Of a DNA stretch of 64,000 nt, positions 1-64,000 are shown piece by piece; positions within the stretch are counted from its first letter, which is position 1, and every line of letters begins with the position of its first letter. The DNA lies in assembly GCA_900696495.1 (NCBI GenBank), contig CAADGI010000012.1, positions 62,001 to 126,000 of the forward strand, in the 5' to 3' direction. The notes below the pieces were generated by a model. It did not search any database and was not told where the DNA came from. It saw only the letters and a program-made list of their open reading frames with translations. The stretch comes from an uncultured Alphaproteobacteria bacterium (GTDB lineage: Bacteria > Pseudomonadota > Alphaproteobacteria > Micavibrionales > Micavibrionaceae). The position numbers and the translations under genes were made by a program.

Positions 1-80
1 CGGTGGGAGATGGATTTATCGCCGGGGACGCGGATGGTGCCGCTCAGGGGGCCGGATTTTGATGAGGTCAAAGGACGCAT
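1..80 (-). CDS. aroA: 3-phosphoshikimate 1-carboxyvinyltransferase, 5' end only
   Basis: The minus strand from the ATG at 80 reads off the left edge and encodes 26 residues beginning MRPLTSSKSGPLSG and continuing TIRVPGDKSISHR. The PGDKSISHR segment is the hallmark N-terminal motif of EPSP synthase, which transfers enolpyruvate from PEP to shikimate 3-phosphate in aromatic amino acid synthesis; the Lys and Ser of DKS contact the substrates. Only the N-terminus is in the window, so completeness cannot be judged. The gene is divergent from the small gene at 203. Confidence 0.88.
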   Translation of the reverse strand, partial: MRPLTSSKSGPLSGTIRVPGDKSISH

Positions 81-139
81 GCAGAAGGAATATATAAGCC
101 CGGCCCGGCAATCAATTTATTTTCGCTTATCCTTTTCTC

Positions 140-168
140 TTGACGTGGTTTATGGAAAGGTTTTAGAA
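140..168 (+). promoter_or_regulatory. candidate sigma-70 promoter for the small gene pair
   Basis: TTGACG at 140-145 and TTAGAA at 163-168 are separated by 17 bases, upstream of the coding start at 203. The -35 box is near consensus and the -10 box is weak. It lies between the divergent aroA and the first small gene. Confidence 0.3.
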
Positions 169-202
169 AGGCCTGTCTGACCTATAAAGAACGGGAATTC
201 AA

Positions 203-406
203 ATGTCCGCCACTAAAGAACATGTGATTATTCTTAAAAATCCTGACTCGCTTCCGAAAGTCCAAAACGCCTTTAGCGAAGCCGGTGTGGAGATTATGGA
301 GCCTCCGACAGCTAACGGGCTCGTAGTCAGAAGCGATTCCAGCGAGGACGAGATCAATTCCCTTCTTCATGGAGAGGGTTTTATATTTCATTACGCCCAA
401 CAATAA
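203..406 (+). CDS. small hypothetical protein, first of a related tandem pair
   Basis: A 67-residue soluble protein with no signal peptide or membrane segment. I do not recognise the family. Its layout (short beta strand VIILKN, helix LPKVQNAFSEAGVEIMEPP, strand LVVRSD, helix DEINSLL) parallels the next gene, where LHDISRAFEAAGIPIIEET sits at the same position. The two are therefore probably tandem paralogs of a small alpha/beta fold. The gap to the next start is 21 bases and includes an AGGAAG ribosome site, so they are likely co-transcribed. GC content is lower than in neighbouring genes. Confidence 0.6.
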   Translation: MSATKEHVIILKNPDSLPKVQNAFSEAGVEIMEPPTANGLVVRSDSSEDEINSLLHGEGFIFHYAQQ

Positions 407-427
407 AAAGAGTAGGAAGAACAGAAA

Positions 428-652
428 ATGATTCAGAACAGTAACGAGTTTCCCCGCGAGTACCTCGTATTCCCTAAATCACGCGTTAAGCTTCATGATA
501 TTTCACGAGCTTTTGAAGCTGCCGGTATTCCAATTATAGAGGAAACTACAAAACTCAGAATGCTTACGGTCGTAGCGACGCCACATGATATTGAAGCTGC
601 TGGCGGTAACAGGGTTCGTTATGAACCTAATCATCGTCAAACGCTGGGCTAA
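428..652 (+). CDS. small hypothetical protein, second of the pair
   Basis: A 74-residue protein of unknown function, preceded by AGGAAG eight to nine bases before the ATG. It shares the strand-helix-strand-helix arrangement of the preceding gene: YLVFPKSRVKLHDISRAFEA, then AGIPIIEET, then LTVVATPHDIEAAGG. The helix motif 'AFxxAGxxIxE' is the clearest match between them. It ends six bases before the convergent GGDEF/EAL gene, with no obvious terminator between. Confidence 0.6.
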   Translation: MIQNSNEFPREYLVFPKSRVKLHDISRAFEAAGIPIIEETTKLRMLTVVATPHDIEAAGGNRVRYEPNHRQTLG

Positions 653-658
653 GCGGAT

Positions 659-2842
659 TTAAGTCTTATCGAAGCTGGCGAGGTTGCCGTCGTAGGATTG
701 CGCGAACTCGATGAATTTTTCGAGCGGCACGGGACGGGAATAGCGGTAGCCCTGGACTTCGTCGCAACCTTCGGCGAGCAGGAATTTTTCGTGGTCTTTC
801 GTTTCGACGCCTTCAGCGATGACTTTCAGGTTCAGGGAGTGGCCGAGGCGCACGATGGTGCGGGCGATGGAGGCGTCGTTCTGGTCGTTCAAGGCATTGC
901 GGATAAAGGACTGGTCGATCTTCAAGCGGTCGATCGGGAACTGGCGCAAATAAGAGAGCGACGAGTAGCCGGTGCCAAAATCGTCAATCGCGAGCTCGAC
1001 GCCGATGGCGTGCAGGCTCTGGAGCGTGCGGATCGTGTGTTCGATGTCATGCATGAAGACGCTTTCGGTGACTTCGAGTTCCAGTTTGTTGGCGGCGAGG
1101 CCGGTCTGGCGCAGAACTTTCTGGACATAGTTGACGATATCGCCCTGCACGAATTGCGCGGCGGCGACGTTGACGGCGATGCGCAAATCTTTTCCTAGTT
1201 TTTTATTCCAGTCGGCGGCGGCCTGGCAGGCGACTTCCATGACCCATTCGCCGATCGGGACGATGAGGCCGGATTGCTCGGCGACGGGGATGAATTCGTT
1301 GGGCGGGATGAAGACGCCGCCCTGCTTGCTTGAATCGGGTTTCCACCAGCGGAGCAGCGCCTCGGCGCCGATGATCTCGCCGGTTTTGAGGTCGAGCTGG
1401 GGCTGGAAGTAAACGCTGAGTTGTTTTTGCTCGAGCGCGTCGCGCAGGTCGCGCAGCATCTGGAAGCGCTGCTGCACGGCGCGGTCGAAATCCTCGGAAT
1501 ATTCCTTAATCCGGTCGCGGCCTTCTTCCTTGGCGCGGTTGAGGGCGATGTCGGCATTTTTCAGCACGCCGTCGGGCTCGGTGCTGTCGTCGGGGAAGGT
1601 GGAGGCGCCGATGGAGGCGCGGACCTGGAAATTTTCGTTGAAGACCTTGAACGGTTCCGAGCGGATGACGCCCAGGACACGCTCGGCGACGTCGCGCGCG
1701 GTGTTGATGTCGGTCGAGAGCGGCATCATGACGGCAAATTCATCGGCGTCCATCCTGGCGACGACGGCGGTTTCCGGCATCGCGGCCCGTAAACGTTTAC
1801 CGACGCCTTTCAGAATCGCGTCGCCGACATTGTGACCCATGGAGTCGTTGATGTCCTTGAAATGGTCGATGTCGATGGCGACGACGGCGAAACGCGGCAC
1901 TTCTTCATCGTCATCATGCTTCGCCTTGTGCGCCAGGTTTTGCAGGAACAAGGTGCGGTTGGGCAGCGATGTCAGCGTGTCATAGTAAGCGAGTTTATGA
2001 ATCTGGCTTCTGGCTTCGTGCTTGAAATGGCGGAGGTTGGCGGCGTTCTGGTTGATCAGATCCTGCGCGATCTTGATGGCGCCGCCGATTTCATCATTGG
2101 GGTCGAACGGCGAGGGCTGGATTTTCGGGTCTTCCGGGTTTTTGCTTGCGGCCAGGAGGTTGCCGCGCATGAACAGGATGGGCTCCAGCAGCCAGCGGCC
2201 AAGCGCGATCATGAGAACGGTGGTGACCAACGCGGACATCAGCATCATGACCAGGAAAGTCTGTTTGACGAACTCGACCATGGCTTCGCGCACATGGGCG
2301 GAATCAAGCCGCGCAACGATGACATAGGGGCGGCGGAGGTCGCTGCTGCGGTAGATGACTTCGTAAGATGTGCCATCGGCGCTGCGGTAGGTGCGGGAGA
2401 GGCTGTCGGAACCGGCGACAAACAAGGCCAGTTGCTGGCCGTAGGTCTTGATCAGATCAAGCTGGCTGGAATAGACGGCGATCGCGGTGATGCTGGTGGC
2501 CGAGAAAAGGCGCTCGATGCTTTCGTCAGTAAAAGGCGATGCCAGCGTGTCGGAATTGGGAATGATCAACGGCGCAATCGCGGCGCGGCCGTTTTCACGC
2601 AAAGCGCCGAGCAGTTCCGTTTCAAATTCCTTCAGGCGGAAGTTGAGGATGATTGCCTGGACGGTGAGGATGGTCAAGAAGACCGCAAGAATGATGCGCC
2701 AGCTGATCCGGCTCTTCCAGATTTGCCCGGGCGAAGAGACAAGCAGATTGCCCAGCATCGATGATTTTGCTTTTTGCGTGTCCACTGTCTCGGCCGGGTC
2801 CCCTGCATGCCCGGAGAAAATTAAATCTGAAGCGCGTGCCAT
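659..2842 (-). CDS. membrane GGDEF/EAL protein, probable c-di-GMP phosphodiesterase
   Basis: A 727-residue inner-membrane signalling protein. Membrane segments lie near residues 48-67 and 196-222 and enclose a periplasmic sensor region of about 125 residues; a HAMP-like stretch follows. The GGDEF domain (about 285-450) has MDADEF at 364-369 instead of GGDEF, so diguanylate cyclase activity is unlikely. The EAL domain (about 470-720) keeps EALLRW at 494-499, DDFGTG at 620-625 and AEGVET at 676-681, the metal- and substrate-binding signatures of active c-di-GMP phosphodiesterases. By analogy with such composites, the GGDEF part may bind GTP and regulate the EAL part. The sensed signal is unknown. 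Confidence 0.9.
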   Translation of the reverse strand: MARASDLIFSGHAGDPAETVDTQKAKSSMLGNLLVSSPGQIWKSRISWRIILAVFLTILTVQAIILNFRLKEFETELLGALRENGRAAIAPLIIPNSDTLASPFTDESIERLFSATSITAIAVYSSQLDLIKTYGQQLALFVAGSDSLSRTYRSADGTSYEVIYRSSDLRRPYVIVARLDSAHVREAMVEFVKQTFLVMMLMSALVTTVLMIALGRWLLEPILFMRGNLLAASKNPEDPKIQPSPFDPNDEIGGAIKIAQDLINQNAANLRHFKHEARSQIHKLAYYDTLTSLPNRTLFLQNLAHKAKHDDDEEVPRFAVVAIDIDHFKDINDSMGHNVGDAILKGVGKRLRAAMPETAVVARMDADEFAVMMPLSTDINTARDVAERVLGVIRSEPFKVFNENFQVRASIGASTFPDDSTEPDGVLKNADIALNRAKEEGRDRIKEYSEDFDRAVQQRFQMLRDLRDALEQKQLSVYFQPQLDLKTGEIIGAEALLRWWKPDSSKQGGVFIPPNEFIPVAEQSGLIVPIGEWVMEVACQAAADWNKKLGKDLRIAVNVAAAQFVQGDIVNYVQKVLRQTGLAANKLELEVTESVFMHDIEHTIRTLQSLHAIGVELAIDDFGTGYSSLSYLRQFPIDRLKIDQSFIRNALNDQNDASIARTIVRLGHSLNLKVIAEGVETKDHEKFLLAEGCDEVQGYRYSRPVPLEKFIEFAQSYDGNLASFDKT

Positions 2843-3178
2843 GAAAACCTATTATTCATTAATCTTTTCCGGCTGTACATGGCGTGCGGCATTTATGCAC
2901 AGTTGTCAGCCGGACGTGAATCCCCTTTTACAATATTAGATTGGAATAATTAAAATCCCGTATAATTTTCCGGAAAAAATTCCTGCGTTTTATGCCAATA
3001 CGCTGAGATTACTTGAATATCAGAATTCACTATTCATTAACTTTTATAGAAAAACCCGGCGCGCGCTTTCGTGGTATGATTGCATGCGAAGACGCCTAAA
3101 AAGATTACCAAAAATTAATGATTTTTCGCCAAAATTGGCACGGCAATACAAGCGTATTTTTACATTCAACAGGGCTTC
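2843..3178. other. 336-base intergenic region between divergent genes
   Basis: An AT-rich stretch separating the minus-strand GGDEF/EAL gene from the plus-strand response regulator. A TATAAT box lies at 2961-2966 and a TATGAT box near 3074-3079 on the plus strand, neither with a convincing -35 element at the right distance. No open frame of interest, RNA gene or repeat copy is visible. It presumably carries both divergent promoters. Confidence 0.5.
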
Positions 3179-4072
3179 ATGAAACTGATCCGCGACAGCG
3201 CCGAACATCATTTCGTCACGACGCTTGAAAAGCTGAAGGACAACCCTAAAGGCTGGGTCGTGCTTTACTTCGCGCTTTCGCGCATGCTGGATCACAACGA
3301 GCTGGTGAGCGTGCTGGATGAGATCCAGGTGAAGGTCGCGAAGGCGCGCACGACCTCGTCGCATTTTGCAGAAGAATTGAACGGCAAGGCGCAGGCGATC
3401 GGCAAGGGATTCGTTTACCTGTTTTCCGATAATGACGTGCTGCTGCTGGCGCAGCCGGAAAACGAACAGGAAATGGCGTTGATCTCGTCGATCTACAAGG
3501 AGATGGGCAAGCAGGCGCAGCCGGATTACGCCGACCGGTGTCTGCTGGGGGATGATTTATATAATTACCAGAAGCTGGCGGACGCGAAATTGCTGTCGGC
3601 GAAATGTTTCGAGGCGTATGAGGCGATGGGCGATGCCAACAAGGTGACGAGCATCCCGGTGCGCCGCGCGCGCCGCGATGTTTCAAAGGTGATGATCGTC
3701 GAGGACGACAGGTTTACCGCTTCATATGCGGCGAATATTCTGAGTAAGGAATATGAATTGTCGGTCTGCCGCACGGGCGAGGAGGGCATCATCGCCTATA
3801 TCGAACATGCGCCGGACATCGTTTTTCTTGACATTCATTTGCCGGGACTGAACGGGCATGACACGCTGCGCGCGATCAGGGCGGTGGACCCGAAGGCGTT
3901 CGTCGTGATGCTGAGCGTCGATACGGCGAAGACGAGCATCGTGGAATCGACCCAGAGCGGCGCGCATAGTTTCCTGAAAAAGCCGTTTTCGAAAGAGCGG
4001 CTGCTGAATACGGTCAAGGCATCACCGTATGTTCGCGGCATTCACGACGAGCCGGACGGCAGCGTTCATTAA
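3179..4072 (+). CDS. response regulator with novel N-terminal domain and C-terminal receiver
   Basis: A 297-residue protein. Residues 168-288 form a CheY-like receiver with the acidic pair EDD at 175-177, phosphoacceptor Asp218 in VFLDIHLPG, the switch Ser in VVMLSVD, and Lys268 in KKPF. Unusually the receiver is at the C-terminus. The N-terminal 160 residues are mostly helical, contain a segment resembling a small PAS or roadblock-like region (GKGFVYLFSDNDVLLLAQP), and are not a recognised output domain. There is no DNA-binding domain, so output is probably protein-protein. The divergent position next to a GGDEF/EAL gene suggests, but does not prove, a shared pathway. Confidence 0.8.
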   Translation: MKLIRDSAEHHFVTTLEKLKDNPKGWVVLYFALSRMLDHNELVSVLDEIQVKVAKARTTSSHFAEELNGKAQAIGKGFVYLFSDNDVLLLAQPENEQEMALISSIYKEMGKQAQPDYADRCLLGDDLYNYQKLADAKLLSAKCFEAYEAMGDANKVTSIPVRRARRDVSKVMIVEDDRFTASYAANILSKEYELSVCRTGEEGIIAYIEHAPDIVFLDIHLPGLNGHDTLRAIRAVDPKAFVVMLSVDTAKTSIVESTQSGAHSFLKKPFSKERLLNTVKASPYVRGIHDEPDGSVH

Positions 4073-4079
4073 ATAAAAT

Positions 4080-4154
4080 TAAACCACAGCGTTCACAGAC
4101 GAAATCACAGCGCGTTTCGCGCTCCTGTGTATTCGCTGTGCGCGCTGTGGTTAA
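4080..4154. repeat. R2 palindromic repeat, 'AACCACAGCG' family, copy 1
   Basis: The left arm begins AAACCACAGCG and the right arm ends CGCGCTGTGGTTTAA-like; the two are an imperfect inverted repeat about 75 bases long with internal CACAG/CTGTG boxes. The same architecture recurs at 15034-15117, 21945-22025 and 57509-57591. It sits directly downstream of the response regulator and next to an R1 copy. Confidence 0.85.
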
Positions 4155-4165
4155 AGCTTTTTTTT

Positions 4166-4229
4166 GAGCGTAGCGAAGCAATCCAGAGAAAATGGATCGC
4201 CACGCCGGCTTTGCCGGCTCGCGATGACG
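4166..4229. repeat. R1 palindromic repeat, 'AGCGAAGCAATCC' family, copy 1
   Basis: Contains GTAGCGAAGCAATCCAG and ends TCGCGATGACGA, the signature of a widespread class of short palindromic intergenic repeats. Here it abuts an R2 copy to make a compound element between the convergent response regulator and folE, where it may also fold into a transcript-end hairpin (GCCGGCTTTGCCGGC). Confidence 0.8.
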
Positions 4230-4238
4230 AAAGGGAAG

Positions 4239-4871
4239 TTACTTCTTGCCTATCATTGCAAGGAAGCGTTCACGCACCTCGGCGTCGTTTTTGAAAACGC
4301 CGGAGAAGGTGGTGGTGACGGTCGCCGAGCCGGGCTTGTGCACGCCGCGGGTGGACATGCATTGATGGTCGGCCTCGATGAAAACGGCAACGCCTTTGGG
4401 CTGCAGGTTTTTATCGATCGATTCCATGATCTGGCGGCTCATATTTTCCTGCGAGACCATACGGCGTCCGAAAACATCGACGACGCGCGCGAGCTTGCTG
4501 ATGCCGACGACTTTTTCACCCGGCCAGTAGGCGACGTGCGCCTTGCCGATGATGGGGGCGAGGTGATGCTCGCAGTGCGAGACGAATTCGATGTCTTTCA
4601 CGAGGACGATATCGTCGAAGCCGGTGATGTCCTCGAAGGTTTTCGAGAGTTCCTCGGCGGCGTTCAATCTGTAACCCTCGAACCATTCTTCATAGGCGCG
4701 GACGACGCGGGCCGGGGTTTCAAGGAGGCCATGGCGCGAGGGGTCCTCGCCCGCCCAGCGCAGGAGGGTCTCAACCGCTTTTTCAGCCTCGGCGCGGGTG
4801 GGGCGCGGGATGGCACGGTTGCTGTTGCAGGCTTTGGGGGCCTCGTTCTGGCTGGGGATTTCCTTGGTCAT
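4239..4871 (-). CDS. folE: GTP cyclohydrolase I
   Basis: A 210-residue type I enzyme converting GTP to 7,8-dihydroneopterin triphosphate, the first step of folate synthesis; it acts in the cytosol as a toroidal decamer. Zinc ligands are visible as Cys100 with the following His residues in SHCEHH, and Cys171 in [23 protein letters not shown] and the C-terminal region are also canonical. The start at 4871 is preceded by a GAGG-like site. It is divergent from cysS, with about 80 bases between starts. Confidence 0.97.
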
Positions 4872-4953
4872 GTTTTCCTCTTATTTAGGGCTTGGTAATA
4901 GCGAATATTTGCCTTATTTTCCAGTAAAATAAATGCCTTCCAGACGGTGAGAT

Positions 4954-6339
4954 ATGCCGAAATTGCGGCTTTACAATAGCCTGACCCGCGAAAAAGAGGA
5001 ATTTTCCCCCCTCGACCCCGGCCATGTCCGGGTCTATGCCTGCGGGCCGACGGTTTATAATTACGCGCATATCGGCAATGCGCGGATGGCGGTGGTGTTC
5101 GACCTGCTGGCGAATGTGCTGCGCTCGATTTATCCGAAAGTGACTTACGTTTCGAATATCACCGACGTCGATGACAAGATCATGGTGGCGGCGAAGGAGA
5201 GCGGCGAGGCGATCGACGCCATCACGCGCAAGTTCGAGACAATCTATAACGAGGATATGGCGGCGCTCGGCGTCGCGAAGCCGGACGTGCAGCCGCGCGC
5301 GACGGAGCATATCAAGGAGATGATCGCGCTGTGCGAGGCGCTCATTGAGCGCGGGCATGCATACGCGGCGGAAGGGCATGTGTTGTTTAACGTGCCGTCG
5401 TTTCCCGCCTATGGCGGGTTGTCGGGGCGGTCGCGGGACGAGCAGATTGCCGGCGCGCGCGTGGATGTCGCGCCGTATAAAAAAGACCCGGCGGATTTCG
5501 TGCTGTGGAAGCCGAGCACGCCGGACCAGCCGGGATGGAATTCTCCGTGGGGACGTGGGCGGCCGGGATGGCATATCGAATGTTCGGCGATGGCGGAGAA
5601 GCATCTGGGGTTGCCGTTCGATATTCATGGCGGCGGGGCGGACCTGAAATTTCCGCATCATGAAAACGAGATCGCGCAAAGCTGCTGCGCGCACGGGAAC
5701 GAGAAGAATTTAAGCGCCTTCGCGAAAATGTGGGTGCATAACGGGTTTGTCACGGTCGGCGGCGAGAAGATGTCGAAGTCGCTCGGGAATTTTTTACTGG
5801 TGCATGATTTGATTAAAGACACTGAAGGGGAGGCATTGCGAATGGCTTTAATGTCAGCTCATTATCGCCAGCCTCTCGATTTTTCTATCGAAAAAATTCA
5901 TGAATATAAACGTGTTCTAGATAAGTTTTATCGGATTTTGTCTGATTTAGGGGATGTACCTGACGTAGAAATATCTGTACCGAATACTGTAATAGAATCT
6001 TTATTAGATGATCTTAATACTCCCAAGGCTTATGCGGCATTAAATCTTCTTGCAAAAGAAGCACAACAAGAAAAGACGCCTTTAGCGAAATCAAAATTTC
6101 TTTTGGGGGGAAGAGTTTTGGGGTTGTTAAAGAAAAATGTTTCAGATTGGCGTTTTGGAGTCGTATTCAATGAAATAACTCATGATGAAGTAAAGGCAAT
6201 AGATTCTTTGCTCGTTGAACGTGAGGCTGCAAAGAAAAATAAAGATTTTAAGCGCGCGGATGAAATTCGCGATGAATTGAAGGCGATGGGTTTCGCGATC
6301 GAGGACACGCCCGAAGGGCCGAAGGCGCGCAAGATCTAA
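4954..6339 (+). CDS. cysS: cysteinyl-tRNA synthetase
   Basis: A 461-residue class I synthetase charging tRNA-Cys. Cys30 in YACGPTVYNYAHIGN is a zinc ligand, with the HIGH-equivalent HIGN at 39-42 and KMSKS at 272-276. The length matches the bacterial family. From about 5805 to 6250 (residues about 285-432) the DNA becomes strongly AT-rich (codons such as TTA, AAA, GAT, TCT), in contrast to the GC-rich first 850 bases and the last 90 bases, while the protein stays in frame and family-like. This looks like an intragenic recombination tract rather than a frameshift. A short GC hairpin follows the stop. Confidence 0.96.
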   Translation: MPKLRLYNSLTREKEEFSPLDPGHVRVYACGPTVYNYAHIGNARMAVVFDLLANVLRSIYPKVTYVSNITDVDDKIMVAAKESGEAIDAITRKFETIYNEDMAALGVAKPDVQPRATEHIKEMIALCEALIERGHAYAAEGHVLFNVPSFPAYGGLSGRSRDEQIAGARVDVAPYKKDPADFVLWKPSTPDQPGWNSPWGRGRPGWHIECSAMAEKHLGLPFDIHGGGADLKFPHHENEIAQSCCAHGNEKNLSAFAKMWVHNGFVTVGGEKMSKSLGNFLLVHDLIKDTEGEALRMALMSAHYRQPLDFSIEKIHEYKRVLDKFYRILSDLGDVPDVEISVPNTVIESLLDDLNTPKAYAALNLLAKEAQQEKTPLAKSKFLLGGRVLGLLKKNVSDWRFGVVFNEITHDEVKAIDSLLVEREAAKKNKDFKRADEIRDELKAMGFAIEDTPEGPKARKI

Positions 6340-6360
6340 TTTCGAGCAAATAGATAAATG

Positions 6361-6385
6361 GATCCCGGCGTTCGCCGGGATGACA
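6361..6385. repeat. R4 short hairpin repeat, copy 1, possible terminator
   Basis: ATCCCGGCG-TTCG-CCGGGAT is a near-perfect stem with a four-base loop just after cysS, followed by GACAT and no T run. It belongs to the 'CCCGGCG..CGCCGGGATGAC' family seen at 8460, 22699 and 29829. It may act as an mRNA 3' end. Confidence 0.6.
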
Positions 6386-6387
6386 TG

Positions 6388-6415
6388 AAGAGGCCAACGC
6401 TCCTCGCAATGACGA
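6388..6415. repeat. R1 repeat, partial copy
   Basis: The segment ACGCTCCTCGCAATGACGAGCG carries one half of the R1 element. It lies directly after the R4 hairpin, between cysS and the convergent pilin-like gene. Confidence 0.55.
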
Positions 6416-6418
6416 GCG

Positions 6419-7159
6419 TTAGCGCACGATCAGGACCTTGTAATAGAAATATCCCAGGCCGGGCGAAGCCGGAGCGGAGCCGTGATAAACGCAAGCCGCG
6501 GTGATCGTCGGCATCTGGACATGAACGTGAGCGCCTGTCGGGTACGTCCCTGCGAATTTGGGCGCGGTGTTGTTGATCATGGTGCCGCCGATGCTGGGCG
6601 GTTCGCCGCCGGGATTGGGAATGCCGAGCAACTGATTAATCTGGAGGCAGACCTCGCGCTTGACCCAGGGCAGCCAGACCATGAGTTCCGTGTTATCGCT
6701 GTTGTCGGCATGGCAATTGTCGCCGCCGGCGCCGACCTGCCAGACGCAGGTGTTATAAGGGAAGTACCATTGCCCGATCATCCCGCCGACAACCCCGAAG
6801 CCTGTGGCGGACGCAGCGCTTTCATCAAGCCATTGCATGTCCGGCGCAGCGTAGGTCAGGCCCGCGCCGGCAGGGTGAAATAATTTGCATGTGTCGTCGG
6901 CGCAATTCGCGTTCGGATAAGGAACAGAAGGATTGTCAAAACTGATTTCGGTATCGCGCACGCCGCGCAGGCGGAGCTGCGCCACGCCGTTGGCCATGGT
7001 GCCGGTAGACTGGATGATTTCCGTGGCGTAAAGCCGCGCTTTTTCCTCGCTGACCTGCTGGATGTTGCCGCGGCCGCTCTGGGCAACGGCGAAGATCAGC
7101 GCCGCGAGAAGCGCGACGGCGATCAGGATATAAAACATGACATTGCCGCGTTCAGTCAT
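6419..7159 (-). CDS. pilin-like single-membrane-span protein, function unknown
   Basis: A 246-residue protein beginning MTERGNVMFYILIAVALLAA. A positively charged, Gly-Asn containing N-terminus leads straight into one hydrophobic helix (about residues 8-26), as in pseudopilins and Tad-type pilins. A charged helix (about 33-65) follows, then an extracytoplasmic domain rich in Gly, Pro and Asn with six or more Cys residues (for example NCADDTC and NTCVWQ), suggesting disulfides. No prepilin peptidase site is certain. No other pilus gene is nearby, so a structural role is inference. It is preceded by a 279-base gap carrying repeat R3. Confidence 0.6.
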   Translation of the reverse strand: MTERGNVMFYILIAVALLAALIFAVAQSGRGNIQQVSEEKARLYATEIIQSTGTMANGVAQLRLRGVRDTEISFDNPSVPYPNANCADDTCKLFHPAGAGLTYAAPDMQWLDESAASATGFGVVGGMIGQWYFPYNTCVWQVGAGGDNCHADNSDNTELMVWLPWVKREVCLQINQLLGIPNPGGEPPSIGGTMINNTAPKFAGTYPTGAHVHVQMPTITAACVYHGSAPASPGLGYFYYKVLIVR

Positions 7160-7265
7160 TCAGTGTTTCAGTCTTTTAGTTTCTACAGTCGAATTAGAAC
7201 GTATAACTGTGAAGCTGACAAACTAAAAAATCTATTGTATCCGTTTGAAATATCCCCTTCCTCCC

Positions 7266-7397
7266 GTCATCTCCGCGGCGCGGCGTTAGCCGCGCTTAAA
7301 CGGCGGGGATCCATATGTGCGCGGCTCTTGCCGCGCGCCTTGTTCGTGCCGGACCCCCGCCGCAGTTTATCCCCGCGCAGGCGGGGACGGGGGTGAC
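7266..7397. repeat. R3 palindromic repeat, copy 1
   Basis: Starts GTCATCTCCGCGG and ends GGCGGGGACGGGGGTGAC, about 130 bases, with an internal inverted repeat around GCGCGGCTCTTGCCGCGCG. The same plan (GTCATCCCCG at one end, GGGGGTGAC at the other, a GCGCGGC..GCCGCGC core) recurs at 27639-27746 and 33637-33775. It fills most of the gap between two minus-strand genes. Confidence 0.8.
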
Positions 7398-7438
7398 AGT
7401 TTTCAGGATTTTCAAAATGATACAATACCCTAAAAAAA

Positions 7439-7831
7439 CTAGCCGACTACAAAAGGTTTGAAATCGCTTTCGCTGGATTTGGGAATATGGACGGGCATGG
7501 TTTCGATGCCGGCGGCGGCGAGGGTCAGAAGTTCGGCCCGGCCGGAGCCGATCTCGACATTGTCCATCATGCCGATGCCGAGGATCGGCATGGGAATGGC
7601 GGCGCCGGAGCCGATCAATTGTTCGACCGCCTGGCGCTTTTCGCGCTCGGCGGGTTTAAGCTCGGCGGCGGATTTGATCTTGCCGTCAGGGCGAAGCCAT
7701 TCGAAGCTGAAGAGCGAGCCGCGCCAGCTTTTGACGATTTCCGGCAGGCGCACATGCACGGACAGATACCGCCCGGGTTCACCGGCGGCGAGAGGGTTTT
7801 CAGTGAAATTTATGTTCTTTTCTGTTGGCAT
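7439..7831 (-). CDS. conserved-looking hypothetical protein
   Basis: A 130-residue soluble protein without a signal peptide. It has a well-structured sequence (YLSVHVRLPEIVKSW, then FSFEWLRPDGKIK, then PILGIGMMDNVEIGSGRAEL) ending in HIPKSSESDFKPF. The glycine-rich GIGMMDNVEIGSG stretch looks functionally constrained, but I cannot assign a family. The start at 7831 has an AGGGA upstream. It is divergent from the zinc-finger gene at 7892 with 60 bases between, so the two probably share a regulatory region. Confidence 0.6.
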   Translation of the reverse strand: MPTEKNINFTENPLAAGEPGRYLSVHVRLPEIVKSWRGSLFSFEWLRPDGKIKSAAELKPAEREKRQAVEQLIGSGAAIPMPILGIGMMDNVEIGSGRAELLTLAAAGIETMPVHIPKSSESDFKPFVVG

Positions 7832-7891
7832 GCGTCCCTGGCTGTTATTTTATAGGGAGGCATTTATCAAACCGTAAAAGGATTATGAAAT

Positions 7892-8080
7892 ATGGCGCAA
7901 CGCAGTTCCCAGGTTCCCCGGCCCGAAATTATCCAGGTGGACGACGATGCCGACCAGGTGAGCTGCGACGGCGGGGGCGGCGCGCTGGGACATCCGAAAG
8001 TCTGGTATGCGTTCGATGGCGCGGACAGCGTGGAATGCGGCTACTGCGACAGGCTGTTTACCAAAGGAAGAGGAAAATAA
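7892..8080 (+). CDS. zf-CHCC zinc-finger domain protein
   Basis: A 62-residue protein with CDGGGGALGHPKVWYAFD followed by VECGYCDRLF. The C-x8-H-x(n)-C-x2-C zinc pattern is that of the zf-CHCC family, related to the mitochondrial complex I subunit NDUFS6 and common as a small orphan protein in alphaproteobacteria. In mitochondria it helps assemble complex I; its bacterial role is less defined. The length is normal for the family. Confidence 0.85.
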   Translation: MAQRSSQVPRPEIIQVDDDADQVSCDGGGGALGHPKVWYAFDGADSVECGYCDRLFTKGRGK

Positions 8081-8088
8081 TATATCTA

Positions 8089-8126
8089 TTTCAATAGCTT
8101 ATAGTATATTTCAACGGCTATTGAAA
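8089..8126. promoter_or_regulatory. 10-bp inverted repeat in the promoter region of the DUF1150 gene
   Basis: TTTCAATAGC (8089-8098) and GCTATTGAAA (8117-8126) are perfect inverted copies separated by 18 bases. It follows the zf-CHCC stop and precedes a TATACT box at about 8174. With no T run it could be an operator or a weak transcript-end stem. Confidence 0.4.
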
Positions 8127-8199
8127 ACCCTGCAAAACGAACAAATTTAATGAAAGAGTAAAGTTCGGCATGGTATACTGAAAAGATCGAGGGGTGAGC

Positions 8200-8433
8200 A
8201 TGATCAATACCAAAGATTACAACTCAACAGCCTTCTTCAAGGGGCTTTCGTCCCAGGATTTCCGCAATTTCGGCGTTCAACAACTCGCCTATATCCGGCC
8301 TGTTTTGATTCAAAACCGCACCGCTTACGCGATTCATGCGGCGGACGGCACGCCGCTCTCGGTGATGGATACGCATGACACTGCCATAATTGCAGTTCGT
8401 CACAACGATCTTGAGCCGGTCACGGTTCACTAA
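8200..8433 (+). CDS. DUF1150 family protein
   Basis: A 77-residue protein whose core (LAYIRPVLIQNRTAYAIHAA, then DGTPLSVMDTHDTAI, then NDLEPVTVH) matches the DUF1150 pattern, a small conserved protein of alphaproteobacteria with unknown function. A GTG six bases upstream (8194) could start translation, but GAGGGG lies five bases before the ATG at 8200, favouring the ATG. In many relatives this gene neighbours small heat-shock genes; none is seen here. Confidence 0.8.
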   Translation: MINTKDYNSTAFFKGLSSQDFRNFGVQQLAYIRPVLIQNRTAYAIHAADGTPLSVMDTHDTAIIAVRHNDLEPVTVH

Positions 8434-8459
8434 TTTCGAATTGAACAGGCGATGAATGG

Positions 8460-8488
8460 ATCCCGGCGTTTGCCGGGATTTCTTTTTG
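8460..8488. terminator. intrinsic terminator after the DUF1150 gene
   Basis: ATCCCGGC-GTTT-GCCGGGAT forms an 8-bp stem followed by TTCTTTTTG on the plus strand. It separates the DUF1150 gene from the convergent ptsN. The stem is a member of the R4 hairpin family. Confidence 0.75.
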
Positions 8489-8959
8489 TCAGGCGGCGAT
8501 CTGGAATTCGTCCGGCGTCATCAGCAAGGCGCGGATGCCGTCTTCGTCGCTGGCGCCGCGCAGTTCGGCGCAGAAACGTTCGCTTTTGAAAACGCGCGAG
8601 ACATGGGCGAGGCGGCATAGATGCAGGGGGCCGTCTTTTTCCGGAGACAGGAGCAGGACAACAAGGTCGACATGCTCATTGTCGACGGCGTTGAAATCGA
8701 TGCGTTCATGCAGGCGCGCGAGCATCATGAAGGGTTTGGCCAGGCGCGGTGTCTGAAGATGCAAGATAGCGATGCCCCCGCCGATGCCGGAGGGCGTATG
8801 CATTTCCTTGCGCACGAGGCCATCATAAAGAAATTCCGCGTCGGCGTTCACATGCAGCGACGCTTCGGCGGCGACGAGCTGCAGGACCTGCCTGGCGCTG
8901 CCGGCTTTTAGCCCGGGCAAGATTACATTTGTTTCAATATCATCTTTTGCGGAAGACAT
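8489..8959 (-). CDS. ptsN: nitrogen-regulatory PTS enzyme IIA
   Basis: A 156-residue EIIA-Ntr protein, a phosphorelay acceptor of the regulatory PTS (PtsP-NPr-PtsN) linking carbon and nitrogen status to potassium and sigma-54-related control. The motif around the phosphorylated His is SGIGGGIAILHL instead of the usual TGIGNGVAIPH; the His is kept but Pro is replaced by Leu. Its position beside hpf and rpoN is the classic arrangement. A terminator-like hairpin at 9094-9130 separates it from hpf, so it probably has its own promoter. Confidence 0.9.
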   Translation of the reverse strand: MSSAKDDIETNVILPGLKAGSARQVLQLVAAEASLHVNADAEFLYDGLVRKEMHTPSGIGGGIAILHLQTPRLAKPFMMLARLHERIDFNAVDNEHVDLVVLLLSPEKDGPLHLCRLAHVSRVFKSERFCAELRGASDEDGIRALLMTPDEFQIAA

Positions 8960-9093
8960 TTTGACCCTCGTATAAATCCGAAGTTATAAATCCATTTGGC
9001 GCACAGTTGGATAACTAATAGACATGCGCGAAAAAACGCCAGAGGAAAAATAATTTTTATTTTGCAGCGGACAGGGAACCAGATTGCGAAAGC

Positions 9094-9130
9094 AAAAACC
9101 CGCGGGAAAGGAGCGTCCGCGGGTTTTTTA
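9094..9130. terminator. bidirectional intrinsic terminator between hpf and ptsN
   Basis: AAAAACCCGCGG and CCGCGGGTTTTT form a 12-base perfect stem with T runs on both strands. On the minus strand it lies just past the hpf stop and should end the rpoN-hpf transcript before ptsN. Confidence 0.8.
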
Positions 9131-9155
9131 TTTATTAGTCGCTATAAAATAAGCG

Positions 9156-9755
9156 TTATTTTACTTTTTTGGATTTATTGTCCGGATCGACCCAGCCGAC
9201 ATTGCCGTCGGGGCGGCGGAAGACCATGTTGAGGCCGCTGTGGCTGGCATTGCGGAACATGAGCGCCGGGAGGTCGGCAAGCTCAAGCCGCATGACAGCT
9301 TCGGAAACGGTCAACGTTTCGATGTTGGTGGTCATTTCCGCGATGACGGCGGGGCCTTCCTCGGGGGGAAGTTCCTTGTCGTGGCCGTCGGTGGCGAGGA
9401 CGTAATCGCGCGCCTTGGTGATTTCAGCTTCGGGCGTTTGTTCCACGCGCTCGTGGTGGTCGCGCAGTTTGCGCTTGTAGCGGCGGAGCTGCTTGCCGGC
9501 TTTTTCAGCGGCGGAATCGAACGCGACGTAAGGATCGGCTTCGACCGCATCGGCGACGACCATGATGTTCTTTCCAAGCTTGAGGGAAATGTGAGCGCGG
9601 GTGCGCGGGTGGCCGTGGCCTTCTTTTGAAAATGTGATATTCGCAAATGTTGTGTGGTTGAAATATTTTTCGCTGAGATCCTCGATTTTTTCCTTGACGT
9701 GACCGCGTAGTGAATCACCGACATCTATCTGTTTTCCGTGAACTGACAGTTCCAT
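9156..9755 (-). CDS. hpf: ribosome hibernation promoting factor, long form
   Basis: A 199-residue long-type HPF. The N-terminal ribosome-binding domain (MELSVHGKQIDVGDSL to about residue 110) is followed by a linker and the C-terminal dimerisation domain (SEAVMRLELADLPALMFRN and the following DGNVGWVDPD). It inactivates and dimerises ribosomes as 100S particles in stationary phase. A start at 9794 is possible, but the ATG at 9755 has GGATGAG seven bases upstream and begins exactly where the family begins. It is downstream of rpoN, as in many proteobacteria. Confidence 0.95.
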   Translation of the reverse strand: MELSVHGKQIDVGDSLRGHVKEKIEDLSEKYFNHTTFANITFSKEGHGHPRTRAHISLKLGKNIMVVADAVEADPYVAFDSAAEKAGKQLRRYKRKLRDHHERVEQTPEAEITKARDYVLATDGHDKELPPEEGPAVIAEMTTNIETLTVSEAVMRLELADLPALMFRNASHSGLNMVFRRPDGNVGWVDPDNKSKKVK

Positions 9756-9872
9756 ATCGTTCTCATCCTGTTCTTGATTAAGGGATATAACCATTATTAT
9801 AACATAAACCGCGCGGGCGGGCTAACCATAGATTCCAACGATTTATTTCGCGCAATTTTATAACTTTCTAAT

Positions 9873-11342
9873 CTACGACTTTTTCTGGCGGCGGCGTAAT
9901 ACAGATGAGGGAATGTTAAGGCCCTCGCGGTATTTGGCGACGGTGCGGCGGGCGAGGTCGATGCCGTCCTCTTTCAGCATTTCCACGATTTTATCGTCGG
10001 ACAGTATTTTTTTCGGGTCTTCGGCGTCGATCATGGTTTTGATGCGGGCTTTTACGGATTCAGCGGAATGGGACGTGCCGTCCTCGCCCTCGAGCGCGGT
10101 GGAGAAGAAGAATTTCAATTCAAAGATGCCGCGCGGCGTGCCGATGAATTTGTTGGTGGTAACGCGGCTGACGGTGCTTTCATGCATACCTATGACTTCA
10201 GCGATTTCCTTGCGGGTCAGCGGCTTTAAAAATTCAATTCCGTAATTGAAGAAGGCGTCCTGCTGCTCGACGATTTCAGCGCCGACCTTGAGAATGGTCT
10301 GGGCGCGCTGGTCGAGAGCGCGCACGAGCCAGTTGGCGGAGCTCAGCTGTTCGGAGAGATATTCCTTGTCCTTTTTCTGCGTCGCGCTTTTGGAGACTTC
10401 GGTGTAATAGGTTTGGTTGACGAGCACGCGCGGCAGGGTCTCGCTGTTGAGTTCGACGCGCCAGCCGCCGCCGACATTTTTCGGCAGGCGTTTCATCAGC
10501 ACGTCGGGAATGGCGGTCTGCACGACGAGATGGTCGAATTCACCGGCGGGGCGGGGGTTGAGCCGCCTGATTTCGGCGATCATGTCTTTCAGATAGGTTT
10601 CATTAACGCCGCAGATCTCGCCCAGTTTTTTCATTTCATGCGCGGCGAGGAGATTCAGGTTTTCGAGAAGTTTTTTCATCGGCGCGTCGAGCGCGTTTTT
10701 CTCGGCGAGCTGCAGCGCCAGACATTCGGACAGGTCGGCGGCGAAAACGCCTGCCGGGTCGAAAGTCTTCATTTTTTTCAGGAGTTTTTCGACGCGTTCG
10801 AACGGCGCGCCCAGTTGTTCGGCCAAAGGTTTAGGGTCGGTGCGCAGATACCCGGCTTCATCCAGCTGGTCGATCAGCAGCGCGCCGAGCACGCGGTCGC
10901 GGTTGTCCTCGAAGGCGATGTAAAGCTGTTCGGTGAGATGTTCACGGAGGGTTTTTTCCGTACTCATCCGGCTTTCGAAGTCTTTGTCCATTTCGTCGAA
11001 GTTCGAATTGCCGCCGGCGCCTACGGTGGCCATTGAGGAGCCGGCATCGAAATCGGGCGCTTCGTTTTCGTTGTAATTACTCTCCAGGGCGCCGTCGAAT
11101 TCTTCCTGGATGTTGTCGGATTCCTCTTTTTCCTCGCGCGGCTCTTCAGAAGTTTCGGCGGTGTCGCTGTCTGCTTTTTCAAGGAGCGGGTTCTGCGCGA
11201 GTTCTTCCTCGATGAATTCGGCGAGTTCGATGTTATTGAGTTGCAGCAGTTTGATCGCCTGCTGGAGCTGCGGCGTCATGACGAGTTGCTGGGACTGGCG
11301 AAAGTCGAGGCGCTGACCCATTTTGGGAGGGATATTGGTCAT
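9873..11342 (-). CDS. rpoN: RNA polymerase sigma-54 factor
   Basis: 489 residues. Region I (GQRLDFRQSQQLVMTPQLQQ onward, glutamine-rich) contacts activators. An acidic linker (about 55-115) follows, then the core-binding domain, the HTH (TRKEIAEVIGMHESTVSRVT) and the RpoN box ARRTVAKYRE near the C-terminus, which reads the -24 element. It directs transcription of enhancer-dependent promoters. Normally it sits directly after lptB; here an AT-rich island with two unknown genes lies between them. Confidence 0.97.
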   Translation of the reverse strand: MTNIPPKMGQRLDFRQSQQLVMTPQLQQAIKLLQLNNIELAEFIEEELAQNPLLEKADSDTAETSEEPREEKEESDNIQEEFDGALESNYNENEAPDFDAGSSMATVGAGGNSNFDEMDKDFESRMSTEKTLREHLTEQLYIAFEDNRDRVLGALLIDQLDEAGYLRTDPKPLAEQLGAPFERVEKLLKKMKTFDPAGVFAADLSECLALQLAEKNALDAPMKKLLENLNLLAAHEMKKLGEICGVNETYLKDMIAEIRRLNPRPAGEFDHLVVQTAIPDVLMKRLPKNVGGGWRVELNSETLPRVLVNQTYYTEVSKSATQKKDKEYLSEQLSSANWLVRALDQRAQTILKVGAEIVEQQDAFFNYGIEFLKPLTRKEIAEVIGMHESTVSRVTTNKFIGTPRGIFELKFFFSTALEGEDGTSHSAESVKARIKTMIDAEDPKKILSDDKIVEMLKEDGIDLARRTVAKYREGLNIPSSVLRRRQKKS

Positions 11343-11473
11343 GATTCAATTATATCATGATTTTATTGGATTTTTTGAGGGCAGATTTTAAGGCTTGAAA
11401 TTGAAAGGGAGGATTTTTGTTGTATCTTTTATAGAGGCAGGCTATGTTTTTCCATATTTTATCGCGAGGTCAC

Positions 11474-11719
11474 ATGAATGTATCTGGTTATTTAAAACAA
11501 CAGTGGAATTATTGGGATCAATGGGATCCAAATCGAATTACCACCGTAAAAATAGGACTTTTTATGATAGCGGCTGTTACTGTAGCCTATCCGTTCTATG
11601 ATGAAGCTCAAAAGAAAAAATCTGTGGTTTCTCATTCTCCAGCACAGCCTGCGGCTGAACGTGTTCATAAGCTTTCTAAGGAAATTGCTCCGGTTGAGCA
11701 CAATTTAATTCCAAATTGA
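11474..11719 (+). CDS. small membrane-anchored hypothetical protein
   Basis: An 81-residue protein with one probable membrane helix (VKIGLFMIAAVTVAYPFYD) followed by a charged, Pro/Ala-rich tail. The start is uncertain: an upstream ATG at 11444 adds ten residues, but GCGAGG precedes the ATG at 11474. It overlaps the convergent gene at 11676 by 44 bases. DNA here is AT-rich compared with flanking lptB and rpoN. No family is recognised. Confidence 0.45.
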   Translation: MNVSGYLKQQWNYWDQWDPNRITTVKIGLFMIAAVTVAYPFYDEAQKKKSVVSHSPAQPAAERVHKLSKEIAPVEHNLIPN

Positions 11720-12491
11720 TTTCATTTTTTTTACTGATCTTACCTTTTATATGGAACGGTGGTTTACATGTGTTTTCCGAATTTAAAACACTCTTTGGCA
11801 AATTATCTATAATTATACGTTGGCCGGTAGGAGTTTTTTCTATCACAACATGTTGACCTTCATGGGGTAAAATCCATTGCCATAGCATGCTTAAGTAAAG
11901 CGCTCCGAAAATACCGAAAAGAGCATAACTTGTAAGCTTTGTTTCTTCACTTCTTGTGTCTACAGCGCTTTCTAAATTTTGTTCTGGATTTTTTTCAGAT
12001 TCCTCCACTTTCTCTTTAGCTTTGTAATAAAGCTCCAAATAGGTCACAAAATATTTTCCCTCGAAAAAATCTTTTTTTGAGTCTACAGCTTCTTTAATAA
12101 GATTTTGTGCCATTCTACCGGTTTCAATAGCGCGGGCCATACGGTTGTTATAAAATTTGTTAGAATATAGCGCCATGTAAGCTAGTAAACCTAATACTGT
12201 TGCTGAAAATGCTACGTCGCTCGTACTTTGAATATTATTAAAGATATTGTTGAACATCGCGCCCAACAAACCGGCCGCACCGGAAAATGAGTTACGCAGT
12301 GTACGGTAGCTGCGGCGGTCTTCCCGCGCTTCATTAAAAATATTTTCAAGACGTGCCAATAGTTCAGCGCGATTGGGAGTTGGTTGTTTGGTTTTTTCGG
12401 TAATGATTTTTTTAGGTTGATCTTCTGGTTTCCAAAATAAAGCAAGTTGATTTGGATTGTTTGATTCCACTTGTTGATTGTCTTCAGACAT
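11676..12491 (-). CDS. hypothetical protein with two membrane segments
   Basis: A 271-residue protein of unknown function. A charged N-terminus (about 1-80) is followed by a hydrophobic stretch (about 94-110, FSATVLGLLAYMALY), a coiled-coil-like charged region (about 125-180), a second membrane helix (about 188-208, LTSYALFGIFGALYLSMLWQ) and a periplasmic-looking tail. AAAGGAACG precedes the ATG. Codon use is AT-rich, unlike the lpt and rpoN genes around it, which suggests acquisition from elsewhere. Confidence 0.6.
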   Translation of the reverse strand: MSEDNQQVESNNPNQLALFWKPEDQPKKIITEKTKQPTPNRAELLARLENIFNEAREDRRSYRTLRNSFSGAAGLLGAMFNNIFNNIQSTSDVAFSATVLGLLAYMALYSNKFYNNRMARAIETGRMAQNLIKEAVDSKKDFFEGKYFVTYLELYYKAKEKVEESEKNPEQNLESAVDTRSEETKLTSYALFGIFGALYLSMLWQWILPHEGQHVVIEKTPTGQRIIIDNLPKSVLNSENTCKPPFHIKGKISKKNEINLELNCAQPEQFP

Positions 12492-12656
12492 AACGCCGTT
12501 CCTTTGGAAGCGTTATGTACGACAAATCAAATAATATGTCAAATTTAGAGGATTAAAAGCCTAATAAGAGGCTGGATGTTCAATAGATCCGGGCTTTAAA
12601 GTTTGCCGTATTTGGGGCGGGTGCCGGGATGACAAAGGGCGAGATATAAGCGGAGA

Positions 12657-13424
12657 TTACAGGTTGAAATTCTCGCCCAGATAGACGCGGCGGACATCCT
12701 CGTTGGCGACGATTTCTTCTGGCAAGCCTTCCATCAGGACGCAGCCATCGTGGAGAATGTAGGCGCGGTCGACGATGCCGAGGCAGTCGCGCACATTGTG
12801 ATCGGTGATGAGCACGCCGATGCCGCGCTGTTTCAGATACATGATGAGCTTGCGGATGTCGCCGACGGCGATAGGGTCGATTCCCGCCAAAGGTTCATCG
12901 AGCAGCATGAATTCCGGACGCGCGGCGAGGGCGCGGGCGATTTCGACGCGGCGGCGTTCGCCGCCCGAGAGCGCGAGTGCGGGCGTGCGGCGGAGATGCT
13001 CGATGCCGAATTCGCGGAGCAGATCCTCGAGCAGCATGATTTCGTCTTCGGCCTGCAGGCCCTGGCCCTCGATGACGGCGAGAAGATTTTGCTCGACGGT
13101 GAGGCCGCGGAAGATCGAGGCTTCCTGCGGGAGGTAACCGATGCCGAGGCGCGAGCGGCGGTACATCGGCAGGGAGGTGATGTCCTGGCCGTCGAGCTGG
13201 ATATAGCCGCCGTCGGGGCCGATCTGGCCGGTGATGATGTAGAAGCAGGTGGTTTTGCCCGCGCCGTTGGGGCCGAGCAGGGCGATGGCCTCGCCGCGCT
13301 GAATCGAGAAGCTGACGTTCCTGAGGACGGGGCGCTTTTTATAGCTCTTGGAGAGGTGCTCGGCGGTGAGGCCCTTGGGCACTTCCCTGATGCGCGGGTG
13401 CGGGTTGATTTTCATTTCGGTCAT
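12657..13424 (-). CDS. lptB: LPS export ABC transporter ATP-binding protein
   Basis: A 255-residue cytosolic ATPase that powers LPS extraction from the inner membrane with LptF and LptG (both encoded at 33.8-36 kb). Walker A is GPNGAGKTT, the signature is [16 protein letters not shown], Walker B is [13 protein letters not shown], and the H-loop His is in ITDHNVRD. The ATG at 13424 overlaps the stop of the upstream exporter gene (ATGA); a longer frame to 13496 exists but reads through that gene and lacks family similarity. Confidence 0.97.
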
Positions 13425-14053
13425 GCGTGGACCTTTGTCAATGCGAGGCGAAGGCCGAAGGCAATCATCGCGACGCCGCAGGCGCGGTCGATCCATTGCG
13501 AGAAGCCGAGAAATTTATTGCGCACCGGCCCGCTGGTAAGCGCGAAGGCCACGAACGAAAACCACAGCGTCACGATGGCGACGCAGGTGGCGGCGAAAAT
13601 AATCTGAACACCAACGGGGGTGCCGGGATCGATGACTTGTGTATATAGCGCGAGGAAAAACATAGTCGCTTTAGGATTTAAAACGTTTGTGACGAAGCCC
13701 TGGCCCAATGCCTTGCTCCAGTGAATATCATTACGGGTTTGATAGGTTTCATCCTGCGCTTTAAATCCTTTCGAACGCAGCGCCTTGATACCGATATAAA
13801 CAAGGTAAGCCGCGCCCAGCCATTTAATGACATTGAACAAGGTAATGGACTGGGCGATCAGGGCCGCGATTCCAAGCATGCAATAGGCGGCGTGGACACA
13901 GATGCCGAGGCCAAAGCCGATGGCAGTGAACAGGCCCGCCTTGCGGGAATAGGTCAGGGAATTACGGATGGCCATGACGAAATCAGGACCGGGCGAGGCG
14001 GCAGCCACACTCATCAACACAACGATCATTAACCATTCGGAGAAGAATTCCAT
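13421..14053 (-). CDS. LysE/RhtB-family amino acid exporter
   Basis: A 210-residue inner-membrane protein with about six hydrophobic segments. The family signature [14 protein letters not shown] lies at about 20-33, and [20 protein letters not shown] follows the central loop. Family members export amino acids such as threonine, homoserine or leucine; the substrate cannot be told. It is wedged between lptA and lptB, with a coupled ATGA junction to lptB and a gap of about 46 bases after lptA, which is not its usual place. Confidence 0.9.
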
Positions 14054-14099
14054 GGGTTTTACCTTACTGCAGCTGTGTCCGCGCTTCCAGTTTTTTCTG

Positions 14100-15164
14100 T
14101 TATTCCACGGTCAGGAGGCGCCGGGGCTGACCGGTTTCGGGCGGCGGTTCGGTGGGCTGCGCTTTGCCTGAAGAGGCGTTCGGCATCTTCATATCCATCG
14201 GGGAGGGCGGGATGATCATGCCGGCGCCGCCGTTTTTCTTTTCGGTGCCGGGGTAGAAGATGCCGCGCACCTGGCCGCCCGTCTTGACCATGCCCGGGCC
14301 GCCGAAAAGCTGGCTGGTGTTGGTGTTGAGGTCTACTTCCGCGCGTTCGCCCTCGAGCATGTTGGGGCCGCGGTGCAGGACGACGCCGCCGGTGAGCAGG
14401 GCCTTGTTGGTCTGCGCGTTATAGATTCCGTGTTTGCCGGTGACTTTTTCGGCTGGCGTGGTGATGACGACATTGCCGTCGGCTTCGAGCGAATGCAGTT
14501 CGCGCTTGCCTTGCGCATTGTCTTTCAGAATGGCGGAGATGACATCGGCCTCGAGCGTGTCGGTTTCGCCCTTGGCGTTTTTCTTGTCAACGCGGGCGTT
14601 GCCGATGGCGTTTATTTTTCCGTCGGCGACCCAGTATTCGAAGCGCTCTTTCGCGGTAACGATCTGGCTCGGAGAAACCATTTTGAGATTGCCGCCGGTC
14701 ATGATGGCGACGCCCTTGGCGAGATCGTAATCGGCGCGCTGGCCGTAGGCGGTGGAGTCTTTGGATTTCAGTTCCACGTTGCTGTCGGCTTCGACGCGGT
14801 GAATGTCCATGCCGCCGCCCTGGCCGTCGCGGTAATGCGCGGTGAGTTTCGCCGCGGCGATGGAGGAATCGCCCTGCATGGCTTTGGCGTTGTCGCGCGC
14901 GATGAAGAGTTTTTCGTTGCGGTTCCATTCGAGCGAGCCGTCGGCGGTGATTTCGACGGGTTCGCCGCCGCTGGATTGGGCGTGAGCGGAGATAGCCGTC
15001 ATTGCGAGCGCCAGCGAAGCAATCCAGAAAAAATTTAACCACAGCGGCCGCAGACGAAGCACAGCGCGTTTTACGCCATAAGCGCCTGTGTTTTCGCTGT
15101 GATCGCTGTGGTTTAAAAAAATAAATTTGTTTGTTTCTTGTAATGACAGAATTTTCTTTTTCAT
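14100..15164 (-). CDS. lptA: LPS transport periplasmic protein LptA, with repeat-derived N-terminus
   Basis: A 354-residue protein forming the periplasmic bridge carrying LPS to the outer membrane. The OstA/LptA beta-jellyroll runs from about residue 68 (EPVEITADGSLEWNRNEKLF) to about 270; a Pro-rich tail ending GQPRRLLTVE extends beyond the usual length. The ATG at 15164 overlaps the lptC stop (ATGA), so it is the coupled native start. Residues about 16-56 are encoded by an R2 plus R1 repeat, still in frame. The resulting leader has a hydrophobic core at 41-58 and a likely cleavage site after AHA (60-62). An alternative is initiation inside the repeat. Confidence 0.9.
   Translation of the reverse strand: MKKKILSLQETNKFIFLNHSDHSENTGAYGVKRAVLRLRPLWLNFFWIASLALAMTAISAHAQSSGGEPVEITADGSLEWNRNEKLFIARDNAKAMQGDSSIAAAKLTAHYRDGQGGGMDIHRVEADSNVELKSKDSTAYGQRADYDLAKGVAIMTGGNLKMVSPSQIVTAKERFEYWVADGKINAIGNARVDKKNAKGETDTLEADVISAILKDNAQGKRELHSLEADGNVVITTPAEKVTGKHGIYNAQTNKALLTGGVVLHRGPNMLEGERAEVDLNTNTSQLFGGPGMVKTGGQVRGIFYPGTEKKNGGAGMIIPPSPMDMKMPNASSGKAQPTEPPPETGQPRRLLTVE
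14997..15027. repeat. R1 repeat inside lptA
   Basis: CGTCATTGCGAGCGCCAGCG followed by AAGCAATCCAG is an R1 half-element. Read on the minus strand in the lptA frame it encodes W-I-A-S-L-A-L-A-M-T, the hydrophobic core of the signal peptide. Confidence 0.85.
15034..15117. repeat. R2 palindromic repeat inside lptA, copy 2
   Basis: The left arm is TTTAACCACAGCGGCCGCAG and the right arm ends GATCGCTGTGGTTTAAA; internal CACAGCGCG and CGCCTGTG boxes match copies 1 and 4. It is contiguous with the R1 unit, giving a compound element like the one at 57476-57591. It lies between the native lptA start codon and the mature protein. Confidence 0.9.
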
Positions 15165-15853
15165 GGGACAAACTCCTTCGGCCCGCCGGATGCGTTGGTG
15201 AGGATGAGTTTTGCCGGACCGTTAAAAATCAGGCGCCCGTTTTCGGACTGGCCCTCGAGGCCTTTGGCTTGAAGCGTGCCATCGGGGCCGCTGCCGGCGA
15301 CGTCGACTTTCGAGAGCGCTGTGTTCTGCATGAGGTCGATGTCGAGTTCCTCGGTTTCGAGGCGGTAGCCCTTGTCGTGGTCGAGCCGGACCTTGCCGCG
15401 CAGGAGGAGAATTTTGCTGTCCTGGCGGAAGCTGCCGCGGTCGGCGCGGACGGCGATTTTCTCGCCGCTGTTGAGCTTCATGTCGCCGAGCGGTTCATCG
15501 AGCATGACGAGCTGTTCGTCGCTTTTGTTCTGGACGGCGCGCTTGGCGGTGATGGTAAAGGGCTGGTTGTCCTCGTCGACGCTTTCGAAGCGGGGATTTA
15601 CAAGTTCATTTTGCCCGATGACGGTCGGCATCTTGGCGGCGTCGATGGAAGGAAGGATGTTGTTGCGCTGGACGTCGCTCCAGACGAAGACGACGGCGAA
15701 GAGCGCGAGCGCGATGACCGGCAGGATGAGGCGCATGCGGCGCACGAAGCGCGACCATTTCGGATTGTGGTGATCGCGGGAATCGCCGCGTACGAGGCGG
15801 TCGTATTTTCCGGCGCGTAATGAATTTTCCGGGTTTTCAGGATCGTCGTTCAT
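15161..15853 (-). CDS. lptC: LPS export system protein LptC
   Basis: 230 residues. One membrane helix (about 41-60, MRLILPVIALALFAVVFVWS) anchors a periplasmic beta-jellyroll (about 75-205) that receives LPS from LptBFG and passes it to LptA. The segment NPRFESVDEDNQPFTITAKR is typical of the family. It has about 30 more N-terminal cytosolic residues than E. coli LptC, as in other alphaproteobacteria. It starts 10 bases after kdsD ends, and its stop overlaps the lptA start. Confidence 0.92.
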   Translation of the reverse strand: MNDDPENPENSLRAGKYDRLVRGDSRDHHNPKWSRFVRRMRLILPVIALALFAVVFVWSDVQRNNILPSIDAAKMPTVIGQNELVNPRFESVDEDNQPFTITAKRAVQNKSDEQLVMLDEPLGDMKLNSGEKIAVRADRGSFRQDSKILLLRGKVRLDHDKGYRLETEELDIDLMQNTALSKVDVAGSGPDGTLQAKGLEGQSENGRLIFNGPAKLILTNASGGPKEFVP

Positions 15854-15862
15854 GGCGTTATC

Positions 15863-16867
15863 CTAGACGATGCCGGCCTGCAAGCAATCCTGCAGGCGGA
15901 TCATGCCGACCAGTTTGCCGGAGTCCATGACGAGGAGCGAGGTGAGATAGCGGCCTTTTTCCTTGGTCATCATGTCGAGCGCCTCGGCGGCGAGGGCATC
16001 GGGGCCGATCGATTTCGGCGATGTCGTCATGATATCGGTGACGGGTTTTTTGAGAAGGTCATCGGACATGTGGCGTTTCAGATCGCCGTCGGTGATGATG
16101 CCTTTCAGTTTTTTATTCTTGTCGACGACGACAGCGGCGCCGAGATTTTTGCCGGTGAGGACGAGGATGGCTTCATCCATTTTCGCGGTTTCATTGACGA
16201 GCGGCATGTCATCGAGTTTGACCATGAGCTCGGAAACCTTCATCAGCTTGCGGCCGAGTTTGCCGCCCGGATGGAAGACCTTGTACTGCTCCCTGGTCAG
16301 GCCCATGCGGTCGAGAAGCGCGACGGCGAGCGCATCGCCCAATGCCAGCATCATGGTGGTGGAAGTCGTGGGGGCGAGGCCGTTCGGGCAGGCTTCGGGC
16401 GCTTTCGGAAGTTGCAGCAGAATATCGGAATGTTTCGCGAGCGTGCTCGCCTCGTTGCTGGTGATGGCGATCAAAGTGAGGCCGTAACGGCGCGTGTAAT
16501 GGATGAGGTCGGAGAGCTCGGGGTTCTCGCCGGAGTTTGAGAGCATGAGCACCACATCCTTGTCGGTGATCATGCCGAGATCGCCGTGGCTGGCTTCGCC
16601 GGGATGGATGTAATAGGCGGGCGTGCCGGTAGAGGCGAGTGTGGCCGCGATTTTCCGCGCGACGTGGCCGGATTTGCCGATGCCGGCGACGATTAAACGC
16701 CCGGCATGCAGGCCGTCTTTCATGGCGTGGATGGCGGTGACGGCGGCAGTGAAGTTGTCATCAATAGAAGCGGCGAGTTTTTGCAGGCCGTCGATCTCGG
16801 TCTCCAGCACGCGGCGGGCGGCGGCGATATCGGGAGAGTTTTTCTGCTCGGGCTTCGCGGCTTTCAT
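15863..16867 (-). CDS. kdsD: arabinose 5-phosphate isomerase (KpsF/GutQ family)
   Basis: A 334-residue enzyme interconverting ribulose 5-phosphate and arabinose 5-phosphate, the first step to Kdo for LPS. The N-terminal SIS domain (about 45-190) has VAGIGKSGHVARKIA and TPAYYIHPGEASHGDLGMI; two CBS domains follow (about 215-334, with IITDGDLKRHM). Clustering with lptC and lptA matches its pathway. Its ATG shares one base with the stop of the RNase D-like gene (TGATG). Confidence 0.95.
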   Translation of the reverse strand: MKAAKPEQKNSPDIAAARRVLETEIDGLQKLAASIDDNFTAAVTAIHAMKDGLHAGRLIVAGIGKSGHVARKIAATLASTGTPAYYIHPGEASHGDLGMITDKDVVLMLSNSGENPELSDLIHYTRRYGLTLIAITSNEASTLAKHSDILLQLPKAPEACPNGLAPTTSTTMMLALGDALAVALLDRMGLTREQYKVFHPGGKLGRKLMKVSELMVKLDDMPLVNETAKMDEAILVLTGKNLGAAVVVDKNKKLKGIITDGDLKRHMSDDLLKKPVTDIMTTSPKSIGPDALAAEALDMMTKEKGRYLTSLLVMDSGKLVGMIRLQDCLQAGIV

Positions 16868-17478
16868 CAGTGCTCGAAAATATCGACATTTGCCCAGCCG
16901 GCAAGATCGAGCTCGGCGCGGGCGGGCAAAAATTCAAAGCATTTTTGTGCGAGCTCGACGCGGCTTTCGCGCACGAGCATTTCATCGAGTTTTTTCTTAA
17001 GCGCGTGCAGGTAGAGGACGTCGCCCGCCGCGTAGTTGAGCTGTTCCTGGCTGAGCGTCGCCGCGCCCCAATCGGAGGATTGCTGCTGCTTGTTGAGGTC
17101 GACATTCAGGAGTTCTTTGCAGATATCGCGGAGGCCATGCTTGTCGGTGTAAGTGCGCACGAGGCGCGAAGCGGTGCGCGTGCAGTAGACCGGCGTGCAA
17201 TCGATTTTCAGATAGGCTTTCATCACCGCGAGATCGAAGCGCGCGAAGTGGAAAATTTTGGTGATTTTCGGATTGGAGAGAATTTTTTTCAGGTTCGGCG
17301 CGTCGTAGGTGTCGCGACCCAGCTGGACGATGTGGGCGTTGCCGTCGCCCTTCGAGAGCTGGACGAGGCAGAGCGGGTCGCGCGCGGGATTGAGGCCAAG
17401 GGTTTCCGTATCGATCGCGACGCTGGAGCCGAAATCGATATCGCCCGGAAGATCGTTCTTGTGCAGCGTTATGCTCAT
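16867..17478 (-). CDS. RNase D-like 3'-5' exonuclease
   Basis: A 203-residue DEDD-superfamily exonuclease lacking the HRDC domains of full-length RNase D. Exo I is VAIDTETLGL, Exo II is the FHFARFDLAVM region, and Exo III is NYAAGDVLYLHAL with the DEDDy tyrosine. It would trim tRNA or other RNA 3' ends. The frame stays open upstream to 17736 through the tRNA-Leu gene, but the ATG at 17478 starts where the family starts. It lies directly downstream of tRNA-Leu and upstream of kdsD, a common alphaproteobacterial order. Confidence 0.92.
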   Translation of the reverse strand: MSITLHKNDLPGDIDFGSSVAIDTETLGLNPARDPLCLVQLSKGDGNAHIVQLGRDTYDAPNLKKILSNPKITKIFHFARFDLAVMKAYLKIDCTPVYCTRTASRLVRTYTDKHGLRDICKELLNVDLNKQQQSSDWGAATLSQEQLNYAAGDVLYLHALKKKLDEMLVRESRVELAQKCFEFLPARAELDLAGWANVDIFEH

Positions 17479-17573
17479 TTGTGCCCCTATATCAGCCCGT
17501 GCTTCGCTTCCTTCGGAAGCTACGCAGGGCACTCCGTTTCGCAAGGCCGCGCCGGAGGCGCGGGCGAAACGGG

Positions 17574-17660
17574 TGGTGCCCAGGAAAGGACTCGAACCTT
17601 CACAGCCTTGCGGCCACAGGTACCTGAAACCTGCGCGTCTACCAATGCCGCCACCAGGGC
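17574..17660 (-). tRNA. tRNA-Leu (anticodon CAG)
   Basis: An 87-base class II tRNA including an encoded CCA end. The acceptor strand is GCCCTGG, the D-arm GGCGGCATTGGTAGACGC, the anticodon stem-loop CAGGT-TTCAGGT-ACCTG with CAG in the loop, then a long variable arm (TGGCCGCAAGGCTG), the T-arm GAAGG-TTCGAGT-CCTTT, and the 3' strand CCTGGGC plus ACCA. All stems pair except position 5:68, a U-U mismatch in the acceptor stem. It reads CUG codons. Confidence 0.95.
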
Positions 17661-17717
17661 TTTTACCACAGGGGGTTTGTCTATCGTAGTATTCCCGGAA
17701 AGTCAAACCAGCCAAGG

Positions 17718-17750
17718 GGGTTAGGGGCTGGGGCAATCGTTAAAATAAGG
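17718..17750 (+). promoter_or_regulatory. direct-repeat element, copy 1, upstream of the response regulator
   Basis: GGGTTAGGGGCTGGGGCA followed by ATCGTTAAAATAAGG. The same string, apart from one base and short deletions, recurs at 18711-18737 upstream of the Wza-like gene. It ends 88 bases before the regulator start. It could be a shared activator site. Confidence 0.45.
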
Positions 17751-17837
17751 CTTCCCATTTACCCTTTTTTTAACGATCATGGATAGTATTAAAGGCGGGG
17801 TCTTTCAGGCCTTAAGGCTCTTCAAAAGGATAGATAT

Positions 17838-18668
17838 ATGAAAGTTCTGGTTGTTGATCGGGATGCGCTTGCCGGGCAGCTTATCAAATCGCGCCTTGAG
17901 CCCATGGGCCATAAAGTGACGCAGGAAGCCGCCAAAAACAATGCCGTCGAGCGCATGGGAGGCGAGGAATTCGATATCATTTGCCTCGACCCGTCGCCGC
18001 TGACCAGCCCGCGCCCGGTGATCCTGAATATCCGCCGCACGGTCAAAAACTACCCTTATATTTTCCTGCTGTCGGAGAATGCCTCGCGCCAGGAAGCGCT
18101 GAAGCTCGGCTGCAATGACGTCATGAACAAGCCATTAGACGTAACTATACTGGACGAGCGGATCGGAAATTGCGAGCGCCTTATAAAGCTTATGCGTCAG
18201 ATCGGCGATGATTCAGAAGATTTCCCGAGCGCGGGAGGCGTCATCGCCAAATCGGCGTTCAACCAGCTGTTCCTCTCGGCCATCGACCGCGCCGACAGGT
18301 ATGGCGAGCGCACGTACATGCTGTTTATTTCGGTCAGCAATTACAAGCAAATCCGCGAGATGGACGGCGCGTACGCCGCCGATTACGCGGTGGCCAAACT
18401 TTCGCAGTATCTCGTGCTGCTGCGCCGCCAGTCGGACATTATCGGCCAGACGGCCAAATATGAATATGCGCTGATGCTGCAGCGGCCGGTGTACGACACC
18501 GAGCCTGTCGAGGCGGCGAACCGCTTCGCTGAATCGCTGGCAGGCTGCGAGGATATCGTTTCCTCGGGATCGTCGCCGGTCGAGATCACCGTGACGCTGC
18601 TGGATGTGCCGGTCGGCACGAAAATTACCGAGCACGTTGTGACGCCGGGGCCGAAGACCCAGGCCTGA
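17838..18668 (+). CDS. response regulator with GGDEF-like remnant
   Basis: 276 residues. The receiver domain (about 1-118) has Asp7 and Asp9 as the acidic pair, Asp52 or so in IICLDPSP as phosphoacceptor, and NKPLD with the conserved Lys. The C-terminal region (about 140-255) has the length and pattern of a nucleotidyl cyclase fold (SAFNQLFLSAIDRADRYG, then AVAKLSQYLVLLRRQSDIIG), but the GGDEF position reads TAKYEYAL, so it is catalytically dead if homologous. AAAGGA precedes the ATG. It sits just upstream of the polysaccharide-export pair and shares an upstream element with it, suggesting it controls exopolysaccharide. Confidence 0.75.
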   Translation: MKVLVVDRDALAGQLIKSRLEPMGHKVTQEAAKNNAVERMGGEEFDIICLDPSPLTSPRPVILNIRRTVKNYPYIFLLSENASRQEALKLGCNDVMNKPLDVTILDERIGNCERLIKLMRQIGDDSEDFPSAGGVIAKSAFNQLFLSAIDRADRYGERTYMLFISVSNYKQIREMDGAYAADYAVAKLSQYLVLLRRQSDIIGQTAKYEYALMLQRPVYDTEPVEAANRFAESLAGCEDIVSSGSSPVEITVTLLDVPVGTKITEHVVTPGPKTQA

Positions 18669-18692
18669 AATCCCAGAAGTCGGGGGATTTTC
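18667..18692 (+). terminator. weak terminator-like hairpin after the response regulator
   Basis: GAAATCCC and GGGATTTTC form a 7-base stem followed by a short T run just past the stop. It may give partial termination before the export genes. Confidence 0.4.
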
Positions 18693-18710
18693 ACAATCAT
18701 ACTGTTGTAT

Positions 18711-18737
18711 GGGTTAGGGGCCGGGCATAAAATAAGG
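18711..18737 (+). promoter_or_regulatory. direct-repeat element, copy 2, upstream of the Wza-like gene
   Basis: GGGTTAGGGGCCGGGCAT followed by AAAATAAGG matches the element at 17718-17750 apart from a C for T, one missing G and a missing ATCGT. It ends about 50 bases before the ATG at 18789. Confidence 0.45.
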
Positions 18738-18788
18738 GTGCGGGAACTCCTGCATCTGCGTCCATAACTCATTGAAAATGTTGGATTT

Positions 18789-19319
18789 ATGAAGCTTCTG
18801 CGCGGCCTGGTCGGGGCATTCGCGATGATTGCATTTCTGGCGGCAGCCGCGCTTCCGGCGAGGGCGGCGGAGGACATGTACGCGCTCGGTCCCGACGATG
18901 TGCTGGAAATCGTCGTTTACGGTGAAAAAGAGCTTTCGGGCAATTACCGGGTCGGGCCGGACGGGGCGATCGCGATGCCGCTGATCGGAGAAGTGCATGT
19001 CGGCGGCATGACCGCGCGCGCGGCGGAGGAGAGCATCGAGTCAAAACTGGCGGACGGGTATCTCGTCGCGCCGAGCGTGACGATGCAGGTGAAATCGGCG
19101 CGGCCGTTTTACATCATGGGCGAAGTGAAAAATCCGGGAAGTTATTCTTACGCGAGCAACATGACGGTTCTGAACGCGGTGGCGCTGGCGGGCGGGTTCA
19201 CTTACCGCGCGTCGAAGGACGCTGTCGAGGTGACGCGCGGCGGCGAGGAAATAAAAATTCCGGCTGAAGAAAAAATCGCGCCGGGCGATGTGATCACTGT
19301 GAATGAGAGGTTCTTCTGA
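18789..19319 (+). CDS. polysaccharide export protein, Wza-like (short)
   Basis: A 176-residue secreted protein. The signal peptide (about 1-25) ends ALPARA-AED. It has a Poly_export domain (YALGPDDVLEIVVYGEKELS, then VGPDGAIAMPLIGEV) and one SLBB-like domain (FYIMGEVKNPGSYSYASNMT). It lacks a lipobox Cys and the C-terminal amphipathic helix that forms the Wza outer-membrane pore, so it is a minimal export protein that may need another partner. Its TGA overlaps the next ATG by one base. Confidence 0.9.
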   Translation: MKLLRGLVGAFAMIAFLAAAALPARAAEDMYALGPDDVLEIVVYGEKELSGNYRVGPDGAIAMPLIGEVHVGGMTARAAEESIESKLADGYLVAPSVTMQVKSARPFYIMGEVKNPGSYSYASNMTVLNAVALAGGFTYRASKDAVEVTRGGEEIKIPAEEKIAPGDVITVNERFF

Positions 19320-21391
19320 TGGCGGCCGCCGCGCATGAAACCGATGTGCGTGGGTTGCTGCTGATTTTGTGGCGGCGGCGGGTTGTGATTTTCGGCGTAC
19401 TGTTCATCGGTCTTGGGCTTGCGGGGTTGATCCTGGCTTTCACCAAACCGCGTTTTACGGCGCGGGCGATTATCCTGGTCGATACGCGCGCGAGGGATAT
19501 TATCCCCCGCGAGATCGCGCCGCAGGCATCGGCGCGTTATGACGCATCGCTGGTGCTGAACGAGGTGGAGATCATCCGCTCGCGGAGCATGGCGAGCGCG
19601 GTGATCGAGCGGCTGGGGTTGAAATCCGATGCGGAGTTCAGCGGCGCCAATCTGGATGCGGTGTCGGCGTTCGGGCGGAAGCTCGCGGTGCGGCCCGTGC
19701 CGGGATCGTATGCGATCCAGCTCGAATTCAGTTCGGCGGATGCCGGGAAGGCGGCGAAAATCGCGAACGCGATTGCGGATTCCTATGTCGAGAAAAGCCT
19801 GGAGACAAGTTTCGCGGCGTCGCAGAAGCTCGCGGCGTGGCTGAATAAAAGGTCGGCGTCCTTGCGCGCGGAAGCGCAGGCGCAGGAGATGGCGGTCGAG
19901 CGCTACAAGATCGCGAACAATATCCGGCAGGACACGACGACGTTACTTTCCGCCGAGCAGGTGCGTTCGCTCAATGAACAACTGGCGAAGGCGCGGGGCG
20001 AGCAGGCGGCTTCGGAGGCGAAATTACGGCAGGCGCAAGGCATGCTGGATTCGCCCTCGCGCATGGAGAGCGCCGGCGCGGTGATGAATTCGGAAGTGAT
20101 TCAAAAATTAAAGATCGACCAGGCGCGGCTGGAGGCGGGGCTTGCGGAACTCTCCAGCCGTTACGGGCCGAAGCATCCGCAGATTTTGAATCTGCGGTCG
20201 GAGATCGCGGGGACGAGAGAATCCATTCGCGCGGAGATCGGCACAATTACAAAGGGGATCGAGGCCGAGCTTGATCTCGCAGCGGCGCGGGTCAGGGCGC
20301 TGGAGCAAAGTCTCGATGTTTCGGGCGGGGTCAAATTGCGCGAGGATTCGCGGATGGTGGGGCTGCGTGCGCTGGAGATGGAGGCGCAATCGACACGCGA
20401 GACGCTAAACGGATTCCTGGAGGCGGAGCGGCGCAGCGAGCGGCAGGAGGAATTGCAGGAGCCGCGCGCGAAGGTGATTTCGGCGGCGAGCGTGCCGCGC
20501 GCGCCGAGCTGGCCCAATCAAATGTTGGTGCTTTCCTTAAGCGCGGTGGCATCGCTGTTCGCGGGGTTGGGAATCGCGCTGCTGATGGAGAAGCTGGATA
20601 ATTCGTTCCGCAGCGCGAACCAGATCGAAAGCGCGATGGGGTTGCCGTGTTTCGCGCTGATTCCCTCGGCGGGGAAAGTGCGGATGCCATTCCTCGGGCG
20701 CTACCCGCTGGCGGAGCCGACGTCGGGATTGGCGGAATCGGTGCGGACGTTGCGGATGGTGATGAATTTGCGCTCGGGCGGCGCGAAGCCGAAAGTGGTG
20801 ACGATGACGTCGTCGTTTCCGGGCGAGGGGAAAACAACTTTATCATTGTGGCTGGCGCGGAGTGCGGCGGCATCGGGCGAAAAAGTTTTGCTGATCGATA
20901 CGGATTTGCGGCGGCCGAACGTGCATACGTCATCGGGCCAGCGCGGGCCGGCGACGCTCGCGGAATATCTGGCGGGCGAGAAAGAACTGGAAGAGGTGAT
21001 CTGCAAGGATGCGGATTCCCCGGCGCATATTATTTTCGGCAAAAGCGTGCCGAATGCGCTGGATTTGCTCGGCACCGAGCGCATGAAGGAGATGGTGGAG
21101 CGGATGCGGAGAAAATATGATCTCGTGATCCTGGATTCGCCGTCATGCCTCGCGGTGCCGGATGCGCGGCTGCTGGCGACGCTGTCGGATTGCGTTCTGT
21201 ACGCCGTGAAGTGGGACAAGACGCCGCGCGAGGCGGTGGCGGGCGGGGTCAAGCATTTCACCGATTTCGGGTACAGCGCCCTGGCTTTGGTTTTGACGAA
21301 TGTGGATGTGAAGCGCCACGCGGAATATGGGTATGGCGATTCAGCGGCGTATTACGGGACCTATGCGAATTACATGAAGAAGGCGGCTTAA
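19319..21391 (+). CDS. Wzc-like polysaccharide co-polymerase and tyrosine autokinase
   Basis: A 690-residue inner-membrane protein. Membrane helix 1 lies near 21-41, followed by a Wzz chain-length domain, long coiled coils (about 160-370), then membrane helix 2 near 401-421. The cytosolic BY-kinase domain has Walker A SSFPGEGKTTLSL (about 495-508), Walker A' VLLIDTDLRRPN and Walker B LVILDSPSCL. The tail carries a Tyr cluster (EYGYGDSAAYYGTYANY), the usual autophosphorylation site. It controls polymerisation and export of a capsule or exopolysaccharide with the preceding Wza-like protein. No glycosyltransferase, Wzx or Wzy gene is adjacent. Confidence 0.95.
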   Translation: MAAAAHETDVRGLLLILWRRRVVIFGVLFIGLGLAGLILAFTKPRFTARAIILVDTRARDIIPREIAPQASARYDASLVLNEVEIIRSRSMASAVIERLGLKSDAEFSGANLDAVSAFGRKLAVRPVPGSYAIQLEFSSADAGKAAKIANAIADSYVEKSLETSFAASQKLAAWLNKRSASLRAEAQAQEMAVERYKIANNIRQDTTTLLSAEQVRSLNEQLAKARGEQAASEAKLRQAQGMLDSPSRMESAGAVMNSEVIQKLKIDQARLEAGLAELSSRYGPKHPQILNLRSEIAGTRESIRAEIGTITKGIEAELDLAAARVRALEQSLDVSGGVKLREDSRMVGLRALEMEAQSTRETLNGFLEAERRSERQEELQEPRAKVISAASVPRAPSWPNQMLVLSLSAVASLFAGLGIALLMEKLDNSFRSANQIESAMGLPCFALIPSAGKVRMPFLGRYPLAEPTSGLAESVRTLRMVMNLRSGGAKPKVVTMTSSFPGEGKTTLSLWLARSAAASGEKVLLIDTDLRRPNVHTSSGQRGPATLAEYLAGEKELEEVICKDADSPAHIIFGKSVPNALDLLGTERMKEMVERMRRKYDLVILDSPSCLAVPDARLLATLSDCVLYAVKWDKTPREAVAGGVKHFTDFGYSALALVLTNVDVKRHAEYGYGDSAAYYGTYANYMKKAA

Positions 21392-21421
21392 ATCATTATC
21401 CAGATATTAGGAAAAAATTCC

Positions 21422-21450
21422 TTGACATTTAGCCAGTAATATCAAAGAAT
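21422..21450 (+). promoter_or_regulatory. candidate promoter upstream of the small beta-rich protein gene
   Basis: TTGACA at 21422-21427 and AAGAAT at 21445-21450 with a 17-base spacer. Transcription from here would place the R1 palindrome in the 5' leader of the gene at 21603. Confidence 0.3.
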
Positions 21451-21497
21451 AAGCGCTTCACAGGCCATATTTGCGCCTTTTTTCAACCCGTTGATGT

Positions 21498-21579
21498 CGT
21501 CATCGCGAGCCGCCTTCTGGCGGCGCGGCGATCCATTTTAAGATGGATTGCTTCGTCGCATGCGCTCCTCGCAATGACG
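21498..21579. repeat. R1 palindromic repeat, full copy
   Basis: CGTCATCGCGAGCCGCC at the left, GGCGATCCATTTTAAGATGG in the middle and GCTCCTCGCAATGACGG at the right. The ends are inverted copies (GTCATCGCGAG against CTCGCAATGAC). About 82 bases, just before the gene at 21603. Confidence 0.85.
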
Positions 21580-21602
21580 GTGTATATAATAAGGAGACCC
21601 CC

Positions 21603-21938
21603 ATGCCTACATTGTTACCCCAGGATTCCGATTCCAACGTCATTCCCGCGATGCGGCTGCTGAATGGCGGCGCGCACAAGATCAGCGCGAGCGGTTCATC
21701 GGCGCGCAACGCGGCGGATTTCAACGCTAACACGCGCGTCGTCAGCGTTTACGCGACCGAGCCGGTCTATATGAAGTTCGGCGATTCAAGCGTGACGGCG
21801 GCGGCGACCGATCATTATTTTCCGGCCGGGGTTTATTACGATTTTGCGATCGGCGGCGACCGCACGGGGCATTATACGCGGCTTGCCGTGCTGCGCGTGG
21901 TCGGCGACGGCGATGTTTATATTTCGGAGAAAGAGTAA
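21603..21938 (+). CDS. small beta-rich protein, function unknown
   Basis: A 111-residue protein starting MPTLLPQDSDSNVIPAM, with AAGGAGA seven to eight bases upstream; a longer in-frame extension to 21543 is read out of the R1 repeat and is rejected. There is no signal peptide. The alternating pattern (TRVVSVYATEPVYMKFG, ATDHYFPAGVYYDFAIGG, LAVLRVVGDGDVYISEKE) predicts an all-beta fold and resembles the small decoration-type proteins common in phage structural modules, though no phage gene is near. It follows the Wzc-like gene, with R2 downstream. Confidence 0.6.
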   Translation: MPTLLPQDSDSNVIPAMRLLNGGAHKISASGSSARNAADFNANTRVVSVYATEPVYMKFGDSSVTAAATDHYFPAGVYYDFAIGGDRTGHYTRLAVLRVVGDGDVYISEKE

Positions 21939-21944
21939 GAATTT

Positions 21945-22025
21945 TTGAACCACAGAGAACACTGAGATCACTGGGAAGAAAAATTTTATTTTTCTCAGTG
22001 CACTTTGTGCGCTCAGTGGTTCATA
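21945..22025. repeat. R2 palindromic repeat, variant copy 3
   Basis: TGAACCACAGAGAACACTGA at the left and GCGCTCAGTGGTTCA at the right are inverted copies. The wording differs from the CACAGCG copies (ACACTGAGATCACTG), so it is a diverged subfamily. It lies between the beta-rich protein and the convergent recR. Confidence 0.75.
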
Positions 22026-22036
22026 TTTTTTTATTT

Positions 22037-22651
22037 TTAAGCGCTGCGGCGGGATTTGAGGGCGGTGGTGATGGTTCCGTCATCGAGGTAATCAAGTTCG
22101 CCGCCGACCGGCATGCCGTGGGCGAGGCGCGTGACATTCAGCGCGGCGGTGTCGAGATGGTCGGCGATGTAATGCGCGGTGGATTGCCCATCAACAGTGG
22201 CGGAAAGCGCGAGGATGATTTCCTGCACCTCCTCGTTTTCGCTGCGGGCGACGAGCTTCGGGATTTTCAGATCTTCAGGTCCGACGCCATCCAGCGCCGA
22301 GAGCAGGCCGCCGAGCACGTGATAAAGGCCCTTGTACGCGCCGGTGCGCTCAAGCGCCCAGAGGTCGGAGACTTGCGCCACCACGCAGATTTTGGCGCGG
22401 TCGCGCGAAGGATTGCGGCAGATATTGCAGGGCTGGATCATGTCGAGATTGCCGCATTCGGGGCATTCCCTGATTTCCTCGGCGGCTTTTTTAAGCGCCT
22501 CGGCGAGGGGGATCATCATGCCGGCGCGTTTGCCCAGAAGATGCAGCGCGATGCGGCGTGCGGAGCGATTGCCAAGGCCGGGGAGACCGGCCAGCATGCG
22601 GATGAGGTGGTTCAGCGGGCCTTCGTCGTTCGTGGGAATTTTTTGAGTCAT
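22037..22651 (-). CDS. recR: recombination mediator RecR
   Basis: A 204-residue DNA-binding protein that loads RecA in RecF-pathway gap repair with RecO. It shows the N-terminal HhH region ([20 protein letters not shown]), a zinc finger from CPECGN and CNIC, and a TOPRIM domain with [19 protein letters not shown] and [17 protein letters not shown]. The length is standard. It is usually next to dnaX and ebfC, neither of which is in the window. Confidence 0.97.
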
Positions 22652-22698
22652 ACAGATTCTATAGCAGGTTTTATTTGCCGGTTAAATATTCTCTCTCA

Positions 22699-22798
22699 TT
22701 CATTATTCCAGCGAAAGCCGGAATCCATGGATCGACCGGGACAATAATCATCAATTGAGTAAATGGAGGAATGGATTCCGGCTTCCGCCGGGATGACA
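22699..22798. repeat. R4 paired hairpin repeat, copy
   Basis: ATTCCAGCGAAAGCCGGAAT and ATTCCGGCTTCCGCCGGGAT face each other across about 45 bases, so the whole unit is an inverted repeat of two small hairpins. It fills most of the gap between the recR start and the lolA stop. Confidence 0.75.
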
Positions 22799-22807
22799 TT
22801 AAAAAGG

Positions 22808-23425
22808 TTAGTCATTCATGCCTTTTTTGACCGGGTCCTTGTAGACGAAGAGCGAGGACGGGTGCTTGACGCCGGTCTTGAGATAGAAAAGCTCGACCTC
22901 GGTGATGAGACCCTGCGCATCCACGATGCGCCATTTTTTCAGCGTGATCGGGTCTTCCGAGAAGCCAAGCGTGAGCGAGCCCGCGTCGGGGTCGGTGGTC
23001 TGGACGATTTCGATTTGAATCAGATCGCCGCCGCGCTTGATGTCCTTGACCGTGAGGTCGTCGCGCAGTTTCAAATCGTCGCGCAGGATGAAATCGGCGA
23101 GCGTCTGGCCGATGGGGGCGTTGGTCTGCTCGCCGAGCTGCGAGTCGTAGAAATAAATGAAGAAGCCGTCGGCGACGACGAAATCCTGAATGGGCGCGTC
23201 ATATTCGAATTTCAGCTTGCCGGGCCGCTGGAGGTAGAAGGTGCCCACGAGCTGCGTGCCGTCATGCGTGGTCTGGACGAAGCGCGCACGGGCGGAGCGC
23301 AGGGTTTTGAGGTAATCCTCGGCGATCTTGATGTCGGCGTTCCAGGCCTCGTCGCCCTTCTTGGCGGAAGCGGAGAGGGGGAGGAACAGGATCAGGGCAA
23401 GCAGGGCAACAGTCAGAAATCTCAT
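22808..23425 (-). CDS. lolA: outer-membrane lipoprotein carrier LolA-like protein
   Basis: A 205-residue periplasmic chaperone that takes lipoproteins from LolCDE to the outer membrane. The signal peptide (1-21) is MRFLTVALLALILFLPLSASA. The half-barrel motif region includes ARFVQTTHDGTQLVGTFYLQ, then RPGKLKFEYDAPIQDFVVAD, and WRIVDAQGLITEVELFYL. Pairing with ftsK (24525, same strand) is the common lolA/ftsK neighbourhood, here interrupted by two plus-strand genes. Confidence 0.9.
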   Translation of the reverse strand: MRFLTVALLALILFLPLSASAKKGDEAWNADIKIAEDYLKTLRSARARFVQTTHDGTQLVGTFYLQRPGKLKFEYDAPIQDFVVADGFFIYFYDSQLGEQTNAPIGQTLADFILRDDLKLRDDLTVKDIKRGGDLIQIEIVQTTDPDAGSLTLGFSEDPITLKKWRIVDAQGLITEVELFYLKTGVKHPSSLFVYKDPVKKGMND

Positions 23426-23512
23426 GAATCAGGTCTCTTTACGGGTCTATGCAGGTTATACGCTTTTATAGGCGATAACCTTTGGAATGTCATCTAAATG
23501 AAAGGAAAACAT

Positions 23513-24028
23513 ATGTCTTTATTTTCAGCGATTTCAAAACTTATCACGGGCATGGTTGGCGATCAGCGTGAAAACAGGCCGGAGGACGTGCGGAAAGTTA
23601 AAAGTGCGCTTGATCGGCTCGGCTATTTTGATTTCAGGAAAGAGCCGGAGCCGCATGGCTATGTCACCCGCGAAATGGATTCAGGGATCAAACGCTATCA
23701 GAAAGAGCGTGGCCTGCGCGTTGATGGCTGGCTCAGGCCGGGCGGCGAGACCGAGAGTGCTTTGAAAAGAGATTTAAAGCGCAATGTTTCAGATGATATC
23801 CAAAAAGAAGAATTGTTACCGCCTAAGATTCCCGGGACAAATATACCTGATGAAGGTGTTCCAGAAGATTATGTAAGGCCGGATTGGGATAAAAATAATC
23901 GGGTTTACGAAACAGATAAAGAAATTGAAAAGATGCCGCCTCTGTTTGACTTCGGTATTTTTGAACAATACGATCGTGAGGCTGAGGATAATATCGAAGA
24001 TATTATTAAAGGTACTCGAAGAAGATAG
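23513..24028 (+). CDS. peptidoglycan-binding-like domain protein
   Basis: 171 residues. The region about 25-90 (VRKVKSALDRLGYFDF, then SGIKRYQKERGLRVDGWLRP) matches the PG_binding_1 helical repeat, which binds peptidoglycan or serves as a spacer. There is no clear signal peptide. The acidic C-terminal half is unassigned. AGGA lies six bases before the ATG at 23513; the ATG at 23498 is less likely. Base composition changes abruptly near 23765: the N-terminal domain is GC-rich, the C-terminal half AT-rich. The next gene follows at once. Confidence 0.7.
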   Translation: MSLFSAISKLITGMVGDQRENRPEDVRKVKSALDRLGYFDFRKEPEPHGYVTREMDSGIKRYQKERGLRVDGWLRPGGETESALKRDLKRNVSDDIQKEELLPPKIPGTNIPDEGVPEDYVRPDWDKNNRVYETDKEIEKMPPLFDFGIFEQYDREAEDNIEDIIKGTRRR

Positions 24029-24036
24029 AGACTTTG

Positions 24037-24519
24037 ATGCAGTCAAAATTTTTTTGCATTTTTAGCATTATTCTTTGCTTTGTTGTTTTTGTATCAACAA
24101 CGCCATCTCTTGCAGCGCAAGCTTATAAGATAAAAATCAAAAATCTTGATTCGTCTGAAACTCATGAGACCTTATGTGTTGGAAGCAAGGGCATCTGTTT
24201 TTCAACGCTCGATTTTTCTTTCGATAGAAACGGAAGCGCGCAGAAAATTGATGTTCTTGTTTTTATTGAAGATGAAAAAGTGGATATACGATTTAAGTCG
24301 AATGGATTACGTTTATCTACCGCTTCAAAAGGCTGGAATAGTTTTTATGAACACATAGATGCTTTTTCAAGTGAACCACAGCTTGTGAAGCTTTACTCCC
24401 CCAATCCTGCAATCATGGATGATGATCGATATTCGGTTCCACTTGTCGTCCGACCGCCCAATACATTTCTGACAGAAGTTTCAATTATTCTTGAATCTAC
24501 CACGGTAGAAAAAGAATAA
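24037..24519 (+). CDS. secreted hypothetical protein, AT-rich
   Basis: A 160-residue protein with a signal peptide (MMQSKFF start, hydrophobic core to about 24, TPSLAA-QA). The mature part looks like an immunoglobulin-like beta domain (strands KIKIKNLDSS and KIDVLVFIEDEKVDIRF) with two Cys residues. No family is recognised. The ATG at 24037 is preferred over the TTG at 24034. It begins eight bases after the peptidoglycan-binding gene and is convergent with ftsK. AT-rich composition supports joint acquisition with the 3' part of its neighbour. Confidence 0.6.
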   Translation: MQSKFFCIFSIILCFVVFVSTTPSLAAQAYKIKIKNLDSSETHETLCVGSKGICFSTLDFSFDRNGSAQKIDVLVFIEDEKVDIRFKSNGLRLSTASKGWNSFYEHIDAFSSEPQLVKLYSPNPAIMDDDRYSVPLVVRPPNTFLTEVSIILESTTVEKE

Positions 24520-24524
24520 GGATA

Positions 24525-27053
24525 TTAAGCATCACTGAAGTGGTTGCCGACGAGGACTTCGCGTTTGCCGGTGGCGTTGGCCTTGGAAATGACGCCCTGG
24601 CGTTCCATTTCCTCGATGATCCGCGCGGCGCGGTTATAGCCGATTTGCAGGTAGCGCTGCACGAAGCTGGTTGAGGCCTTGCCCTCGCGCGCCACCAGCG
24701 CCACGGCCTGGTCGTAAAGCTCGTCGACGCCTTCGCCGCCACCGCCGCCGCCAAACATGGCGTTCATGACTTCGTTATCGCCGAAATCGTCTTCGCCTTC
24801 GGTGACTTCGGTGACGTAATCGGGTTCGCCCTGGTCTTTGAGGAAGTCGACGACTTTTTCGACTTCGTTATCTGAAACGAACGGCCCGTGGACGCGCGTG
24901 ATGCGGCCGCCCGGCGCCATGTAGAGCATGTCGCCCATGCCGAGAAGCTGCTCGGCGCCGGATTCGCCGAGGATGGTGCGGGAGTCGATTTTTGACGTGA
25001 CCTGGAAGGAAATGCGGGTCGGGAAGTTCGCCTTGATGACGCCGGTGATGACGTCGACGGAGGGGCGCTGGGTCGCCATGATGAGGTGGATGCCGGCGGC
25101 GCGCGCCATCTGGGCGAGGCGTTGGATGGCGTTCTCGACATCTTTCCCGGCGACGAGCATGAGGTCGGCGAATTCGTCGACGATGACGACGATGTAAGGA
25201 AGATCATTAAGGTCGAGCGGTTGTTCCTCGAAGATCGCCTGGCCGGTGCCGGGATCGAAACCGGTCTGGATTTTGCGCATGATGGTCTCGCCTTTTTTCT
25301 TCGCCTCGCGCAGGCGCTCGTTGTAGCCCTCGATGTTGCGGACGCCGAGTTTCGACATGGCGCGGTAGCGGTCTTCCATTTCGCGCACCGCCCATTTGAG
25401 CGCGACGACGGCCTTGCCGGGTTCGGTGACGACGGGTGAGAGAAGATGCGGGATGTCCTGGTAAACGGAGAGTTCGAGCATTTTGGGGTCGATCATGATG
25501 AAGCGGCATTGCTCGGGCGAGAGACGGTAAAGCAGCGAAAGGATCATCGTGTTGACGGCGACGGATTTGCCGGAGCCCGTGGTTCCGGCGACGAGAAGGT
25601 GCGGCATCTTCGCGAGGTCGGCGAGGATGGGTTGGCCGGAAATATCTTTGCCGAGCACGAGAGGAAGTTTCGCGGTGCCGGTTTCGTAGGTGCGCGAGGA
25701 GAGAAGCTCCTGCATGTAGACGATCTGGCGTTCCTTGTTGGGCAGTTCGATGCCGATGACGTTGCGGCCGGGAACGGTGGCGCAGCGCACGGAAACGGCG
25801 GACATCGAGCGCGCGATATCGTCGGCGAGGGAAATGACGCGGGAGGTTTTCGTGCCGGGCGCGGGTTCGAGTTCATAGAGCGTGACGACGGGGCCGGGTG
25901 AAATGCTGACGATGTCGCCCTGCACGTTGAAATCGGCAAGGACGTTTTGAAGAAGCTCGGCGTTCTTGCGGAGCGCGTCTTCATTGAGATCGTTGTGCTC
26001 GGCGTTTTTGGGCGGCGATTGGATGAGGGTGAGCGGCGGCAATTCCCAGTCGCCGGAGGCAAAGCTCATCTTGCGCTGGCCGTTGCCGCCGGAGGCTTTT
26101 TTCATTTTTTTCGCGACAACGGGTATAGCGGGCGGGGCGGGACCGGTGACGGCCTGGGCCAGCGTGCGCACGGTGCGCTCGGGCCTGTCGAAGCTGCCGA
26201 CATCTTCCTCTTCATCCTCGTCTTCGGATTCGTCCTTTTCATCCTCGTCATGGATTTCGCCGGTGTTGATGGCGGGCGCGCGCTTCGGCTTGGCGGGTTC
26301 GCCGCGCAGATTCTTCAGGAAGACCAGCGGCTGCGGACGGTAGGACGGGTCGTTGTGATGCAAAACCCAGTTCACGAAATTGGATGCGGCGGTCCATGCG
26401 AAGAGCGCGGTCGCGGCAATGAGGGCATTGAAGCCATGAAAGGCCGCGCCAAGCTCTTCCGACGTGACGGCGATGGAAAATAAAAACGCGAGTCCCGCGA
26501 CGATGGCGGCAGTGACAACAAAAAATCCGTGATCGAAAAACGGCGCAATCCCGGTGCCGAATTCGCTGAGGCTTTCGAGGATCAAGGTGCCCGCGCTGCT
26601 GCCGAGGAAGGGATGCACCATCCAGCCGCCGGAAGAGATTTGCGCGGCGGCGACGGGAAGCGCGACGGCGGTGATGACGAGCGCTATGGCGCGGAGCCAT
26701 GCGGGGCTCAGAATTTCGCGGCGGAAGAGGCGGATGCTCCAGGCGATCAGGCCGGCGGCGAAAACAAAACCGCCGATGCCGATGGTCTGCAGGAGGAGAT
26801 CGGACAGCCAGGCGCCGGGCGCGCCCATCCAGTTATTGATGGGGCCTGCGGCAAATGTCCCGGCGGTATTCGAGGACGGGTCGGCGTGGTCGTAGCTGGC
26901 CAGCGCCACGAACAGAAACAGGCCGAGCGCGCCGAGCGTTCCGGCGAAAATATCGAGCAGCCGGCGGGCCATGAAGGCCTGGACGGATTCGGGCAAACGG
27001 AAGATCGAACGTTTTTTCCGCCGGTGGCGGTAAATGGTACGGGAGCGGGACAT
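24525..27053 (-). CDS. ftsK: DNA translocase FtsK
   Basis: 842 residues. Four membrane helices (about 30-200) anchor it at the division septum. A charged Pro/Glu-rich linker (about 250-330) is short compared with E. coli. The alpha/beta motor has Walker A VAGTTGSGKSVAVN and Walker B YIVVIVDEFADLM, and the C-terminal gamma winged helix (TSFVQRYLQIGYNRAARIIE) reads KOPS sites. It pumps DNA to resolve chromosome dimers with XerCD. MSRSRTIYRHRRKKRS from 27053 is preferred over the in-frame ATG at 27092. Confidence 0.97.
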   Translation of the reverse strand: MSRSRTIYRHRRKKRSIFRLPESVQAFMARRLLDIFAGTLGALGLFLFVALASYDHADPSSNTAGTFAAGPINNWMGAPGAWLSDLLLQTIGIGGFVFAAGLIAWSIRLFRREILSPAWLRAIALVITAVALPVAAAQISSGGWMVHPFLGSSAGTLILESLSEFGTGIAPFFDHGFFVVTAAIVAGLAFLFSIAVTSEELGAAFHGFNALIAATALFAWTAASNFVNWVLHHNDPSYRPQPLVFLKNLRGEPAKPKRAPAINTGEIHDEDEKDESEDEDEEEDVGSFDRPERTVRTLAQAVTGPAPPAIPVVAKKMKKASGGNGQRKMSFASGDWELPPLTLIQSPPKNAEHNDLNEDALRKNAELLQNVLADFNVQGDIVSISPGPVVTLYELEPAPGTKTSRVISLADDIARSMSAVSVRCATVPGRNVIGIELPNKERQIVYMQELLSSRTYETGTAKLPLVLGKDISGQPILADLAKMPHLLVAGTTGSGKSVAVNTMILSLLYRLSPEQCRFIMIDPKMLELSVYQDIPHLLSPVVTEPGKAVVALKWAVREMEDRYRAMSKLGVRNIEGYNERLREAKKKGETIMRKIQTGFDPGTGQAIFEEQPLDLNDLPYIVVIVDEFADLMLVAGKDVENAIQRLAQMARAAGIHLIMATQRPSVDVITGVIKANFPTRISFQVTSKIDSRTILGESGAEQLLGMGDMLYMAPGGRITRVHGPFVSDNEVEKVVDFLKDQGEPDYVTEVTEGEDDFGDNEVMNAMFGGGGGGEGVDELYDQAVALVAREGKASTSFVQRYLQIGYNRAARIIEEMERQGVISKANATGKREVLVGNHFSDA

Positions 27054-27242
27054 GATTTTAAGGCCGGACAAAGGAGTGAAATAACTATCCACAGCCTACC
27101 GCGCTTTGGTCATAAAAACAAGAAAGCAGGCGTGTTTTATTGATTTTTGCGATGCTCCGGCCGCGGCCATGAGGCCCGGATTAACGATTTATTAACCATT
27201 AGGGGAGTATTTAGATAAAGCCCAAAAACACGGAGAAACGCC

Positions 27243-27620
27243 ATGACCATGTCAAAAGCGAGCGGGGGAGAACGCAAAACGCCCCCCGTCGAATACTCGG
27301 TTTATATATTTCACAGGCCCTTTCATAACGACAACAGCGTCGATCCATGCCCGAAGTGGGAGAGGCGCCACACCACACGTACGGCGGAAGCCGCTTACCG
27401 CAAGGCTGAAAAATTATTCAGGACGAACGAATACGACCGGGTCGAGATCAAGAAGAAGTTTTTCGACCGCCGGGCGAAGCGCCGGTTCGACAAAACGCTG
27501 AAAATATACCGCGAAACGGAAGACAGACTGGTTGGTATGTTTATTTCGTTTTTGCTGGTGGTGATGGCCGGATGCGCGCTGACGGGCATGGCGCTCTTGT
27601 TCCTGCTGCCGTCCGATTAA
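27243..27620 (+). CDS. hypothetical tail-anchored membrane protein
   Basis: A 125-residue protein with a basic, helical cytosolic part (KWERRHTTRTAEAAYRKAEK onward, rich in Arg, Lys and Phe) and a single C-terminal membrane helix (about 99-121, FISFLLVVMAGCALTGMALL). The arrangement is that of a tail-anchored inner-membrane protein. ACGGAGAAACGCC precedes the ATG. No family is recognised. It is divergent from ftsK. Confidence 0.55.
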   Translation: MTMSKASGGERKTPPVEYSVYIFHRPFHNDNSVDPCPKWERRHTTRTAEAAYRKAEKLFRTNEYDRVEIKKKFFDRRAKRRFDKTLKIYRETEDRLVGMFISFLLVVMAGCALTGMALLFLLPSD

Positions 27621-27638
27621 ATCAGTAATCTCTTTCTG

Positions 27639-27746
27639 TCATCCCCGCGGCAACGCGAAGCGTTGCTGAAACGGCGGGAATCTGTAAAGAGCGCGGCAAG
27701 GCCGCGCACCTTTGTTTTGCCAGTCCCCCGCCTTCGCGGGGGTGAC
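27639..27746. repeat. R3 palindromic repeat, copy 2
   Basis: Starts GTCATCCCCGCGG and ends CCCCCGCCTTCGCGGGGGTGAC. The core GCGCGGCAAGGCCGCGC and the small hairpin AACGCGAAGCGTT match the plan of the other copies. It lies between two convergent genes. Confidence 0.8.
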
Positions 27747-27798
27747 ATAGATAAGCGAGAGTGACATAGATAAGCGGGGGTGACATAGATAAAAAGTG
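27742..27798. repeat. three-copy 19-base tandem repeat at the R3 end
   Basis: GTGACATAGATAAGCG begins at 27742 and 27761, and GTGACATAGATAA at 27780, each 19 bases apart with small changes in the GC tail. The unit is the R3 terminus (GGTGAC) plus flank, so the array likely grew by slippage at the repeat boundary. Confidence 0.75.
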
Positions 27799-27817
27799 GC
27801 GGCAGCATTGACAATAA

Positions 27818-28159
27818 TCAGTCAAGAATGGCCAAGGGATCTTTGGCGACGGCCTCGGCAACCTGGTCGTAAATGTCGGCGTTATGCTCCATCTGCTCGC
27901 GGATCGGCTCATTCTGAAGGGCGAGTTTGCGGAACAGGGTGGCCGTGTCGTGCAGAAGGCGGGCGCTCAGCCGGGCATATGTCTGGCCGCCGGGCGCCGC
28001 GCCGCGCGGATCTTTTTCCATCATCTCGGCCAGGCGTTCATAGATGGCGGCATTCTCCGTCATATCCTTTCTGACGCCTTCATTCTGCTCGGCCAGCGTC
28101 CGGAAAAAAGTGGCGGCGTCTTTCAACAAATCGACAGTGATGGCCGCATAGGTCGGCAT
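27818..28159 (-). CDS. two-repeat helical protein, function unknown
   Basis: A 113-residue protein made of two homologous halves. YAAITVDLLKDAATFFRTLA with EQNEGVRKDMTENAAIYERL pairs with YARLSARLLHDTATLFRKLA and LQNEPIREQMEHNADIYDQV; both continue to a KDP motif. Each half is about 48 residues and predicted helical. The ATG at 28159 lies two bases after the prephenate dehydratase stop, so it is co-translated; a longer frame to 28309 overlaps that gene and is rejected. No family is recognised. Confidence 0.65.
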   Translation of the reverse strand: MPTYAAITVDLLKDAATFFRTLAEQNEGVRKDMTENAAIYERLAEMMEKDPRGAAPGGQTYARLSARLLHDTATLFRKLALQNEPIREQMEHNADIYDQVAEAVAKDPLAILD

Positions 28160-28161
28160 GA

Positions 28162-29046
28162 TCAGAACTCGCTCTGGTTCTTTCTGTACGTACGGCGGAG
28201 GCCATGGGCGGGCCAGGCGCCCAGGAATTTCACGTCCTTGGCGTAAAAGCCAAGTTCCTCGAGCGCGAGGCGGAAGGCGGTGCTTTCGGGGTGACCTTCG
28301 ATCTCGCAATAGAATTGCGCGCCCTGGAAGTTCGGGTCGATATAGGATTCCAGCTTGGCGAGGCTCAAATTATTAGTCGCGAAGCCGCCGAGGCTTTTGT
28401 AAAGCGCGGCAGGGATGTTGCGGACCTCGAACAATATGGCGCTCAGCGTATCGCCGTCCTTTTCATCGAGTTTTGGGATTTCCGGTTCGGACGAGAGGAT
28501 AATGAACCGTGTCGTGTTGTGTCTGGCGTCCTGTACGTCTTCCTCGATAATGTGCAGGCCGTAAATCTGCGCGGCGAGTTCGGAGGCGATGGCGGCGTGG
28601 GCGGGGTCGTTCATCTGCGAAATTTCCTCCGCCGCGCCCGCGGTGTCGGCGTGGATATGGGCTTTCAATCCCAGGCGCTGGATGGTCTTGCGGCATTGGG
28701 GAATCGCGTGCACGTGCGAGTGTACGTGTTTGATGGATTCCTTTTTCGCGCCCTTGACGCCGAGCAGATGGTGGCGGATGGGCAGGAAATATTCGCCGAT
28801 GATGAAAAGGTCGCCCTTGGGCATCAGGTGGTGGACGTCGGCGACGCGCCCGGCCAGCGTGTTGTCGATCGGGATCATGGCGAGGCCGGTTGCGCCCTCG
28901 CGCACGGCATTGAAGGCGTCCTCGAAGGTCGGGCAGGGCACGGTTTCCATGCCCGGATAGACCGCCCGGCAGGCAAGATCGGAATAGGCTCCCTTCATAC
29001 CCTGGAAGGCTATTTTGCCTTTATTATCCCGGGCTTTTTTAACCAT
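28162..29046 (-). CDS. pheA: prephenate dehydratase with ACT domain
   Basis: A 294-residue monofunctional enzyme converting prephenate to phenylpyruvate in phenylalanine synthesis. The catalytic domain (about 8-190) has GKIAFQGMKGAYSDLACRA and the essential TRF motif in RHNTTRFIIL. The ACT domain (about 205-285) has GGFATNNLSLAKLESY, where the usual ESRP is ESYI, so phenylalanine feedback may differ. A two-repeat protein gene follows at once. Confidence 0.94.
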   Translation of the reverse strand: MVKKARDNKGKIAFQGMKGAYSDLACRAVYPGMETVPCPTFEDAFNAVREGATGLAMIPIDNTLAGRVADVHHLMPKGDLFIIGEYFLPIRHHLLGVKGAKKESIKHVHSHVHAIPQCRKTIQRLGLKAHIHADTAGAAEEISQMNDPAHAAIASELAAQIYGLHIIEEDVQDARHNTTRFIILSSEPEIPKLDEKDGDTLSAILFEVRNIPAALYKSLGGFATNNLSLAKLESYIDPNFQGAQFYCEIEGHPESTAFRLALEELGFYAKDVKFLGAWPAHGLRRTYRKNQSEF

Positions 29047-29174
29047 GACCGCTTCCTTGCGAAAATTTCGGTTGAATGACTACAGACATTGGGTATAACA
29101 CTCTCGACAACTGCCCTCAACCGGGATATTTTCGAAAAACGTAAAGAAAACAGTACAGATAGCCACACCCGCCG

Positions 29175-29816
29175 ATGTCCCTTGAATCCAATAAAATCTT
29201 CGCTGCCGTTCTTGTCGCCGGAATTACCGCCATGCTCGGCGGATTCGTCGCGGAAGTCATGATTCACCCGCACGAGCTGGAGACCGACGTCGTCAGCATC
29301 GAGGGCGCGCCGGAAGAAGGCGCAGCCGCCGGGCCCGCCGGGCCGGAGCCGATTTTACATTTAATCGCGACAGCCGATATCGCGAAGGGCGAGAAACTTT
29401 CGAAGGCCTGCGCGTCGTGCCACAATTTCCAAAAGGGCGACCCTGCGAAAATCGGGCCGACTTTGTGGGATACGGTCGGGCATAAGAAAGGCGGCCATGC
29501 GGGCTTTGCCTATTCGGAAGGCATGACCGCCAAGGGGGGCACGTGGACTTATGCCGACCTCAACAAATTCCTCTGGAAGCCGAAGGCTTTCGTTCCCGGC
29601 ACGAAGATGAGTTTCATCGGCCTTAAAAAGCCGGAGGACCGCGCGGCGATCATCGCGTGGCTGCGGACGCTGGAAGATTCGCCGCCGCCGATGCCCTCAC
29701 AAGGCGAGATCGACGCCGAGGCGAAAGAGTTGGCGCCGCCCGCTGAAGCGGCAGCGGATGCAGCCGCGGTTCCGGCTGAAGGCGAGAAGCCCGCCGAAGC
29801 GCCGAATGGGCATTAA
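29175..29816 (+). CDS. membrane-anchored class I cytochrome c
   Basis: 213 residues. An N-terminal membrane anchor (about 8-27, AAVLVAGITAMLGGFVAEVM) and an acidic linker precede the haem domain (about 60-170). The haem site is CASCH (about 79-83) and the distal Met is in GTKMSFIGL, with an alphaproteobacterial insert GPTLWDTVGHKKGGHAG. It resembles CycM/c552, which carries electrons from complex III to terminal oxidases. The tail is Ala/Pro/Glu-rich. Divergent from pheA. Confidence 0.93.
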   Translation: MSLESNKIFAAVLVAGITAMLGGFVAEVMIHPHELETDVVSIEGAPEEGAAAGPAGPEPILHLIATADIAKGEKLSKACASCHNFQKGDPAKIGPTLWDTVGHKKGGHAGFAYSEGMTAKGGTWTYADLNKFLWKPKAFVPGTKMSFIGLKKPEDRAAIIAWLRTLEDSPPPMPSQGEIDAEAKELAPPAEAAADAAAVPAEGEKPAEAPNGH

Positions 29817-29828
29817 TCAAAAATAACT

Positions 29829-29907
29829 GTCGTCCCGGCGAAAGCCGGGATATATCTTGACGGCGGCGCAAACATCTCCATGGACCCCGGCTTCCGCCGG
29901 GGTGACG
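29829..29907. repeat. R4 paired hairpin repeat, copy
   Basis: GTCCCGGCGAAAGCCGGGAT and ACCCCGGCTTCCGCCGGGGT are two hairpins in inverted orientation across about 30 bases, ending GTGACG. It follows the cytochrome c gene and can act as its transcript end. Confidence 0.75.
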
Positions 29908-29924
29908 GTGTGAATAATGTCTCT

Positions 29925-30149
29925 TCAATCCTTCGAAAAAACGCGCGGCATGGATTTCACAAGGTTTAAAAACATCGCCGCCGTACCCGACTCCGCTGCG
30001 CGGTAATATTCCAGAAGCGTTTTTTCTTCTTCCGTGATATGGCCAAGTCTGGTCGATAATTCCAGGTCGCCCAGCCTTGCAAAATCCGAAAAATACGTCA
30101 ATCGCCGACGGGGATTTTCTTTTTCATGTCCTGTCTGCACACACGGCAT
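29925..30149 (-). CDS. small hypothetical protein divergent from the XRE regulator
   Basis: Up to 74 residues, predicted mostly helical (LGHITEEEKTLLEYYRAAES, then MFLNLVKSMPRVFSKD). The start is uncertain: the ATG at 30149 is the centre of a perfect palindrome, which would put the operator on top of the start codon; a TTG further in (about 30098) is an alternative. No family is recognised. If real, it and the XRE gene share the palindromic control region. Confidence 0.4.
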   Translation of the reverse strand: MPCVQTGHEKENPRRRLTYFSDFARLGDLELSTRLGHITEEEKTLLEYYRAAESGTAAMFLNLVKSMPRVFSKD

Positions 30150-30158
30150 GCCGTGTGT
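30139..30158. promoter_or_regulatory. perfect 20-bp palindrome, putative operator 1
   Basis: ACACACGGCATGCCGTGTGT is its own reverse complement. It lies between the divergent small gene and the XRE regulator, 22 bp centre to centre from a second palindrome, so both would face the same side of the helix. Dimeric XRE repressors bind such sites. Confidence 0.7.
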
Positions 30159-30162
30159 ATAG

Positions 30163-30178
30163 GCACGTTATAACGTGC
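30163..30178. promoter_or_regulatory. perfect 16-bp palindrome, putative operator 2
   Basis: GCACGTTATAACGTGC is its own reverse complement and contains a TTATAA core that could be a -10 element. It ends ten bases before the ATG at 30188 of the XRE gene. It shares the outer GCACG/CGTGC flavour, not the exact sequence, with operator 1. Confidence 0.7.
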
Positions 30179-30187
30179 GAGATTTTT

Positions 30188-30454
30188 ATGCAACCTTTAA
30201 AGCGTAAAAATCCGATGAACATTAAAAAATCACTGGGAAAATCCTTAAGGACGTTCAGAAAGCAAAAAGGGTGGACGCAGGAAGAAGCCGAGCTTCATAC
30301 AGGGGTTGCTTACCGTACAATCCAGGACATAGAAAGCGGCCTCTCCCAGTTGACAATCGTTACCCTGTTTAAAATTTCCCGGGCCATGAAAATAAAACCC
30401 GGTCAGTTTTTAGAGCCCGTCTGGAAAGAATGGCTGAAAAGCCGGAAAGATTAA
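30188..30454 (+). CDS. XRE-family helix-turn-helix regulator
   Basis: An 88-residue protein, or 79 from the ATG at 30215. The HTH domain (about 14-75) is canonical: LGKSLRTFRKQKGWTQEEAE, then VAYRTIQDIESGLSQLTIVT, and LFKISRAMKIKPGQFLEP. It lacks a sensor or peptidase domain, so it is a simple repressor. Two perfect palindromes directly upstream suggest autoregulation and control of the divergent small gene. DNA is less GC-rich than its neighbours. Confidence 0.85.
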   Translation: MQPLKRKNPMNIKKSLGKSLRTFRKQKGWTQEEAELHTGVAYRTIQDIESGLSQLTIVTLFKISRAMKIKPGQFLEPVWKEWLKSRKD

Positions 30455-30464
30455 TTCAATCTCC

Positions 30465-30567
30465 CGTCATCCGCGAGTCGCATTTATGCAGCGCGGCGAT
30501 CCAGGAAAGAATCAAGATTCTGGATTGCTTCATCCCCCGGATCAGGTCCGAGGTCCTCGCAATGATG
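30465..30567. repeat. R1 palindromic repeat, full copy
   Basis: CGTCATCCGCGAGTCGC at the left, GGCGATCCAGG and TCTGGATTGCTTCATC in the middle, GGTCCTCGCAATGATGG at the right. Same plan as 21498-21579. It fills the gap between the XRE regulator and the convergent holC. Confidence 0.8.
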
Positions 30568-30568
30568 G

Positions 30569-31018
30569 TTAAATATCTTTCTTTTCCCAGGATTTTTCGC
30601 CCTGCTGCCAGTAGGTGAGGGCGTGGCCGGAGTCTTTGTATGATTTCCAGCGCGCGCGGCCTCGCGTGATTTGCTCAGGGTCGCGGCCATCGAGCATTTC
30701 GCAGCAAAGTTTGTAGTCGCCGATATTTTCGGCGCTTGTTCCCTGCGTAAGGATGATGACGTCGGCGTTGTTGGGGTTGTCGTTCGAGGATGTCAGGTAG
30801 ACGGGCTGGAGTTTTTCATGGCCGTCTTTTTTCGTGCCGTGGGGCAGGAAGACGTCGGCACGGAAAACCCAGAGATGCTCGCTTAAACGCTCGGCTTCTT
30901 TTTCATCGGCGGTTTTGACGAGGATGCGGTGGCCGTTTTCAAGCGCGCGCGTCAGGAGGCCGGGCAGGACCTGCTCGAGCGACTGGCGTTCCATGTGATA
31001 GAAGCGCACCTCGGTCAT
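30569..31018 (-). CDS. holC: DNA polymerase III chi subunit
   Basis: A 149-residue clamp-loader accessory protein that binds SSB. MTEVRFYHMERQSLEQVLPG and the segment ADEKEAERLSEHLWVFR, with FLPHG after it, match the family; so does GHALTYWQQ near the end. The ATG overlaps the stop of the upstream aminomutase-family gene (ATGA). holC normally follows pepA directly; here one gene has been inserted between them. Confidence 0.92.
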   Translation of the reverse strand: MTEVRFYHMERQSLEQVLPGLLTRALENGHRILVKTADEKEAERLSEHLWVFRADVFLPHGTKKDGHEKLQPVYLTSSNDNPNNADVIILTQGTSAENIGDYKLCCEMLDGRDPEQITRGRARWKSYKDSGHALTYWQQGEKSWEKKDI

Positions 31019-32079
31019 TCTTCAACTCGCGGCGGGTAGTGATGTTTGAAGCCTTCGTAATCCTCGACGATGTAATCATTTTCGCCCTGCTCGAAAATAT
31101 AATCGCGGGTGACGGGCACCTTGCCGTGGCCGCCGGGGATGTCGAGCATGTAGTGCGGCTGGCAGATTCCCGAAACGCGGCCCAACAACTGGCGGACGAT
31201 TTTTTTGCCTTCCTTCAGCGACAGGCGGAAATGCGATGTGCCGGGCGCGAGGTCGGGGTGGTGGAGGTAATAAGGCTTCACACGCAGGGCGGCGAGGCGG
31301 CGGAAAAGATCTTCCAGAATATGCGGGTTGTCGTTAACGCCCTTGAGAAGCACGGATTGCGAAAGCAGGACGCAGCCCGCTTCGTGGAGTTTTTTGAGAG
31401 CGGTTTCGACTTCGGATGTGATTTCCTGCGCGTGGTTGATATGGACGGCGGCATAGATTGCTTTTTCACGTTTCAGCGCGGCGCAAAGCTCATCGGTGAT
31501 GCGTTTAGGATCAGCGGCGGGGATGCGCGTGTGGATGCGGATGACTTTTACATGGTCAATCGCGCAGAGTTCATCGAGCGTTTCGGCAAGCTGGCGCGGC
31601 GAGAGGACAAGCGGGTCGCCGCCGGTTAAAATGACTTCCCAGATATTTTTATTTTCGCGGATATAGGCGAAGGCATCCTGTTTTTCTTCCACGTTCAGAA
31701 CGTCGGAGCCGGGGCCGACCATTTCGCGGCGGAAGCAGTAGCGGCAATAGACCGCGCAGATATTGACGAGTTTGAGGAGGACGCGGTCGGGGTAGCGATG
31801 GACGAGGCCTTTGACGGGCGTGTGGGCGTAATCGCCGATCGGGTCGGGATTTTCCCCGGGCGCGGATTTCAGTTCGTCGAGCTGCGGGATGTATTGTTTT
31901 GCGACCGCGTCGATGGCGACGGAGCCCTGCATGGTTTCAAGAACATGCGGCGTCAGCGCGACGGCGTATTGTTTCGAGACCTGCTCGATGGCGTGCAGGT
32001 CTTCGGCGCGAATGGCGGGCGCATTCTCGAAATCCTTCGCGGATTTCAGGCGCTGGCGTTTTGATTTAAAGGTGCTCAT
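31015..32079 (-). CDS. lysine 2,3-aminomutase family radical SAM protein (KamA/EpmB-like)
   Basis: 354 residues. The radical SAM cluster is C108-x3-C112-x2-C115 (NICAVYCRYCFRRE). The PLP-binding Lys is in DIPGGHGKVPV (about 317-327), and VILTGGDPLVL and YYLHHPDLAPGTSHFR are family motifs. Its length is close to EpmB, which makes beta-lysine for EF-P modification, and shorter than clostridial KamA with its C-terminal extension. No epmA or efp is in the window, so the substrate is undecided. It is translationally coupled to both pepA and holC through ATGA overlaps. Confidence 0.9.
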   Translation of the reverse strand: MSTFKSKRQRLKSAKDFENAPAIRAEDLHAIEQVSKQYAVALTPHVLETMQGSVAIDAVAKQYIPQLDELKSAPGENPDPIGDYAHTPVKGLVHRYPDRVLLKLVNICAVYCRYCFRREMVGPGSDVLNVEEKQDAFAYIRENKNIWEVILTGGDPLVLSPRQLAETLDELCAIDHVKVIRIHTRIPAADPKRITDELCAALKREKAIYAAVHINHAQEITSEVETALKKLHEAGCVLLSQSVLLKGVNDNPHILEDLFRRLAALRVKPYYLHHPDLAPGTSHFRLSLKEGKKIVRQLLGRVSGICQPHYMLDIPGGHGKVPVTRDYIFEQGENDYIVEDYEGFKHHYPPRVEE

Positions 32080-33587
32080 TTTCTTTCAAAGTTATTCGCA
32101 ATCAGGCGGTCCAGCGTGCGCACGCCGAAACCGGTGCCGTATTTGGGCACGGTCGGGCGGTCGGCCTTGATCCAGGCCGTGCCCGCGATATCCATATGCG
32201 CCCAGGGCGTGCCCTTGTCGATGAAATGTTCGAGGAAGCCCGCGGCGGTGCAGGCGCCCGCGAAGCGGCCGGATTTCGCGAGGTTCTGGAGATCGGCGAC
32301 GGGGGATTCCATTTCCTTTTTCCAGACTTCGTCGAGCGGCATGCGCCAGAGTTTTTCGCCGGTTTCCTTCGATGCCTTTTCGATGTTCGACCAGAGCGCG
32401 TTGTCGTTGCAGAAGGTGCCGCAATATTCGTAACCCAGTGCGATCATCATCGCGCCGGTGAGGGTGGCGAGGTTGATGATGGCGCGGGGCTGATATTTTT
32501 CCTGCACGTAAGTCAGGCAATCGGCGAGGACGAGGCGGCCTTCGGCGTCGGTGTTGAGGACTTCGATGGTTTTGCCTGCGTAAGAGGTGATGATGTCGGA
32601 GGGACGCGTCGCGTGGCCGGAGACCATGTTTTCCGCGAGGCCGACGATGGCGACGATGTTGACTTTGGCCTTGCGGCGGGCGAGGGCCTTCATGGTGCCG
32701 ATGACGGCGGCGGCGCCCGCCATGTCCATTTTCATTTCCTCCATGCCGGCGGCGGGTTTGATGGAGATGCCGCCGGTATCGAAGGTGACGCCCTTGCCGA
32801 CGAGCGCGAAGGGTTTTTCTTTCGAGGATTTATCGCCATTCCAGCGCATGACGACCATGCGCGGCAGATTGTCGGAGCCCATGCCGACAGCCAGAATCGC
32901 GCCCATGCCGAGTTTTTGCATTTTCTTCTCGTCGAGGATTTCGATCTCGACGCCGAGGGGTTTGAGCTCTTTCACGATCTTGCGGGCGAAGAGTTCGGGA
33001 ACGACTTCGTTCGGCGGCTCGTTGACGAGGTCGCGCGCGAAGAAGACGCCTTCGGTCACCGCGCCAAGGCGGGCGAAGAGTTTTTCCGCGTCGGCGGGCT
33101 TCGAGACGACGATGTCGAATTTCACCGGCTTGGCCTTGCCGGGTTTTTTCGCGGTCTTGTATTTGGTGAATTTGTAGGAGCGGAGCTGGAGGCCCGCAGC
33201 GAAGCGCGCGGCGATTTCGCCCGCTTTTAAATTCGAGGCGTCCTCATCGACGACGAGGGTAATATGCTGGGCGCCGGATTTTTCGGCGGCGGCATAGATT
33301 TTGCCGCCCGCATCTTCGGCCTGCACGGCGTTCAGTTTCGCCGCCTTGCCGAGACCGGCGAGGATGACCTGCGAGAAGGATGCCTTGCCGGGCAGCGTAA
33401 GAGTGAGGGATTCACCGTTCTTGCCGGAGAAGCTCGGGTTGGTTTTCAGCACCTTGGCGATATAGCCGTTCGCGGCCTTGTCCAGCTTTTTGCCGAAAGC
33501 GCCAAGCTTGCCGCCCTCGAATACGGGCAGGATGGCGGCGTCGGAGGTTTTGCGGGGGGTTTTGGAGAAGGAAATCGCCAGGGTCAT
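32076..33587 (-). CDS. pepA: leucyl aminopeptidase (M17)
   Basis: A 503-residue cytosolic hexameric metallopeptidase. The C-terminal catalytic domain has VGKGVTFDTGGISIKPAAGM with the metal-binding Lys and Asp, and the signature NTDAEGRLVLAD. The N-terminal domain (about 1-180) is family-typical and rich in Lys. The ATG at 33587 (MTLAISFSKTPRKTSD) fits the family; the frame stays open to 33779 through repeat R3, which is not counted. It starts the pepA-aminomutase-holC operon and is divergent from lptF. Confidence 0.96.
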   Translation of the reverse strand: MTLAISFSKTPRKTSDAAILPVFEGGKLGAFGKKLDKAANGYIAKVLKTNPSFSGKNGESLTLTLPGKASFSQVILAGLGKAAKLNAVQAEDAGGKIYAAAEKSGAQHITLVVDEDASNLKAGEIAARFAAGLQLRSYKFTKYKTAKKPGKAKPVKFDIVVSKPADAEKLFARLGAVTEGVFFARDLVNEPPNEVVPELFARKIVKELKPLGVEIEILDEKKMQKLGMGAILAVGMGSDNLPRMVVMRWNGDKSSKEKPFALVGKGVTFDTGGISIKPAAGMEEMKMDMAGAAAVIGTMKALARRKAKVNIVAIVGLAENMVSGHATRPSDIITSYAGKTIEVLNTDAEGRLVLADCLTYVQEKYQPRAIINLATLTGAMMIALGYEYCGTFCNDNALWSNIEKASKETGEKLWRMPLDEVWKKEMESPVADLQNLAKSGRFAGACTAAGFLEHFIDKGTPWAHMDIAGTAWIKADRPTVPKYGTGFGVRTLDRLIANNFERK

Positions 33588-33636
33588 ATGTGTTAATTCT
33601 CTTTGATTACGATGAAGGCCCACTATATGTGACGCT

Positions 33637-33775
33637 GTCATCCCCGGCAAGCGACGTTGATATGGCGCGCGGGCTTTGCCCCGCGCGTGTTGTGGATCCC
33701 CGATGTTTAAGCGATGCTTTCGCATCGCCTCGGGGATAACAACAGGGGGCGGGCCTCCACTTGGCGGGGATGACA
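33637..33775. repeat. R3 palindromic repeat, copy 3
   Basis: Begins TGTCATCCCCGG and ends TTGGCGGGGATGAC. Internal hairpins are GCGCGGGCTTTGCCCCGCGC and the nested GCGATGCTTTCGCATCGC. It occupies the divergent pepA/lptF intergenic region, close to both starts, so it may affect their promoters. Confidence 0.8.
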
Positions 33776-33796
33776 ACACTCTATATATTTGCCGCT

Positions 33797-34927
33797 ATGT
33801 ATGTGTTCGACCGGTATGTTTTAAGGAATCTGGCCATGGCGACGGGCTTTATCGCCGTGACGCTGGCAGCGATCGTTTTTCTGACGCAGTCCCTGAGATT
33901 TCTGGAACTGGTGATTGAATCCGGCGCTTCGGGCGCATCGTTCTGGCTGCTGGCATTTTTGGCCCTGCCGCGCTTTCTCGAGATCATCCTGCCGATCGCG
34001 CTGCTGGCGGGGATCATCTTCATCTATAACCGCATGACCATCGATTCCGAGCTGGTGGCGATCAAGGCGGCGGGGTATTCGCCGCTGCAGCTCGCCCGGC
34101 CCGCGATCATGCTGGCCTGCGTGCTGACGGTCATGTTGTGGGGCATTACCATGTGGGCGACGCCGGCGTCGCTTTCCTCCATGCAGCATTTGCGGCAGGT
34201 GATCAAGACGCAGTTTTCGGCGCTGTTGTTCCGCGAGGGCGTATTCAACCAGGCCGGAAACGGCCTCACGGTTTACATGCGCGCGCGCACGAGCGAGGGC
34301 GAGTTGCGCGGCCTGATGATTCACGATACGCGCAACCCGGACGTGAACCCGTCTACCGTCACGGCGAAGCGGGGGGTGATCGTTGCGCGTCCGGAGGGCG
34401 AGCAGGTTCTGGTGTTCGACGGGTCGCGGCAGGAATATGACCGCAAGAAAGGCACGCTGCACCGGCTGAATTTCGAGCGTTATACGATCGATCTGCCCGC
34501 GAGCGATCCCGTCCGGACGCGGTGGAGAGAGCCGGAAGAGCGCACGATTTTTGAACTTATATATCCGGCGCCTAATGACGAGGCGCGCGCCGACCCGAAG
34601 GCGAGATACGAATTTATCGTCGAGATCCACCGCCGCATCGTGGCGCCGCTGATTGCGCTGGCTTATACATTCATGACCTGTGCTTGCCTGCTGACGGGAC
34701 CGCTGGACCGGCGCGGGCAAGGGCGCAAAATCGCGTTCGCGATTGCCAGCGCGATCACGCTGCAGGCCTTGTTTTTAATGGTTTTCAGCCTGGCGCGGGA
34801 AACAGTGATCGGATTGCCGCTGATGTATTTTCTGATCGTTGCGCCGTGCTTCATGGCGGTATTCTTCCTGAGCGGATACGGCGAAAAATTCCGCCGCAAA
34901 ATTTTATATGTGGGGGCCAACAATTGA
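33797..34927 (+). CDS. lptF: LPS export permease LptF
   Basis: A 376-residue inner-membrane permease of the LptB2FG extractor. Six membrane helices (three near 15-125, three near 285-370) flank a periplasmic jellyroll (about 130-270, including GLMIHDTRNPDVNPSTVTAK). MYVFDRYVLRNLAMATGF is a typical start; the ATG at 33797 is chosen over one at 33761 inside the repeat-adjacent leader. The stop TGA overlaps the TTG start of lptG. Confidence 0.95.
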   Translation: MYVFDRYVLRNLAMATGFIAVTLAAIVFLTQSLRFLELVIESGASGASFWLLAFLALPRFLEIILPIALLAGIIFIYNRMTIDSELVAIKAAGYSPLQLARPAIMLACVLTVMLWGITMWATPASLSSMQHLRQVIKTQFSALLFREGVFNQAGNGLTVYMRARTSEGELRGLMIHDTRNPDVNPSTVTAKRGVIVARPEGEQVLVFDGSRQEYDRKKGTLHRLNFERYTIDLPASDPVRTRWREPEERTIFELIYPAPNDEARADPKARYEFIVEIHRRIVAPLIALAYTFMTCACLLTGPLDRRGQGRKIAFAIASAITLQALFLMVFSLARETVIGLPLMYFLIVAPCFMAVFFLSGYGEKFRRKILYVGANN

Positions 34928-36021
34928 TCAAAATCTCCTCGACCCTCAACCGTTACCTGGCTAAATCATACCTCATCAACACGTTGTTCCTGTTGTTGGC
35001 GCTGCTGGGCGTCATCTATCTGTTCGACACGGTGGAGCTGATGCGCCGCGCCGGGAAAATGGGCGGCGTGCCGCTGTCGATTATTCTCAAGATGGGCTTG
35101 CTTAAATTGCCGGAAGTCGGGCAGATGCTGCTGCCTTTTGCGATCCTGTTCGGGGCGATGTTCACTTTCTGGCAGATGACACGGCGTTATGAATTGATCG
35201 TGGTGCGCGCGGCGGGTTATTCCTTCTGGCAGTTCCTGACGCCGATTGTCGCCGTTGCGCTGATGATCGGCATCCTGCACATCACTGTTATCAACCCGCT
35301 GAGCGCGCTGCTGCTCGGCCGGTTCCAGCAGATGGAGAATACTTATCTTACAAGGCAGGACAACCAGATCGCCTTGTTCAAGGAAGGTCTCTGGTTGCGG
35401 CAGGGAACGGAAAAAGGCTATGTGATTTTGCATGCCGCGAAGATCGAACAGCCATCGTGGAAGCTGCGCAATGTCATGGCGCTGTTTTTCTCTGATGACG
35501 ACCAGTTTCTCAAGCGGCTGGATGCCGGGATGGCGAGCCTCGAGGAAGGCGAGTGGTTGTTTCAGGACGTGACCGTGACAGCGCCCGATGCGCCGCAGGT
35601 CAAAGAGGACGTCTATATATTGCCGACCGGCCTGACGGCGGCCGATATCGAGGATAGTTTCTCGTCCGCCGCGGCGATGTCATTCTGGAAACTGCCCGGC
35701 CATATACGCACCATGGAGGAGACGGGTTTCGATGCCAGCCCCTTAAAAGTCTATTATCAGAACCTTCTGTCCCAGCCCTTGATGTTCGCGGCGATGGTGC
35801 TGCTGGCGGCGTCGGTGTCCATGCGCCCGCCCCGGAGCCGGGGGGTATTGAACTATTTTGCCGCGGGAATTCTGATTGGGTTTGTCATATTTTTTATGTC
35901 GAGCTTCCTGCAGGCGCTGGGGGCCTCACACCAGGTACCCGTAATCCTGGCGGCCTGGTCGCCGGCGCTTATAAGCCTGTTGTTGGGGTTAACGGTTATG
36001 ATGAACCTTGAGGATGGCTAG
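34924..36021 (+). CDS. lptG: LPS export permease LptG
   Basis: A 365-residue partner of LptF. The N-terminal amphipathic helix and first membrane segment (LNRYLAKSYLINTLFLLLAL) and KMGLLKLPEVGQMLLPFAIL are characteristic. Six membrane helices enclose a periplasmic domain (about 140-260). Translation most likely starts with TTG at 34924, which overlaps the lptF stop (TTGA); no ATG is suitably placed, and the upstream in-frame sequence is lptF read out of frame. Confidence 0.94.
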   Translation: MIKISSTLNRYLAKSYLINTLFLLLALLGVIYLFDTVELMRRAGKMGGVPLSIILKMGLLKLPEVGQMLLPFAILFGAMFTFWQMTRRYELIVVRAAGYSFWQFLTPIVAVALMIGILHITVINPLSALLLGRFQQMENTYLTRQDNQIALFKEGLWLRQGTEKGYVILHAAKIEQPSWKLRNVMALFFSDDDQFLKRLDAGMASLEEGEWLFQDVTVTAPDAPQVKEDVYILPTGLTAADIEDSFSSAAAMSFWKLPGHIRTMEETGFDASPLKVYYQNLLSQPLMFAAMVLLAASVSMRPPRSRGVLNYFAAGILIGFVIFFMSSFLQALGASHQVPVILAAWSPALISLLLGLTVMMNLEDG

Positions 36022-36173
36022 GCTAACCCAAAAGCCACAGTTCCGGGGAAAACCACCGCATCCCGCTTGAAAGGTGTTGCTGAAAGGTTACACTAAAAAC
36101 AGGGTAAGCCCTTGTTTTTTAAGATTCTGGTAACTTCAATCTGTTCTACTATAGATATCTTGGGCCCGGGGAG

Positions 36174-36202
36174 TTGACTCGGGTGGGGATTTAAAAGATA
36201 TA
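36174..36202 (+). promoter_or_regulatory. candidate sigma-70 promoter for mlaA
   Basis: TTGACT at 36174-36179, a 17-base spacer and GATATA at 36197-36202, about 40 bases before the mlaA ATG. It is the best promoter match in the 220-base gap after lptG. Confidence 0.5.
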
Positions 36203-36242
36203 AGGGCTTTGAAACTATATTATACGGACGGCGTTATCATCC

Positions 36243-36986
36243 ATGACAAGAAATAATCTCGCAACAATCCTGCTGGTCGCTGGCACCAGCCTCGTTCTCA
36301 GCGCATGTTCGACAAACAGCGAATACCGCGAAGGTTCGCTCAGCGATCCGTTCGAAAACTCCAACCGCACAATTTTCGCCTTTAACAAGGCCGTCGATAA
36401 AGCCGTCATTCACCCTGTCGTGAAGGGTTACCGTTTCATCGTGCCCGAGCCGGGCCGCAAGGGCCTGCGCAATTTTCTGCGCAACCTGAAATCTCCCGTG
36501 ACCTTGGCCAACGAAGTCCTGCAGGGCGATGTTGACGGCGCGGGCAAGGTTGTCCTGCGCGCCGTCGTGAACACGCTGGTTGGCGTGGGTGGTCTGTTCG
36601 ACGTTGCAGGCCGTGAAGGCTATGAATACGAGCAGGAAGATTTCGGCCAGACTCTGGGCGCCTGGGGCGTAGGTCACGGCCCGTACCTGGTCCTGCCGAT
36701 CCTGGGTCCGTCTTCGGCCCGCGATTATGCTGGTTATATTGTCGATTCATTCGCAGACCCGCTGCGCTGGTACCTGTTCAATATCGATGAAGAGGGCTGG
36801 TACTATGCGAAAGTCGGCGTTGAATATCTTGACCTCCGTGAATCGCTGGTTGATGTGCTCGAGGAGCTTGAGCGAAGCTCGATCGATTACTATGCCGCGG
36901 TCCGCAGCACCTACTATCAGCGCCGCGAGGCCCTGGTACGGGACCAGATGGCGACAGCCGACGGCGGCGAGGCCGATCACCCCTAA
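36243..36986 (+). CDS. mlaA: outer-membrane lipid asymmetry lipoprotein MlaA (VacJ)
   Basis: A 247-residue lipoprotein with signal peptide and lipobox LSAC (acyl Cys22). It removes misplaced phospholipids from the outer leaflet and passes them to MlaC. DPFENSNRTIFAFNKAVDKA and FDVAGREGYEYEQEDFGQTLG, then GVGHGPYLVLPILGPSSARD are the family signatures. The tail after about 210 is charged and variable. mlaC follows after a GC-rich hairpin. Confidence 0.96.
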   Translation: MTRNNLATILLVAGTSLVLSACSTNSEYREGSLSDPFENSNRTIFAFNKAVDKAVIHPVVKGYRFIVPEPGRKGLRNFLRNLKSPVTLANEVLQGDVDGAGKVVLRAVVNTLVGVGGLFDVAGREGYEYEQEDFGQTLGAWGVGHGPYLVLPILGPSSARDYAGYIVDSFADPLRWYLFNIDEEGWYYAKVGVEYLDLRESLVDVLEELERSSIDYYAAVRSTYYQRREALVRDQMATADGGEADHP

Positions 36987-37005
36987 AGTTGCTGTAAAGC
37001 GCCGG

Positions 37006-37027
37006 GCGGCCGGGTTTTTCCGGCCGC
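37006..37027. other. GC-rich perfect hairpin between mlaA and mlaC
   Basis: GCGGCCGG-GTTTTT-CCGGCCGC gives an 8-bp all-GC stem. It is not followed by a T run, so it is more likely an mRNA stabilising stem or a weak attenuator setting the MlaA to MlaC ratio than a full terminator. Confidence 0.6.
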
Positions 37028-37112
37028 AGGGTCGGTATTGATAAATCCGTATAAAGTATATATAGAACAGGCATTCTTGGAAGGAATGTTCCTGCATTTA
37101 AAGAGGTTTAAC

Positions 37113-37745
37113 GTGCGCCATATCAATCTGATCGCTTTTTCCGTTGCCGCCCTGACGGGCGTATCCGTCGCCGCGCCTGCCTTGGCCATGGATTTGCGCG
37201 AGACGCCGCGCAGCTCGCTGACTGTGACAGTCGCCGCCGACACGGAAGCCGCAAAAAGCTTCATCGATAAAATGGCGCAGACCGGTATCGGTTTCCTCGG
37301 CAATGAAAACCTGACCGACGAACAGCGCACGGCGGAATTCCGCAAGCTGCTGAATGCGAATTTCGACATGGCGACGATCGGCCGTTTTGCCCTCGGCCGT
37401 TACTGGAAAACGGCGACGCCCGCCCAGCAGGCCGAGTACCAGAAGCTGTTCAAAAACATGATCGTGAAAATCTATTCACGCCGCTTCAAGGAATATAACG
37501 GCCAGAAGCTGGAAATCACCGGCGCCCGCGCCGACGGCGATGCGGACGTCATCGTTTCGTCCTCGATCATTCCGCCGAACGGCCAGAAAGTTTCCGTCGA
37601 CTGGCGCGTGCGCCATAACAAGGTGGTCGATATCCTGGTCGAAGGCGTGAGCATGGCGCTGACGCAGCGCTCCGATTTCGCATCGGTCATCCAGCGCGGC
37701 GGCGGCAACGTTGATGTGCTGCTCGAGCATCTGCGCGCGCAATAA
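37113..37745 (+). CDS. mlaC: periplasmic phospholipid-binding protein MlaC
   Basis: A 210-residue carrier that shuttles phospholipid between MlaA and the inner-membrane MlaFEDB complex. The signal peptide reads VRHINLIAFSVAALTGVSVA with cleavage near PALA-MD. Family features include FRKLLNANFDMATIGRFALG, then RYW, and VDWRVRHNKVVDILVEGVSM. GTG at 37113 has AGAGG at the right distance; an ATG at 37086 abuts its own AAGGA too closely. No mlaF, E, D or B gene is in the window. Confidence 0.92.
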   Translation: MRHINLIAFSVAALTGVSVAAPALAMDLRETPRSSLTVTVAADTEAAKSFIDKMAQTGIGFLGNENLTDEQRTAEFRKLLNANFDMATIGRFALGRYWKTATPAQQAEYQKLFKNMIVKIYSRRFKEYNGQKLEITGARADGDADVIVSSSIIPPNGQKVSVDWRVRHNKVVDILVEGVSMALTQRSDFASVIQRGGGNVDVLLEHLRAQ

Positions 37746-37764
37746 ATCAATCATTCAGGAATAA

Positions 37765-40488
37765 TTATCTACCGCCCGTGCCCATAAGCGCGGCAAGCTT
37801 GCTGGCGTCCTTGGTGAAGCCGAGGCCGATATTGCCGCCCTTGAAGACTTTATCGATGAGCTGGCCGGCGGGGTCGCCCGCGGCTTCGCTGAAGGTCGAG
37901 ACCGAGACGCCCATCCAGCGCAGGATGTTATTCGGCACCTGATCGATCAGCTTGAAGAAACCCGTGGCCATCATATACACCATGATCGCGTACATCATGG
38001 TGAAGAAAAATTTGTCGATGGGCAGGCGGTAATATTGAATTGAAGACGGGCCGATGCCCTTGAACTCGGCCTCCATGTCGTAGCCGGAGACGTTCGCAAC
38101 GACGAGGGTGAATACGTCGTTCAGCACGCGCACGCAGGCGGCGAAAATGGTCAGGCTGGCGACAAGCCCGAATACGATCAGGATCGGCCGCAGGAAAATT
38201 TCAAGCAGCAGGAAGTAGCCGTTGTTGGCGGCGGGGCCGGGCATGCCCTGGCCGTCCATGCGGCTGATATGCGCGAGCGCCCAGAGTGGCATCGCCACAA
38301 CCGCCTCGAAGATGCTTTTGATCCAGCCGCTGAGGGCGAACATGAAATAGATGAAGGGCAGGAATGGCAGCACGTAATAGAGAATAAAGCTGATGATCAT
38401 CGTGAATTTTCCGACGCTCACAGCCATGTCGACAAGCGCCTTCAAAGTTTCGCTGTCGCCGCCCACGGCCTTTCCGAACAAGGCCGCCAGAGAATTTCCG
38501 GCCAGGCCCAGGCCTATGTTACGCACGGCCGCATCCATCAGACCTTTTCCGAGGACGCTGAGCTGGGCGAGGGGGTGTATGTTCGTGTTTTCCCGCATCG
38601 CGAATACGCCCTCGGTGCCGAAAATCATATTGACCACGTCATTGAAGGTGTTGCTCGAAGGTTCGCTCTGCAGTTTTGCGGCGTTGCCGGTTCGGTCCCA
38701 GAACGTATAGGCGTTGTAGAGAACGGCGGCGATCATTTTATCCTTGTACCTGGGATAGTCCGATTCCTTTCTGCCGCCGAGAGCAGGATCGTAAATATCT
38801 TCGGGGCCGATATTTTCGTTCCCCATTTTATTCTGCAGGGCGATGTACTCCATCAGGAACGGATATTTGTCGGGGAAGGGGGTGTTTCCAACCGCCGCGG
38901 TTATCTGGCCGTTTTGCTGCGCGATGCGGTTGTACCATATGGCGGCGCCTCCCCAGCCGGTCGCACGCAATTCAGGCGTAACGGCGAAATTGGTCGAAGC
39001 GGCTTCCTGGGCGACGGCGGCGGGAATCTGATTTTTAACGAAATTCGTCCATCTCTGGATTTCGTTGTTGGCGAAATTGGTGGTCGGCCAGGCGTTGCAG
39101 TTCGGTTCATGATCGATCTGCATGATCCGTCCGCGCACGCATGCAGCATTGACGACGAGTTGCGTATCGTCCCACATGGTCCTGACCAGTTCGTAATAAA
39201 TTTCCTGCATGGTCCAGGCGCCGGAATCGGGATTGATCGAGGTCACAGGCAAGTTGACCACGCCGCATACGGCTTTGACCGAGCCTTTTTCAAGCGGGTA
39301 TCTGTCCTCATTGCGAACGCCGAAGCGGATTTCAATGTTGCCGTAATCGTTGAAATCAAGAGCGCCGGCAAAATCCACCGTATCCAGAGGCAGGGCGTTC
39401 GGGCCGGGCAGATTTGCGCCGGTCAACGCATCGCGCACGAGATAGCCCTGGACCCCGTCCGGCGCGTGAAGCGTTTCGCCATAGGCGAATTCCTCGGCGA
39501 TCTTGCAGGTTTTGGCGACAAACATGAAACGCACAAGCGCGTTGATTTCGGGCGCGTTCGGCGTGGCGACCAGGGTTTCCTGGGGTCCCAGATAGGTTTC
39601 CGCAAGCGTAAGGTTAAAGCGCCCCCATGCATTGGTCGCAAAGTTCGAGCCGAATTTCGCCGTCCAGAAGGTGAGCATCTGCGCGGTGTTCATGCCGTAA
39701 TGCTGGTCGTCGACATTGACGGGAACGAGAAGCGCAAAAAAGATAATCAGGCGGACGGGCCCCCATGTCCTGTTGAACCGCTGGCCGAAGGGCGTGCCGT
39801 TCACGGCGGTTTCACCGATGATCGTCGTGACGAAGTAAAGGATCACGAGAACGCCCACCATGAAGATGCCGATGGAATAATAATGGAACAGCGTGTGCAA
39901 AGCCCTGTGCATGGGCCATGGATACGCGCCGCCATTGTTGCCGATCTGCTGGCCGTTTATGCCCATGCAGGGGAGCTGCAAAGATACGCAGGAGCCGTAA
40001 ATGCGTGAGCCGAGGCCGAATACGCGATCAAGAATTATAAAGGCGATATCCTGTTCGCCATTTCCGAGGTTACCTCCATGGCCGTATTCTGATTCTACGC
40101 CGAGAATGTTATTGAGGGTATTTACAACCGGCGCGACCCCCGCCATGGCCGGCGGCGCCATGACCGCCATGATAAGAAGGACCACCTGCAGGATCAGCAT
40201 GATGACGCCCGCAAGGATCGCGAAAAAAACGATGATCTGGTCGATGTTGCGCCGGGTGAAGACGAGATTGTTGGCGGCTTCGGCGATGACATGCCTGATG
40301 CCGTAGCGGCCGATGTTGGCGGGATTCAGATAGGCGTGACCGTTGGGCAGCAGGCGAACCGAGTGATAGACGATGGCTATCGTGTAGGCGACATGCATGA
40401 AGCCGGTGGTAAAAAACGCATGCAGCCGCGGCAGAAAGCCCGGCAGGAGCGTGTATTTCAGTACCTTTCCTGCGCTGAGCGTTGCCAT
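37765..40488 (-). CDS. DotA/TraY-family polytopic protein, third gene of the trio
   Basis: A 907-residue inner-membrane protein. N-terminal helices lie near 30-50 and 88-112, another pair near 205-262, a large extracytoplasmic region runs from about 270 to 680 with several Cys, and about four helices lie near 690-880. Shared trio motifs include NIGRYGIRHVIAEAANNLVF, then TPFGQRFNRTWGPVR, and MPLWALAHISRMDGQG. DotA (Legionella) and TraY (IncI plasmids) are inner-membrane components of type IVB secretion. Its ATG directly follows the previous gene's stop (TAAATG), so the two are coupled. No other Dot/Icm gene is visible, so secretion is inferred only. Confidence 0.85.
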   Translation of the reverse strand: MATLSAGKVLKYTLLPGFLPRLHAFFTTGFMHVAYTIAIVYHSVRLLPNGHAYLNPANIGRYGIRHVIAEAANNLVFTRRNIDQIIVFFAILAGVIMLILQVVLLIMAVMAPPAMAGVAPVVNTLNNILGVESEYGHGGNLGNGEQDIAFIILDRVFGLGSRIYGSCVSLQLPCMGINGQQIGNNGGAYPWPMHRALHTLFHYYSIGIFMVGVLVILYFVTTIIGETAVNGTPFGQRFNRTWGPVRLIIFFALLVPVNVDDQHYGMNTAQMLTFWTAKFGSNFATNAWGRFNLTLAETYLGPQETLVATPNAPEINALVRFMFVAKTCKIAEEFAYGETLHAPDGVQGYLVRDALTGANLPGPNALPLDTVDFAGALDFNDYGNIEIRFGVRNEDRYPLEKGSVKAVCGVVNLPVTSINPDSGAWTMQEIYYELVRTMWDDTQLVVNAACVRGRIMQIDHEPNCNAWPTTNFANNEIQRWTNFVKNQIPAAVAQEAASTNFAVTPELRATGWGGAAIWYNRIAQQNGQITAAVGNTPFPDKYPFLMEYIALQNKMGNENIGPEDIYDPALGGRKESDYPRYKDKMIAAVLYNAYTFWDRTGNAAKLQSEPSSNTFNDVVNMIFGTEGVFAMRENTNIHPLAQLSVLGKGLMDAAVRNIGLGLAGNSLAALFGKAVGGDSETLKALVDMAVSVGKFTMIISFILYYVLPFLPFIYFMFALSGWIKSIFEAVVAMPLWALAHISRMDGQGMPGPAANNGYFLLLEIFLRPILIVFGLVASLTIFAACVRVLNDVFTLVVANVSGYDMEAEFKGIGPSSIQYYRLPIDKFFFTMMYAIMVYMMATGFFKLIDQVPNNILRWMGVSVSTFSEAAGDPAGQLIDKVFKGGNIGLGFTKDASKLAALMGTGGR

Positions 40489-43287
40489 TTATCCACCGCC
40501 GCCGCCGCTGCCACCGCCACCTCTGGCTATTTTTTCCGTTATATCTTTCATCTGGCCGCCGAGAGCCTGTGTCGCCTGGCCTGCGCCGACGGTGCTGGTG
40601 CTGACCATGCTTTCGGCCGCATTTTCGCGGGCGTCGTTTTCGGTCGCGACGCTCTGGCCCATCCAGCGCAGGATGTTCGCCGGAATCAGGTCGATGAGCT
40701 TGAATGACGACAGGGCCATCATGTAGACGATGATCGCGTAAATCGCCGTGAAGAACAGTTCATCGACGGCCGAACGGAAATACTGGCCCATCGAGGCGCC
40801 TATGCCTTTCATTTCGCTGGGGACATCGAAGCCCGACAGGTTGGAAACCACCAGATCCCATGTCTGGTTCAGGGCGAAGACCATCGCAGCGAAGGTCGAA
40901 ATGCTGGCCAGCAGGCCGAAGATGATCAGGATGGGGCGCAGGAATATTTCAAAGATGAGGAAATAGCCGTTTACCGCCGCCGCGCCCGCCAGGCCGTTGC
41001 CGTCAATGCGGATGTGCGCGAGCGCCCAGAGCGGCGCGCCGATCATGGCTTCGAATATCGCCTTCAGCCAGTCGCCGACCGCGAAGAAGAAATAAATGAA
41101 GGGCAGGAAAGGCACGATGTAATAAAGGACGAAACCCATCGTCAGGATAGCCATGCTTACTGAAATCAGGAAACTGGTGAGCGCGGCGGCGCCGGCGCGG
41201 CTGTTGTTGCTCAGCGCCGGGGTGATCACCGCGCCGCCGCCCGCGAGGAACAGATCGAGCGCGGCGCTTTCGACGAGAGAGCGCCCGAGACCGACCAGTT
41301 GCGCAAGCGGGTGGATGTCCGGATTCTTGCGCATGCTGTAGAGGCCGCCCGTGCCGAAAATCAGGTTGATTGTATCCATCACGATGTTGCCGGTCGGTTC
41401 GGTATGCGATGTTGTCGCAAAACCGCCTCGTTGCCAGTAGTTATAGGATTCCCACATAGCCGCCGTAAAAGGTAGTGTATAGGGCTCGCGCGGCGTGACG
41501 GGCCTGCCATCGGCCATCTGCGGGTTAAAGCGGTCATTCACCGGCACGTGCTGGTCATTCTGGCGTTTTTTCTCATACACATATTCCATCAGGCTCGGCC
41601 AGCGCGATACCGAGGGGATTGCGCCCACCGCTTCGGTCAGCGAACCATTGATTTCGGCGACCTTGTTGTACCACATACCCGCACCGGCCCAGCCTTTTGC
41701 AAGAAGCTGCGGCGTGATCAGCCACGTCGCGGATTCGACCTGCGCCCGTATGGCGCCGCCGCCGCCGCCCAGCACACCGGCCAGACCGTTTCCGCCGTTG
41801 GTCAAAGCCGCCTCGACGTCGCTGCGGTAAAAATCCTGTATCCGGCTTCGGAATGTGTTTTCGGGCAGCTTCCCATCGGGCGGGCATGCGCCGCCGGCGC
41901 GTTTGCACTGGACGTGTTTGAGTGCGGTGAAAGAGGCATAGTTTTCCGCCACTAAAAACCTTCCGGTATAAACCGTCTGCCAGAGTTCCTGGACAATGTA
42001 AATATAATAGCGCTGCATCATCTCGGTGCCGGGTTCCGCCATGCCGGGCGGGCGCGGGTCGCTCAGCGGGATGATGAGCTCGCCGCAGATCGGCGAGACA
42101 TAACCCTTGTTGAGCGTGGATCTGTCCTCGACGCCGAAGCGGATAACGAGATCCTGGTCGCCGCGGAGAAAAGTCATAACCTGCTGATAGCTGGCCCGTA
42201 TGCCGCTGCCGGGCGGCCCGCCGTCCAATGATGCGGGCCAATCGGCGACGAGGAGATTGGGCGGGTTGCTCAGCGGATCGCGGACGGCATAGGCGCGGAT
42301 GTGTTTCTGGTTTTGCAGCCATTCAAGCCAGGCGCAGACCGAAGCCGAGTACATGAATTGCAAAACGCCGTGAATTTCGGGAACGTTCGGCTGGGAGACC
42401 AGGTTTCTGGTTTGGCCGATATAGGTCTCGGTAAGGCCCTGGTTGAAAAGAATCCAGCCGTTGGTGGCGAAACCCGAGCCGAACTTCGCGGCGTACAAAA
42501 CGATATATTGCGAAGAGTTCAGGCCATAGCCGATCGGGATCAGAAGGCCGAAGGCGACCACAATACGTATGGGCGCCCAGAGCCTGTTGAAGCGTTTGCC
42601 GAAAGGCGTGCCGCTTTGCGCCGTCTCCATCACGATGGTGCTGATGAAGTAGGAGGTGATCAATGTGGCAACGACGAGCAAGCCGATGCTGTAGAGGCGG
42701 AACATTTCATGCAGCGCGTCATGAATGGCATAAGGCCAGCTTGGCTGGATGAAAATCGACTGGCCGGCCATATCGACGATTCCGCCGCCATAAGCGTCAA
42801 GGCATGTTCCCTGCGCGTTGACGCAGGAGTTAAACAGGTTCGGCACGCCGAAAACAAGATCAAGCATGATCATGGCGATGTCCTGCCCGGGGTTCTGCGT
42901 GACGAAGAACCCGGCGAAATTGGTCGGCATGGGCGCCCCGGCCAGCACGGGCTGGAACATAAGGGACGCGGCCAGCAGGAAAACCTGGAGGAAGACAAGA
43001 ATCATGCCGACAAGGACCGCGCCAAACATAACGATCTGGTCCATATTCCTGGTTTTAAGCACCAGGTGATTGGCGGCTTCGGCGATGACGTGGCGAATTC
43101 CAAAGCGCCCTATGTTGGCTGAGTCGAGATAAGGGTGCCCGGCCGGAAGCAAGCGCACCGTGCTGTAGACAAGCGCGATAAAGAACGGGATGTAGTGGAA
43201 GCCCGAGAAAAAAAGGTCCTGCAGCCGGGGACGAAGGCCCGGCAGAACCGCATATCGGATAAATTCTTTTCTCGTTACATTCAACAT
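40489..43287 (-). CDS. DotA/TraY-family polytopic protein, second gene of the trio
   Basis: A 932-residue paralog of its neighbours with the same topology. Conserved motifs: NIGRFGIRHVIAEAANHLVL near residue 57, TPFGKRFNRLWAPIR near 230, SSQYIVLYAAKFGSGFATNG near 260, GWAGAGMWYNKVAEINGSL near 560, and MIGAPLWALAHIRIDGNGL near 760. The extracytoplasmic region contains paired Cys (NSCVNAQGTC and ICGELI) likely to be oxidised. The C-terminus is a Gly/Ser stretch (ARGGGGSGGGGG). It starts 31 bases after the first gene. Confidence 0.85.
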   Translation of the reverse strand: MLNVTRKEFIRYAVLPGLRPRLQDLFFSGFHYIPFFIALVYSTVRLLPAGHPYLDSANIGRFGIRHVIAEAANHLVLKTRNMDQIVMFGAVLVGMILVFLQVFLLAASLMFQPVLAGAPMPTNFAGFFVTQNPGQDIAMIMLDLVFGVPNLFNSCVNAQGTCLDAYGGGIVDMAGQSIFIQPSWPYAIHDALHEMFRLYSIGLLVVATLITSYFISTIVMETAQSGTPFGKRFNRLWAPIRIVVAFGLLIPIGYGLNSSQYIVLYAAKFGSGFATNGWILFNQGLTETYIGQTRNLVSQPNVPEIHGVLQFMYSASVCAWLEWLQNQKHIRAYAVRDPLSNPPNLLVADWPASLDGGPPGSGIRASYQQVMTFLRGDQDLVIRFGVEDRSTLNKGYVSPICGELIIPLSDPRPPGMAEPGTEMMQRYYIYIVQELWQTVYTGRFLVAENYASFTALKHVQCKRAGGACPPDGKLPENTFRSRIQDFYRSDVEAALTNGGNGLAGVLGGGGGAIRAQVESATWLITPQLLAKGWAGAGMWYNKVAEINGSLTEAVGAIPSVSRWPSLMEYVYEKKRQNDQHVPVNDRFNPQMADGRPVTPREPYTLPFTAAMWESYNYWQRGGFATTSHTEPTGNIVMDTINLIFGTGGLYSMRKNPDIHPLAQLVGLGRSLVESAALDLFLAGGGAVITPALSNNSRAGAAALTSFLISVSMAILTMGFVLYYIVPFLPFIYFFFAVGDWLKAIFEAMIGAPLWALAHIRIDGNGLAGAAAVNGYFLIFEIFLRPILIIFGLLASISTFAAMVFALNQTWDLVVSNLSGFDVPSEMKGIGASMGQYFRSAVDELFFTAIYAIIVYMMALSSFKLIDLIPANILRWMGQSVATENDARENAAESMVSTSTVGAGQATQALGGQMKDITEKIARGGGGSGGGGG

Positions 43288-43318
43288 CAGCAGGCCTGTT
43301 TATAATCTCCTATTATTT

Positions 43319-46159
43319 CTATTGTCCGGGGTTATTGCCACCCTGTGCTCTTTGCCTGAGCGAAGCCATGGCTTTTTCGAGATCGCCGCCGAAGCCCGCG
43401 GCGACATCCCGGAGCCCGGTGGTCGTCGTCTGCGCCATATGCATGCCGCCGTAAGCCGCATATTTGGTGAGGCCTTCGGTCGGGTCGGGGTTGATATCGG
43501 AGAAGGCCGACACGCCGGCGCCCATGTAGCGCAGAATCTGGTCGGGAATCTTGTCGATCAGTTTGAACGAAGCCGTCGCCATCATGTAGACGATGATCGC
43601 ATAAACGACCGTGTAGAAAAATTCGTCGATCTTGTTCTGCGGCAGAACCTTGTAGATGTAACCGGGGTAATTGACTTTCTGCTGCGCGCCCGGCCCGGTT
43701 TCGGTCCAGCCTTCGAAGCCTGTCAGGCTGCTGGTGACGAGTTCCCACAGAACGTTCAGCATGCGCACCTGCGCCGTGAAAATAAGAACCGCGGCGACCA
43801 GGCCGAATACCGTCAAAATCGGGCGGACAAAAATTTCAAAAATCAGGAAGTAGCCGCTCGATGCGGAATCGCCGGGCAGGCCCTCGCCGTCGATGCGCAG
43901 GTGCGCCAGCGCCCAGAGCGGCGCGCCGACCATCGCTTCGAAAATACTCTTGATCCAGGTTCCGAACGCGAAGAAAAAATAGAGGAACGGCAGGAACGGC
44001 AGAACATAGAAAAGAATGAAACCGATGGTCATCGCCAGCATCGCGATCGTCATCATCATGCCGCTGGCGTATGAGGCCAGCGGGCCTGTGTGGCTGTCGA
44101 GCAGGCGCAGAAGACCGCCGGCGCCGGCCGTGATGGTGGAGCCGCCGATATTGATGATGGCGCTGTCGACCAGCGACCTGCCCACGGCCGCGAGCTGGGC
44201 GAGCGGGTGAATGTGGGCGTTATCACCACGCATTTCCATGAGGCCGCTCATGCCGAAGATCGCGCCGATAACGTCATTGATGACAGAGCCGCTCACGGTT
44301 TTGCTGGCCTTCTCCATGTCGGGATCGTCTTTGTTCCACCAGTTGAAGAAGTCGTTCATCAATTTTGCGATTTCAAGGCAGTTGGCCGGGCAGGCGAGCG
44401 TTACAGGCCGGCCTTCCGCGAGGTTGGGGTTGAACTGCATCTTGCCCGAGAGATCGGCGTCGGCTTTTTTCCGTTCCCGGCGGACCTGGTCCATCACGTC
44501 GGGATAGGTTTCGAAATAAGGCATGCTGGTGATCGAGGTGGCGAAAATGCCGTTGATCTCGGCGATCTTGTTGTACCAGATGCCGGCGCCGGCCCAGCCG
44601 CGGTTAAGAATCTGGACCTGCATCTCGATATCCTGGTTGTTGGTGTTGTAAACCATCCATGCCCAGTCTATTTCCGCTTCGAACTGCGGTTTGTAAACGC
44701 CGAGCAGGGTCTGGCGGCCTAGGGCGGTGACCTGCGTATCAATGCAAGTCAACGGCCCTATAGCGCAGATGGGAAGCGATCCATGTCCGCATCCGATGTC
44801 GCATTGCAGGTGCGGCGCTCTGTTAATAGCAAATTCCATGTAGCGGTGGGCGAGATCTACCATCAGCGTGCCGTCCGTGAACCACATGCTCTTGACCAGG
44901 TTGAAGTAAAATTCCTGAATCAGGTCGGCGCCGCCAACGCTTGCACCGCCTGCTCGCGGCCTCATATAGGTGATCGGAATGCGGATATCGCCGCAATATT
45001 TTCCGACCTGTCCTTTTTCCTTGTCGAAGTTGGTGTTGTTTGGATCATAACGGCCGAAACGGATGACGATGTCGCTGTTGTTGTAGAAATTCAGCGCGGC
45101 TTCATAGCTCGTTCCGGGTGTGAGTTCCATGCGCGGAAGGGGATTGGGCATCCAGTCCTGCGGCTGCTTGACCAGATAGGGCTTGATGTAAAAACCTCCC
45201 GCCGGCGGCGGGGCGCCCTGGTAGTTTGGATCAAGCTTCCAGTGGGCGTAGGCGCAGGCGTGAACGATGGACATGGCCTGGATGATCGGCATCAGGCTGG
45301 GGGCCTGCGGTTTGGCGAGCAGGCTTTCGCGCTCGCCGGTGGGGTTGAAGCCGGCGCCGATGCCGGCCTGCAGCGTGTCGTTGAACTGAAGCCAGCCGTT
45401 CGTCGCGAAGCCGGAGCCGAACTTCGCGGCGTAGAGAACGATGTACTGCCCGCTGTTGAGGCCGTAATTGATCGGCAGCAGAAGGCCGAGCGCGACGACA
45501 AGGCGGACAGGGACCCACGCGTTCTGAAAGCGCTGGCCGAAGGGATGACCGGTGGTGGCGGTCTCGCCGACGACAATCAGCACGTAGTAGAGGAAGATCA
45601 CAACGCCGACGATGAGCAGGCCGAGAGAATAGAATCTCAGCAGTTCATGGAAGGCTGTATGGAACGGCCACGGCAACTGGCCGTTGAACGGTGTGCATTG
45701 GCCACCCTCCGTACAGAAGAGGCGGGGAATTCCAAAAACCTGGTCAAGCACGACGAAGGACATGTCGGTGACGGGGCCCGCGCGCGGGTTGGGCGTCAGG
45801 AATATCGAGCCGGCGAAAGCGGGCTGGATCACGAAAATATAGATGACCATCGCCAGCTGGATCAGCAGGATGATGACGCCGGCCAACAGCGCGAAGAAAA
45901 TGAAAACCTGGTCGGCGTTTTGCCTCTTGAGCACGAGATTGTTGGCGGCTTCGCCGATGGCGTGGCGGATTCCGAAGCGGCCGATATTCGCAGGGTTGAG
46001 ATAAGGGTGGTTTGGCGGCAGAAGACGCACGGCGCCGTAGATGCTGGCCATTAAAAACGCGATATAGCCGAAACCGGACGCAAAAAGAACCTTGGCGCGC
46101 GGAATAATCCGCGGCAGCAACAAGATGCCAAGAATGTTCTTCGCTTTAACGCCGTTCAC
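43319..46159 (-). CDS. DotA/TraY-family polytopic protein, first gene of the trio
   Basis: A 946-residue paralog, probably the promoter-proximal gene of the operon. It starts with GTG at 46159 with GGTGG upstream; no better ATG is present. Motifs: NIGRFGIRHAIGEAANNLVL, then TPFGQRFQNAWVPVR-like (HPFGQRFQNAWVPVRLVV), SGQYIVLYAAKFGSGFATNG, GWAGAGIWYNKIAEINGIFA and MVGAPLWALAHLRIDGEGLP. The periplasmic part is rich in Cys (HLQCDIGCGHG, LACPANCLEI). The tail is Gln/Gly-rich. Length and topology are close to Legionella DotA (about 1050 residues). Confidence 0.85.
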   Translation of the reverse strand: MNGVKAKNILGILLLPRIIPRAKVLFASGFGYIAFLMASIYGAVRLLPPNHPYLNPANIGRFGIRHAIGEAANNLVLKRQNADQVFIFFALLAGVIILLIQLAMVIYIFVIQPAFAGSIFLTPNPRAGPVTDMSFVVLDQVFGIPRLFCTEGGQCTPFNGQLPWPFHTAFHELLRFYSLGLLIVGVVIFLYYVLIVVGETATTGHPFGQRFQNAWVPVRLVVALGLLLPINYGLNSGQYIVLYAAKFGSGFATNGWLQFNDTLQAGIGAGFNPTGERESLLAKPQAPSLMPIIQAMSIVHACAYAHWKLDPNYQGAPPPAGGFYIKPYLVKQPQDWMPNPLPRMELTPGTSYEAALNFYNNSDIVIRFGRYDPNNTNFDKEKGQVGKYCGDIRIPITYMRPRAGGASVGGADLIQEFYFNLVKSMWFTDGTLMVDLAHRYMEFAINRAPHLQCDIGCGHGSLPICAIGPLTCIDTQVTALGRQTLLGVYKPQFEAEIDWAWMVYNTNNQDIEMQVQILNRGWAGAGIWYNKIAEINGIFATSITSMPYFETYPDVMDQVRRERKKADADLSGKMQFNPNLAEGRPVTLACPANCLEIAKLMNDFFNWWNKDDPDMEKASKTVSGSVINDVIGAIFGMSGLMEMRGDNAHIHPLAQLAAVGRSLVDSAIINIGGSTITAGAGGLLRLLDSHTGPLASYASGMMMTIAMLAMTIGFILFYVLPFLPFLYFFFAFGTWIKSIFEAMVGAPLWALAHLRIDGEGLPGDSASSGYFLIFEIFVRPILTVFGLVAAVLIFTAQVRMLNVLWELVTSSLTGFEGWTETGPGAQQKVNYPGYIYKVLPQNKIDEFFYTVVYAIIVYMMATASFKLIDKIPDQILRYMGAGVSAFSDINPDPTEGLTKYAAYGGMHMAQTTTTGLRDVAAGFGGDLEKAMASLRQRAQGGNNPGQ

Positions 46160-46371
46160 TTAAAGATCCACCACTACTTATATTTTACCGCCGAGATACT
46201 TAAAATTTTAGTAAATTTTGTCTCAGTTTTTATATTGTAACACTTTTTAATGCCGGAACGCATATTGCGGGATTTTAAGGATAAGCACTTGAAATTAAAC
46301 GATAATTAGACGCGCCGGGCCAGGGCGGCGGGGCGGTGTTTTCGTCTAAGTTATTGAAATTATTAAATTAA

Positions 46372-48051
46372 TCAGCTTGCGCGTCTTAGCGGCTTATATT
46401 TGATGCGGTGGGGCTGATCGGCGGCGATGCCGAGGCGGCGCTTGCGGTCGGCCTCGTAATCCTCGTAATTGCCTTCGAACCACTCGACATGAGAGTCGCC
46501 TTCGAAAGCCAGGATGTGAGTGGCCAGGCGGTCGAGGAACCAGCGATCGTGGGAGATGATGACCGCGCAGCCGGGGAAATTCTCGATTGCTTCTTCCAGC
46601 GCCGAGAGTGTTTCGGTGTCGAGGTCGTTGGTCGGTTCATCGAGCAGGATGACGTTGGCCTCGGTCTTGAGCATTTTCGCGAGGTGGACGCGGTTGCGCT
46701 GGCCGCCGGAAAGATTGCCGACTTTTTGCTGCTGGTCGGGGCCGCGGAAATTGAACGCGGAGCAATAAGCGCGGGACGGCATTTCGATTTTACCAAGCTT
46801 GATGATGTCCTCGCCGTTGGAAATTTCCTGCCAGACATTGTTGTCGGGATTGAGGGAGTCGCGGCTCTGGTCGACATAGCCGAGCTTGACGGATTCGCCG
46901 ACGGTGAATGTGCCGCTGTCCGGTTTTTCGGCGCCGGTGATCATGCGGAAGAGCGTGGATTTACCCGCGCCGTTCGGGCCGATAACGCCGACCACGCCGC
47001 CCGGCGGCAGGCGGAAGGACAGGTTGTCGATAAGAAGATGATCGCCGTAACCTTTCGAAATGCCTTTCGCCTCGATGACATTTTCGCCGAGGCGGGGCGG
47101 GGCGGGGATGACGATCTGCGCGTTGCGCTGCGTGTTTTGCTGCGATTCCGCGAGGAGTTGATCGTAGGCGGCGATACGCGCCTTGGATTTTTTGCGGCGG
47201 CCTTCGGGCGTTTTGCCCATCCATTCCATTTCTCTTGCAAGAGTTTTCTGGCGCGCCGCTTCTTCCTTGGATTCCTGTTCGAGGCGTTTGGCTTTGGCTT
47301 TCAGGTAGGCGGAATAGTTGCCCTCATACGGGATTCCTTTGCCGCGGTCGAGTTCGAGAATCCATCCCGTCACATTGTCGAGGAAGTAGCGGTCGTGCGT
47401 GATCATCACGACGGTGCCCTTGTAATCGAGCAGGAAACGCTGGAGCCAGGCGACGGATTCCGCGTCGAGGTGGTTCGTCGGTTCGTCGAGCAGAAGAAGG
47501 TCGGGTTTTTCGAGCAGCAATTTGCAGAGCGCGACGCGGCGTTTTTCACCGCCGGAGAGATTATCGATCTTCGCGTCGCCCGGCGGGCAGCGCAGCGCGT
47601 CCATGGCGATTTCGATGGTGCGGTCGAGTTCCCAGCCATCGACGGCGTCGATTTTTGTCTGGAGCTCGCCCATTTCCTCGCCGAGTTTTTCGAAGTCGGC
47701 GTCGGGTTCGGCCATGGCGGCGCTGATCTCGTTGTAGCGGTCGACCATTTTCTTGATGTCGCCGAGACCCTCGAGCACGTTTTGGTGAACGGTCTTGGTT
47801 TTATCGAGCTGGGGCTCCTGTTCGAGGTAGCCGACGCGCACGCCTTCGGCGGCCCAGGCGTCGCCGGTGAATTCCTTGTCGCGGCCTGCCATGATGCGGA
47901 GGAGGGTCGATTTACCCGAGCCGTTGGGGCCGAGCACGCCGATCTTCACGCCGGGCAGGAAGCTCAGCGTGATATTTTCGAGCACTTTCTTGCCGTTGCC
48001 ATAGGCCTTGCCGAGGCCGTGCATGGTGAAAATATATTGATAGGCTGCCAT
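46372..48051 (-). CDS. ettA: energy-dependent translational throttle protein EttA (ABC-F)
   Basis: A 559-residue cytosolic ABC-F ATPase that binds the ribosomal E site and gates early elongation by ATP/ADP ratio. The two ABC cassettes have Walker A GPNGSGKSTLL and GPNGAGKSTLF, signatures LSGGEKRRVALCKLL and LSGGQRNRVHLAKML, and DEPTNHLDAESVAWL / DEPTNDLDTETLSAL. The linker (about 240-320, AKAKRLEQESKEEAARQKT onward) is the ribosome-contacting PtIM arm. The C-terminus ends RIKYKPLRRAS. A 212-base gap without a visible gene separates it from the DotA trio. Confidence 0.97.
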   Translation of the reverse strand: MAAYQYIFTMHGLGKAYGNGKKVLENITLSFLPGVKIGVLGPNGSGKSTLLRIMAGRDKEFTGDAWAAEGVRVGYLEQEPQLDKTKTVHQNVLEGLGDIKKMVDRYNEISAAMAEPDADFEKLGEEMGELQTKIDAVDGWELDRTIEIAMDALRCPPGDAKIDNLSGGEKRRVALCKLLLEKPDLLLLDEPTNHLDAESVAWLQRFLLDYKGTVVMITHDRYFLDNVTGWILELDRGKGIPYEGNYSAYLKAKAKRLEQESKEEAARQKTLAREMEWMGKTPEGRRKKSKARIAAYDQLLAESQQNTQRNAQIVIPAPPRLGENVIEAKGISKGYGDHLLIDNLSFRLPPGGVVGVIGPNGAGKSTLFRMITGAEKPDSGTFTVGESVKLGYVDQSRDSLNPDNNVWQEISNGEDIIKLGKIEMPSRAYCSAFNFRGPDQQQKVGNLSGGQRNRVHLAKMLKTEANVILLDEPTNDLDTETLSALEEAIENFPGCAVIISHDRWFLDRLATHILAFEGDSHVEWFEGNYEDYEADRKRRLGIAADQPHRIKYKPLRRAS

Positions 48052-48115
48052 GGTTTTTCTTTCAATTTTTTAAAATTCAAAACGGTTTTACAGAGTTTCT
48101 GTGCGCCGATCAACT

Positions 48116-49096
48116 TTATTGCCCGGAGAGTATTTTCGCATGGGCGACGCAGCAACTGGCGAAAACGGCCGGGTTATAGCCGCCTTCAAGCACAGAAATT
48201 AAGCGTCCCCGGCAAAATCCATCGGCTATCGTCACCAGTTTTTTCGTCATCAGGTCGAAATCTTCTTCAAGAAGCATCTGGCGTCCGGGCGCGTCATTAA
48301 ACAACACTTCTTTCGGCGGGTCATCGCGATGGGCGTCAAAACCCGCGGAGACAAATATAAAATCAGGCTTCCATTTCTCAAGCGCGGGGATGACCCGTTT
48401 GTCAAAGATTTCGTGATATATGGCCGGGTCGGCTGTTACCGGAACGGCGATATTGTTAATGGTGCCATGCGGGCCTTTATCTTCGTGGTGCATATAAGGC
48501 CAGAGCGGTTCCTGATGGATCGAGAAGAAAAGGATGTTGGGGTTTTCTTTGACTATATCTTCCGTTCCGTTGCCCTGGTGCACGTCGAAATCAACGACGG
48601 CGATCTTGCGGATGCCCCGTTTTTGCAGGGCGTAAAGGGCGGCGATGGCAAGATTGCCGAAAAAGCAAAATCCCAGCGAAGAGTTTTTTGTCGCGTGATG
48701 ACCCGGCGGGCGCGTGACGCAGAAGGCGTTGCGGTATTTTCCGGCCATGATGTCGTCAACCGCCTGACATGCTGCGCCGACGCCGTAACTGACCGATGCA
48801 AGAGAGCCGTGGCTCATGCGCGTGTCGGGATCGATAGAGATCGGCGCATCACCCGGTTTCAGTTGCCGGTCTTTTTTCTTGAGATCGTCGAGATAGGTTT
48901 TGGAGTGGCCGAGAAGGATTTCATGATCGGCAGCCTGGCGGGCCTGCACCCATTGGATTTTCTGGTCGTTTTCAGGAAATGCCGCCCGCATGGCTTCGAG
49001 CACGGAAGAGAGGCGTTTCGAATTTTCGGGGTGCCCGTCGCCCGCAAAGTGGACGAGGCCTGCGTCGTTCGCATAAATCGCTGTTTTCAAAGTCAT
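48116..49096 (-). CDS. histone deacetylase-like zinc amidohydrolase
   Basis: A 326-residue class II HDAC/acetylpolyamine-amidohydrolase superfamily protein. HPENSKRLSSVLEAM, CVTRPPGHHATKNSSLGFCF with the catalytic His pair, VVDFDVHQGNGTEDI and FVSAGFDAHRDDP with the zinc ligands, and VLEGGYN are all present. Bacterial members deacetylate acetyl-polyamines, acetoin-related compounds or protein lysines; the substrate is unknown. The ATG at 49096 (MTLKTAIYAND) begins at the family start; the frame extends to 49138. Confidence 0.93.
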   Translation of the reverse strand: MTLKTAIYANDAGLVHFAGDGHPENSKRLSSVLEAMRAAFPENDQKIQWVQARQAADHEILLGHSKTYLDDLKKKDRQLKPGDAPISIDPDTRMSHGSLASVSYGVGAACQAVDDIMAGKYRNAFCVTRPPGHHATKNSSLGFCFFGNLAIAALYALQKRGIRKIAVVDFDVHQGNGTEDIVKENPNILFFSIHQEPLWPYMHHEDKGPHGTINNIAVPVTADPAIYHEIFDKRVIPALEKWKPDFIFVSAGFDAHRDDPPKEVLFNDAPGRQMLLEEDFDLMTKKLVTIADGFCRGRLISVLEGGYNPAVFASCCVAHAKILSGQ

Positions 49097-49203
49097 AACA
49101 GACCATTTCATGCCGGGGCGGGCATTGTCAAAACCCATTTATTTCTATTGATTTCAATATCAGGCCCATGTTATCAACAGTTTTCATAAATAGGAGCACG
49201 GTC

Positions 49204-50106
49204 ATGAATGTTGTTGAGTTTAAAGCGCCCGCGCCGCTGAGAAGCGAGTTTTATTTTTACGGCAGACATTACGTCGAGCCGACGAAGCCCCTGCGTGTCC
49301 TGATCGCCACATCCATTCGTGATGTCGGCGTGGATGACAATGTCGGCAAGCAAATCATGATCGATGGCCGGCCCACATATATGCGGGGTGTTTTGGAAAG
49401 CCTGCTGATGGCCAGCGGTGAGGGCGGCCCTTTCAGAGATCAGTTCCAAGTTGCCGGCGTTGCCGTTGACGACGTGCAAGGACAGGACCGTCTTGATGAT
49501 TACACGGCCTTGCCCCAGCAGGACCGCCAGTGGATTGTGCCTTTCGGCACGACATATAACGGGCAGCCGCTTAAAGAGATAGTTCATTCGCATCCGAGCC
49601 TGTTCCGCAAAATCGCGGGCAATCCGGCATTGAAGGCGGATGAGAAAAAGCGTTTTGAAACGGGCCTGGTCGAGCTTGCCAAAAAACTGGATGCGGATGT
49701 CATTCTTTCGGATCATTTTATGCTGAGGTTCGAGCTCACCCAGCAATTGATGCCGACGATCAATATTCACCCGGCAGTGACCAATCCCGATAACCCGGCA
49801 TGCTGCCGCGGAAAAACGCCGACCAAGGATATTCTTGAGCGGGCTGCAAGGGATGGCAGCACCCGTACCGGCGCCGCGCTTCATTTCGTGAATGCCGAGT
49901 TTGATGACGGCGTGATCATCGCTGACACCGACAGGGTCGTCGTGAAGAATGACTGGGACAAAAACAGGCTGCGGCTGGAAGTTTATAACCAGGCCAAAAT
50001 TCCCGTCGTGCAGTTGGGGCTTTCCCATCTGCGTGAACACTTTGATTATTTATATAAGCTGAGCCAGCGGCCACCGGCTTCGGAACCGAGGGCGCTGAGC
50101 TTATAA
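49204..50106 (+). CDS. formyltransferase-fold protein, related to PurN/PurU
   Basis: 300 residues. The C-terminal half has the formyltransferase catalytic set: NIHPAVTNPDNPACCRGKTP with the Asn and His, then TGAALHFVNAEFDDGVIIAD with the Asp. The first 170 residues hold a Rossmann-like part (LRVLIATSIRDVGVDDNVGK) plus an insert not seen in standard PurN (about 200 residues) and lack the ACT domain of PurU. It could use 10-formyltetrahydrofolate on an unknown acceptor. AGGAG lies seven bases before the ATG at 49204. Divergent from the deacetylase gene. Confidence 0.75.
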   Translation: MNVVEFKAPAPLRSEFYFYGRHYVEPTKPLRVLIATSIRDVGVDDNVGKQIMIDGRPTYMRGVLESLLMASGEGGPFRDQFQVAGVAVDDVQGQDRLDDYTALPQQDRQWIVPFGTTYNGQPLKEIVHSHPSLFRKIAGNPALKADEKKRFETGLVELAKKLDADVILSDHFMLRFELTQQLMPTINIHPAVTNPDNPACCRGKTPTKDILERAARDGSTRTGAALHFVNAEFDDGVIIADTDRVVVKNDWDKNRLRLEVYNQAKIPVVQLGLSHLREHFDYLYKLSQRPPASEPRALSL

Positions 50107-50144
50107 TTACAGAGGGCAGTTTTATCCCGACTCTTCCCGCGACC

Positions 50145-50156
50145 GACCAGTTGGTC
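50145..50156. promoter_or_regulatory. putative TetR operator
   Basis: GACCAGTTGGTC is a near-perfect palindrome (GACCA..TGGTC) within CCGACCAGTTGGTCTAGACT, 28 bases before the TetR-type gene. Such sites typically mediate autorepression of TetR regulators. Confidence 0.6.
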
Positions 50157-50183
50157 TAGACTGAAACCAACAGGAGGTTTCTT

Positions 50184-50771
50184 ATGGCCCAGCAAGCGAC
50201 ACAGAAGAAAATCATCGCCACCGCCGAGCGCCTGATTTTGCGGCGCGGATATGACGGGACGTCGCTGAACGACGTGGTCAGCGCCGCGGGGGTGAGCAAG
50301 GGCGCGCTGTTCCATTATTTTCCGAACAAGCAGGCGGTCAGCCGCGACGTCCTGGCCAAATATGCGAACGAGCAGATTTTCGCGCCGCTGGAGAAAAACA
50401 TGAGCCGCGCGCCTTCGGTGAAGCAAGGGCTGCTCGACTGGCTGCAGGAAACTTACAATGCGTATGCGCAGTGGAAATTTTCCGGCGGGTGCCTGGTCGG
50501 GAATTTCGCGCTGGAACTTTCGGATAAAGATGAAGAGATGCGCGAGCAGCTGAAAGGGATTTTTCTGCAATGGGAAAACCAGCTGGCGGGATATTTAAAG
50601 CCGCTGGCGGCGGAAGGGAAGATGAAAATGGAGCCGCGGCAATTCGCGAGGCTGCTGATCTCGGCCTACCAGGGCGCGACGATGACGGCGAAAGTGCACA
50701 AGGACAATAACCGCGCGAGCCGCGAATTCCAGGCGATCGGGCAGCTGATCGACGCCGTAATTGTAAATTAA
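50184..50771 (+). CDS. TetR-family transcriptional regulator
   Basis: 195 residues. The N-terminal HTH (about 8-55) reads KKIIATAERLILRRGYDGTS, then LNDVVSAAGVSKGALFHYFP, NKQAV, canonical for TetR. The C-terminal ligand domain includes GGCLVGNFALELSDKDEEMR, typical of the AcrR/YcdC-like subgroup. AGGAGG precedes the ATG. It is followed by a pirin gene with about 70 bases between, a common pair in which TetR represses the pirin/stress operon. Confidence 0.95.
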   Translation: MAQQATQKKIIATAERLILRRGYDGTSLNDVVSAAGVSKGALFHYFPNKQAVSRDVLAKYANEQIFAPLEKNMSRAPSVKQGLLDWLQETYNAYAQWKFSGGCLVGNFALELSDKDEEMREQLKGIFLQWENQLAGYLKPLAAEGKMKMEPRQFARLLISAYQGATMTAKVHKDNNRASREFQAIGQLIDAVIVN

Positions 50772-50841
50772 TTCATACTTTTGACTTCCGCCGGAACCGC
50801 ACCATTTCTCTTTGGTGCTTAATCGGGAAAGGGGAAATCAC

Positions 50842-51543
50842 ATGACATTCAAGATTCATGAACGCGATTTACGGGGCCGGACGAAAACGGGCTGGCTGGA
50901 CAGTTACCACACATTTTCATTCGGCGATTTCCGCGACCCGGAGCGGATGGGGTTTCGCAGCCTCCGCGTCATCAACGAGGACTTCGTGATACCCGGCGCG
51001 GGATTCCCGACGCATCCTCATTCCGACATGGAAATCATCACGGTGATTTTAAAAGGCGAGCTGGCGCATAAAGACAGCATGGGCAACGGCGCGACGATCA
51101 GGCCGGGCGAAGTGCAGAAGATGTCGGCGGGCAGCGGCATCACGCATTCGGAGTTCAATCCTTCGAACGACAATCCCGTGCACCTGCTGCAGATCTGGAT
51201 CAGGCCCGATACGCGCGGGATCAAGCCGGGATATGAGCAGATTATCGTCGATCAGAAGAACGCGAAAGACGGCTGGGTTCTCGTGGGCGACCGCGAGGGC
51301 AGCGGCAATGTCGTCAGCATTCACCAGGATGCGAAGCTGTTCACCGCGAGCCTGAAGACGGGCGAAAAAATTTCGTACGCGTTCAACAAGGACCGTTACG
51401 GGTTTTTACAAATCGCGCGCGGAGAAATTGATCTGCGCGGCGAGACGGTCCGGCAGGGCGACGGCGTCGAGATTTCCGGCGAAGGCAATATCGAGATTAC
51501 CGCGAAGGCGGATTCGGAACTGCTGTTGTTTGATTTGGGGTAG
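50842..51543 (+). CDS. pirin family protein (YhhW-like)
   Basis: A 233-residue bicupin. The iron ligands are in THPHSDMEIITVILKGELAH and AGSGITHSEFN (His-His-His-Glu). GWLDSYHTFSFGDFRDPERM is typical of YhhW, which has quercetin 2,3-dioxygenase activity; in vivo roles are in redox sensing. AAAGGGGAAATCAC precedes the ATG at 50842, better than the ATG at 50812. It overlaps the convergent hypothetical gene by about 47 bases. Confidence 0.94.
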   Translation: MTFKIHERDLRGRTKTGWLDSYHTFSFGDFRDPERMGFRSLRVINEDFVIPGAGFPTHPHSDMEIITVILKGELAHKDSMGNGATIRPGEVQKMSAGSGITHSEFNPSNDNPVHLLQIWIRPDTRGIKPGYEQIIVDQKNAKDGWVLVGDREGSGNVVSIHQDAKLFTASLKTGEKISYAFNKDRYGFLQIARGEIDLRGETVRQGDGVEISGEGNIEITAKADSELLLFDLG

Positions 51544-52411
51544 GCACCGGGTGCGCCCGGTGTCTTTCCACGACGAGCATAGCGCCGGGATTCAGGTCCG
51601 GGACATGTTTGCGCCTGCCCCCGGCGCGGATTCCAGCCGCGTAAGCCCAGCCTGAAAGAGCGTCCATGATTTCACCCTGCGTAGTGCCTTCGCGCGTGGG
51701 AATGGTGTCGTTGTTCCATGGGTCGTTTTCCGAACCGCGATAGAAACGCGTAATTTTCCAACGATGGCCGGGAAGAGGATCAGCGCCGATAACGCATTCA
51801 TAAGAAGCTTCAAGGGGGGTTAAAATGCCAATATCCTTGAGGCGTATGAGATCACCCGAATTTTTAAATGCATGCGTCATATAAGAACGTACCTGGTGGG
51901 TGATGATCGTCGCGAATTGTGTGTTCAGTTGTTGCGGGAACTCGCCCTTTACAGCACTGCATGCGTTTGCAGCGAGCGACCATCTCACGAGAGCGTTCAT
52001 AATTTTAGCCTGATCGATTTCTTTCGGCAGGGGGAATTGCCATTTTTGCCAGTTCCTTGGCGAAACTCTTTCTTCTTTTTTCAAGCAAGGCGTCACAAAA
52101 TAAGTGATTGTCCATTCGCCATCTTTTTTATCGGCCGCAATCGCGGACAGAAAAAGTCCCGTTCCGGGCATTCGCGGCAAGTTAAGAAAATAACCAAAAC
52201 TTCTCACGTTTTGCGAATTGGTATATGCAAGGGTGAGATAATGTTCCTGCTCCTTCCTGTTCACAGGCGCCGGCGGGAGCGAGGGCCCGGGTGTTCTGCC
52301 TTGCTGTTTCTCCCGCGCGAGAGCTTTCCAGATGTGATCCAGATCCCGGCTGTCTTGCGAGTCCGTCCAAAAACGGTTCAATTTTCTAATACTTTGCCTG
52401 CCGTGGTTCAT
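51497..52411 (-). CDS. hypothetical protein
   Basis: A 304-residue soluble protein with no signal peptide or membrane helix. The sequence looks folded: HYLTLAYTNSQNVRSFGYFL and WTITYFVTPCLKKEERV, then DGEW/GHRW pairs (DGEWTITYF and GHRWKITRF) and APVNRKEQEHYL. The two segments DGEWTITYFVT and GHRWKITRFYR suggest an internal repeat of a beta-hairpin unit. The tail is Pro-rich. No family is recognised. It is convergent with pirin and overlaps its 3' end. Confidence 0.55.
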   Translation of the reverse strand: MNHGRQSIRKLNRFWTDSQDSRDLDHIWKALAREKQQGRTPGPSLPPAPVNRKEQEHYLTLAYTNSQNVRSFGYFLNLPRMPGTGLFLSAIAADKKDGEWTITYFVTPCLKKEERVSPRNWQKWQFPLPKEIDQAKIMNALVRWSLAANACSAVKGEFPQQLNTQFATIITHQVRSYMTHAFKNSGDLIRLKDIGILTPLEASYECVIGADPLPGHRWKITRFYRGSENDPWNNDTIPTREGTTQGEIMDALSGWAYAAGIRAGGRRKHVPDLNPGAMLVVERHRAHPVPTPNQTTAVPNPPSR

Positions 52412-52543
52412 GCACAGATCTTTCTTTAAATTCGACCCGCACCATAGACCATATAATTGTCATAAGTCAATATTATATTAGGATAATTATATATAGAAAT
52501 TGTGTGTATGGATCGCATCGTGTGATTTGCCTATGTTTATTGC

Positions 52544-53179
52544 ATGAAAACGAAAGACGGGCTGATCGAGGGGGCGGACGGGAAGATGCGCTGCTGGTGG
52601 CACGGGGGCGATCCCGTATACCAGCGTTATCACGACGAGGAATGGGGCAGGCCGGTCGATGACGATGTGCGGCTGTACGAAAAAATCTGCCTCGAGGGAT
52701 TCCAGGCCGGGCTGTCGTGGTTCACGATTCTGAAGCGCCGCGAAAATTTCAGGAAAGCATTCGCCGGTTTCGATTTCGAGAAAGTGGCAAAGTTCAAAAC
52801 GAAGGATGTCGAGCGGCTGGTGAAGGATGCGGGTATCATTCGTCACCGCGGCAAGATCGAGGCGGCAGTCAATAACGCGCAGAAGACCATAGAGATTATC
52901 GACGAGTTCGGATCGCTCGGCGCGTATTTCTGGGGGTTCGAGCCGGAACCATCAAGCCGCCCGAAGCGTCTGGATTACAAGACGATGAAAGCGATGCCCG
53001 TGACGCCGGAATCAAAAGCCCTTTCGAAAGATTTGAGAAAACGCGGATTTAATTTCGTCGGGCCGACGACGATGTACGCGCATATGCAGGCGATGGGGAT
53101 GGTGAACGATCATCTGGAGGGGTGTTGCTGCCGCGAGCCGGTGGAGGCGCTGCGCAAAAAATTCAGGAGGCCGGTATGA
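52544..53179 (+). CDS. tag: DNA-3-methyladenine glycosylase I
   Basis: A 211-residue base-excision repair enzyme removing 3-methyladenine. The Zn site is CWWH near the N-terminus together with the C-terminal His and Cys (NDHLEGCCC). EEWGRPVDDDVRLYEKICLE and FQAGLSWFTILKRRENFRKA hold the catalytic region, and FNFVGPTTMYAHMQAMGMV is conserved. The leader KTKDGLIEGADGKM is slightly longer than E. coli Tag. The stop overlaps the next ATG (ATGA). Confidence 0.96.
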   Translation: MKTKDGLIEGADGKMRCWWHGGDPVYQRYHDEEWGRPVDDDVRLYEKICLEGFQAGLSWFTILKRRENFRKAFAGFDFEKVAKFKTKDVERLVKDAGIIRHRGKIEAAVNNAQKTIEIIDEFGSLGAYFWGFEPEPSSRPKRLDYKTMKAMPVTPESKALSKDLRKRGFNFVGPTTMYAHMQAMGMVNDHLEGCCCREPVEALRKKFRRPV

Positions 53180-54303
53180 GAATTTTAATTTTTTTGGCTT
53201 TGATTTTTGCGAGCGGGGGCGCGGCAATCGCGCAGGGGCCTTCGCAGGTTTTTGAATCAGAAAAACAAAAATTCAAGGTTGTTTCATTAGCGCAAGGACT
53301 GGAATATCCGTGGGGACTCGCGTTTTTGCCGAACGGCGACATGCTGGTGACCGAGCGCGAAGGGCGGCTGAACCTGCTGCGCGCGAAAACGTTCCAGCGC
53401 GAGGAGGTGAGCGGCGTTCCGAAAGTGCTGGCGAAAGGACAGGGCGGATTGCTGGATGTGATGGCGCATCCGGATTTTGCGCGGAACCGCGTGATATTTT
53501 TGTCTTACGCGGCGAAAGATGAAAAGGGCGCGGCCGGGACGGAAGTCCTGCGTGCGGAACTGAACGGTACGAAACTTGAAAACGGAAATGTGATTTTCCG
53601 TGCCGAGCCGAAGATGAAAAGCGGCAATAATCATTTCGGCTCGCGGCTGCTGTGGGGGCCGGATGGGAAACTTTATATCACGCTCGGCGAGCGCAACGTG
53701 AAAAAGGAAGCGCAGAATCCGTCCAATCACCTAGGCAGCATCATCCGTATCAATGAAGACGGCAGCGTGCCGAAAGATAATCCGTTCGTCGACAAGGACG
53801 GATACAGGCCGGAGATTTTCACCTATGGCAACCGCAATGTGCAGGGCATCGCGCTGCGGCCCGGCACGAAGCAGATCTGGGCGCACGAGCACGGACCGAA
53901 GGGCGGCGACGAGGTGAATATCCTGAAGGCCGGGACGAATTACGGCTGGCCTGCGGTGACATACGGCGTCGATTACACGGGGTTTAAAATTTCGGACGAG
54001 ACGGAAGGGCCCGGGTTCGAGCCTCCGGTCATTTACTGGAAGCCCTCGATCGCGCCGAGCGGCATGAGTTTTTATACGGGGAATAAATTTCCAAAGTGGA
54101 AGAATAATATTTTCGTCGGGGCGCTGGTGCAGACGCATTTGCGCCGCCTCGAGATGAAAGGCGATGAGATCGTTCACCAAGAGGTGCTGCTGGAGGATAT
54201 GGGCGAGCGTATCCGCGATGTGCGGACCGGGCCTGACGGATATATCTATGTTCTGACCGATCATGCCGACGGGCAGGTGTTAAGGCTGGAGCCCGCTTCC
54301 TGA
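53176..54303 (+). CDS. PQQ-dependent sugar dehydrogenase (soluble aldose dehydrogenase type)
   Basis: 375 residues with signal peptide (MRILIFLALIFASGGAAIA-Q), so periplasmic. Six-bladed propeller motifs: EYPWGLAFLPNGDMLVTERE, GNNHFGSRLLWGPDGKLYIT, NRNVQGIALRPGTKQIWAHE followed by HGPKGGDEVNIL, and YTGNKFPKWKNNIFVGAL. This matches YliI/Asd-type enzymes that oxidise aldoses with PQQ and Ca. Translationally coupled to tag (ATGA). No pqq biosynthesis gene is present in the window. Confidence 0.93.
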   Translation: MRILIFLALIFASGGAAIAQGPSQVFESEKQKFKVVSLAQGLEYPWGLAFLPNGDMLVTEREGRLNLLRAKTFQREEVSGVPKVLAKGQGGLLDVMAHPDFARNRVIFLSYAAKDEKGAAGTEVLRAELNGTKLENGNVIFRAEPKMKSGNNHFGSRLLWGPDGKLYITLGERNVKKEAQNPSNHLGSIIRINEDGSVPKDNPFVDKDGYRPEIFTYGNRNVQGIALRPGTKQIWAHEHGPKGGDEVNILKAGTNYGWPAVTYGVDYTGFKISDETEGPGFEPPVIYWKPSIAPSGMSFYTGNKFPKWKNNIFVGALVQTHLRRLEMKGDEIVHQEVLLEDMGERIRDVRTGPDGYIYVLTDHADGQVLRLEPAS

Positions 54304-54324
54304 AAATGTTATGGTTTTAAGCGT

Positions 54325-55071
54325 ATGACGAAAGACCGCAAGACATCTTTTGACTCCCTGACCGAAGCGAACCGCTACCGCGCGAAATTCTCCGGTCATG
54401 GCAAGGCGCTGGGCGCGGCGGGGGTGAAAGAGGCGAGTTACGATCCGGAAAACAGCACGCATCTGCGCAAGCCCGGCGAGAGCCTGGCGATCACACCGGG
54501 CGAAGACGGCTTCAAATATATCCTGGTCGGGGCGGCGTGGGATAATATCGTCGCCAAAAAATCGGGATTCTTCGGCAAGGCCGCGAAAAAGGCGCTGAAG
54601 ATCGGCGTCGACCTGGATGTCGGGTGCCTTTATGAATTGCAGGACGGCACGCGCGGCGCGGTGCAGGCTTTCGGCGAGAAATTCGGCGATTTCGACCAGC
54701 CGCCCTATATGGCGCTGTCGGGCGATGAGCGCACCGGCGAGGCGAAGGGTTATGATGAATATGTGCAGATCAACGGCGCCCACTGGGACAAGATCAAGCG
54801 CGTGCTGGTTTACTTCTATATCTATAGCGGCGCGCCGAACTGGGCCGAGATCAACCCGAAAATCATCCTCGACGTACCGGGCGAGGAAGATCTGGTGGTG
54901 ACGCTGGAGACTCATAATGACGCGCTGGCGGTTTGCGCGGTGGGCGGGCTTGAAAATGTGCGAAACGGCATAAAGCTGACGAATTACACCGAATATTTTC
55001 CCGGACACGCAGAAATGGACCGGGCTTTCGGTTTCGGGTTAGAATGGGCAGATGGCAGGAAAAAGGGGTAA
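54325..55071 (+). CDS. TerD-domain protein, TerA-like
   Basis: A 248-residue stress protein. After an N-terminal leader (about 1-55) it has a TerD-type domain: VDLDVGCLYELQDGTRGAVQ, then FGDFDQPPYMALSGDERTG, and KRVLVYFYIYSGAPNW. The tail AEMDRAFGFGLEWADGRKKG resembles the C-terminus of TerA. Ter proteins bind Ca and are linked to tellurite, phage and colicin resistance in a membrane-associated complex. It precedes a TerD gene by six bases. Confidence 0.85.
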   Translation: MTKDRKTSFDSLTEANRYRAKFSGHGKALGAAGVKEASYDPENSTHLRKPGESLAITPGEDGFKYILVGAAWDNIVAKKSGFFGKAAKKALKIGVDLDVGCLYELQDGTRGAVQAFGEKFGDFDQPPYMALSGDERTGEAKGYDEYVQINGAHWDKIKRVLVYFYIYSGAPNWAEINPKIILDVPGEEDLVVTLETHNDALAVCAVGGLENVRNGIKLTNYTEYFPGHAEMDRAFGFGLEWADGRKKG

Positions 55072-55077
55072 TTCATA

Positions 55078-55716
55078 ATGGCGGATATTCTCGATACAGA
55101 GTATGAAGGTAAGGAAATTGAACTGACGGACGGCAAGGCCAGGGTCGGTGACGATATCAATCTTACGGTCAAGGATCCGACATTGCATAAATTGCTGGTC
55201 GGCGTGGGGTGGGACCTGAATGTTTTCAATGCGGACGCGCTGGATCTGGATGTCAGCCTGTTCATGCTCGACAAGACCGGGAAGACACGCGTCGATGAGG
55301 ATTTCGTTTTTTACAACCAGCCCGTAACGCTTGAGGGCGGCGTCCGGCACGGCGGCGACAGCCGCACGGGCGCGGGCGACGGCGACGACGAGGTTTTGCT
55401 GATCGATCTGCATTCAGTGCCGTTCGATATCATGAAGATCGTTTTCACTCTGACAATCTACCGTGGCCGTGAGAAGCAGCAGAATATGGGCATGGTGCGC
55501 AATGCCTATATCCGCATAGCGAATGAAAAAAGCAATGTTGAGCTGGTGCGCTACGAGTTTTCCGAAGACCTGGAAGACAAGATGGAAACCGGCATGATCG
55601 TCGCAACATTAAACCGGGAAGGCCCGAAATGGCATTTCACACCGGTCGCGGAATTCGTCGCCGAAGGGCTGAAGGATCTCGGTCCGCGCTACGGCCTCAC
55701 GATCGTCCAGCAGTAA
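55078..55716 (+). CDS. TerD family calcium-binding stress protein
   Basis: A 212-residue TerD/TerZ-type protein. The Ca-binding acidic motifs are LDLDVSLFMLDKTGKTRVDE and GGDSRTGAGDGDDEVLLIDL. KLLVGVGWDLN and IRIANEKSNVELVRYEFSED are family-typical. Only a TerA-like and this protein are present; terB, terC and the ATP-grasp or phosphoribosyl partner genes of full ter systems are absent nearby. Confidence 0.94.
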   Translation: MADILDTEYEGKEIELTDGKARVGDDINLTVKDPTLHKLLVGVGWDLNVFNADALDLDVSLFMLDKTGKTRVDEDFVFYNQPVTLEGGVRHGGDSRTGAGDGDDEVLLIDLHSVPFDIMKIVFTLTIYRGREKQQNMGMVRNAYIRIANEKSNVELVRYEFSEDLEDKMETGMIVATLNREGPKWHFTPVAEFVAEGLKDLGPRYGLTIVQQ

Positions 55717-55720
55717 ATTT

Positions 55721-56227
55721 TCAGAAGCCGCGTTTGACCCCGAGCAGTTGCGCGGGTTTGATTTTCGGCGATTTACGGCCGATCTTGCCGCGCTTGCCGC
55801 CGCCCCAGTCGTCATCGTCGCCGAGTTCCTGTTCGATCAGCGCGTCGATATCGGGCAAATCCCCCATCTGGATCGCCTGGATACAGGCGCGGAAGAAATT
55901 GCAGCCTTTACCTTCCCAGTCATAGATTTTGTTGACGTAGCTCTCGCCCCGGACACGAAGGTCAACCGGCGACCATAGTCCCGCGCCGCCGCCCGGCAGC
56001 ATTTTCATGAGCATGATCTGCTCGACGGTTTGCCCCTTTTCATCGGGCGCGTCTTTGAGAAACTGTATTTCGGATTCTATATCCTGCGAATCCGGGCCCA
56101 TGCGGACCTCGGCGCTGCAGGATATGCCCCTTGCGGCATCGTAATGGAGCCATGGCTGGGTCTCGTACGGGGCGAGGACCCGGTTGACGCCCAGTTTCTC
56201 CATCAGGCTTTTCAATTCATAACGCAT
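55721..56227 (-). CDS. hypothetical protein convergent with the TerD pair
   Basis: A 168-residue soluble protein. The first 120 residues (KLGVNRVLAPYETQPWLHYD, then IEQIMLMKMLPGGGAGLWSP region) look alpha/beta and conserved; the tail (EQELGDDDDWGGGKRGKIGR) is an acidic patch followed by a Lys/Arg-rich stretch. The ATG at 56227 is preferred; a GTG at 56239 is possible. It ends four bases from the TerD stop. No family is recognised; a link to Ter proteins is only positional. Confidence 0.55.
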   Translation of the reverse strand: MRYELKSLMEKLGVNRVLAPYETQPWLHYDAARGISCSAEVRMGPDSQDIESEIQFLKDAPDEKGQTVEQIMLMKMLPGGGAGLWSPVDLRVRGESYVNKIYDWEGKGCNFFRACIQAIQMGDLPDIDALIEQELGDDDDWGGGKRGKIGRKSPKIKPAQLLGVKRGF

Positions 56228-56336
56228 GCGCCTAATCACCTTCAGGGCCGCAGATTACCTTAATTCTAGCAGAATTGTTAAGGTTTTGCTGCGGGGGAAA
56301 GATTTTTTAGAATTTTGGTGGTAGAATTGTTGCTGG

Positions 56337-57470
56337 ATGAAGAAATCACATAAAAACGCCCGGATGGTGTGCCTTATTCTTGCCCTATTCACGATGGGGG
56401 CGGGTTTTGCCGCGCCGGTTTTAGCGCAGGCTGAAGCCCCGGCGGCCTTATCTGCGCCTTCCGCGGCAGCGCCCCAGGCCGATGCAAAAAAGACATTCGA
56501 AACCCAGGCGCGCGCCGTCAGCGCGACAACGCTGCTGGCCGGGCAGACTCCTGTTCAGCTCTGGGGCGTCGAAGCGGTGGAGGCCGCGGATCCTGCCATC
56601 AAGCTCAAGGCGCGCACGGCGCTGGATAATCTTATCGCCGGCAGAAAAATATCGTGCGAACTGAAGGCGCGGAATGGCAGCGATGTGCGGGCGCAATGTG
56701 TCAATGAAAGCGACCAGGATCTCAGTCTATATATGCTGCAGCAGGGTTATGCGACCGTCGACCGCGCGGCGGTGTATGGATCGGTTTTTGAAGACGCCTA
56801 TATCCAGGCGGAAACGCGCGCACAGGATAAAGGCTTGGGCATATGGATGCCGGCAGGCACGACCTCAGGCGGCGGCGGTTCGGACGGCACGCTGATGCTG
56901 AGTTTCGGTTTCATATTGTTCCTTTGCATCATCGGCGCGTTCACATTCCTGAGCATCATCATCATGCGCGGATTCCAGAAAGTGGTCGACGCGCAGAACG
57001 ACAATATCGCGATGATGACGAAAGAACGAAAACTGCGCGACCAGGAACGCGAGGTCGTCGCGGTGATGCTGGATTCAGAGCTGAAGGCCAACAAGGCGAA
57101 GATCGAGGCCTATCTCGCGGTTTACGAGGAAATGCTGAAAAGCATGAAAGATGCAGATCGTCAGCCTAAATACAAAAAAACCGGCGATATCGTGCAGCGC
57201 CAGCCGGCACTGGCGCGCTCGGTGTTCGACCGGAATACCGACAAGGTGGATGCGCTTGGGCCGCGCTTATCGAGCGAGCTCGTGCATTTTTATGCACGGA
57301 TCAAGAGTAATCCGGAGTATGTCAATCTCGAGCCGCATATGGAGCTCGAAGAAGCGGTGGAAGTGGTGGAGCGTTCACTGCGGCACGCGCGGCGGCTGAA
57401 CGAGCTGGCGGGACGGATACTGGATTCATTCGCCGCGAGCGGCATCATGTCGGAAAAATTCCAGGAATAA
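56337..57470 (+). CDS. membrane protein with degenerate staphylococcal-nuclease-like periplasmic domain
   Basis: 377 residues. A signal peptide (about 1-31, ending PVLA-QA) is followed by a domain (about 50-175) with the SNase pattern VQLWGVEAVEAADPAIKLKA, then LDNLIAGRKISCELKARNGS and LSLYMLQQGYATVDRA. The DGDT and catalytic Arg/Glu positions read SATT and non-conserved residues, so it is probably inactive. A Gly-rich linker and a membrane helix (about 186-212) lead to a cytosolic coiled coil (about 215-280) and a helical tail. This architecture suggests a periplasm-to-cytosol signalling or scaffolding role. Confidence 0.65.
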   Translation: MKKSHKNARMVCLILALFTMGAGFAAPVLAQAEAPAALSAPSAAAPQADAKKTFETQARAVSATTLLAGQTPVQLWGVEAVEAADPAIKLKARTALDNLIAGRKISCELKARNGSDVRAQCVNESDQDLSLYMLQQGYATVDRAAVYGSVFEDAYIQAETRAQDKGLGIWMPAGTTSGGGGSDGTLMLSFGFILFLCIIGAFTFLSIIIMRGFQKVVDAQNDNIAMMTKERKLRDQEREVVAVMLDSELKANKAKIEAYLAVYEEMLKSMKDADRQPKYKKTGDIVQRQPALARSVFDRNTDKVDALGPRLSSELVHFYARIKSNPEYVNLEPHMELEEAVEVVERSLRHARRLNELAGRILDSFAASGIMSEKFQE

Positions 57471-57475
57471 TTCCA

Positions 57476-57507
57476 CGTCATTGCGACACCGGCGAAAGCA
57501 ATCCATT
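57476..57507. repeat. R1 half-element of a compound repeat
   Basis: CGTCATTGCGACACCGGCGA followed by AAGCAATCCA, the same half as inside lptA at 14997-15027 and in the same orientation relative to its R2 partner. Confidence 0.75.
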
Positions 57508-57508
57508 T

Positions 57509-57591
57509 TTAACCACAGCGGCCACAGGCGAAATCACCGCGCGTTATGCACAAATGGCTTCTGTGTATTCGCTGTGACGATTGTGGTTTAA
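57509..57591. repeat. R2 palindromic repeat, copy 4
   Basis: TTAACCACAGCGGCCACAGG at the left and GACGATTGTGGTTTAA at the right, with internal ACCGCGCG and TTCTGTGTATTCGCTGTG. About 83 bases. It is joined to the R1 half-element and sits between convergent genes, followed by a T run (ATTTTTTTTC) that could serve the SNase-like gene as terminator. Confidence 0.85.
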
Positions 57592-57604
57592 TTTTTTTTC
57601 TAAA

Positions 57605-58873
57605 TTATCTGGATTGTACTTTAATGTGTTTTTTGTCTTTGAACTGTATGTCCAAATCCTGACCGGATTTTATTGCAGCGGCATCGGTGATAACGTGTCC
57701 TTGAGCATCGCGTACCAGGGCAAAGCCGCGCTGGAGCACGTTTTCAAAGGAATAGGCCCCGAGCATTTTCCCGGCATAATCGACGCGTTTTTCCCAGTCG
57801 CGCGTGAGCCTGGGTTGAAGCGCGGCGAGGTGCTCGCTCCAGCGGTCGAATATTTTCTGCGTGTGGTCGAGGAATGTGAAAACGCGCGGAAGCTTGTCGG
57901 CAGCATGATCGAGGCGCTGGGTTTTGACTTCAAGAAGACGCGTTGGGTCGCCCAGGCCGCGTGATTTTGCCTCCAATTTGTGCTGCAGTTCGGACGCAAG
58001 ACGCGTGAGGCCGGAATAAAGGCGCTGGCCGTCCTGCATGATCTGCGCTTGCAGTTGCGCGCGGACGGGGACGGCCATTTCCGCCGCGCCGGTGGGTGTG
58101 GGAGCGCGCAAATCCGCGGCATGATCGATCAGAGTTGTGTCGGTTTCATGGCCGACAGCGGAAATGAGCGGAATTTTCGAATTCGCCGCCGCGCGGACGA
58201 CGATTTCCTCGTTGAAGGGCATGAGGTCTTCGAGGCTGCCGCCGCCGCGGGCGACGATGAGAAGGTCAGGCCTCGGATCGATATTCTGAAAGCCATCGAT
58301 CGCCGCGGCAATTTGTTCCGCTGCGCCGGGACCCTGGACGAGGACGGGCCAAACCAAAACATGGCGCGGAAAGCGGTCTTCCAGCCGGTGCAAAATGTCG
58401 CGGATAACGGCGCCGGTGGGAGATGTAACGACGCCAATGGTTTCAGGCAGGAAGGGAAGCGGCTTTTTTCGCGCGGGGTCGAACAGGCCCTCGGCGGCCA
58501 GCTTTTTTCGGCGCTCTTCCAGCATTTTCAGCAAGGCGCCCTCGCCGGCCAGCTCCATGGATTCGATGATGAGCTGGTAGTTCGAGCGGGCAGGGTAGGT
58601 GGAAATGCGGCCCGTGCAGATGACCTCCAGCCCTTCCTCGGGTTTTACAGATAATTTCGAGACCGTGCCTTTCCAGCAGACGGCATTGATGACGGCATCG
58701 GCGTCCTTCAGGTCGGTATAAAGATGCCCGGATGTATGGATTTTAATGCGCGAAAGCTCGCCGCGCACGCGGATGCGGGCATATTGTTCCTCGAGCGTTC
58801 TCTTCAGCGAGAAGGCCAGTTCGGAAACAGAAAACTCGGGGACATTCGATTTGATTGCTTCGGCTCCGGGCAT
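57605..58873 (-). CDS. xseA: exodeoxyribonuclease VII large subunit
   Basis: A 422-residue catalytic subunit of the bidirectional single-strand exonuclease. The N-terminal OB fold (EFSVSELAFSLKRTLEEQYA, then RIRVRGELSRIKIHTSGHLY) is followed by the nuclease domain (GVVTSPTGAVIRDILHRLED, LLIVARGGGSLEDLMPFNEE, ISAVGHETDTTLIDHAADLR) and a coiled-coil region binding XseB. The length is standard. It is divergent from putA with 45 bases between starts. Confidence 0.97.
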   Translation of the reverse strand: MPGAEAIKSNVPEFSVSELAFSLKRTLEEQYARIRVRGELSRIKIHTSGHLYTDLKDADAVINAVCWKGTVSKLSVKPEEGLEVICTGRISTYPARSNYQLIIESMELAGEGALLKMLEERRKKLAAEGLFDPARKKPLPFLPETIGVVTSPTGAVIRDILHRLEDRFPRHVLVWPVLVQGPGAAEQIAAAIDGFQNIDPRPDLLIVARGGGSLEDLMPFNEEIVVRAAANSKIPLISAVGHETDTTLIDHAADLRAPTPTGAAEMAVPVRAQLQAQIMQDGQRLYSGLTRLASELQHKLEAKSRGLGDPTRLLEVKTQRLDHAADKLPRVFTFLDHTQKIFDRWSEHLAALQPRLTRDWEKRVDYAGKMLGAYSFENVLQRGFALVRDAQGHVITDAAAIKSGQDLDIQFKDKKHIKVQSR

Positions 58874-58918
58874 AGTTTGATGATATGATTCCAGTCTGGC
58901 TCTGACAACAGGGATAAT

Positions 58919-61900
58919 ATGTCTTCTAACCTCGCGTCCTATCTATACGCCGATGAAACGAAAACAGCCGATGCGCTGCTGAGAGAGCTGCCCTGGCCGC
59001 GCCAGCGCACACACAGGATCGAAGACCGCGCCGCCACGCTGGTGCAGTTGATGCGGAATGAAAAGGTGCCCGCCGGGCAGCTTGAAACCTTCCTGCAGGA
59101 ATATTCCCTTTCCACAGATGAAGGCATTGCGTTGATGACGCTGGCCGAGGCGTTGCTGCGCATTCCGGACAAGGCCACCGCGCGGGCGCTGATACGGGAC
59201 AAGATCGGCAGCACGGGATGGTCGGGCAGCGGCGGGTCGGGCGACTGGGTCGTGCGCGCGGCGGGCGTGGGATTGCTGGTCAGCAGCCGTACGATGGACA
59301 GCGCGCTTTCCCTGATCAGCGAACCTGTCGTTCACGCCGCCATGGCCAAGGCGATGCGCATCATGAGCAAGCAGTTCGTGCTGGGCACCGATATCGAGGA
59401 CGCGGTGCAGAACGCGATTCCATACAATCAAAAAGGCTACCGCATGTCGTATGACATGCTGGGCGAGGGCGCGCGCACGGCGCTGGATGCCGACCGTTAT
59501 TTCAGCGCCTATGCCGAGGCCATTCGTTACGTAGGCGAGCGCAAAAAGCCGTCCGGCGAAAAAATGCCGGGCATGTCGGTAAAATTATCGGCGCTGCATC
59601 CGCGCTATTCCGCGGCGCAAAGAGAGCGTTGCGTCCCGGCGCTGATCGAGCGCCTGGTGGAGCTTTGCAGGCTGGCGGCGGCGCGCGATGTGCCGCTGAC
59701 GGTGGATGCGGAAGAGGCCGACCGGCTGGAAATTTCGCTGGAGATCATACGCGGCGTGCTGCGTGACCAGGGATTCAACGGCTGGGAAGGTTTCGGTATG
59801 GCGGTGCAGGCTTATCAGAAGCGCGCTTCGCCGTTGATGGATGAAATCATTTCGATGGCGAAGATGCACCGGCGCCAGTTGCAGGTACGGCTGGTGAAGG
59901 GCGCGTACTGGGATAGCGAGATCAAGCGCGCGCAGGTCGCGGGGCTGCCCGATTACCCGGTATTCACGGCCAAGGCGAATACCGATCTTTCCTATCTCGC
60001 CTGCGCGCAGAAAATGGTGAATGCCAAAGATTATATTTTTCCCATGTTCGGCACGCACAATGCCGCGACGGCCGCGGCGGTGATGGAAATCGCGGAGGAC
60101 GCGAACGCGCCTTTCGAGTTCCAGCGCCTGTATGGCATGGGTGAATCGCTCTATAATATTTTGCTGCGCGACAGGGCGGCGGAGGTCAGCGTTTACGCGC
60201 CGGTGGGATCGCAGGAAGATTTGCTGGCGTACCTGGTGCGGCGATTGCTGGAGAACGGAGCAAATACCTCTTTTGTGAACCAGCTGGTGAGCGCGGATGA
60301 ACCGGTGGATGTCCTGGTGGACGATCCGGTGGAAAAGGTGCGCCGCCGCGCGGACAAGCGCCATGCCCATATCCCGCTGCCGCGTGATATTTACATCGAG
60401 GAGAGGCCGCAGGGCCGCGTCAATTCGCAAGGGCTGGATCTTAATGACGCCGCGACGCTTGCGGATCTGCAGCGTGAGTTCAAAGGTTTTGTAAAGCCTT
60501 ACGAAGCGTTTCCGCTGATCGGCGGGCAAGGGTACCGCGAGCGCACGCAGCAGGAAGTAAAAAATCCAGCGCAGCTTTCCGATGTCGTCGGGCAAGCCTG
60601 GATGAACAATGGATCGCTGGTGGAAAAAGCGATGCGTGTCGCACGCGAAGCATACAGAAACTGGTCGATGACGCCGCCGGGCGAGCGCGCGAAATGCCTG
60701 GAGCGTTATGCGCACCTGCTGGAATCGCACCGTGAGGAATTGATGGCGCTGTGCGTGCGCGAGGCGGGCAAGACGTTGCCTGACGCGCTGGCCGAGGTGC
60801 GCGAGGCCGTGGATTTCGCGCGTTACTACGCGAACAGGGGCCGCGCGGATTTCGTCGATGTGTCTTTGCCGGGGCCGACGGGGGAAAGCAATATGCTGCG
60901 GCTCGAGGGGCGCGGGATTTTCGTTTGTATCAGCCCTTGGAATTTTCCGCTGGCGATTTTCTCCGGGCAAATCATGGCGGCACTGATGGCGGGGAATACA
61001 GTGATCGCGAAACCGGCGGAACAGACGCCGTTGATCGCGATGTATGCCGTGCGGCTTATGCATAAGGCGGGAATTCCGACCAATGTGATCAATTTCATTC
61101 CCGGCGGCGGCGAAGTGGGCGCGGCGCTGGTGGAGCATAAGGATGTCGCGGGCGTGGCGTTCACAGGCTCGACCGATGTCGCGTGGAAAATCAACCAGAC
61201 GCTGGCGGCGAAGCGAGGGCCGATCGTGCCGTTCATCGCCGAAACAGGCGGGATGAACGCCATGATCGTCGATTCATCGGCGCTGCCGGAGCAGGTGATC
61301 GATGATGTGCTGCTCTCGGCGTTCGGCACGGCGGGGCAACGTTGCTCCGCGCTTCGTATTTTATGTTTGCAGAATGAGTGCGCGGATAAAATCGTCAATA
61401 TGCTGGAAGGCGCGATCAAGGAAATGAAGGTCGGCGATCCGGCGCAGATTTCCTCGGACCTCGGCCCTGTTATCGATGAGGAAGCGCATGGAAAGCTCAT
61501 GCTGCACAAGGAACATCTGAAAGGTTTCGGGCGACTGATCCAGGAAGCGCCGGTGGATTCACGTCTCAAAAACCAAGGATATTATTTTTCGCCTTGCGCT
61601 TTCGAACTGCAAAACCTGCATGGGCTGACCGAGGAAATATTCGGCCCGGTGCTGCATGTCGTGCGGTATGAGCGCAGCAAGATCGATGATCTGATCGACG
61701 ACCTCAACGACAAGGGCTTTGGCCTGACGCTCGGCGTGCACAGCCGGATCGACGAGTTCCAGCATTATGTCGTCGGCAAAGTCCGGGCGGGGAACGCCTA
61801 TATCAACCGCTCGATCATCGGCGCGGTGGTCGGCACCCAGCCTTTTGGCGGGCTGGGCCTGTCGGGTACGGGCCCGAAAGCGGGGGGCCCGCATTATCTC

Positions 61901-61984
61901 CAGCGTTTCGCGCAGGAAAAAGTCATCACCGTCAACACCACTGCCGCTGGAGGTAACGCCAGCCTTGTATCCCTTGAGGAATAG
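58919..61984 (+). CDS. putA: bifunctional proline dehydrogenase / P5C dehydrogenase
   Basis: 1021 residues. The FAD-binding proline dehydrogenase barrel (about 150-450: MPGMSVKLSALHPRYSAAQR, RLVKGAYWDSEIKRAQVAGL) is followed by an aldehyde dehydrogenase domain (about 520-1000) with AETGGMNAMIVDSS and the catalytic Cys near 808 in FGTAGQRCSALR. It oxidises proline to glutamate. There is no N-terminal ribbon-helix-helix DNA-binding domain, so it is a non-regulatory, short-form PutA, and no C-terminal extension. purD follows after 15 bases. Confidence 0.97.
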   Translation: MSSNLASYLYADETKTADALLRELPWPRQRTHRIEDRAATLVQLMRNEKVPAGQLETFLQEYSLSTDEGIALMTLAEALLRIPDKATARALIRDKIGSTGWSGSGGSGDWVVRAAGVGLLVSSRTMDSALSLISEPVVHAAMAKAMRIMSKQFVLGTDIEDAVQNAIPYNQKGYRMSYDMLGEGARTALDADRYFSAYAEAIRYVGERKKPSGEKMPGMSVKLSALHPRYSAAQRERCVPALIERLVELCRLAAARDVPLTVDAEEADRLEISLEIIRGVLRDQGFNGWEGFGMAVQAYQKRASPLMDEIISMAKMHRRQLQVRLVKGAYWDSEIKRAQVAGLPDYPVFTAKANTDLSYLACAQKMVNAKDYIFPMFGTHNAATAAAVMEIAEDANAPFEFQRLYGMGESLYNILLRDRAAEVSVYAPVGSQEDLLAYLVRRLLENGANTSFVNQLVSADEPVDVLVDDPVEKVRRRADKRHAHIPLPRDIYIEERPQGRVNSQGLDLNDAATLADLQREFKGFVKPYEAFPLIGGQGYRERTQQEVKNPAQLSDVVGQAWMNNGSLVEKAMRVAREAYRNWSMTPPGERAKCLERYAHLLESHREELMALCVREAGKTLPDALAEVREAVDFARYYANRGRADFVDVSLPGPTGESNMLRLEGRGIFVCISPWNFPLAIFSGQIMAALMAGNTVIAKPAEQTPLIAMYAVRLMHKAGIPTNVINFIPGGGEVGAALVEHKDVAGVAFTGSTDVAWKINQTLAAKRGPIVPFIAETGGMNAMIVDSSALPEQVIDDVLLSAFGTAGQRCSALRILCLQNECADKIVNMLEGAIKEMKVGDPAQISSDLGPVIDEEAHGKLMLHKEHLKGFGRLIQEAPVDSRLKNQGYYFSPCAFELQNLHGLTEEIFGPVLHVVRYERSKIDDLIDDLNDKGFGLTLGVHSRIDEFQHYVVGKVRAGNAYINRSIIGAVVGTQPFGGLGLSGTGPKAGGPHYLQRFAQEKVITVNTTAAGGNASLVSLEE

Positions 61985-61999
61985 TTTAAAAGTTAGCTT

Positions 62000-63280
62000 A
62001 TGAAAGTTCTTATTATCGGCTCCGGCGGCCGTGAGCACGCGTTGGCATGGGCTATTTCGCAATCAAAATATTGCGACGAGCTTTATTGCGCGCCGGGAAA
62101 CGCCGGAATCGAGTCGCTGGCCGAGTGCGTTCACATTAACGCCGAGGACATCAACGGCATCGTCAATTTCGTCAAGGAACATAAAATAAATTTCGTCGTC
62201 GTCGGGCCGGAGGGGCCACTGGTGGCGGGGCTGGCGGATGCGATACGCGCGCTCAAGATTCCGGTATTCGGCTGCAGCAAGGCGGCGGCGCGGCTTGAAG
62301 GCTCGAAGGCTTTCATGAAAGATCTGTGCGCGAAGTACAACATTCCGACGGCGGCGTACGGACGCTTCACCGATTTCGACAAGGCGCGGGATTTCATCAA
62401 GAAGAACGGCGCGCCGATTGTCGTTAAAACCGACGGTCTCGCGGCGGGCAAGGGCGTGATTATCGCGCCGACGGAGAAAGAAGCGCTGGAGGCGGCGAAG
62501 GATATGCTTTCGGGCAAGTCGTTCGGCATGGCGGGCAAGGAAATCGTGATCGAGCAATTCCTGGAGGGCGAGGAACTCAGCTATTTCGCGCTGGCGGACG
62601 GCAAGACGATGCTGCCGCTTTCTTCGGCGCAGGATCACAAGCGCGCCTATGATGACGACCAGGGGCCGAATACCGGCGGCATGGGGGCTTATTCCCCGGC
62701 GCATTTGATGACGCCGGAGCTCGAGGAGAAAATCCTGACGCGCCTGATCAAGCCGACGATCGAGGCGATGGCACGCGAGGGTTGCCCGTTCACGGGCGTA
62801 TTGTTTGCAGGGATTATGGTGGTGAAGGGCGAGCCGATTTTGCTGGAATATAACGTGCGTTTCGGCGACCCGGAATGCCAGACGCTGATGGCGCGGCTGA
62901 AGGGGGATGTGCTGGAAATGCTGCGCGCGGCGGCGGAAGGTCGGCTGCACCAGGTGAGCGACGATATCGCGTGGCTGGCGAAGCCGTCGCTGTGTGTCGT
63001 GATGGCGGCGAAGGGTTATCCGGGTGAATATAAGAAAAACACCGTGATCCGCGGGCTGCAGCATGCGAGTCATGTGCCGGGCGTTTTTGTGTTTCACGCA
63101 GGCACGGCGCGCGGCGCGGGCGGAAAAGTCGTCAGCACGGGGGGGCGCGTGCTCGGCGTGACGGCGCTTGGAAATACAGTGGCCGAGGCGCAGGCGCAGG
63201 CCTACCGCGCGGTCGACAAGATCGACTGGCCGGACGGATTCTGCCGGAGAGATATCGGATTCAGGGCGATCAAGGGTTAG
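62000..63280 (+). CDS. purD: phosphoribosylamine-glycine ligase
   Basis: A 426-residue ATP-grasp enzyme joining glycine to phosphoribosylamine in purine synthesis. MKVLIIGSGGREHALAWAIS is the family N-terminus; TDGLAAGKGVIIAPTEKEAL, SSAQDHKRAYDDDQGPNTGG and LLEYNVRFGDPECQTLMARL are the ATP-grasp and metal-binding signatures. It is close behind putA and may be co-transcribed. Its 3' end overlaps the convergent gene by 11 bases. Confidence 0.97.
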   Translation: MKVLIIGSGGREHALAWAISQSKYCDELYCAPGNAGIESLAECVHINAEDINGIVNFVKEHKINFVVVGPEGPLVAGLADAIRALKIPVFGCSKAAARLEGSKAFMKDLCAKYNIPTAAYGRFTDFDKARDFIKKNGAPIVVKTDGLAAGKGVIIAPTEKEALEAAKDMLSGKSFGMAGKEIVIEQFLEGEELSYFALADGKTMLPLSSAQDHKRAYDDDQGPNTGGMGAYSPAHLMTPELEEKILTRLIKPTIEAMAREGCPFTGVLFAGIMVVKGEPILLEYNVRFGDPECQTLMARLKGDVLEMLRAAAEGRLHQVSDDIAWLAKPSLCVVMAAKGYPGEYKKNTVIRGLQHASHVPGVFVFHAGTARGAGGKVVSTGGRVLGVTALGNTVAEAQAQAYRAVDKIDWPDGFCRRDIGFRAIKG

Positions 63281-63947
63281 GGTCTGCCGGCGCGGGTTCG
63301 GTCCCAGATTCAAGCTTTGATCCTGGTTCAAGTTCACGCTGTGGTTCGATTTCCGGTTCGGTCGATGAAGGAGGAGGGGACTCTACAGGCGCAGGCGCGC
63401 TTTGCCGCTCAATTGTTTCCTGATTCACCGGCGTGTGCGGCTTCTTATCCTCGGGGCAATGGGCGAGAGTAAATATCGCTGTAAGCAGGCCGGCGCCGAT
63501 CAAAAAACTGTTCTTGGCTTTCTTGGCCGCGGTTAAGTGTTGCTTTAATTGTAAATCCAGAAATCTGAGAGCCTGATCCTTGGTCGCCTCGGTGGTCCAG
63601 AAGTGCCGCAAGCGCTTGTTCGACCAAGAGCCCGTGGGATCCCTGTGGCTGCTTTCAACGATCATGTACTGGGTTGCGTTAAGATTGTCCGGATCGAATG
63701 TATAGAGGTTCACGCCCACGAATATTCTTTTCCCGAAATAAGGAATAAGAGTCAACGGACCGTCGTAAAAGTGAATCCTGTAGCCGGTTTTATGTTTGGT
63801 CATGCGAAGGACCGCATGAAGCGGGTTTTTAACAAGAGCGTCCGCGGATGTGTATTGTTTCAGCCTCGGTCCGAATTCCCTGAGAATACGATCGCGGGTT
63901 TCTTTTCTCCCTACGCGATATTTGTCGCTTTCATGGTAATCCGGCAT
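63270..63947 (-). CDS. hypothetical membrane protein with Pro/Glu-rich tail
   Basis: 225 residues. A cytosolic N-terminal domain (about 1-140) has ordered strands (TGYRIHFYDGPLTLIPYFGK, TFDPDNLNATQYMIVESSHR). One membrane helix follows (about 146-162, NSFLIGAGLLTAIFTLA), then a low-complexity tail rich in Pro, Glu and Ser. AGAGG precedes the ATG at 63947; a TTG at 63959 is possible. No family is recognised. It overlaps the purD 3' end by 11 bases. Confidence 0.55.
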   Translation of the reverse strand: MPDYHESDKYRVGRKETRDRILREFGPRLKQYTSADALVKNPLHAVLRMTKHKTGYRIHFYDGPLTLIPYFGKRIFVGVNLYTFDPDNLNATQYMIVESSHRDPTGSWSNKRLRHFWTTEATKDQALRFLDLQLKQHLTAAKKAKNSFLIGAGLLTAIFTLAHCPEDKKPHTPVNQETIERQSAPAPVESPPPSSTEPEIEPQRELEPGSKLESGTEPAPADPNP

Positions 63948-64000
63948 GCATCCTCTCAAGCCTCAAAAGGCCAGAAAGTTGTATAGTTTGATATAAAAAA

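Follow-up and report, generated by a model that had tools for sequence, protein, structure and literature searches.

The question raised by this locus is why a genome should keep three consecutive genes of the DotA/TraY family of type IVB secretion proteins, and whether the three products serve one complex or several. The analysed window comprises 64,000 nt (positions 62,001–126,000 of contig CAADGI010000012.1, assembly GCA_900696495.1) from a member of the order Micavibrionales, whose genome is coded G000 here and whose family is coded f1; p1, p2 and p3 denote copies 1, 2 and 3. The features discussed are collected in Table 1. An earlier note on this DNA had described three successive genes, which is borne out by the open reading frames on the minus strand: 31 bases separate copy 1 from copy 2, and none separates copy 2 from copy 3, the TAA stop of the former adjoining the ATG of the latter.

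Table 1. Features of the trio locus in window coordinates, with their profile matches.
Feature	Position	Strand	Length	Start codon	Profile match
dotA copy 1 (p1)	43319..46159	-	946 aa	GTG	TIGR04346, 219.6 bits
dotA copy 2 (p2)	40489..43287	-	932 aa	ATG	TIGR04346, 230.0 bits
dotA copy 3 (p3)	37765..40488	-	907 aa	ATG	TIGR04346, 254.9 bits
ettA (ABC-F translational throttle)	46372..48051	-			NF008775, 954.7 bits (over cut-off)
MlaC/HpnM-like gene	37038..37745	+			TIGR03481, 4.1e-29; PRK15117 MlaC, 1.5e-16 (both under cut-offs)
mlaA-like gene	36243..36986	+			PRK15091 MlaA, 6.1e-42 (under cut-off)

The assignment to DotA/TraY is upheld by the subfamily-level model DotA_TraY (TIGR04346), whose cut-off of 100 bits is passed by all three copies, with E-values of 1.8e-75, 5.9e-68 and 8.5e-65 for the three genes. 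A search of the whole genome at E 0.01 finds DotA/TraY matches in the trio only (five match rows, three genes). Because the scores of 119–167 bits do not reach the cut-off of 500 bits of the T4SS_DotA equivalog (NF033886), the three are, as judged by profile scores, members of the DotA/TraY family and not the Legionella-type equivalog. No Pfam-A family matches the three proteins up to E 1, and phmmer with copy 1 as the query matches the DotA chain of Legionella (PDB 9ngy) at 1.5e-13. The copies are 37–40% identical in pairwise comparison and have similar hydropathy layouts, in which N-terminal and C-terminal membrane segments flank a large middle part. The core motifs that had been quoted as common to the three are found in all of them, with copy 3 departing in two (WTAKFGSNFATNAW; GWGGAAIWYNRIAQQNG). 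The earlier note had also read different cysteine sets as a sign of specialised subunits. Cysteines do vary, but two are invariant in every copy longer than 800 aa (26/26, 24/24 and 24/24), and this argument is weak because the remaining ones differ even among positional orthologs. The metagenome-assembled genomes (MAGs) named Micavibrio sp. UBA7657 and Alphaproteobacteria bacterium Go_SlAct_bin_278 encode close relatives of copy 2 (88–89% identity); the relative in a further Micavibrio MAG is more distant (34%). A single-chain AlphaFold2 model of copy 1, built from ten eligible sequences, was unusable (mean pLDDT 40, pTM 0.25), and viral contigs scanned to deepen the alignment held no relative. 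Promoter and terminator scans gave signals no higher than those in shuffled sequences.

Each of the 38 Micavibrionales genomes searched contains DotA/TraY. Counting pieces at contig ends as parts of one gene, all 25 genomes of f1 carry three copies; the trio is intact on one contig in 20 and joined across contig ends in G014, G016, G018, G022 and G023, the third copy of G014 being represented by a 236-aa piece only. Together with a further f1 genome, G173, this amounts to three copies in 26/26 members of f1, five of them pieced across contig ends. In all 20 intact trios the genes run in one direction, and the gaps calculated from gene coordinates range from -26 to +167 bases. The idea of a coupled set put forward in the earlier note is supported, as is a conserved order of the trio in relatives. 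The counter-case named in that note, separate single genes with no trio order, was not encountered within f1; single genes occur in other families. In the 13 Micavibrionales genomes outside f1, dotA is present once, seen as pieces only in G034 and G027, with the exception of G033, which has a tandem pair, its second member truncated by a contig end, and a piece on another contig. In the class, 13 of 240 genomes outside the order set have the family; three of these belong to f1. Of the remaining ten, a single gene is present in eight; in G137 two genes lie about 106 kb apart, and in G256 two are adjacent. Among 398 genomes of the phylum, 11 have the family, and the ten besides G000 show one match each, at most two candidates having been scored per genome. 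On plasmids, 3889 records match at 3909 places. Within the genomes and plasmids searched, a fixed dotA triplet was thus seen only in f1, and the trio is a trait of this family.

The earlier note had further stated that no other Dot/Icm gene accompanies the trio. This is correct for the window as regards the four families looked for there (DotH, DotI/IcmL, DotB and TraG-D_C, none of which matched), but not for the genome, which has dotL (a TraG-D_C gene matching IcmO/DotL, 6sz9_A, at 3.3e-149) and dotM (2.8e-23 to IcmP/DotM, 6sz9_B), with a 182-residue gene between them; their NCBIfam scores lie under the cut-offs (DotM 168 of 230, TrbC 395 of 800). TraG-D_C matches occur in 38/38 genomes of the order, at loci apart from the other dot/icm genes. 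The implied machine without other Dot/Icm genes is not supported. DotH (PF12293) is over the cut-off in 33/38 genomes and not found in G017, G018, G022, G030 and G000 (where the core stretch is unreadable), and strong DotI matches (E 2.6e-51 or better) occur in 35/38, with weaker ones only in G000 and G017 and none in G030. A DotB-like protein scoring 369–410 bits is likewise found in 33/38, with none of the 38 over the equivalog cut-off of 463.3. In a sister-family genome (G031, locus L062), dotI, dotH, dotG and dotF are followed contiguously by a single dotA, which ties this dotA lineage directly to icm genes.

In the congener G002, dotI, dotH and dotG are followed in order by a weakly matching dotF, a pair of DUF6750 genes, dotN and a gene for a 1002-aa protein. 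The latter occupies the place of dotO, matches VirB4 weakly (E 0.0027) and has no match in the PDB. DotI of this genome scores 205.4 bits against NF038072, above its cut-off of 175, and the DotB profile (389 bits) outscores TraJ (245.6) and PilT (215). DotG reaches 179.6 of 750 bits, passes the cut-off of TrbI (PF03743) and matches IcmE/DotG in the PDB at 5.7e-25, while DotF reaches 24.7 of 200 bits and DotN 93.1 of 100. The genes icmT, dotB, dotC and dotD lie about 12–17 kb from the dotI-H-G-F cluster. The test for dotC and dotD, made in this one congener genome, gave 271.6 bits for PF16932 and 123.3 bits for PF16816, both over their cut-offs, and 106.6 bits for the DotD model NF033882, under its cut-off of 140. 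Of the core families singled out in the earlier note, DotH and DotB are widespread, the latter as a DotB-like protein, homologues of DotC, DotD and DotG are present in G002, and for DotO there is the weak VirB4 match in its place. The scores of DotA, DotB, DotF, DotG, DotL, DotM and DotN remain under the NCBIfam equivalog cut-offs. Genes for TcpQ-like and DsbG-like proteins and a transglycosylase are located near dotB, the DsbG-like one beyond icmT, dotB, dotC and dotD.

Loss of the machine in G000, suspected from the missing DotH, strong DotB, a TraW-like family described below and a 20-kb region of the congeners, was rejected: these absences are no evidence of loss, because the core stretch expected from synteny reads N in the sequence used here. 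The MOBP relaxase PF03432 is found in 8/38 genomes of the order and neither in G024 nor in the readable part of G000; the lack of a match to this relaxase type in 30/38 would fit protein export better than conjugation. Most likely, the trio belongs to a chromosomally dispersed Dot/Icm system that is present in most genomes of the order.

A possible partner of DotA was found beside dotI. In many f1 loci, tandem genes for proteins of about 370–630 residues, with starts that resemble signal peptides as judged by eye, run divergently from dotI. With the profile of plasmid TraW, the best of 661 gene calls was a member of this family in G024 (1.7e-7); NCBIfam TraW is matched by one of 23 family members (1.9e-6), and hhalign gives P 9.6e-5 and a probability of 58.5% against the TraW profile, as opposed to only 4.7% against a single TraW. 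The family has no match in the PDB, and tblastn searches of plasmids with one distant TraW-like protein found nothing. We take TraW to correspond to IcmX, an equation without sequence support here, as a TraW profile search of the PDB did not retrieve IcmX. On these profile similarities, the TraW-like family is a candidate IcmX counterpart and DotA partner. Between two and six matches per genome occur in 24 f1 genomes, two in one f2 genome and one each in three f7 genomes, and four to six in genomes of f3 and f5, which have a single dotA; some of the matches in these counts are parts of one gene. None was found in G027, G029, G030, G033 or G000, the core stretch of which reads N. A co-expansion of dotA and the TraW-like genes, suggested by the f1 loci, was therefore not upheld across the order, and the fact that the TraW-like number does not track the triplication of dotA counts against the mixed-subunit gate proposed below.

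The surroundings of the trio bear on its origin. Other neighbours in the window are housekeeping genes (lptF/lptG-like, ftsK, holC), and the G+C content of the locus equals that of its surroundings, for which reasons the locus looks like core chromosome rather than an island. Neighbours were counted by homology, which replaced mechanical longest-ORF gene calls. Of the 23 f1 loci readable on the upstream side, 17 have an EttA homologue there on the same strand (at least 45% identity), at up to 600 bases in 14 and at 1.5–3.6 kb in three, and six lack it. The MlaC-like gene, convergent to the trio at its 3' end, is found no more than 137 bases from copy 3 in 16 of the 23 f1 loci readable at that side and is absent from seven, and the mlaA-like gene adjoins it in the same loci that keep it. 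Outside f1, ettA is located upstream of a single dotA in G025, G030 and G035 and of the dotA pair in G033. G035 has both neighbours, with the MlaC-like gene 103 bases from its single dotA, whereas this gene is 2.1 kb from the single dotA in G031, where the mla genes lie 2–3 kb away. Six of the 11 non-f1 loci examined in the order (G026, G028, G029, G032, G036 and G037) have neither ettA nor mla near dotA, and the single dotA of f3, f5, f6 and one f7 genome are located outside this neighbourhood. EttA is a conserved upstream neighbour of dotA genes and no part of the secretion machine.

In a phylogenetic tree of 103 rows, all 77 trio copies form one clade (SH-aLRT 100), which is sister to the single genes of f2 and f7. 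This tree contains the longest piece of each copy; it excludes copy 3 of G014, any second piece of a broken gene, the piece from G027 and a G033 piece located on another contig. A single trio clade and a gene neighbourhood common to some sister-family singles suggest that one dotA was probably multiplied in place in the ancestor of f1. A smaller tree of 63 rows was constructed without the near-copies G001 and G002, the contig-broken G014, G016, G018, G022 and G023, the singles of f3, f5 and f6, the second G033 copy and all outgroups. It recovers the trio clade with a support of 100/98 and, apart from six p1 and p2 rows placed elsewhere, a group of copies 2 and 3 (96/99) that contains 19/19 p3 and 15/19 p2. 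The other four p2 (G004, G005, G019 and G020) group with two p1 (86/86). In the AU test, p1 as one clade is not rejected (0.2), while p2 as one clade is (8e-5); p2 and p3 therefore do not represent two subunit types that were fixed in ancient times and have stayed stable. In several sublineages p2 groups with p3, which means gene conversion or renewed duplication that ended at three genes each time. Copy 1 diverged early, and homogenisation or renewed duplication has repeatedly affected copies 2 and 3, with the number constant at three. Region-by-region trees, which ask whether only the membrane part is homogenised, gave no resolution. An open frame of 1876 aa in G013 had suggested a fusion of two dotA genes, but stops between the genes rule this out.

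This turnover could be expected of redundant tandem duplicates or of an amplification of dosage with no functional distinction, and tandem dotA pairs do occur in G033 and G256. However, three copies in every f1 genome despite their large divergence are unexpected of unselected redundancy, and we regard this explanation as very improbable. According to another explanation, one copy forms the channel and the others have acquired new roles, for example in release, in display to the target cell or in the regulation of assembly; a review passage reports that Legionella DotA is released (PMC12981334). The deep split between p1 and p2/p3 and the unrejected p1 clade would agree with it, as would the finding that p1 is the nearest of the three copies to five single dotA of f2 and f7 in 19 of the 25 genomes with all copies in the tree. 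The mean distances of the copies from the single dotA are nearly alike, however (3.48, 3.59 and 3.69), and the conserved motifs are kept in all three, which makes this explanation unlikely, though less so than plain redundancy. A third possibility is that the copies are interchangeable, each forming a homo-oligomeric gate for one and the same Dot/Icm machine, and that the gate in use depends on the substrate, the target or the stage of the life cycle. Copies that are about 38% identical, similarly distant from the single dotA and equipped with the core motifs may each work alone, and the longest branches are found in the middle part (median end branch 1.02 compared with 0.42 and 0.73). Against this, the common direction and close spacing of the intact trios favour constant co-production, and the number stays at three while p2 and p3 turn over, so we consider it doubtful, although the least so of these three alternatives.

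One shared complex best explains why the trio is conserved and tightly spaced and why the number of copies stays constant although p2 and p3 turn over. Passages of two reviews describe DotA and IcmX as a pentameric central protochannel that opens into the trans-envelope channel (PMC12857230, PMC12981334, both citing Yue et al. 2025), and since DotA is the channel gate in these reviews, a gate of mixed subunits is favoured. We propose that tandem multiplication in the ancestor of f1 started from one dotA gene with ettA and the mla genes as its neighbours, and that the three proteins would be co-translated and co-assemble at the base of a DotA-IcmX-type protochannel. The gate, which is pentameric in Legionella, would then be built from mixed DotA subunits. 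Labour may be divided such that copy 1 plays a role of its own, with copies 2 and 3 acting as a closely coupled pair. To this reading, in which the trio multiplied in place and is co-translated and co-assembled as the mixed-subunit gate of a Dot/Icm protein exporter, we assign a probability of about 0.5 from the sequence evidence; it has to accommodate that a pentamer cannot hold three kinds of subunit equally. The family that bears the trio includes a known predator of other bacteria. The machine would probably export proteins when the cell touches prey or a host cell, and it may be used in predation. A more tentative picture, which we hold at less than even odds, is that of a Dot/Icm injector of the Micavibrio family with a mixed ring of three DotA as its gate, topped by several TraW/IcmX-like proteins and possibly tuned to bacterial prey and not to eukaryotic hosts. 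The way in which a type IVB gate opens is an active question, for which a lineage that keeps three gate subunits offers a natural separation of functions.

The suggestion of the earlier note that the machine might be new to this lineage needs to be narrowed. A pT4SSi was noted in passing for seven marine Micavibrionales in 2022 (PMC9418006), that is, the same machine class in the same order, and the passages concerned mention neither the copy number of dotA nor a trio. The genome paper of M. aeruginosavorus ARL-13 reports no type IV secretion system. A literature search on secretion in Micavibrio and Micavibrionales and on DotA paralogs, covering titles and the beginnings of abstracts with terms free of slashes, found no description of a dotA triplet, nor is one described in passages of PMC10482364, PMC4451040, PMC7188933 and PMC9418006. 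The machine class is therefore known and its presence in the order has been noted in passing, while no report of the triplet was found in the literature searched.

Compared with known systems, the machinery shares the DotA/TraY family, a TraW-like protein and a common core with IncI-type conjugation (TraH-TraY, MPF_I). It differs in that TraY is nearly always single there, as the plasmid counts indicate (3909 places in 3889 records), and in that 30/38 Micavibrionales genomes, G000 among them, gave no match to the MOBP relaxase. With the Dot/Icm system of Legionella it has in common homologues of DotA, DotB, DotC, DotD, DotG, DotH, DotI, DotL, DotM, DotN and IcmT and, more weakly, the DotF match and the 1002-aa protein in the place of DotO. 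The Micavibrionales order dotI-H-G-F-x-x-N-O can be likened to the Legionella icm operon, whose gene order we take to be the same. In contrast to Legionella, DotG is short (417 aa in G002 as opposed to 1048 aa in the PDB chain), many Micavibrionales genomes have several TraW-like genes, and f1 carries three tandem dotA instead of the usual one.

Tandem pairs of dotA/traY genes are also found beyond the family of the window, namely in a genome of another family of the order (G033) and in one from outside the order (G256, contig C14). The window's own genome, G000, carries IcmL/DotI-like genes at two places apart from its dotL/dotM locus, and a second, weaker IcmL-like match is present in many relatives. 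In the TraW-like family, one member in G012 reaches 1063 residues, twice the usual length. The dispersed element of locus L120, up to about 95 bases long, has at least 14 matching places over eight G000 contigs, a lower bound with 40 of the 116 candidates scored.

Coordinates of the features
Feature	Location	Remark
DUF6750 genes, G002	L070 5394-7100, 4939-5322	
TraW-like protein, G012	L134 9793-12984	
dotA/traY pair, G033	L064 9477-13268	
IcmL/DotI-like gene, G000	C18:12581-13018	
IcmL/DotI-like gene, G000	C14:378431-378787 (L132:8321-8914)	
Dispersed element	L120, about 15726-15822	
Histone-deacetylase-domain protein	window 48116-49138	PF00850; upstream of ettA

The DUF6750 genes seem to be multiplied or fused in G035 (locus L079), where three 129-aa gene calls and one of 322 aa fall into a single DUF6750 cluster, and in G002, which encodes a DUF6750 protein of 568 aa. 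These genes are possibly IcmC/IcmD-like.
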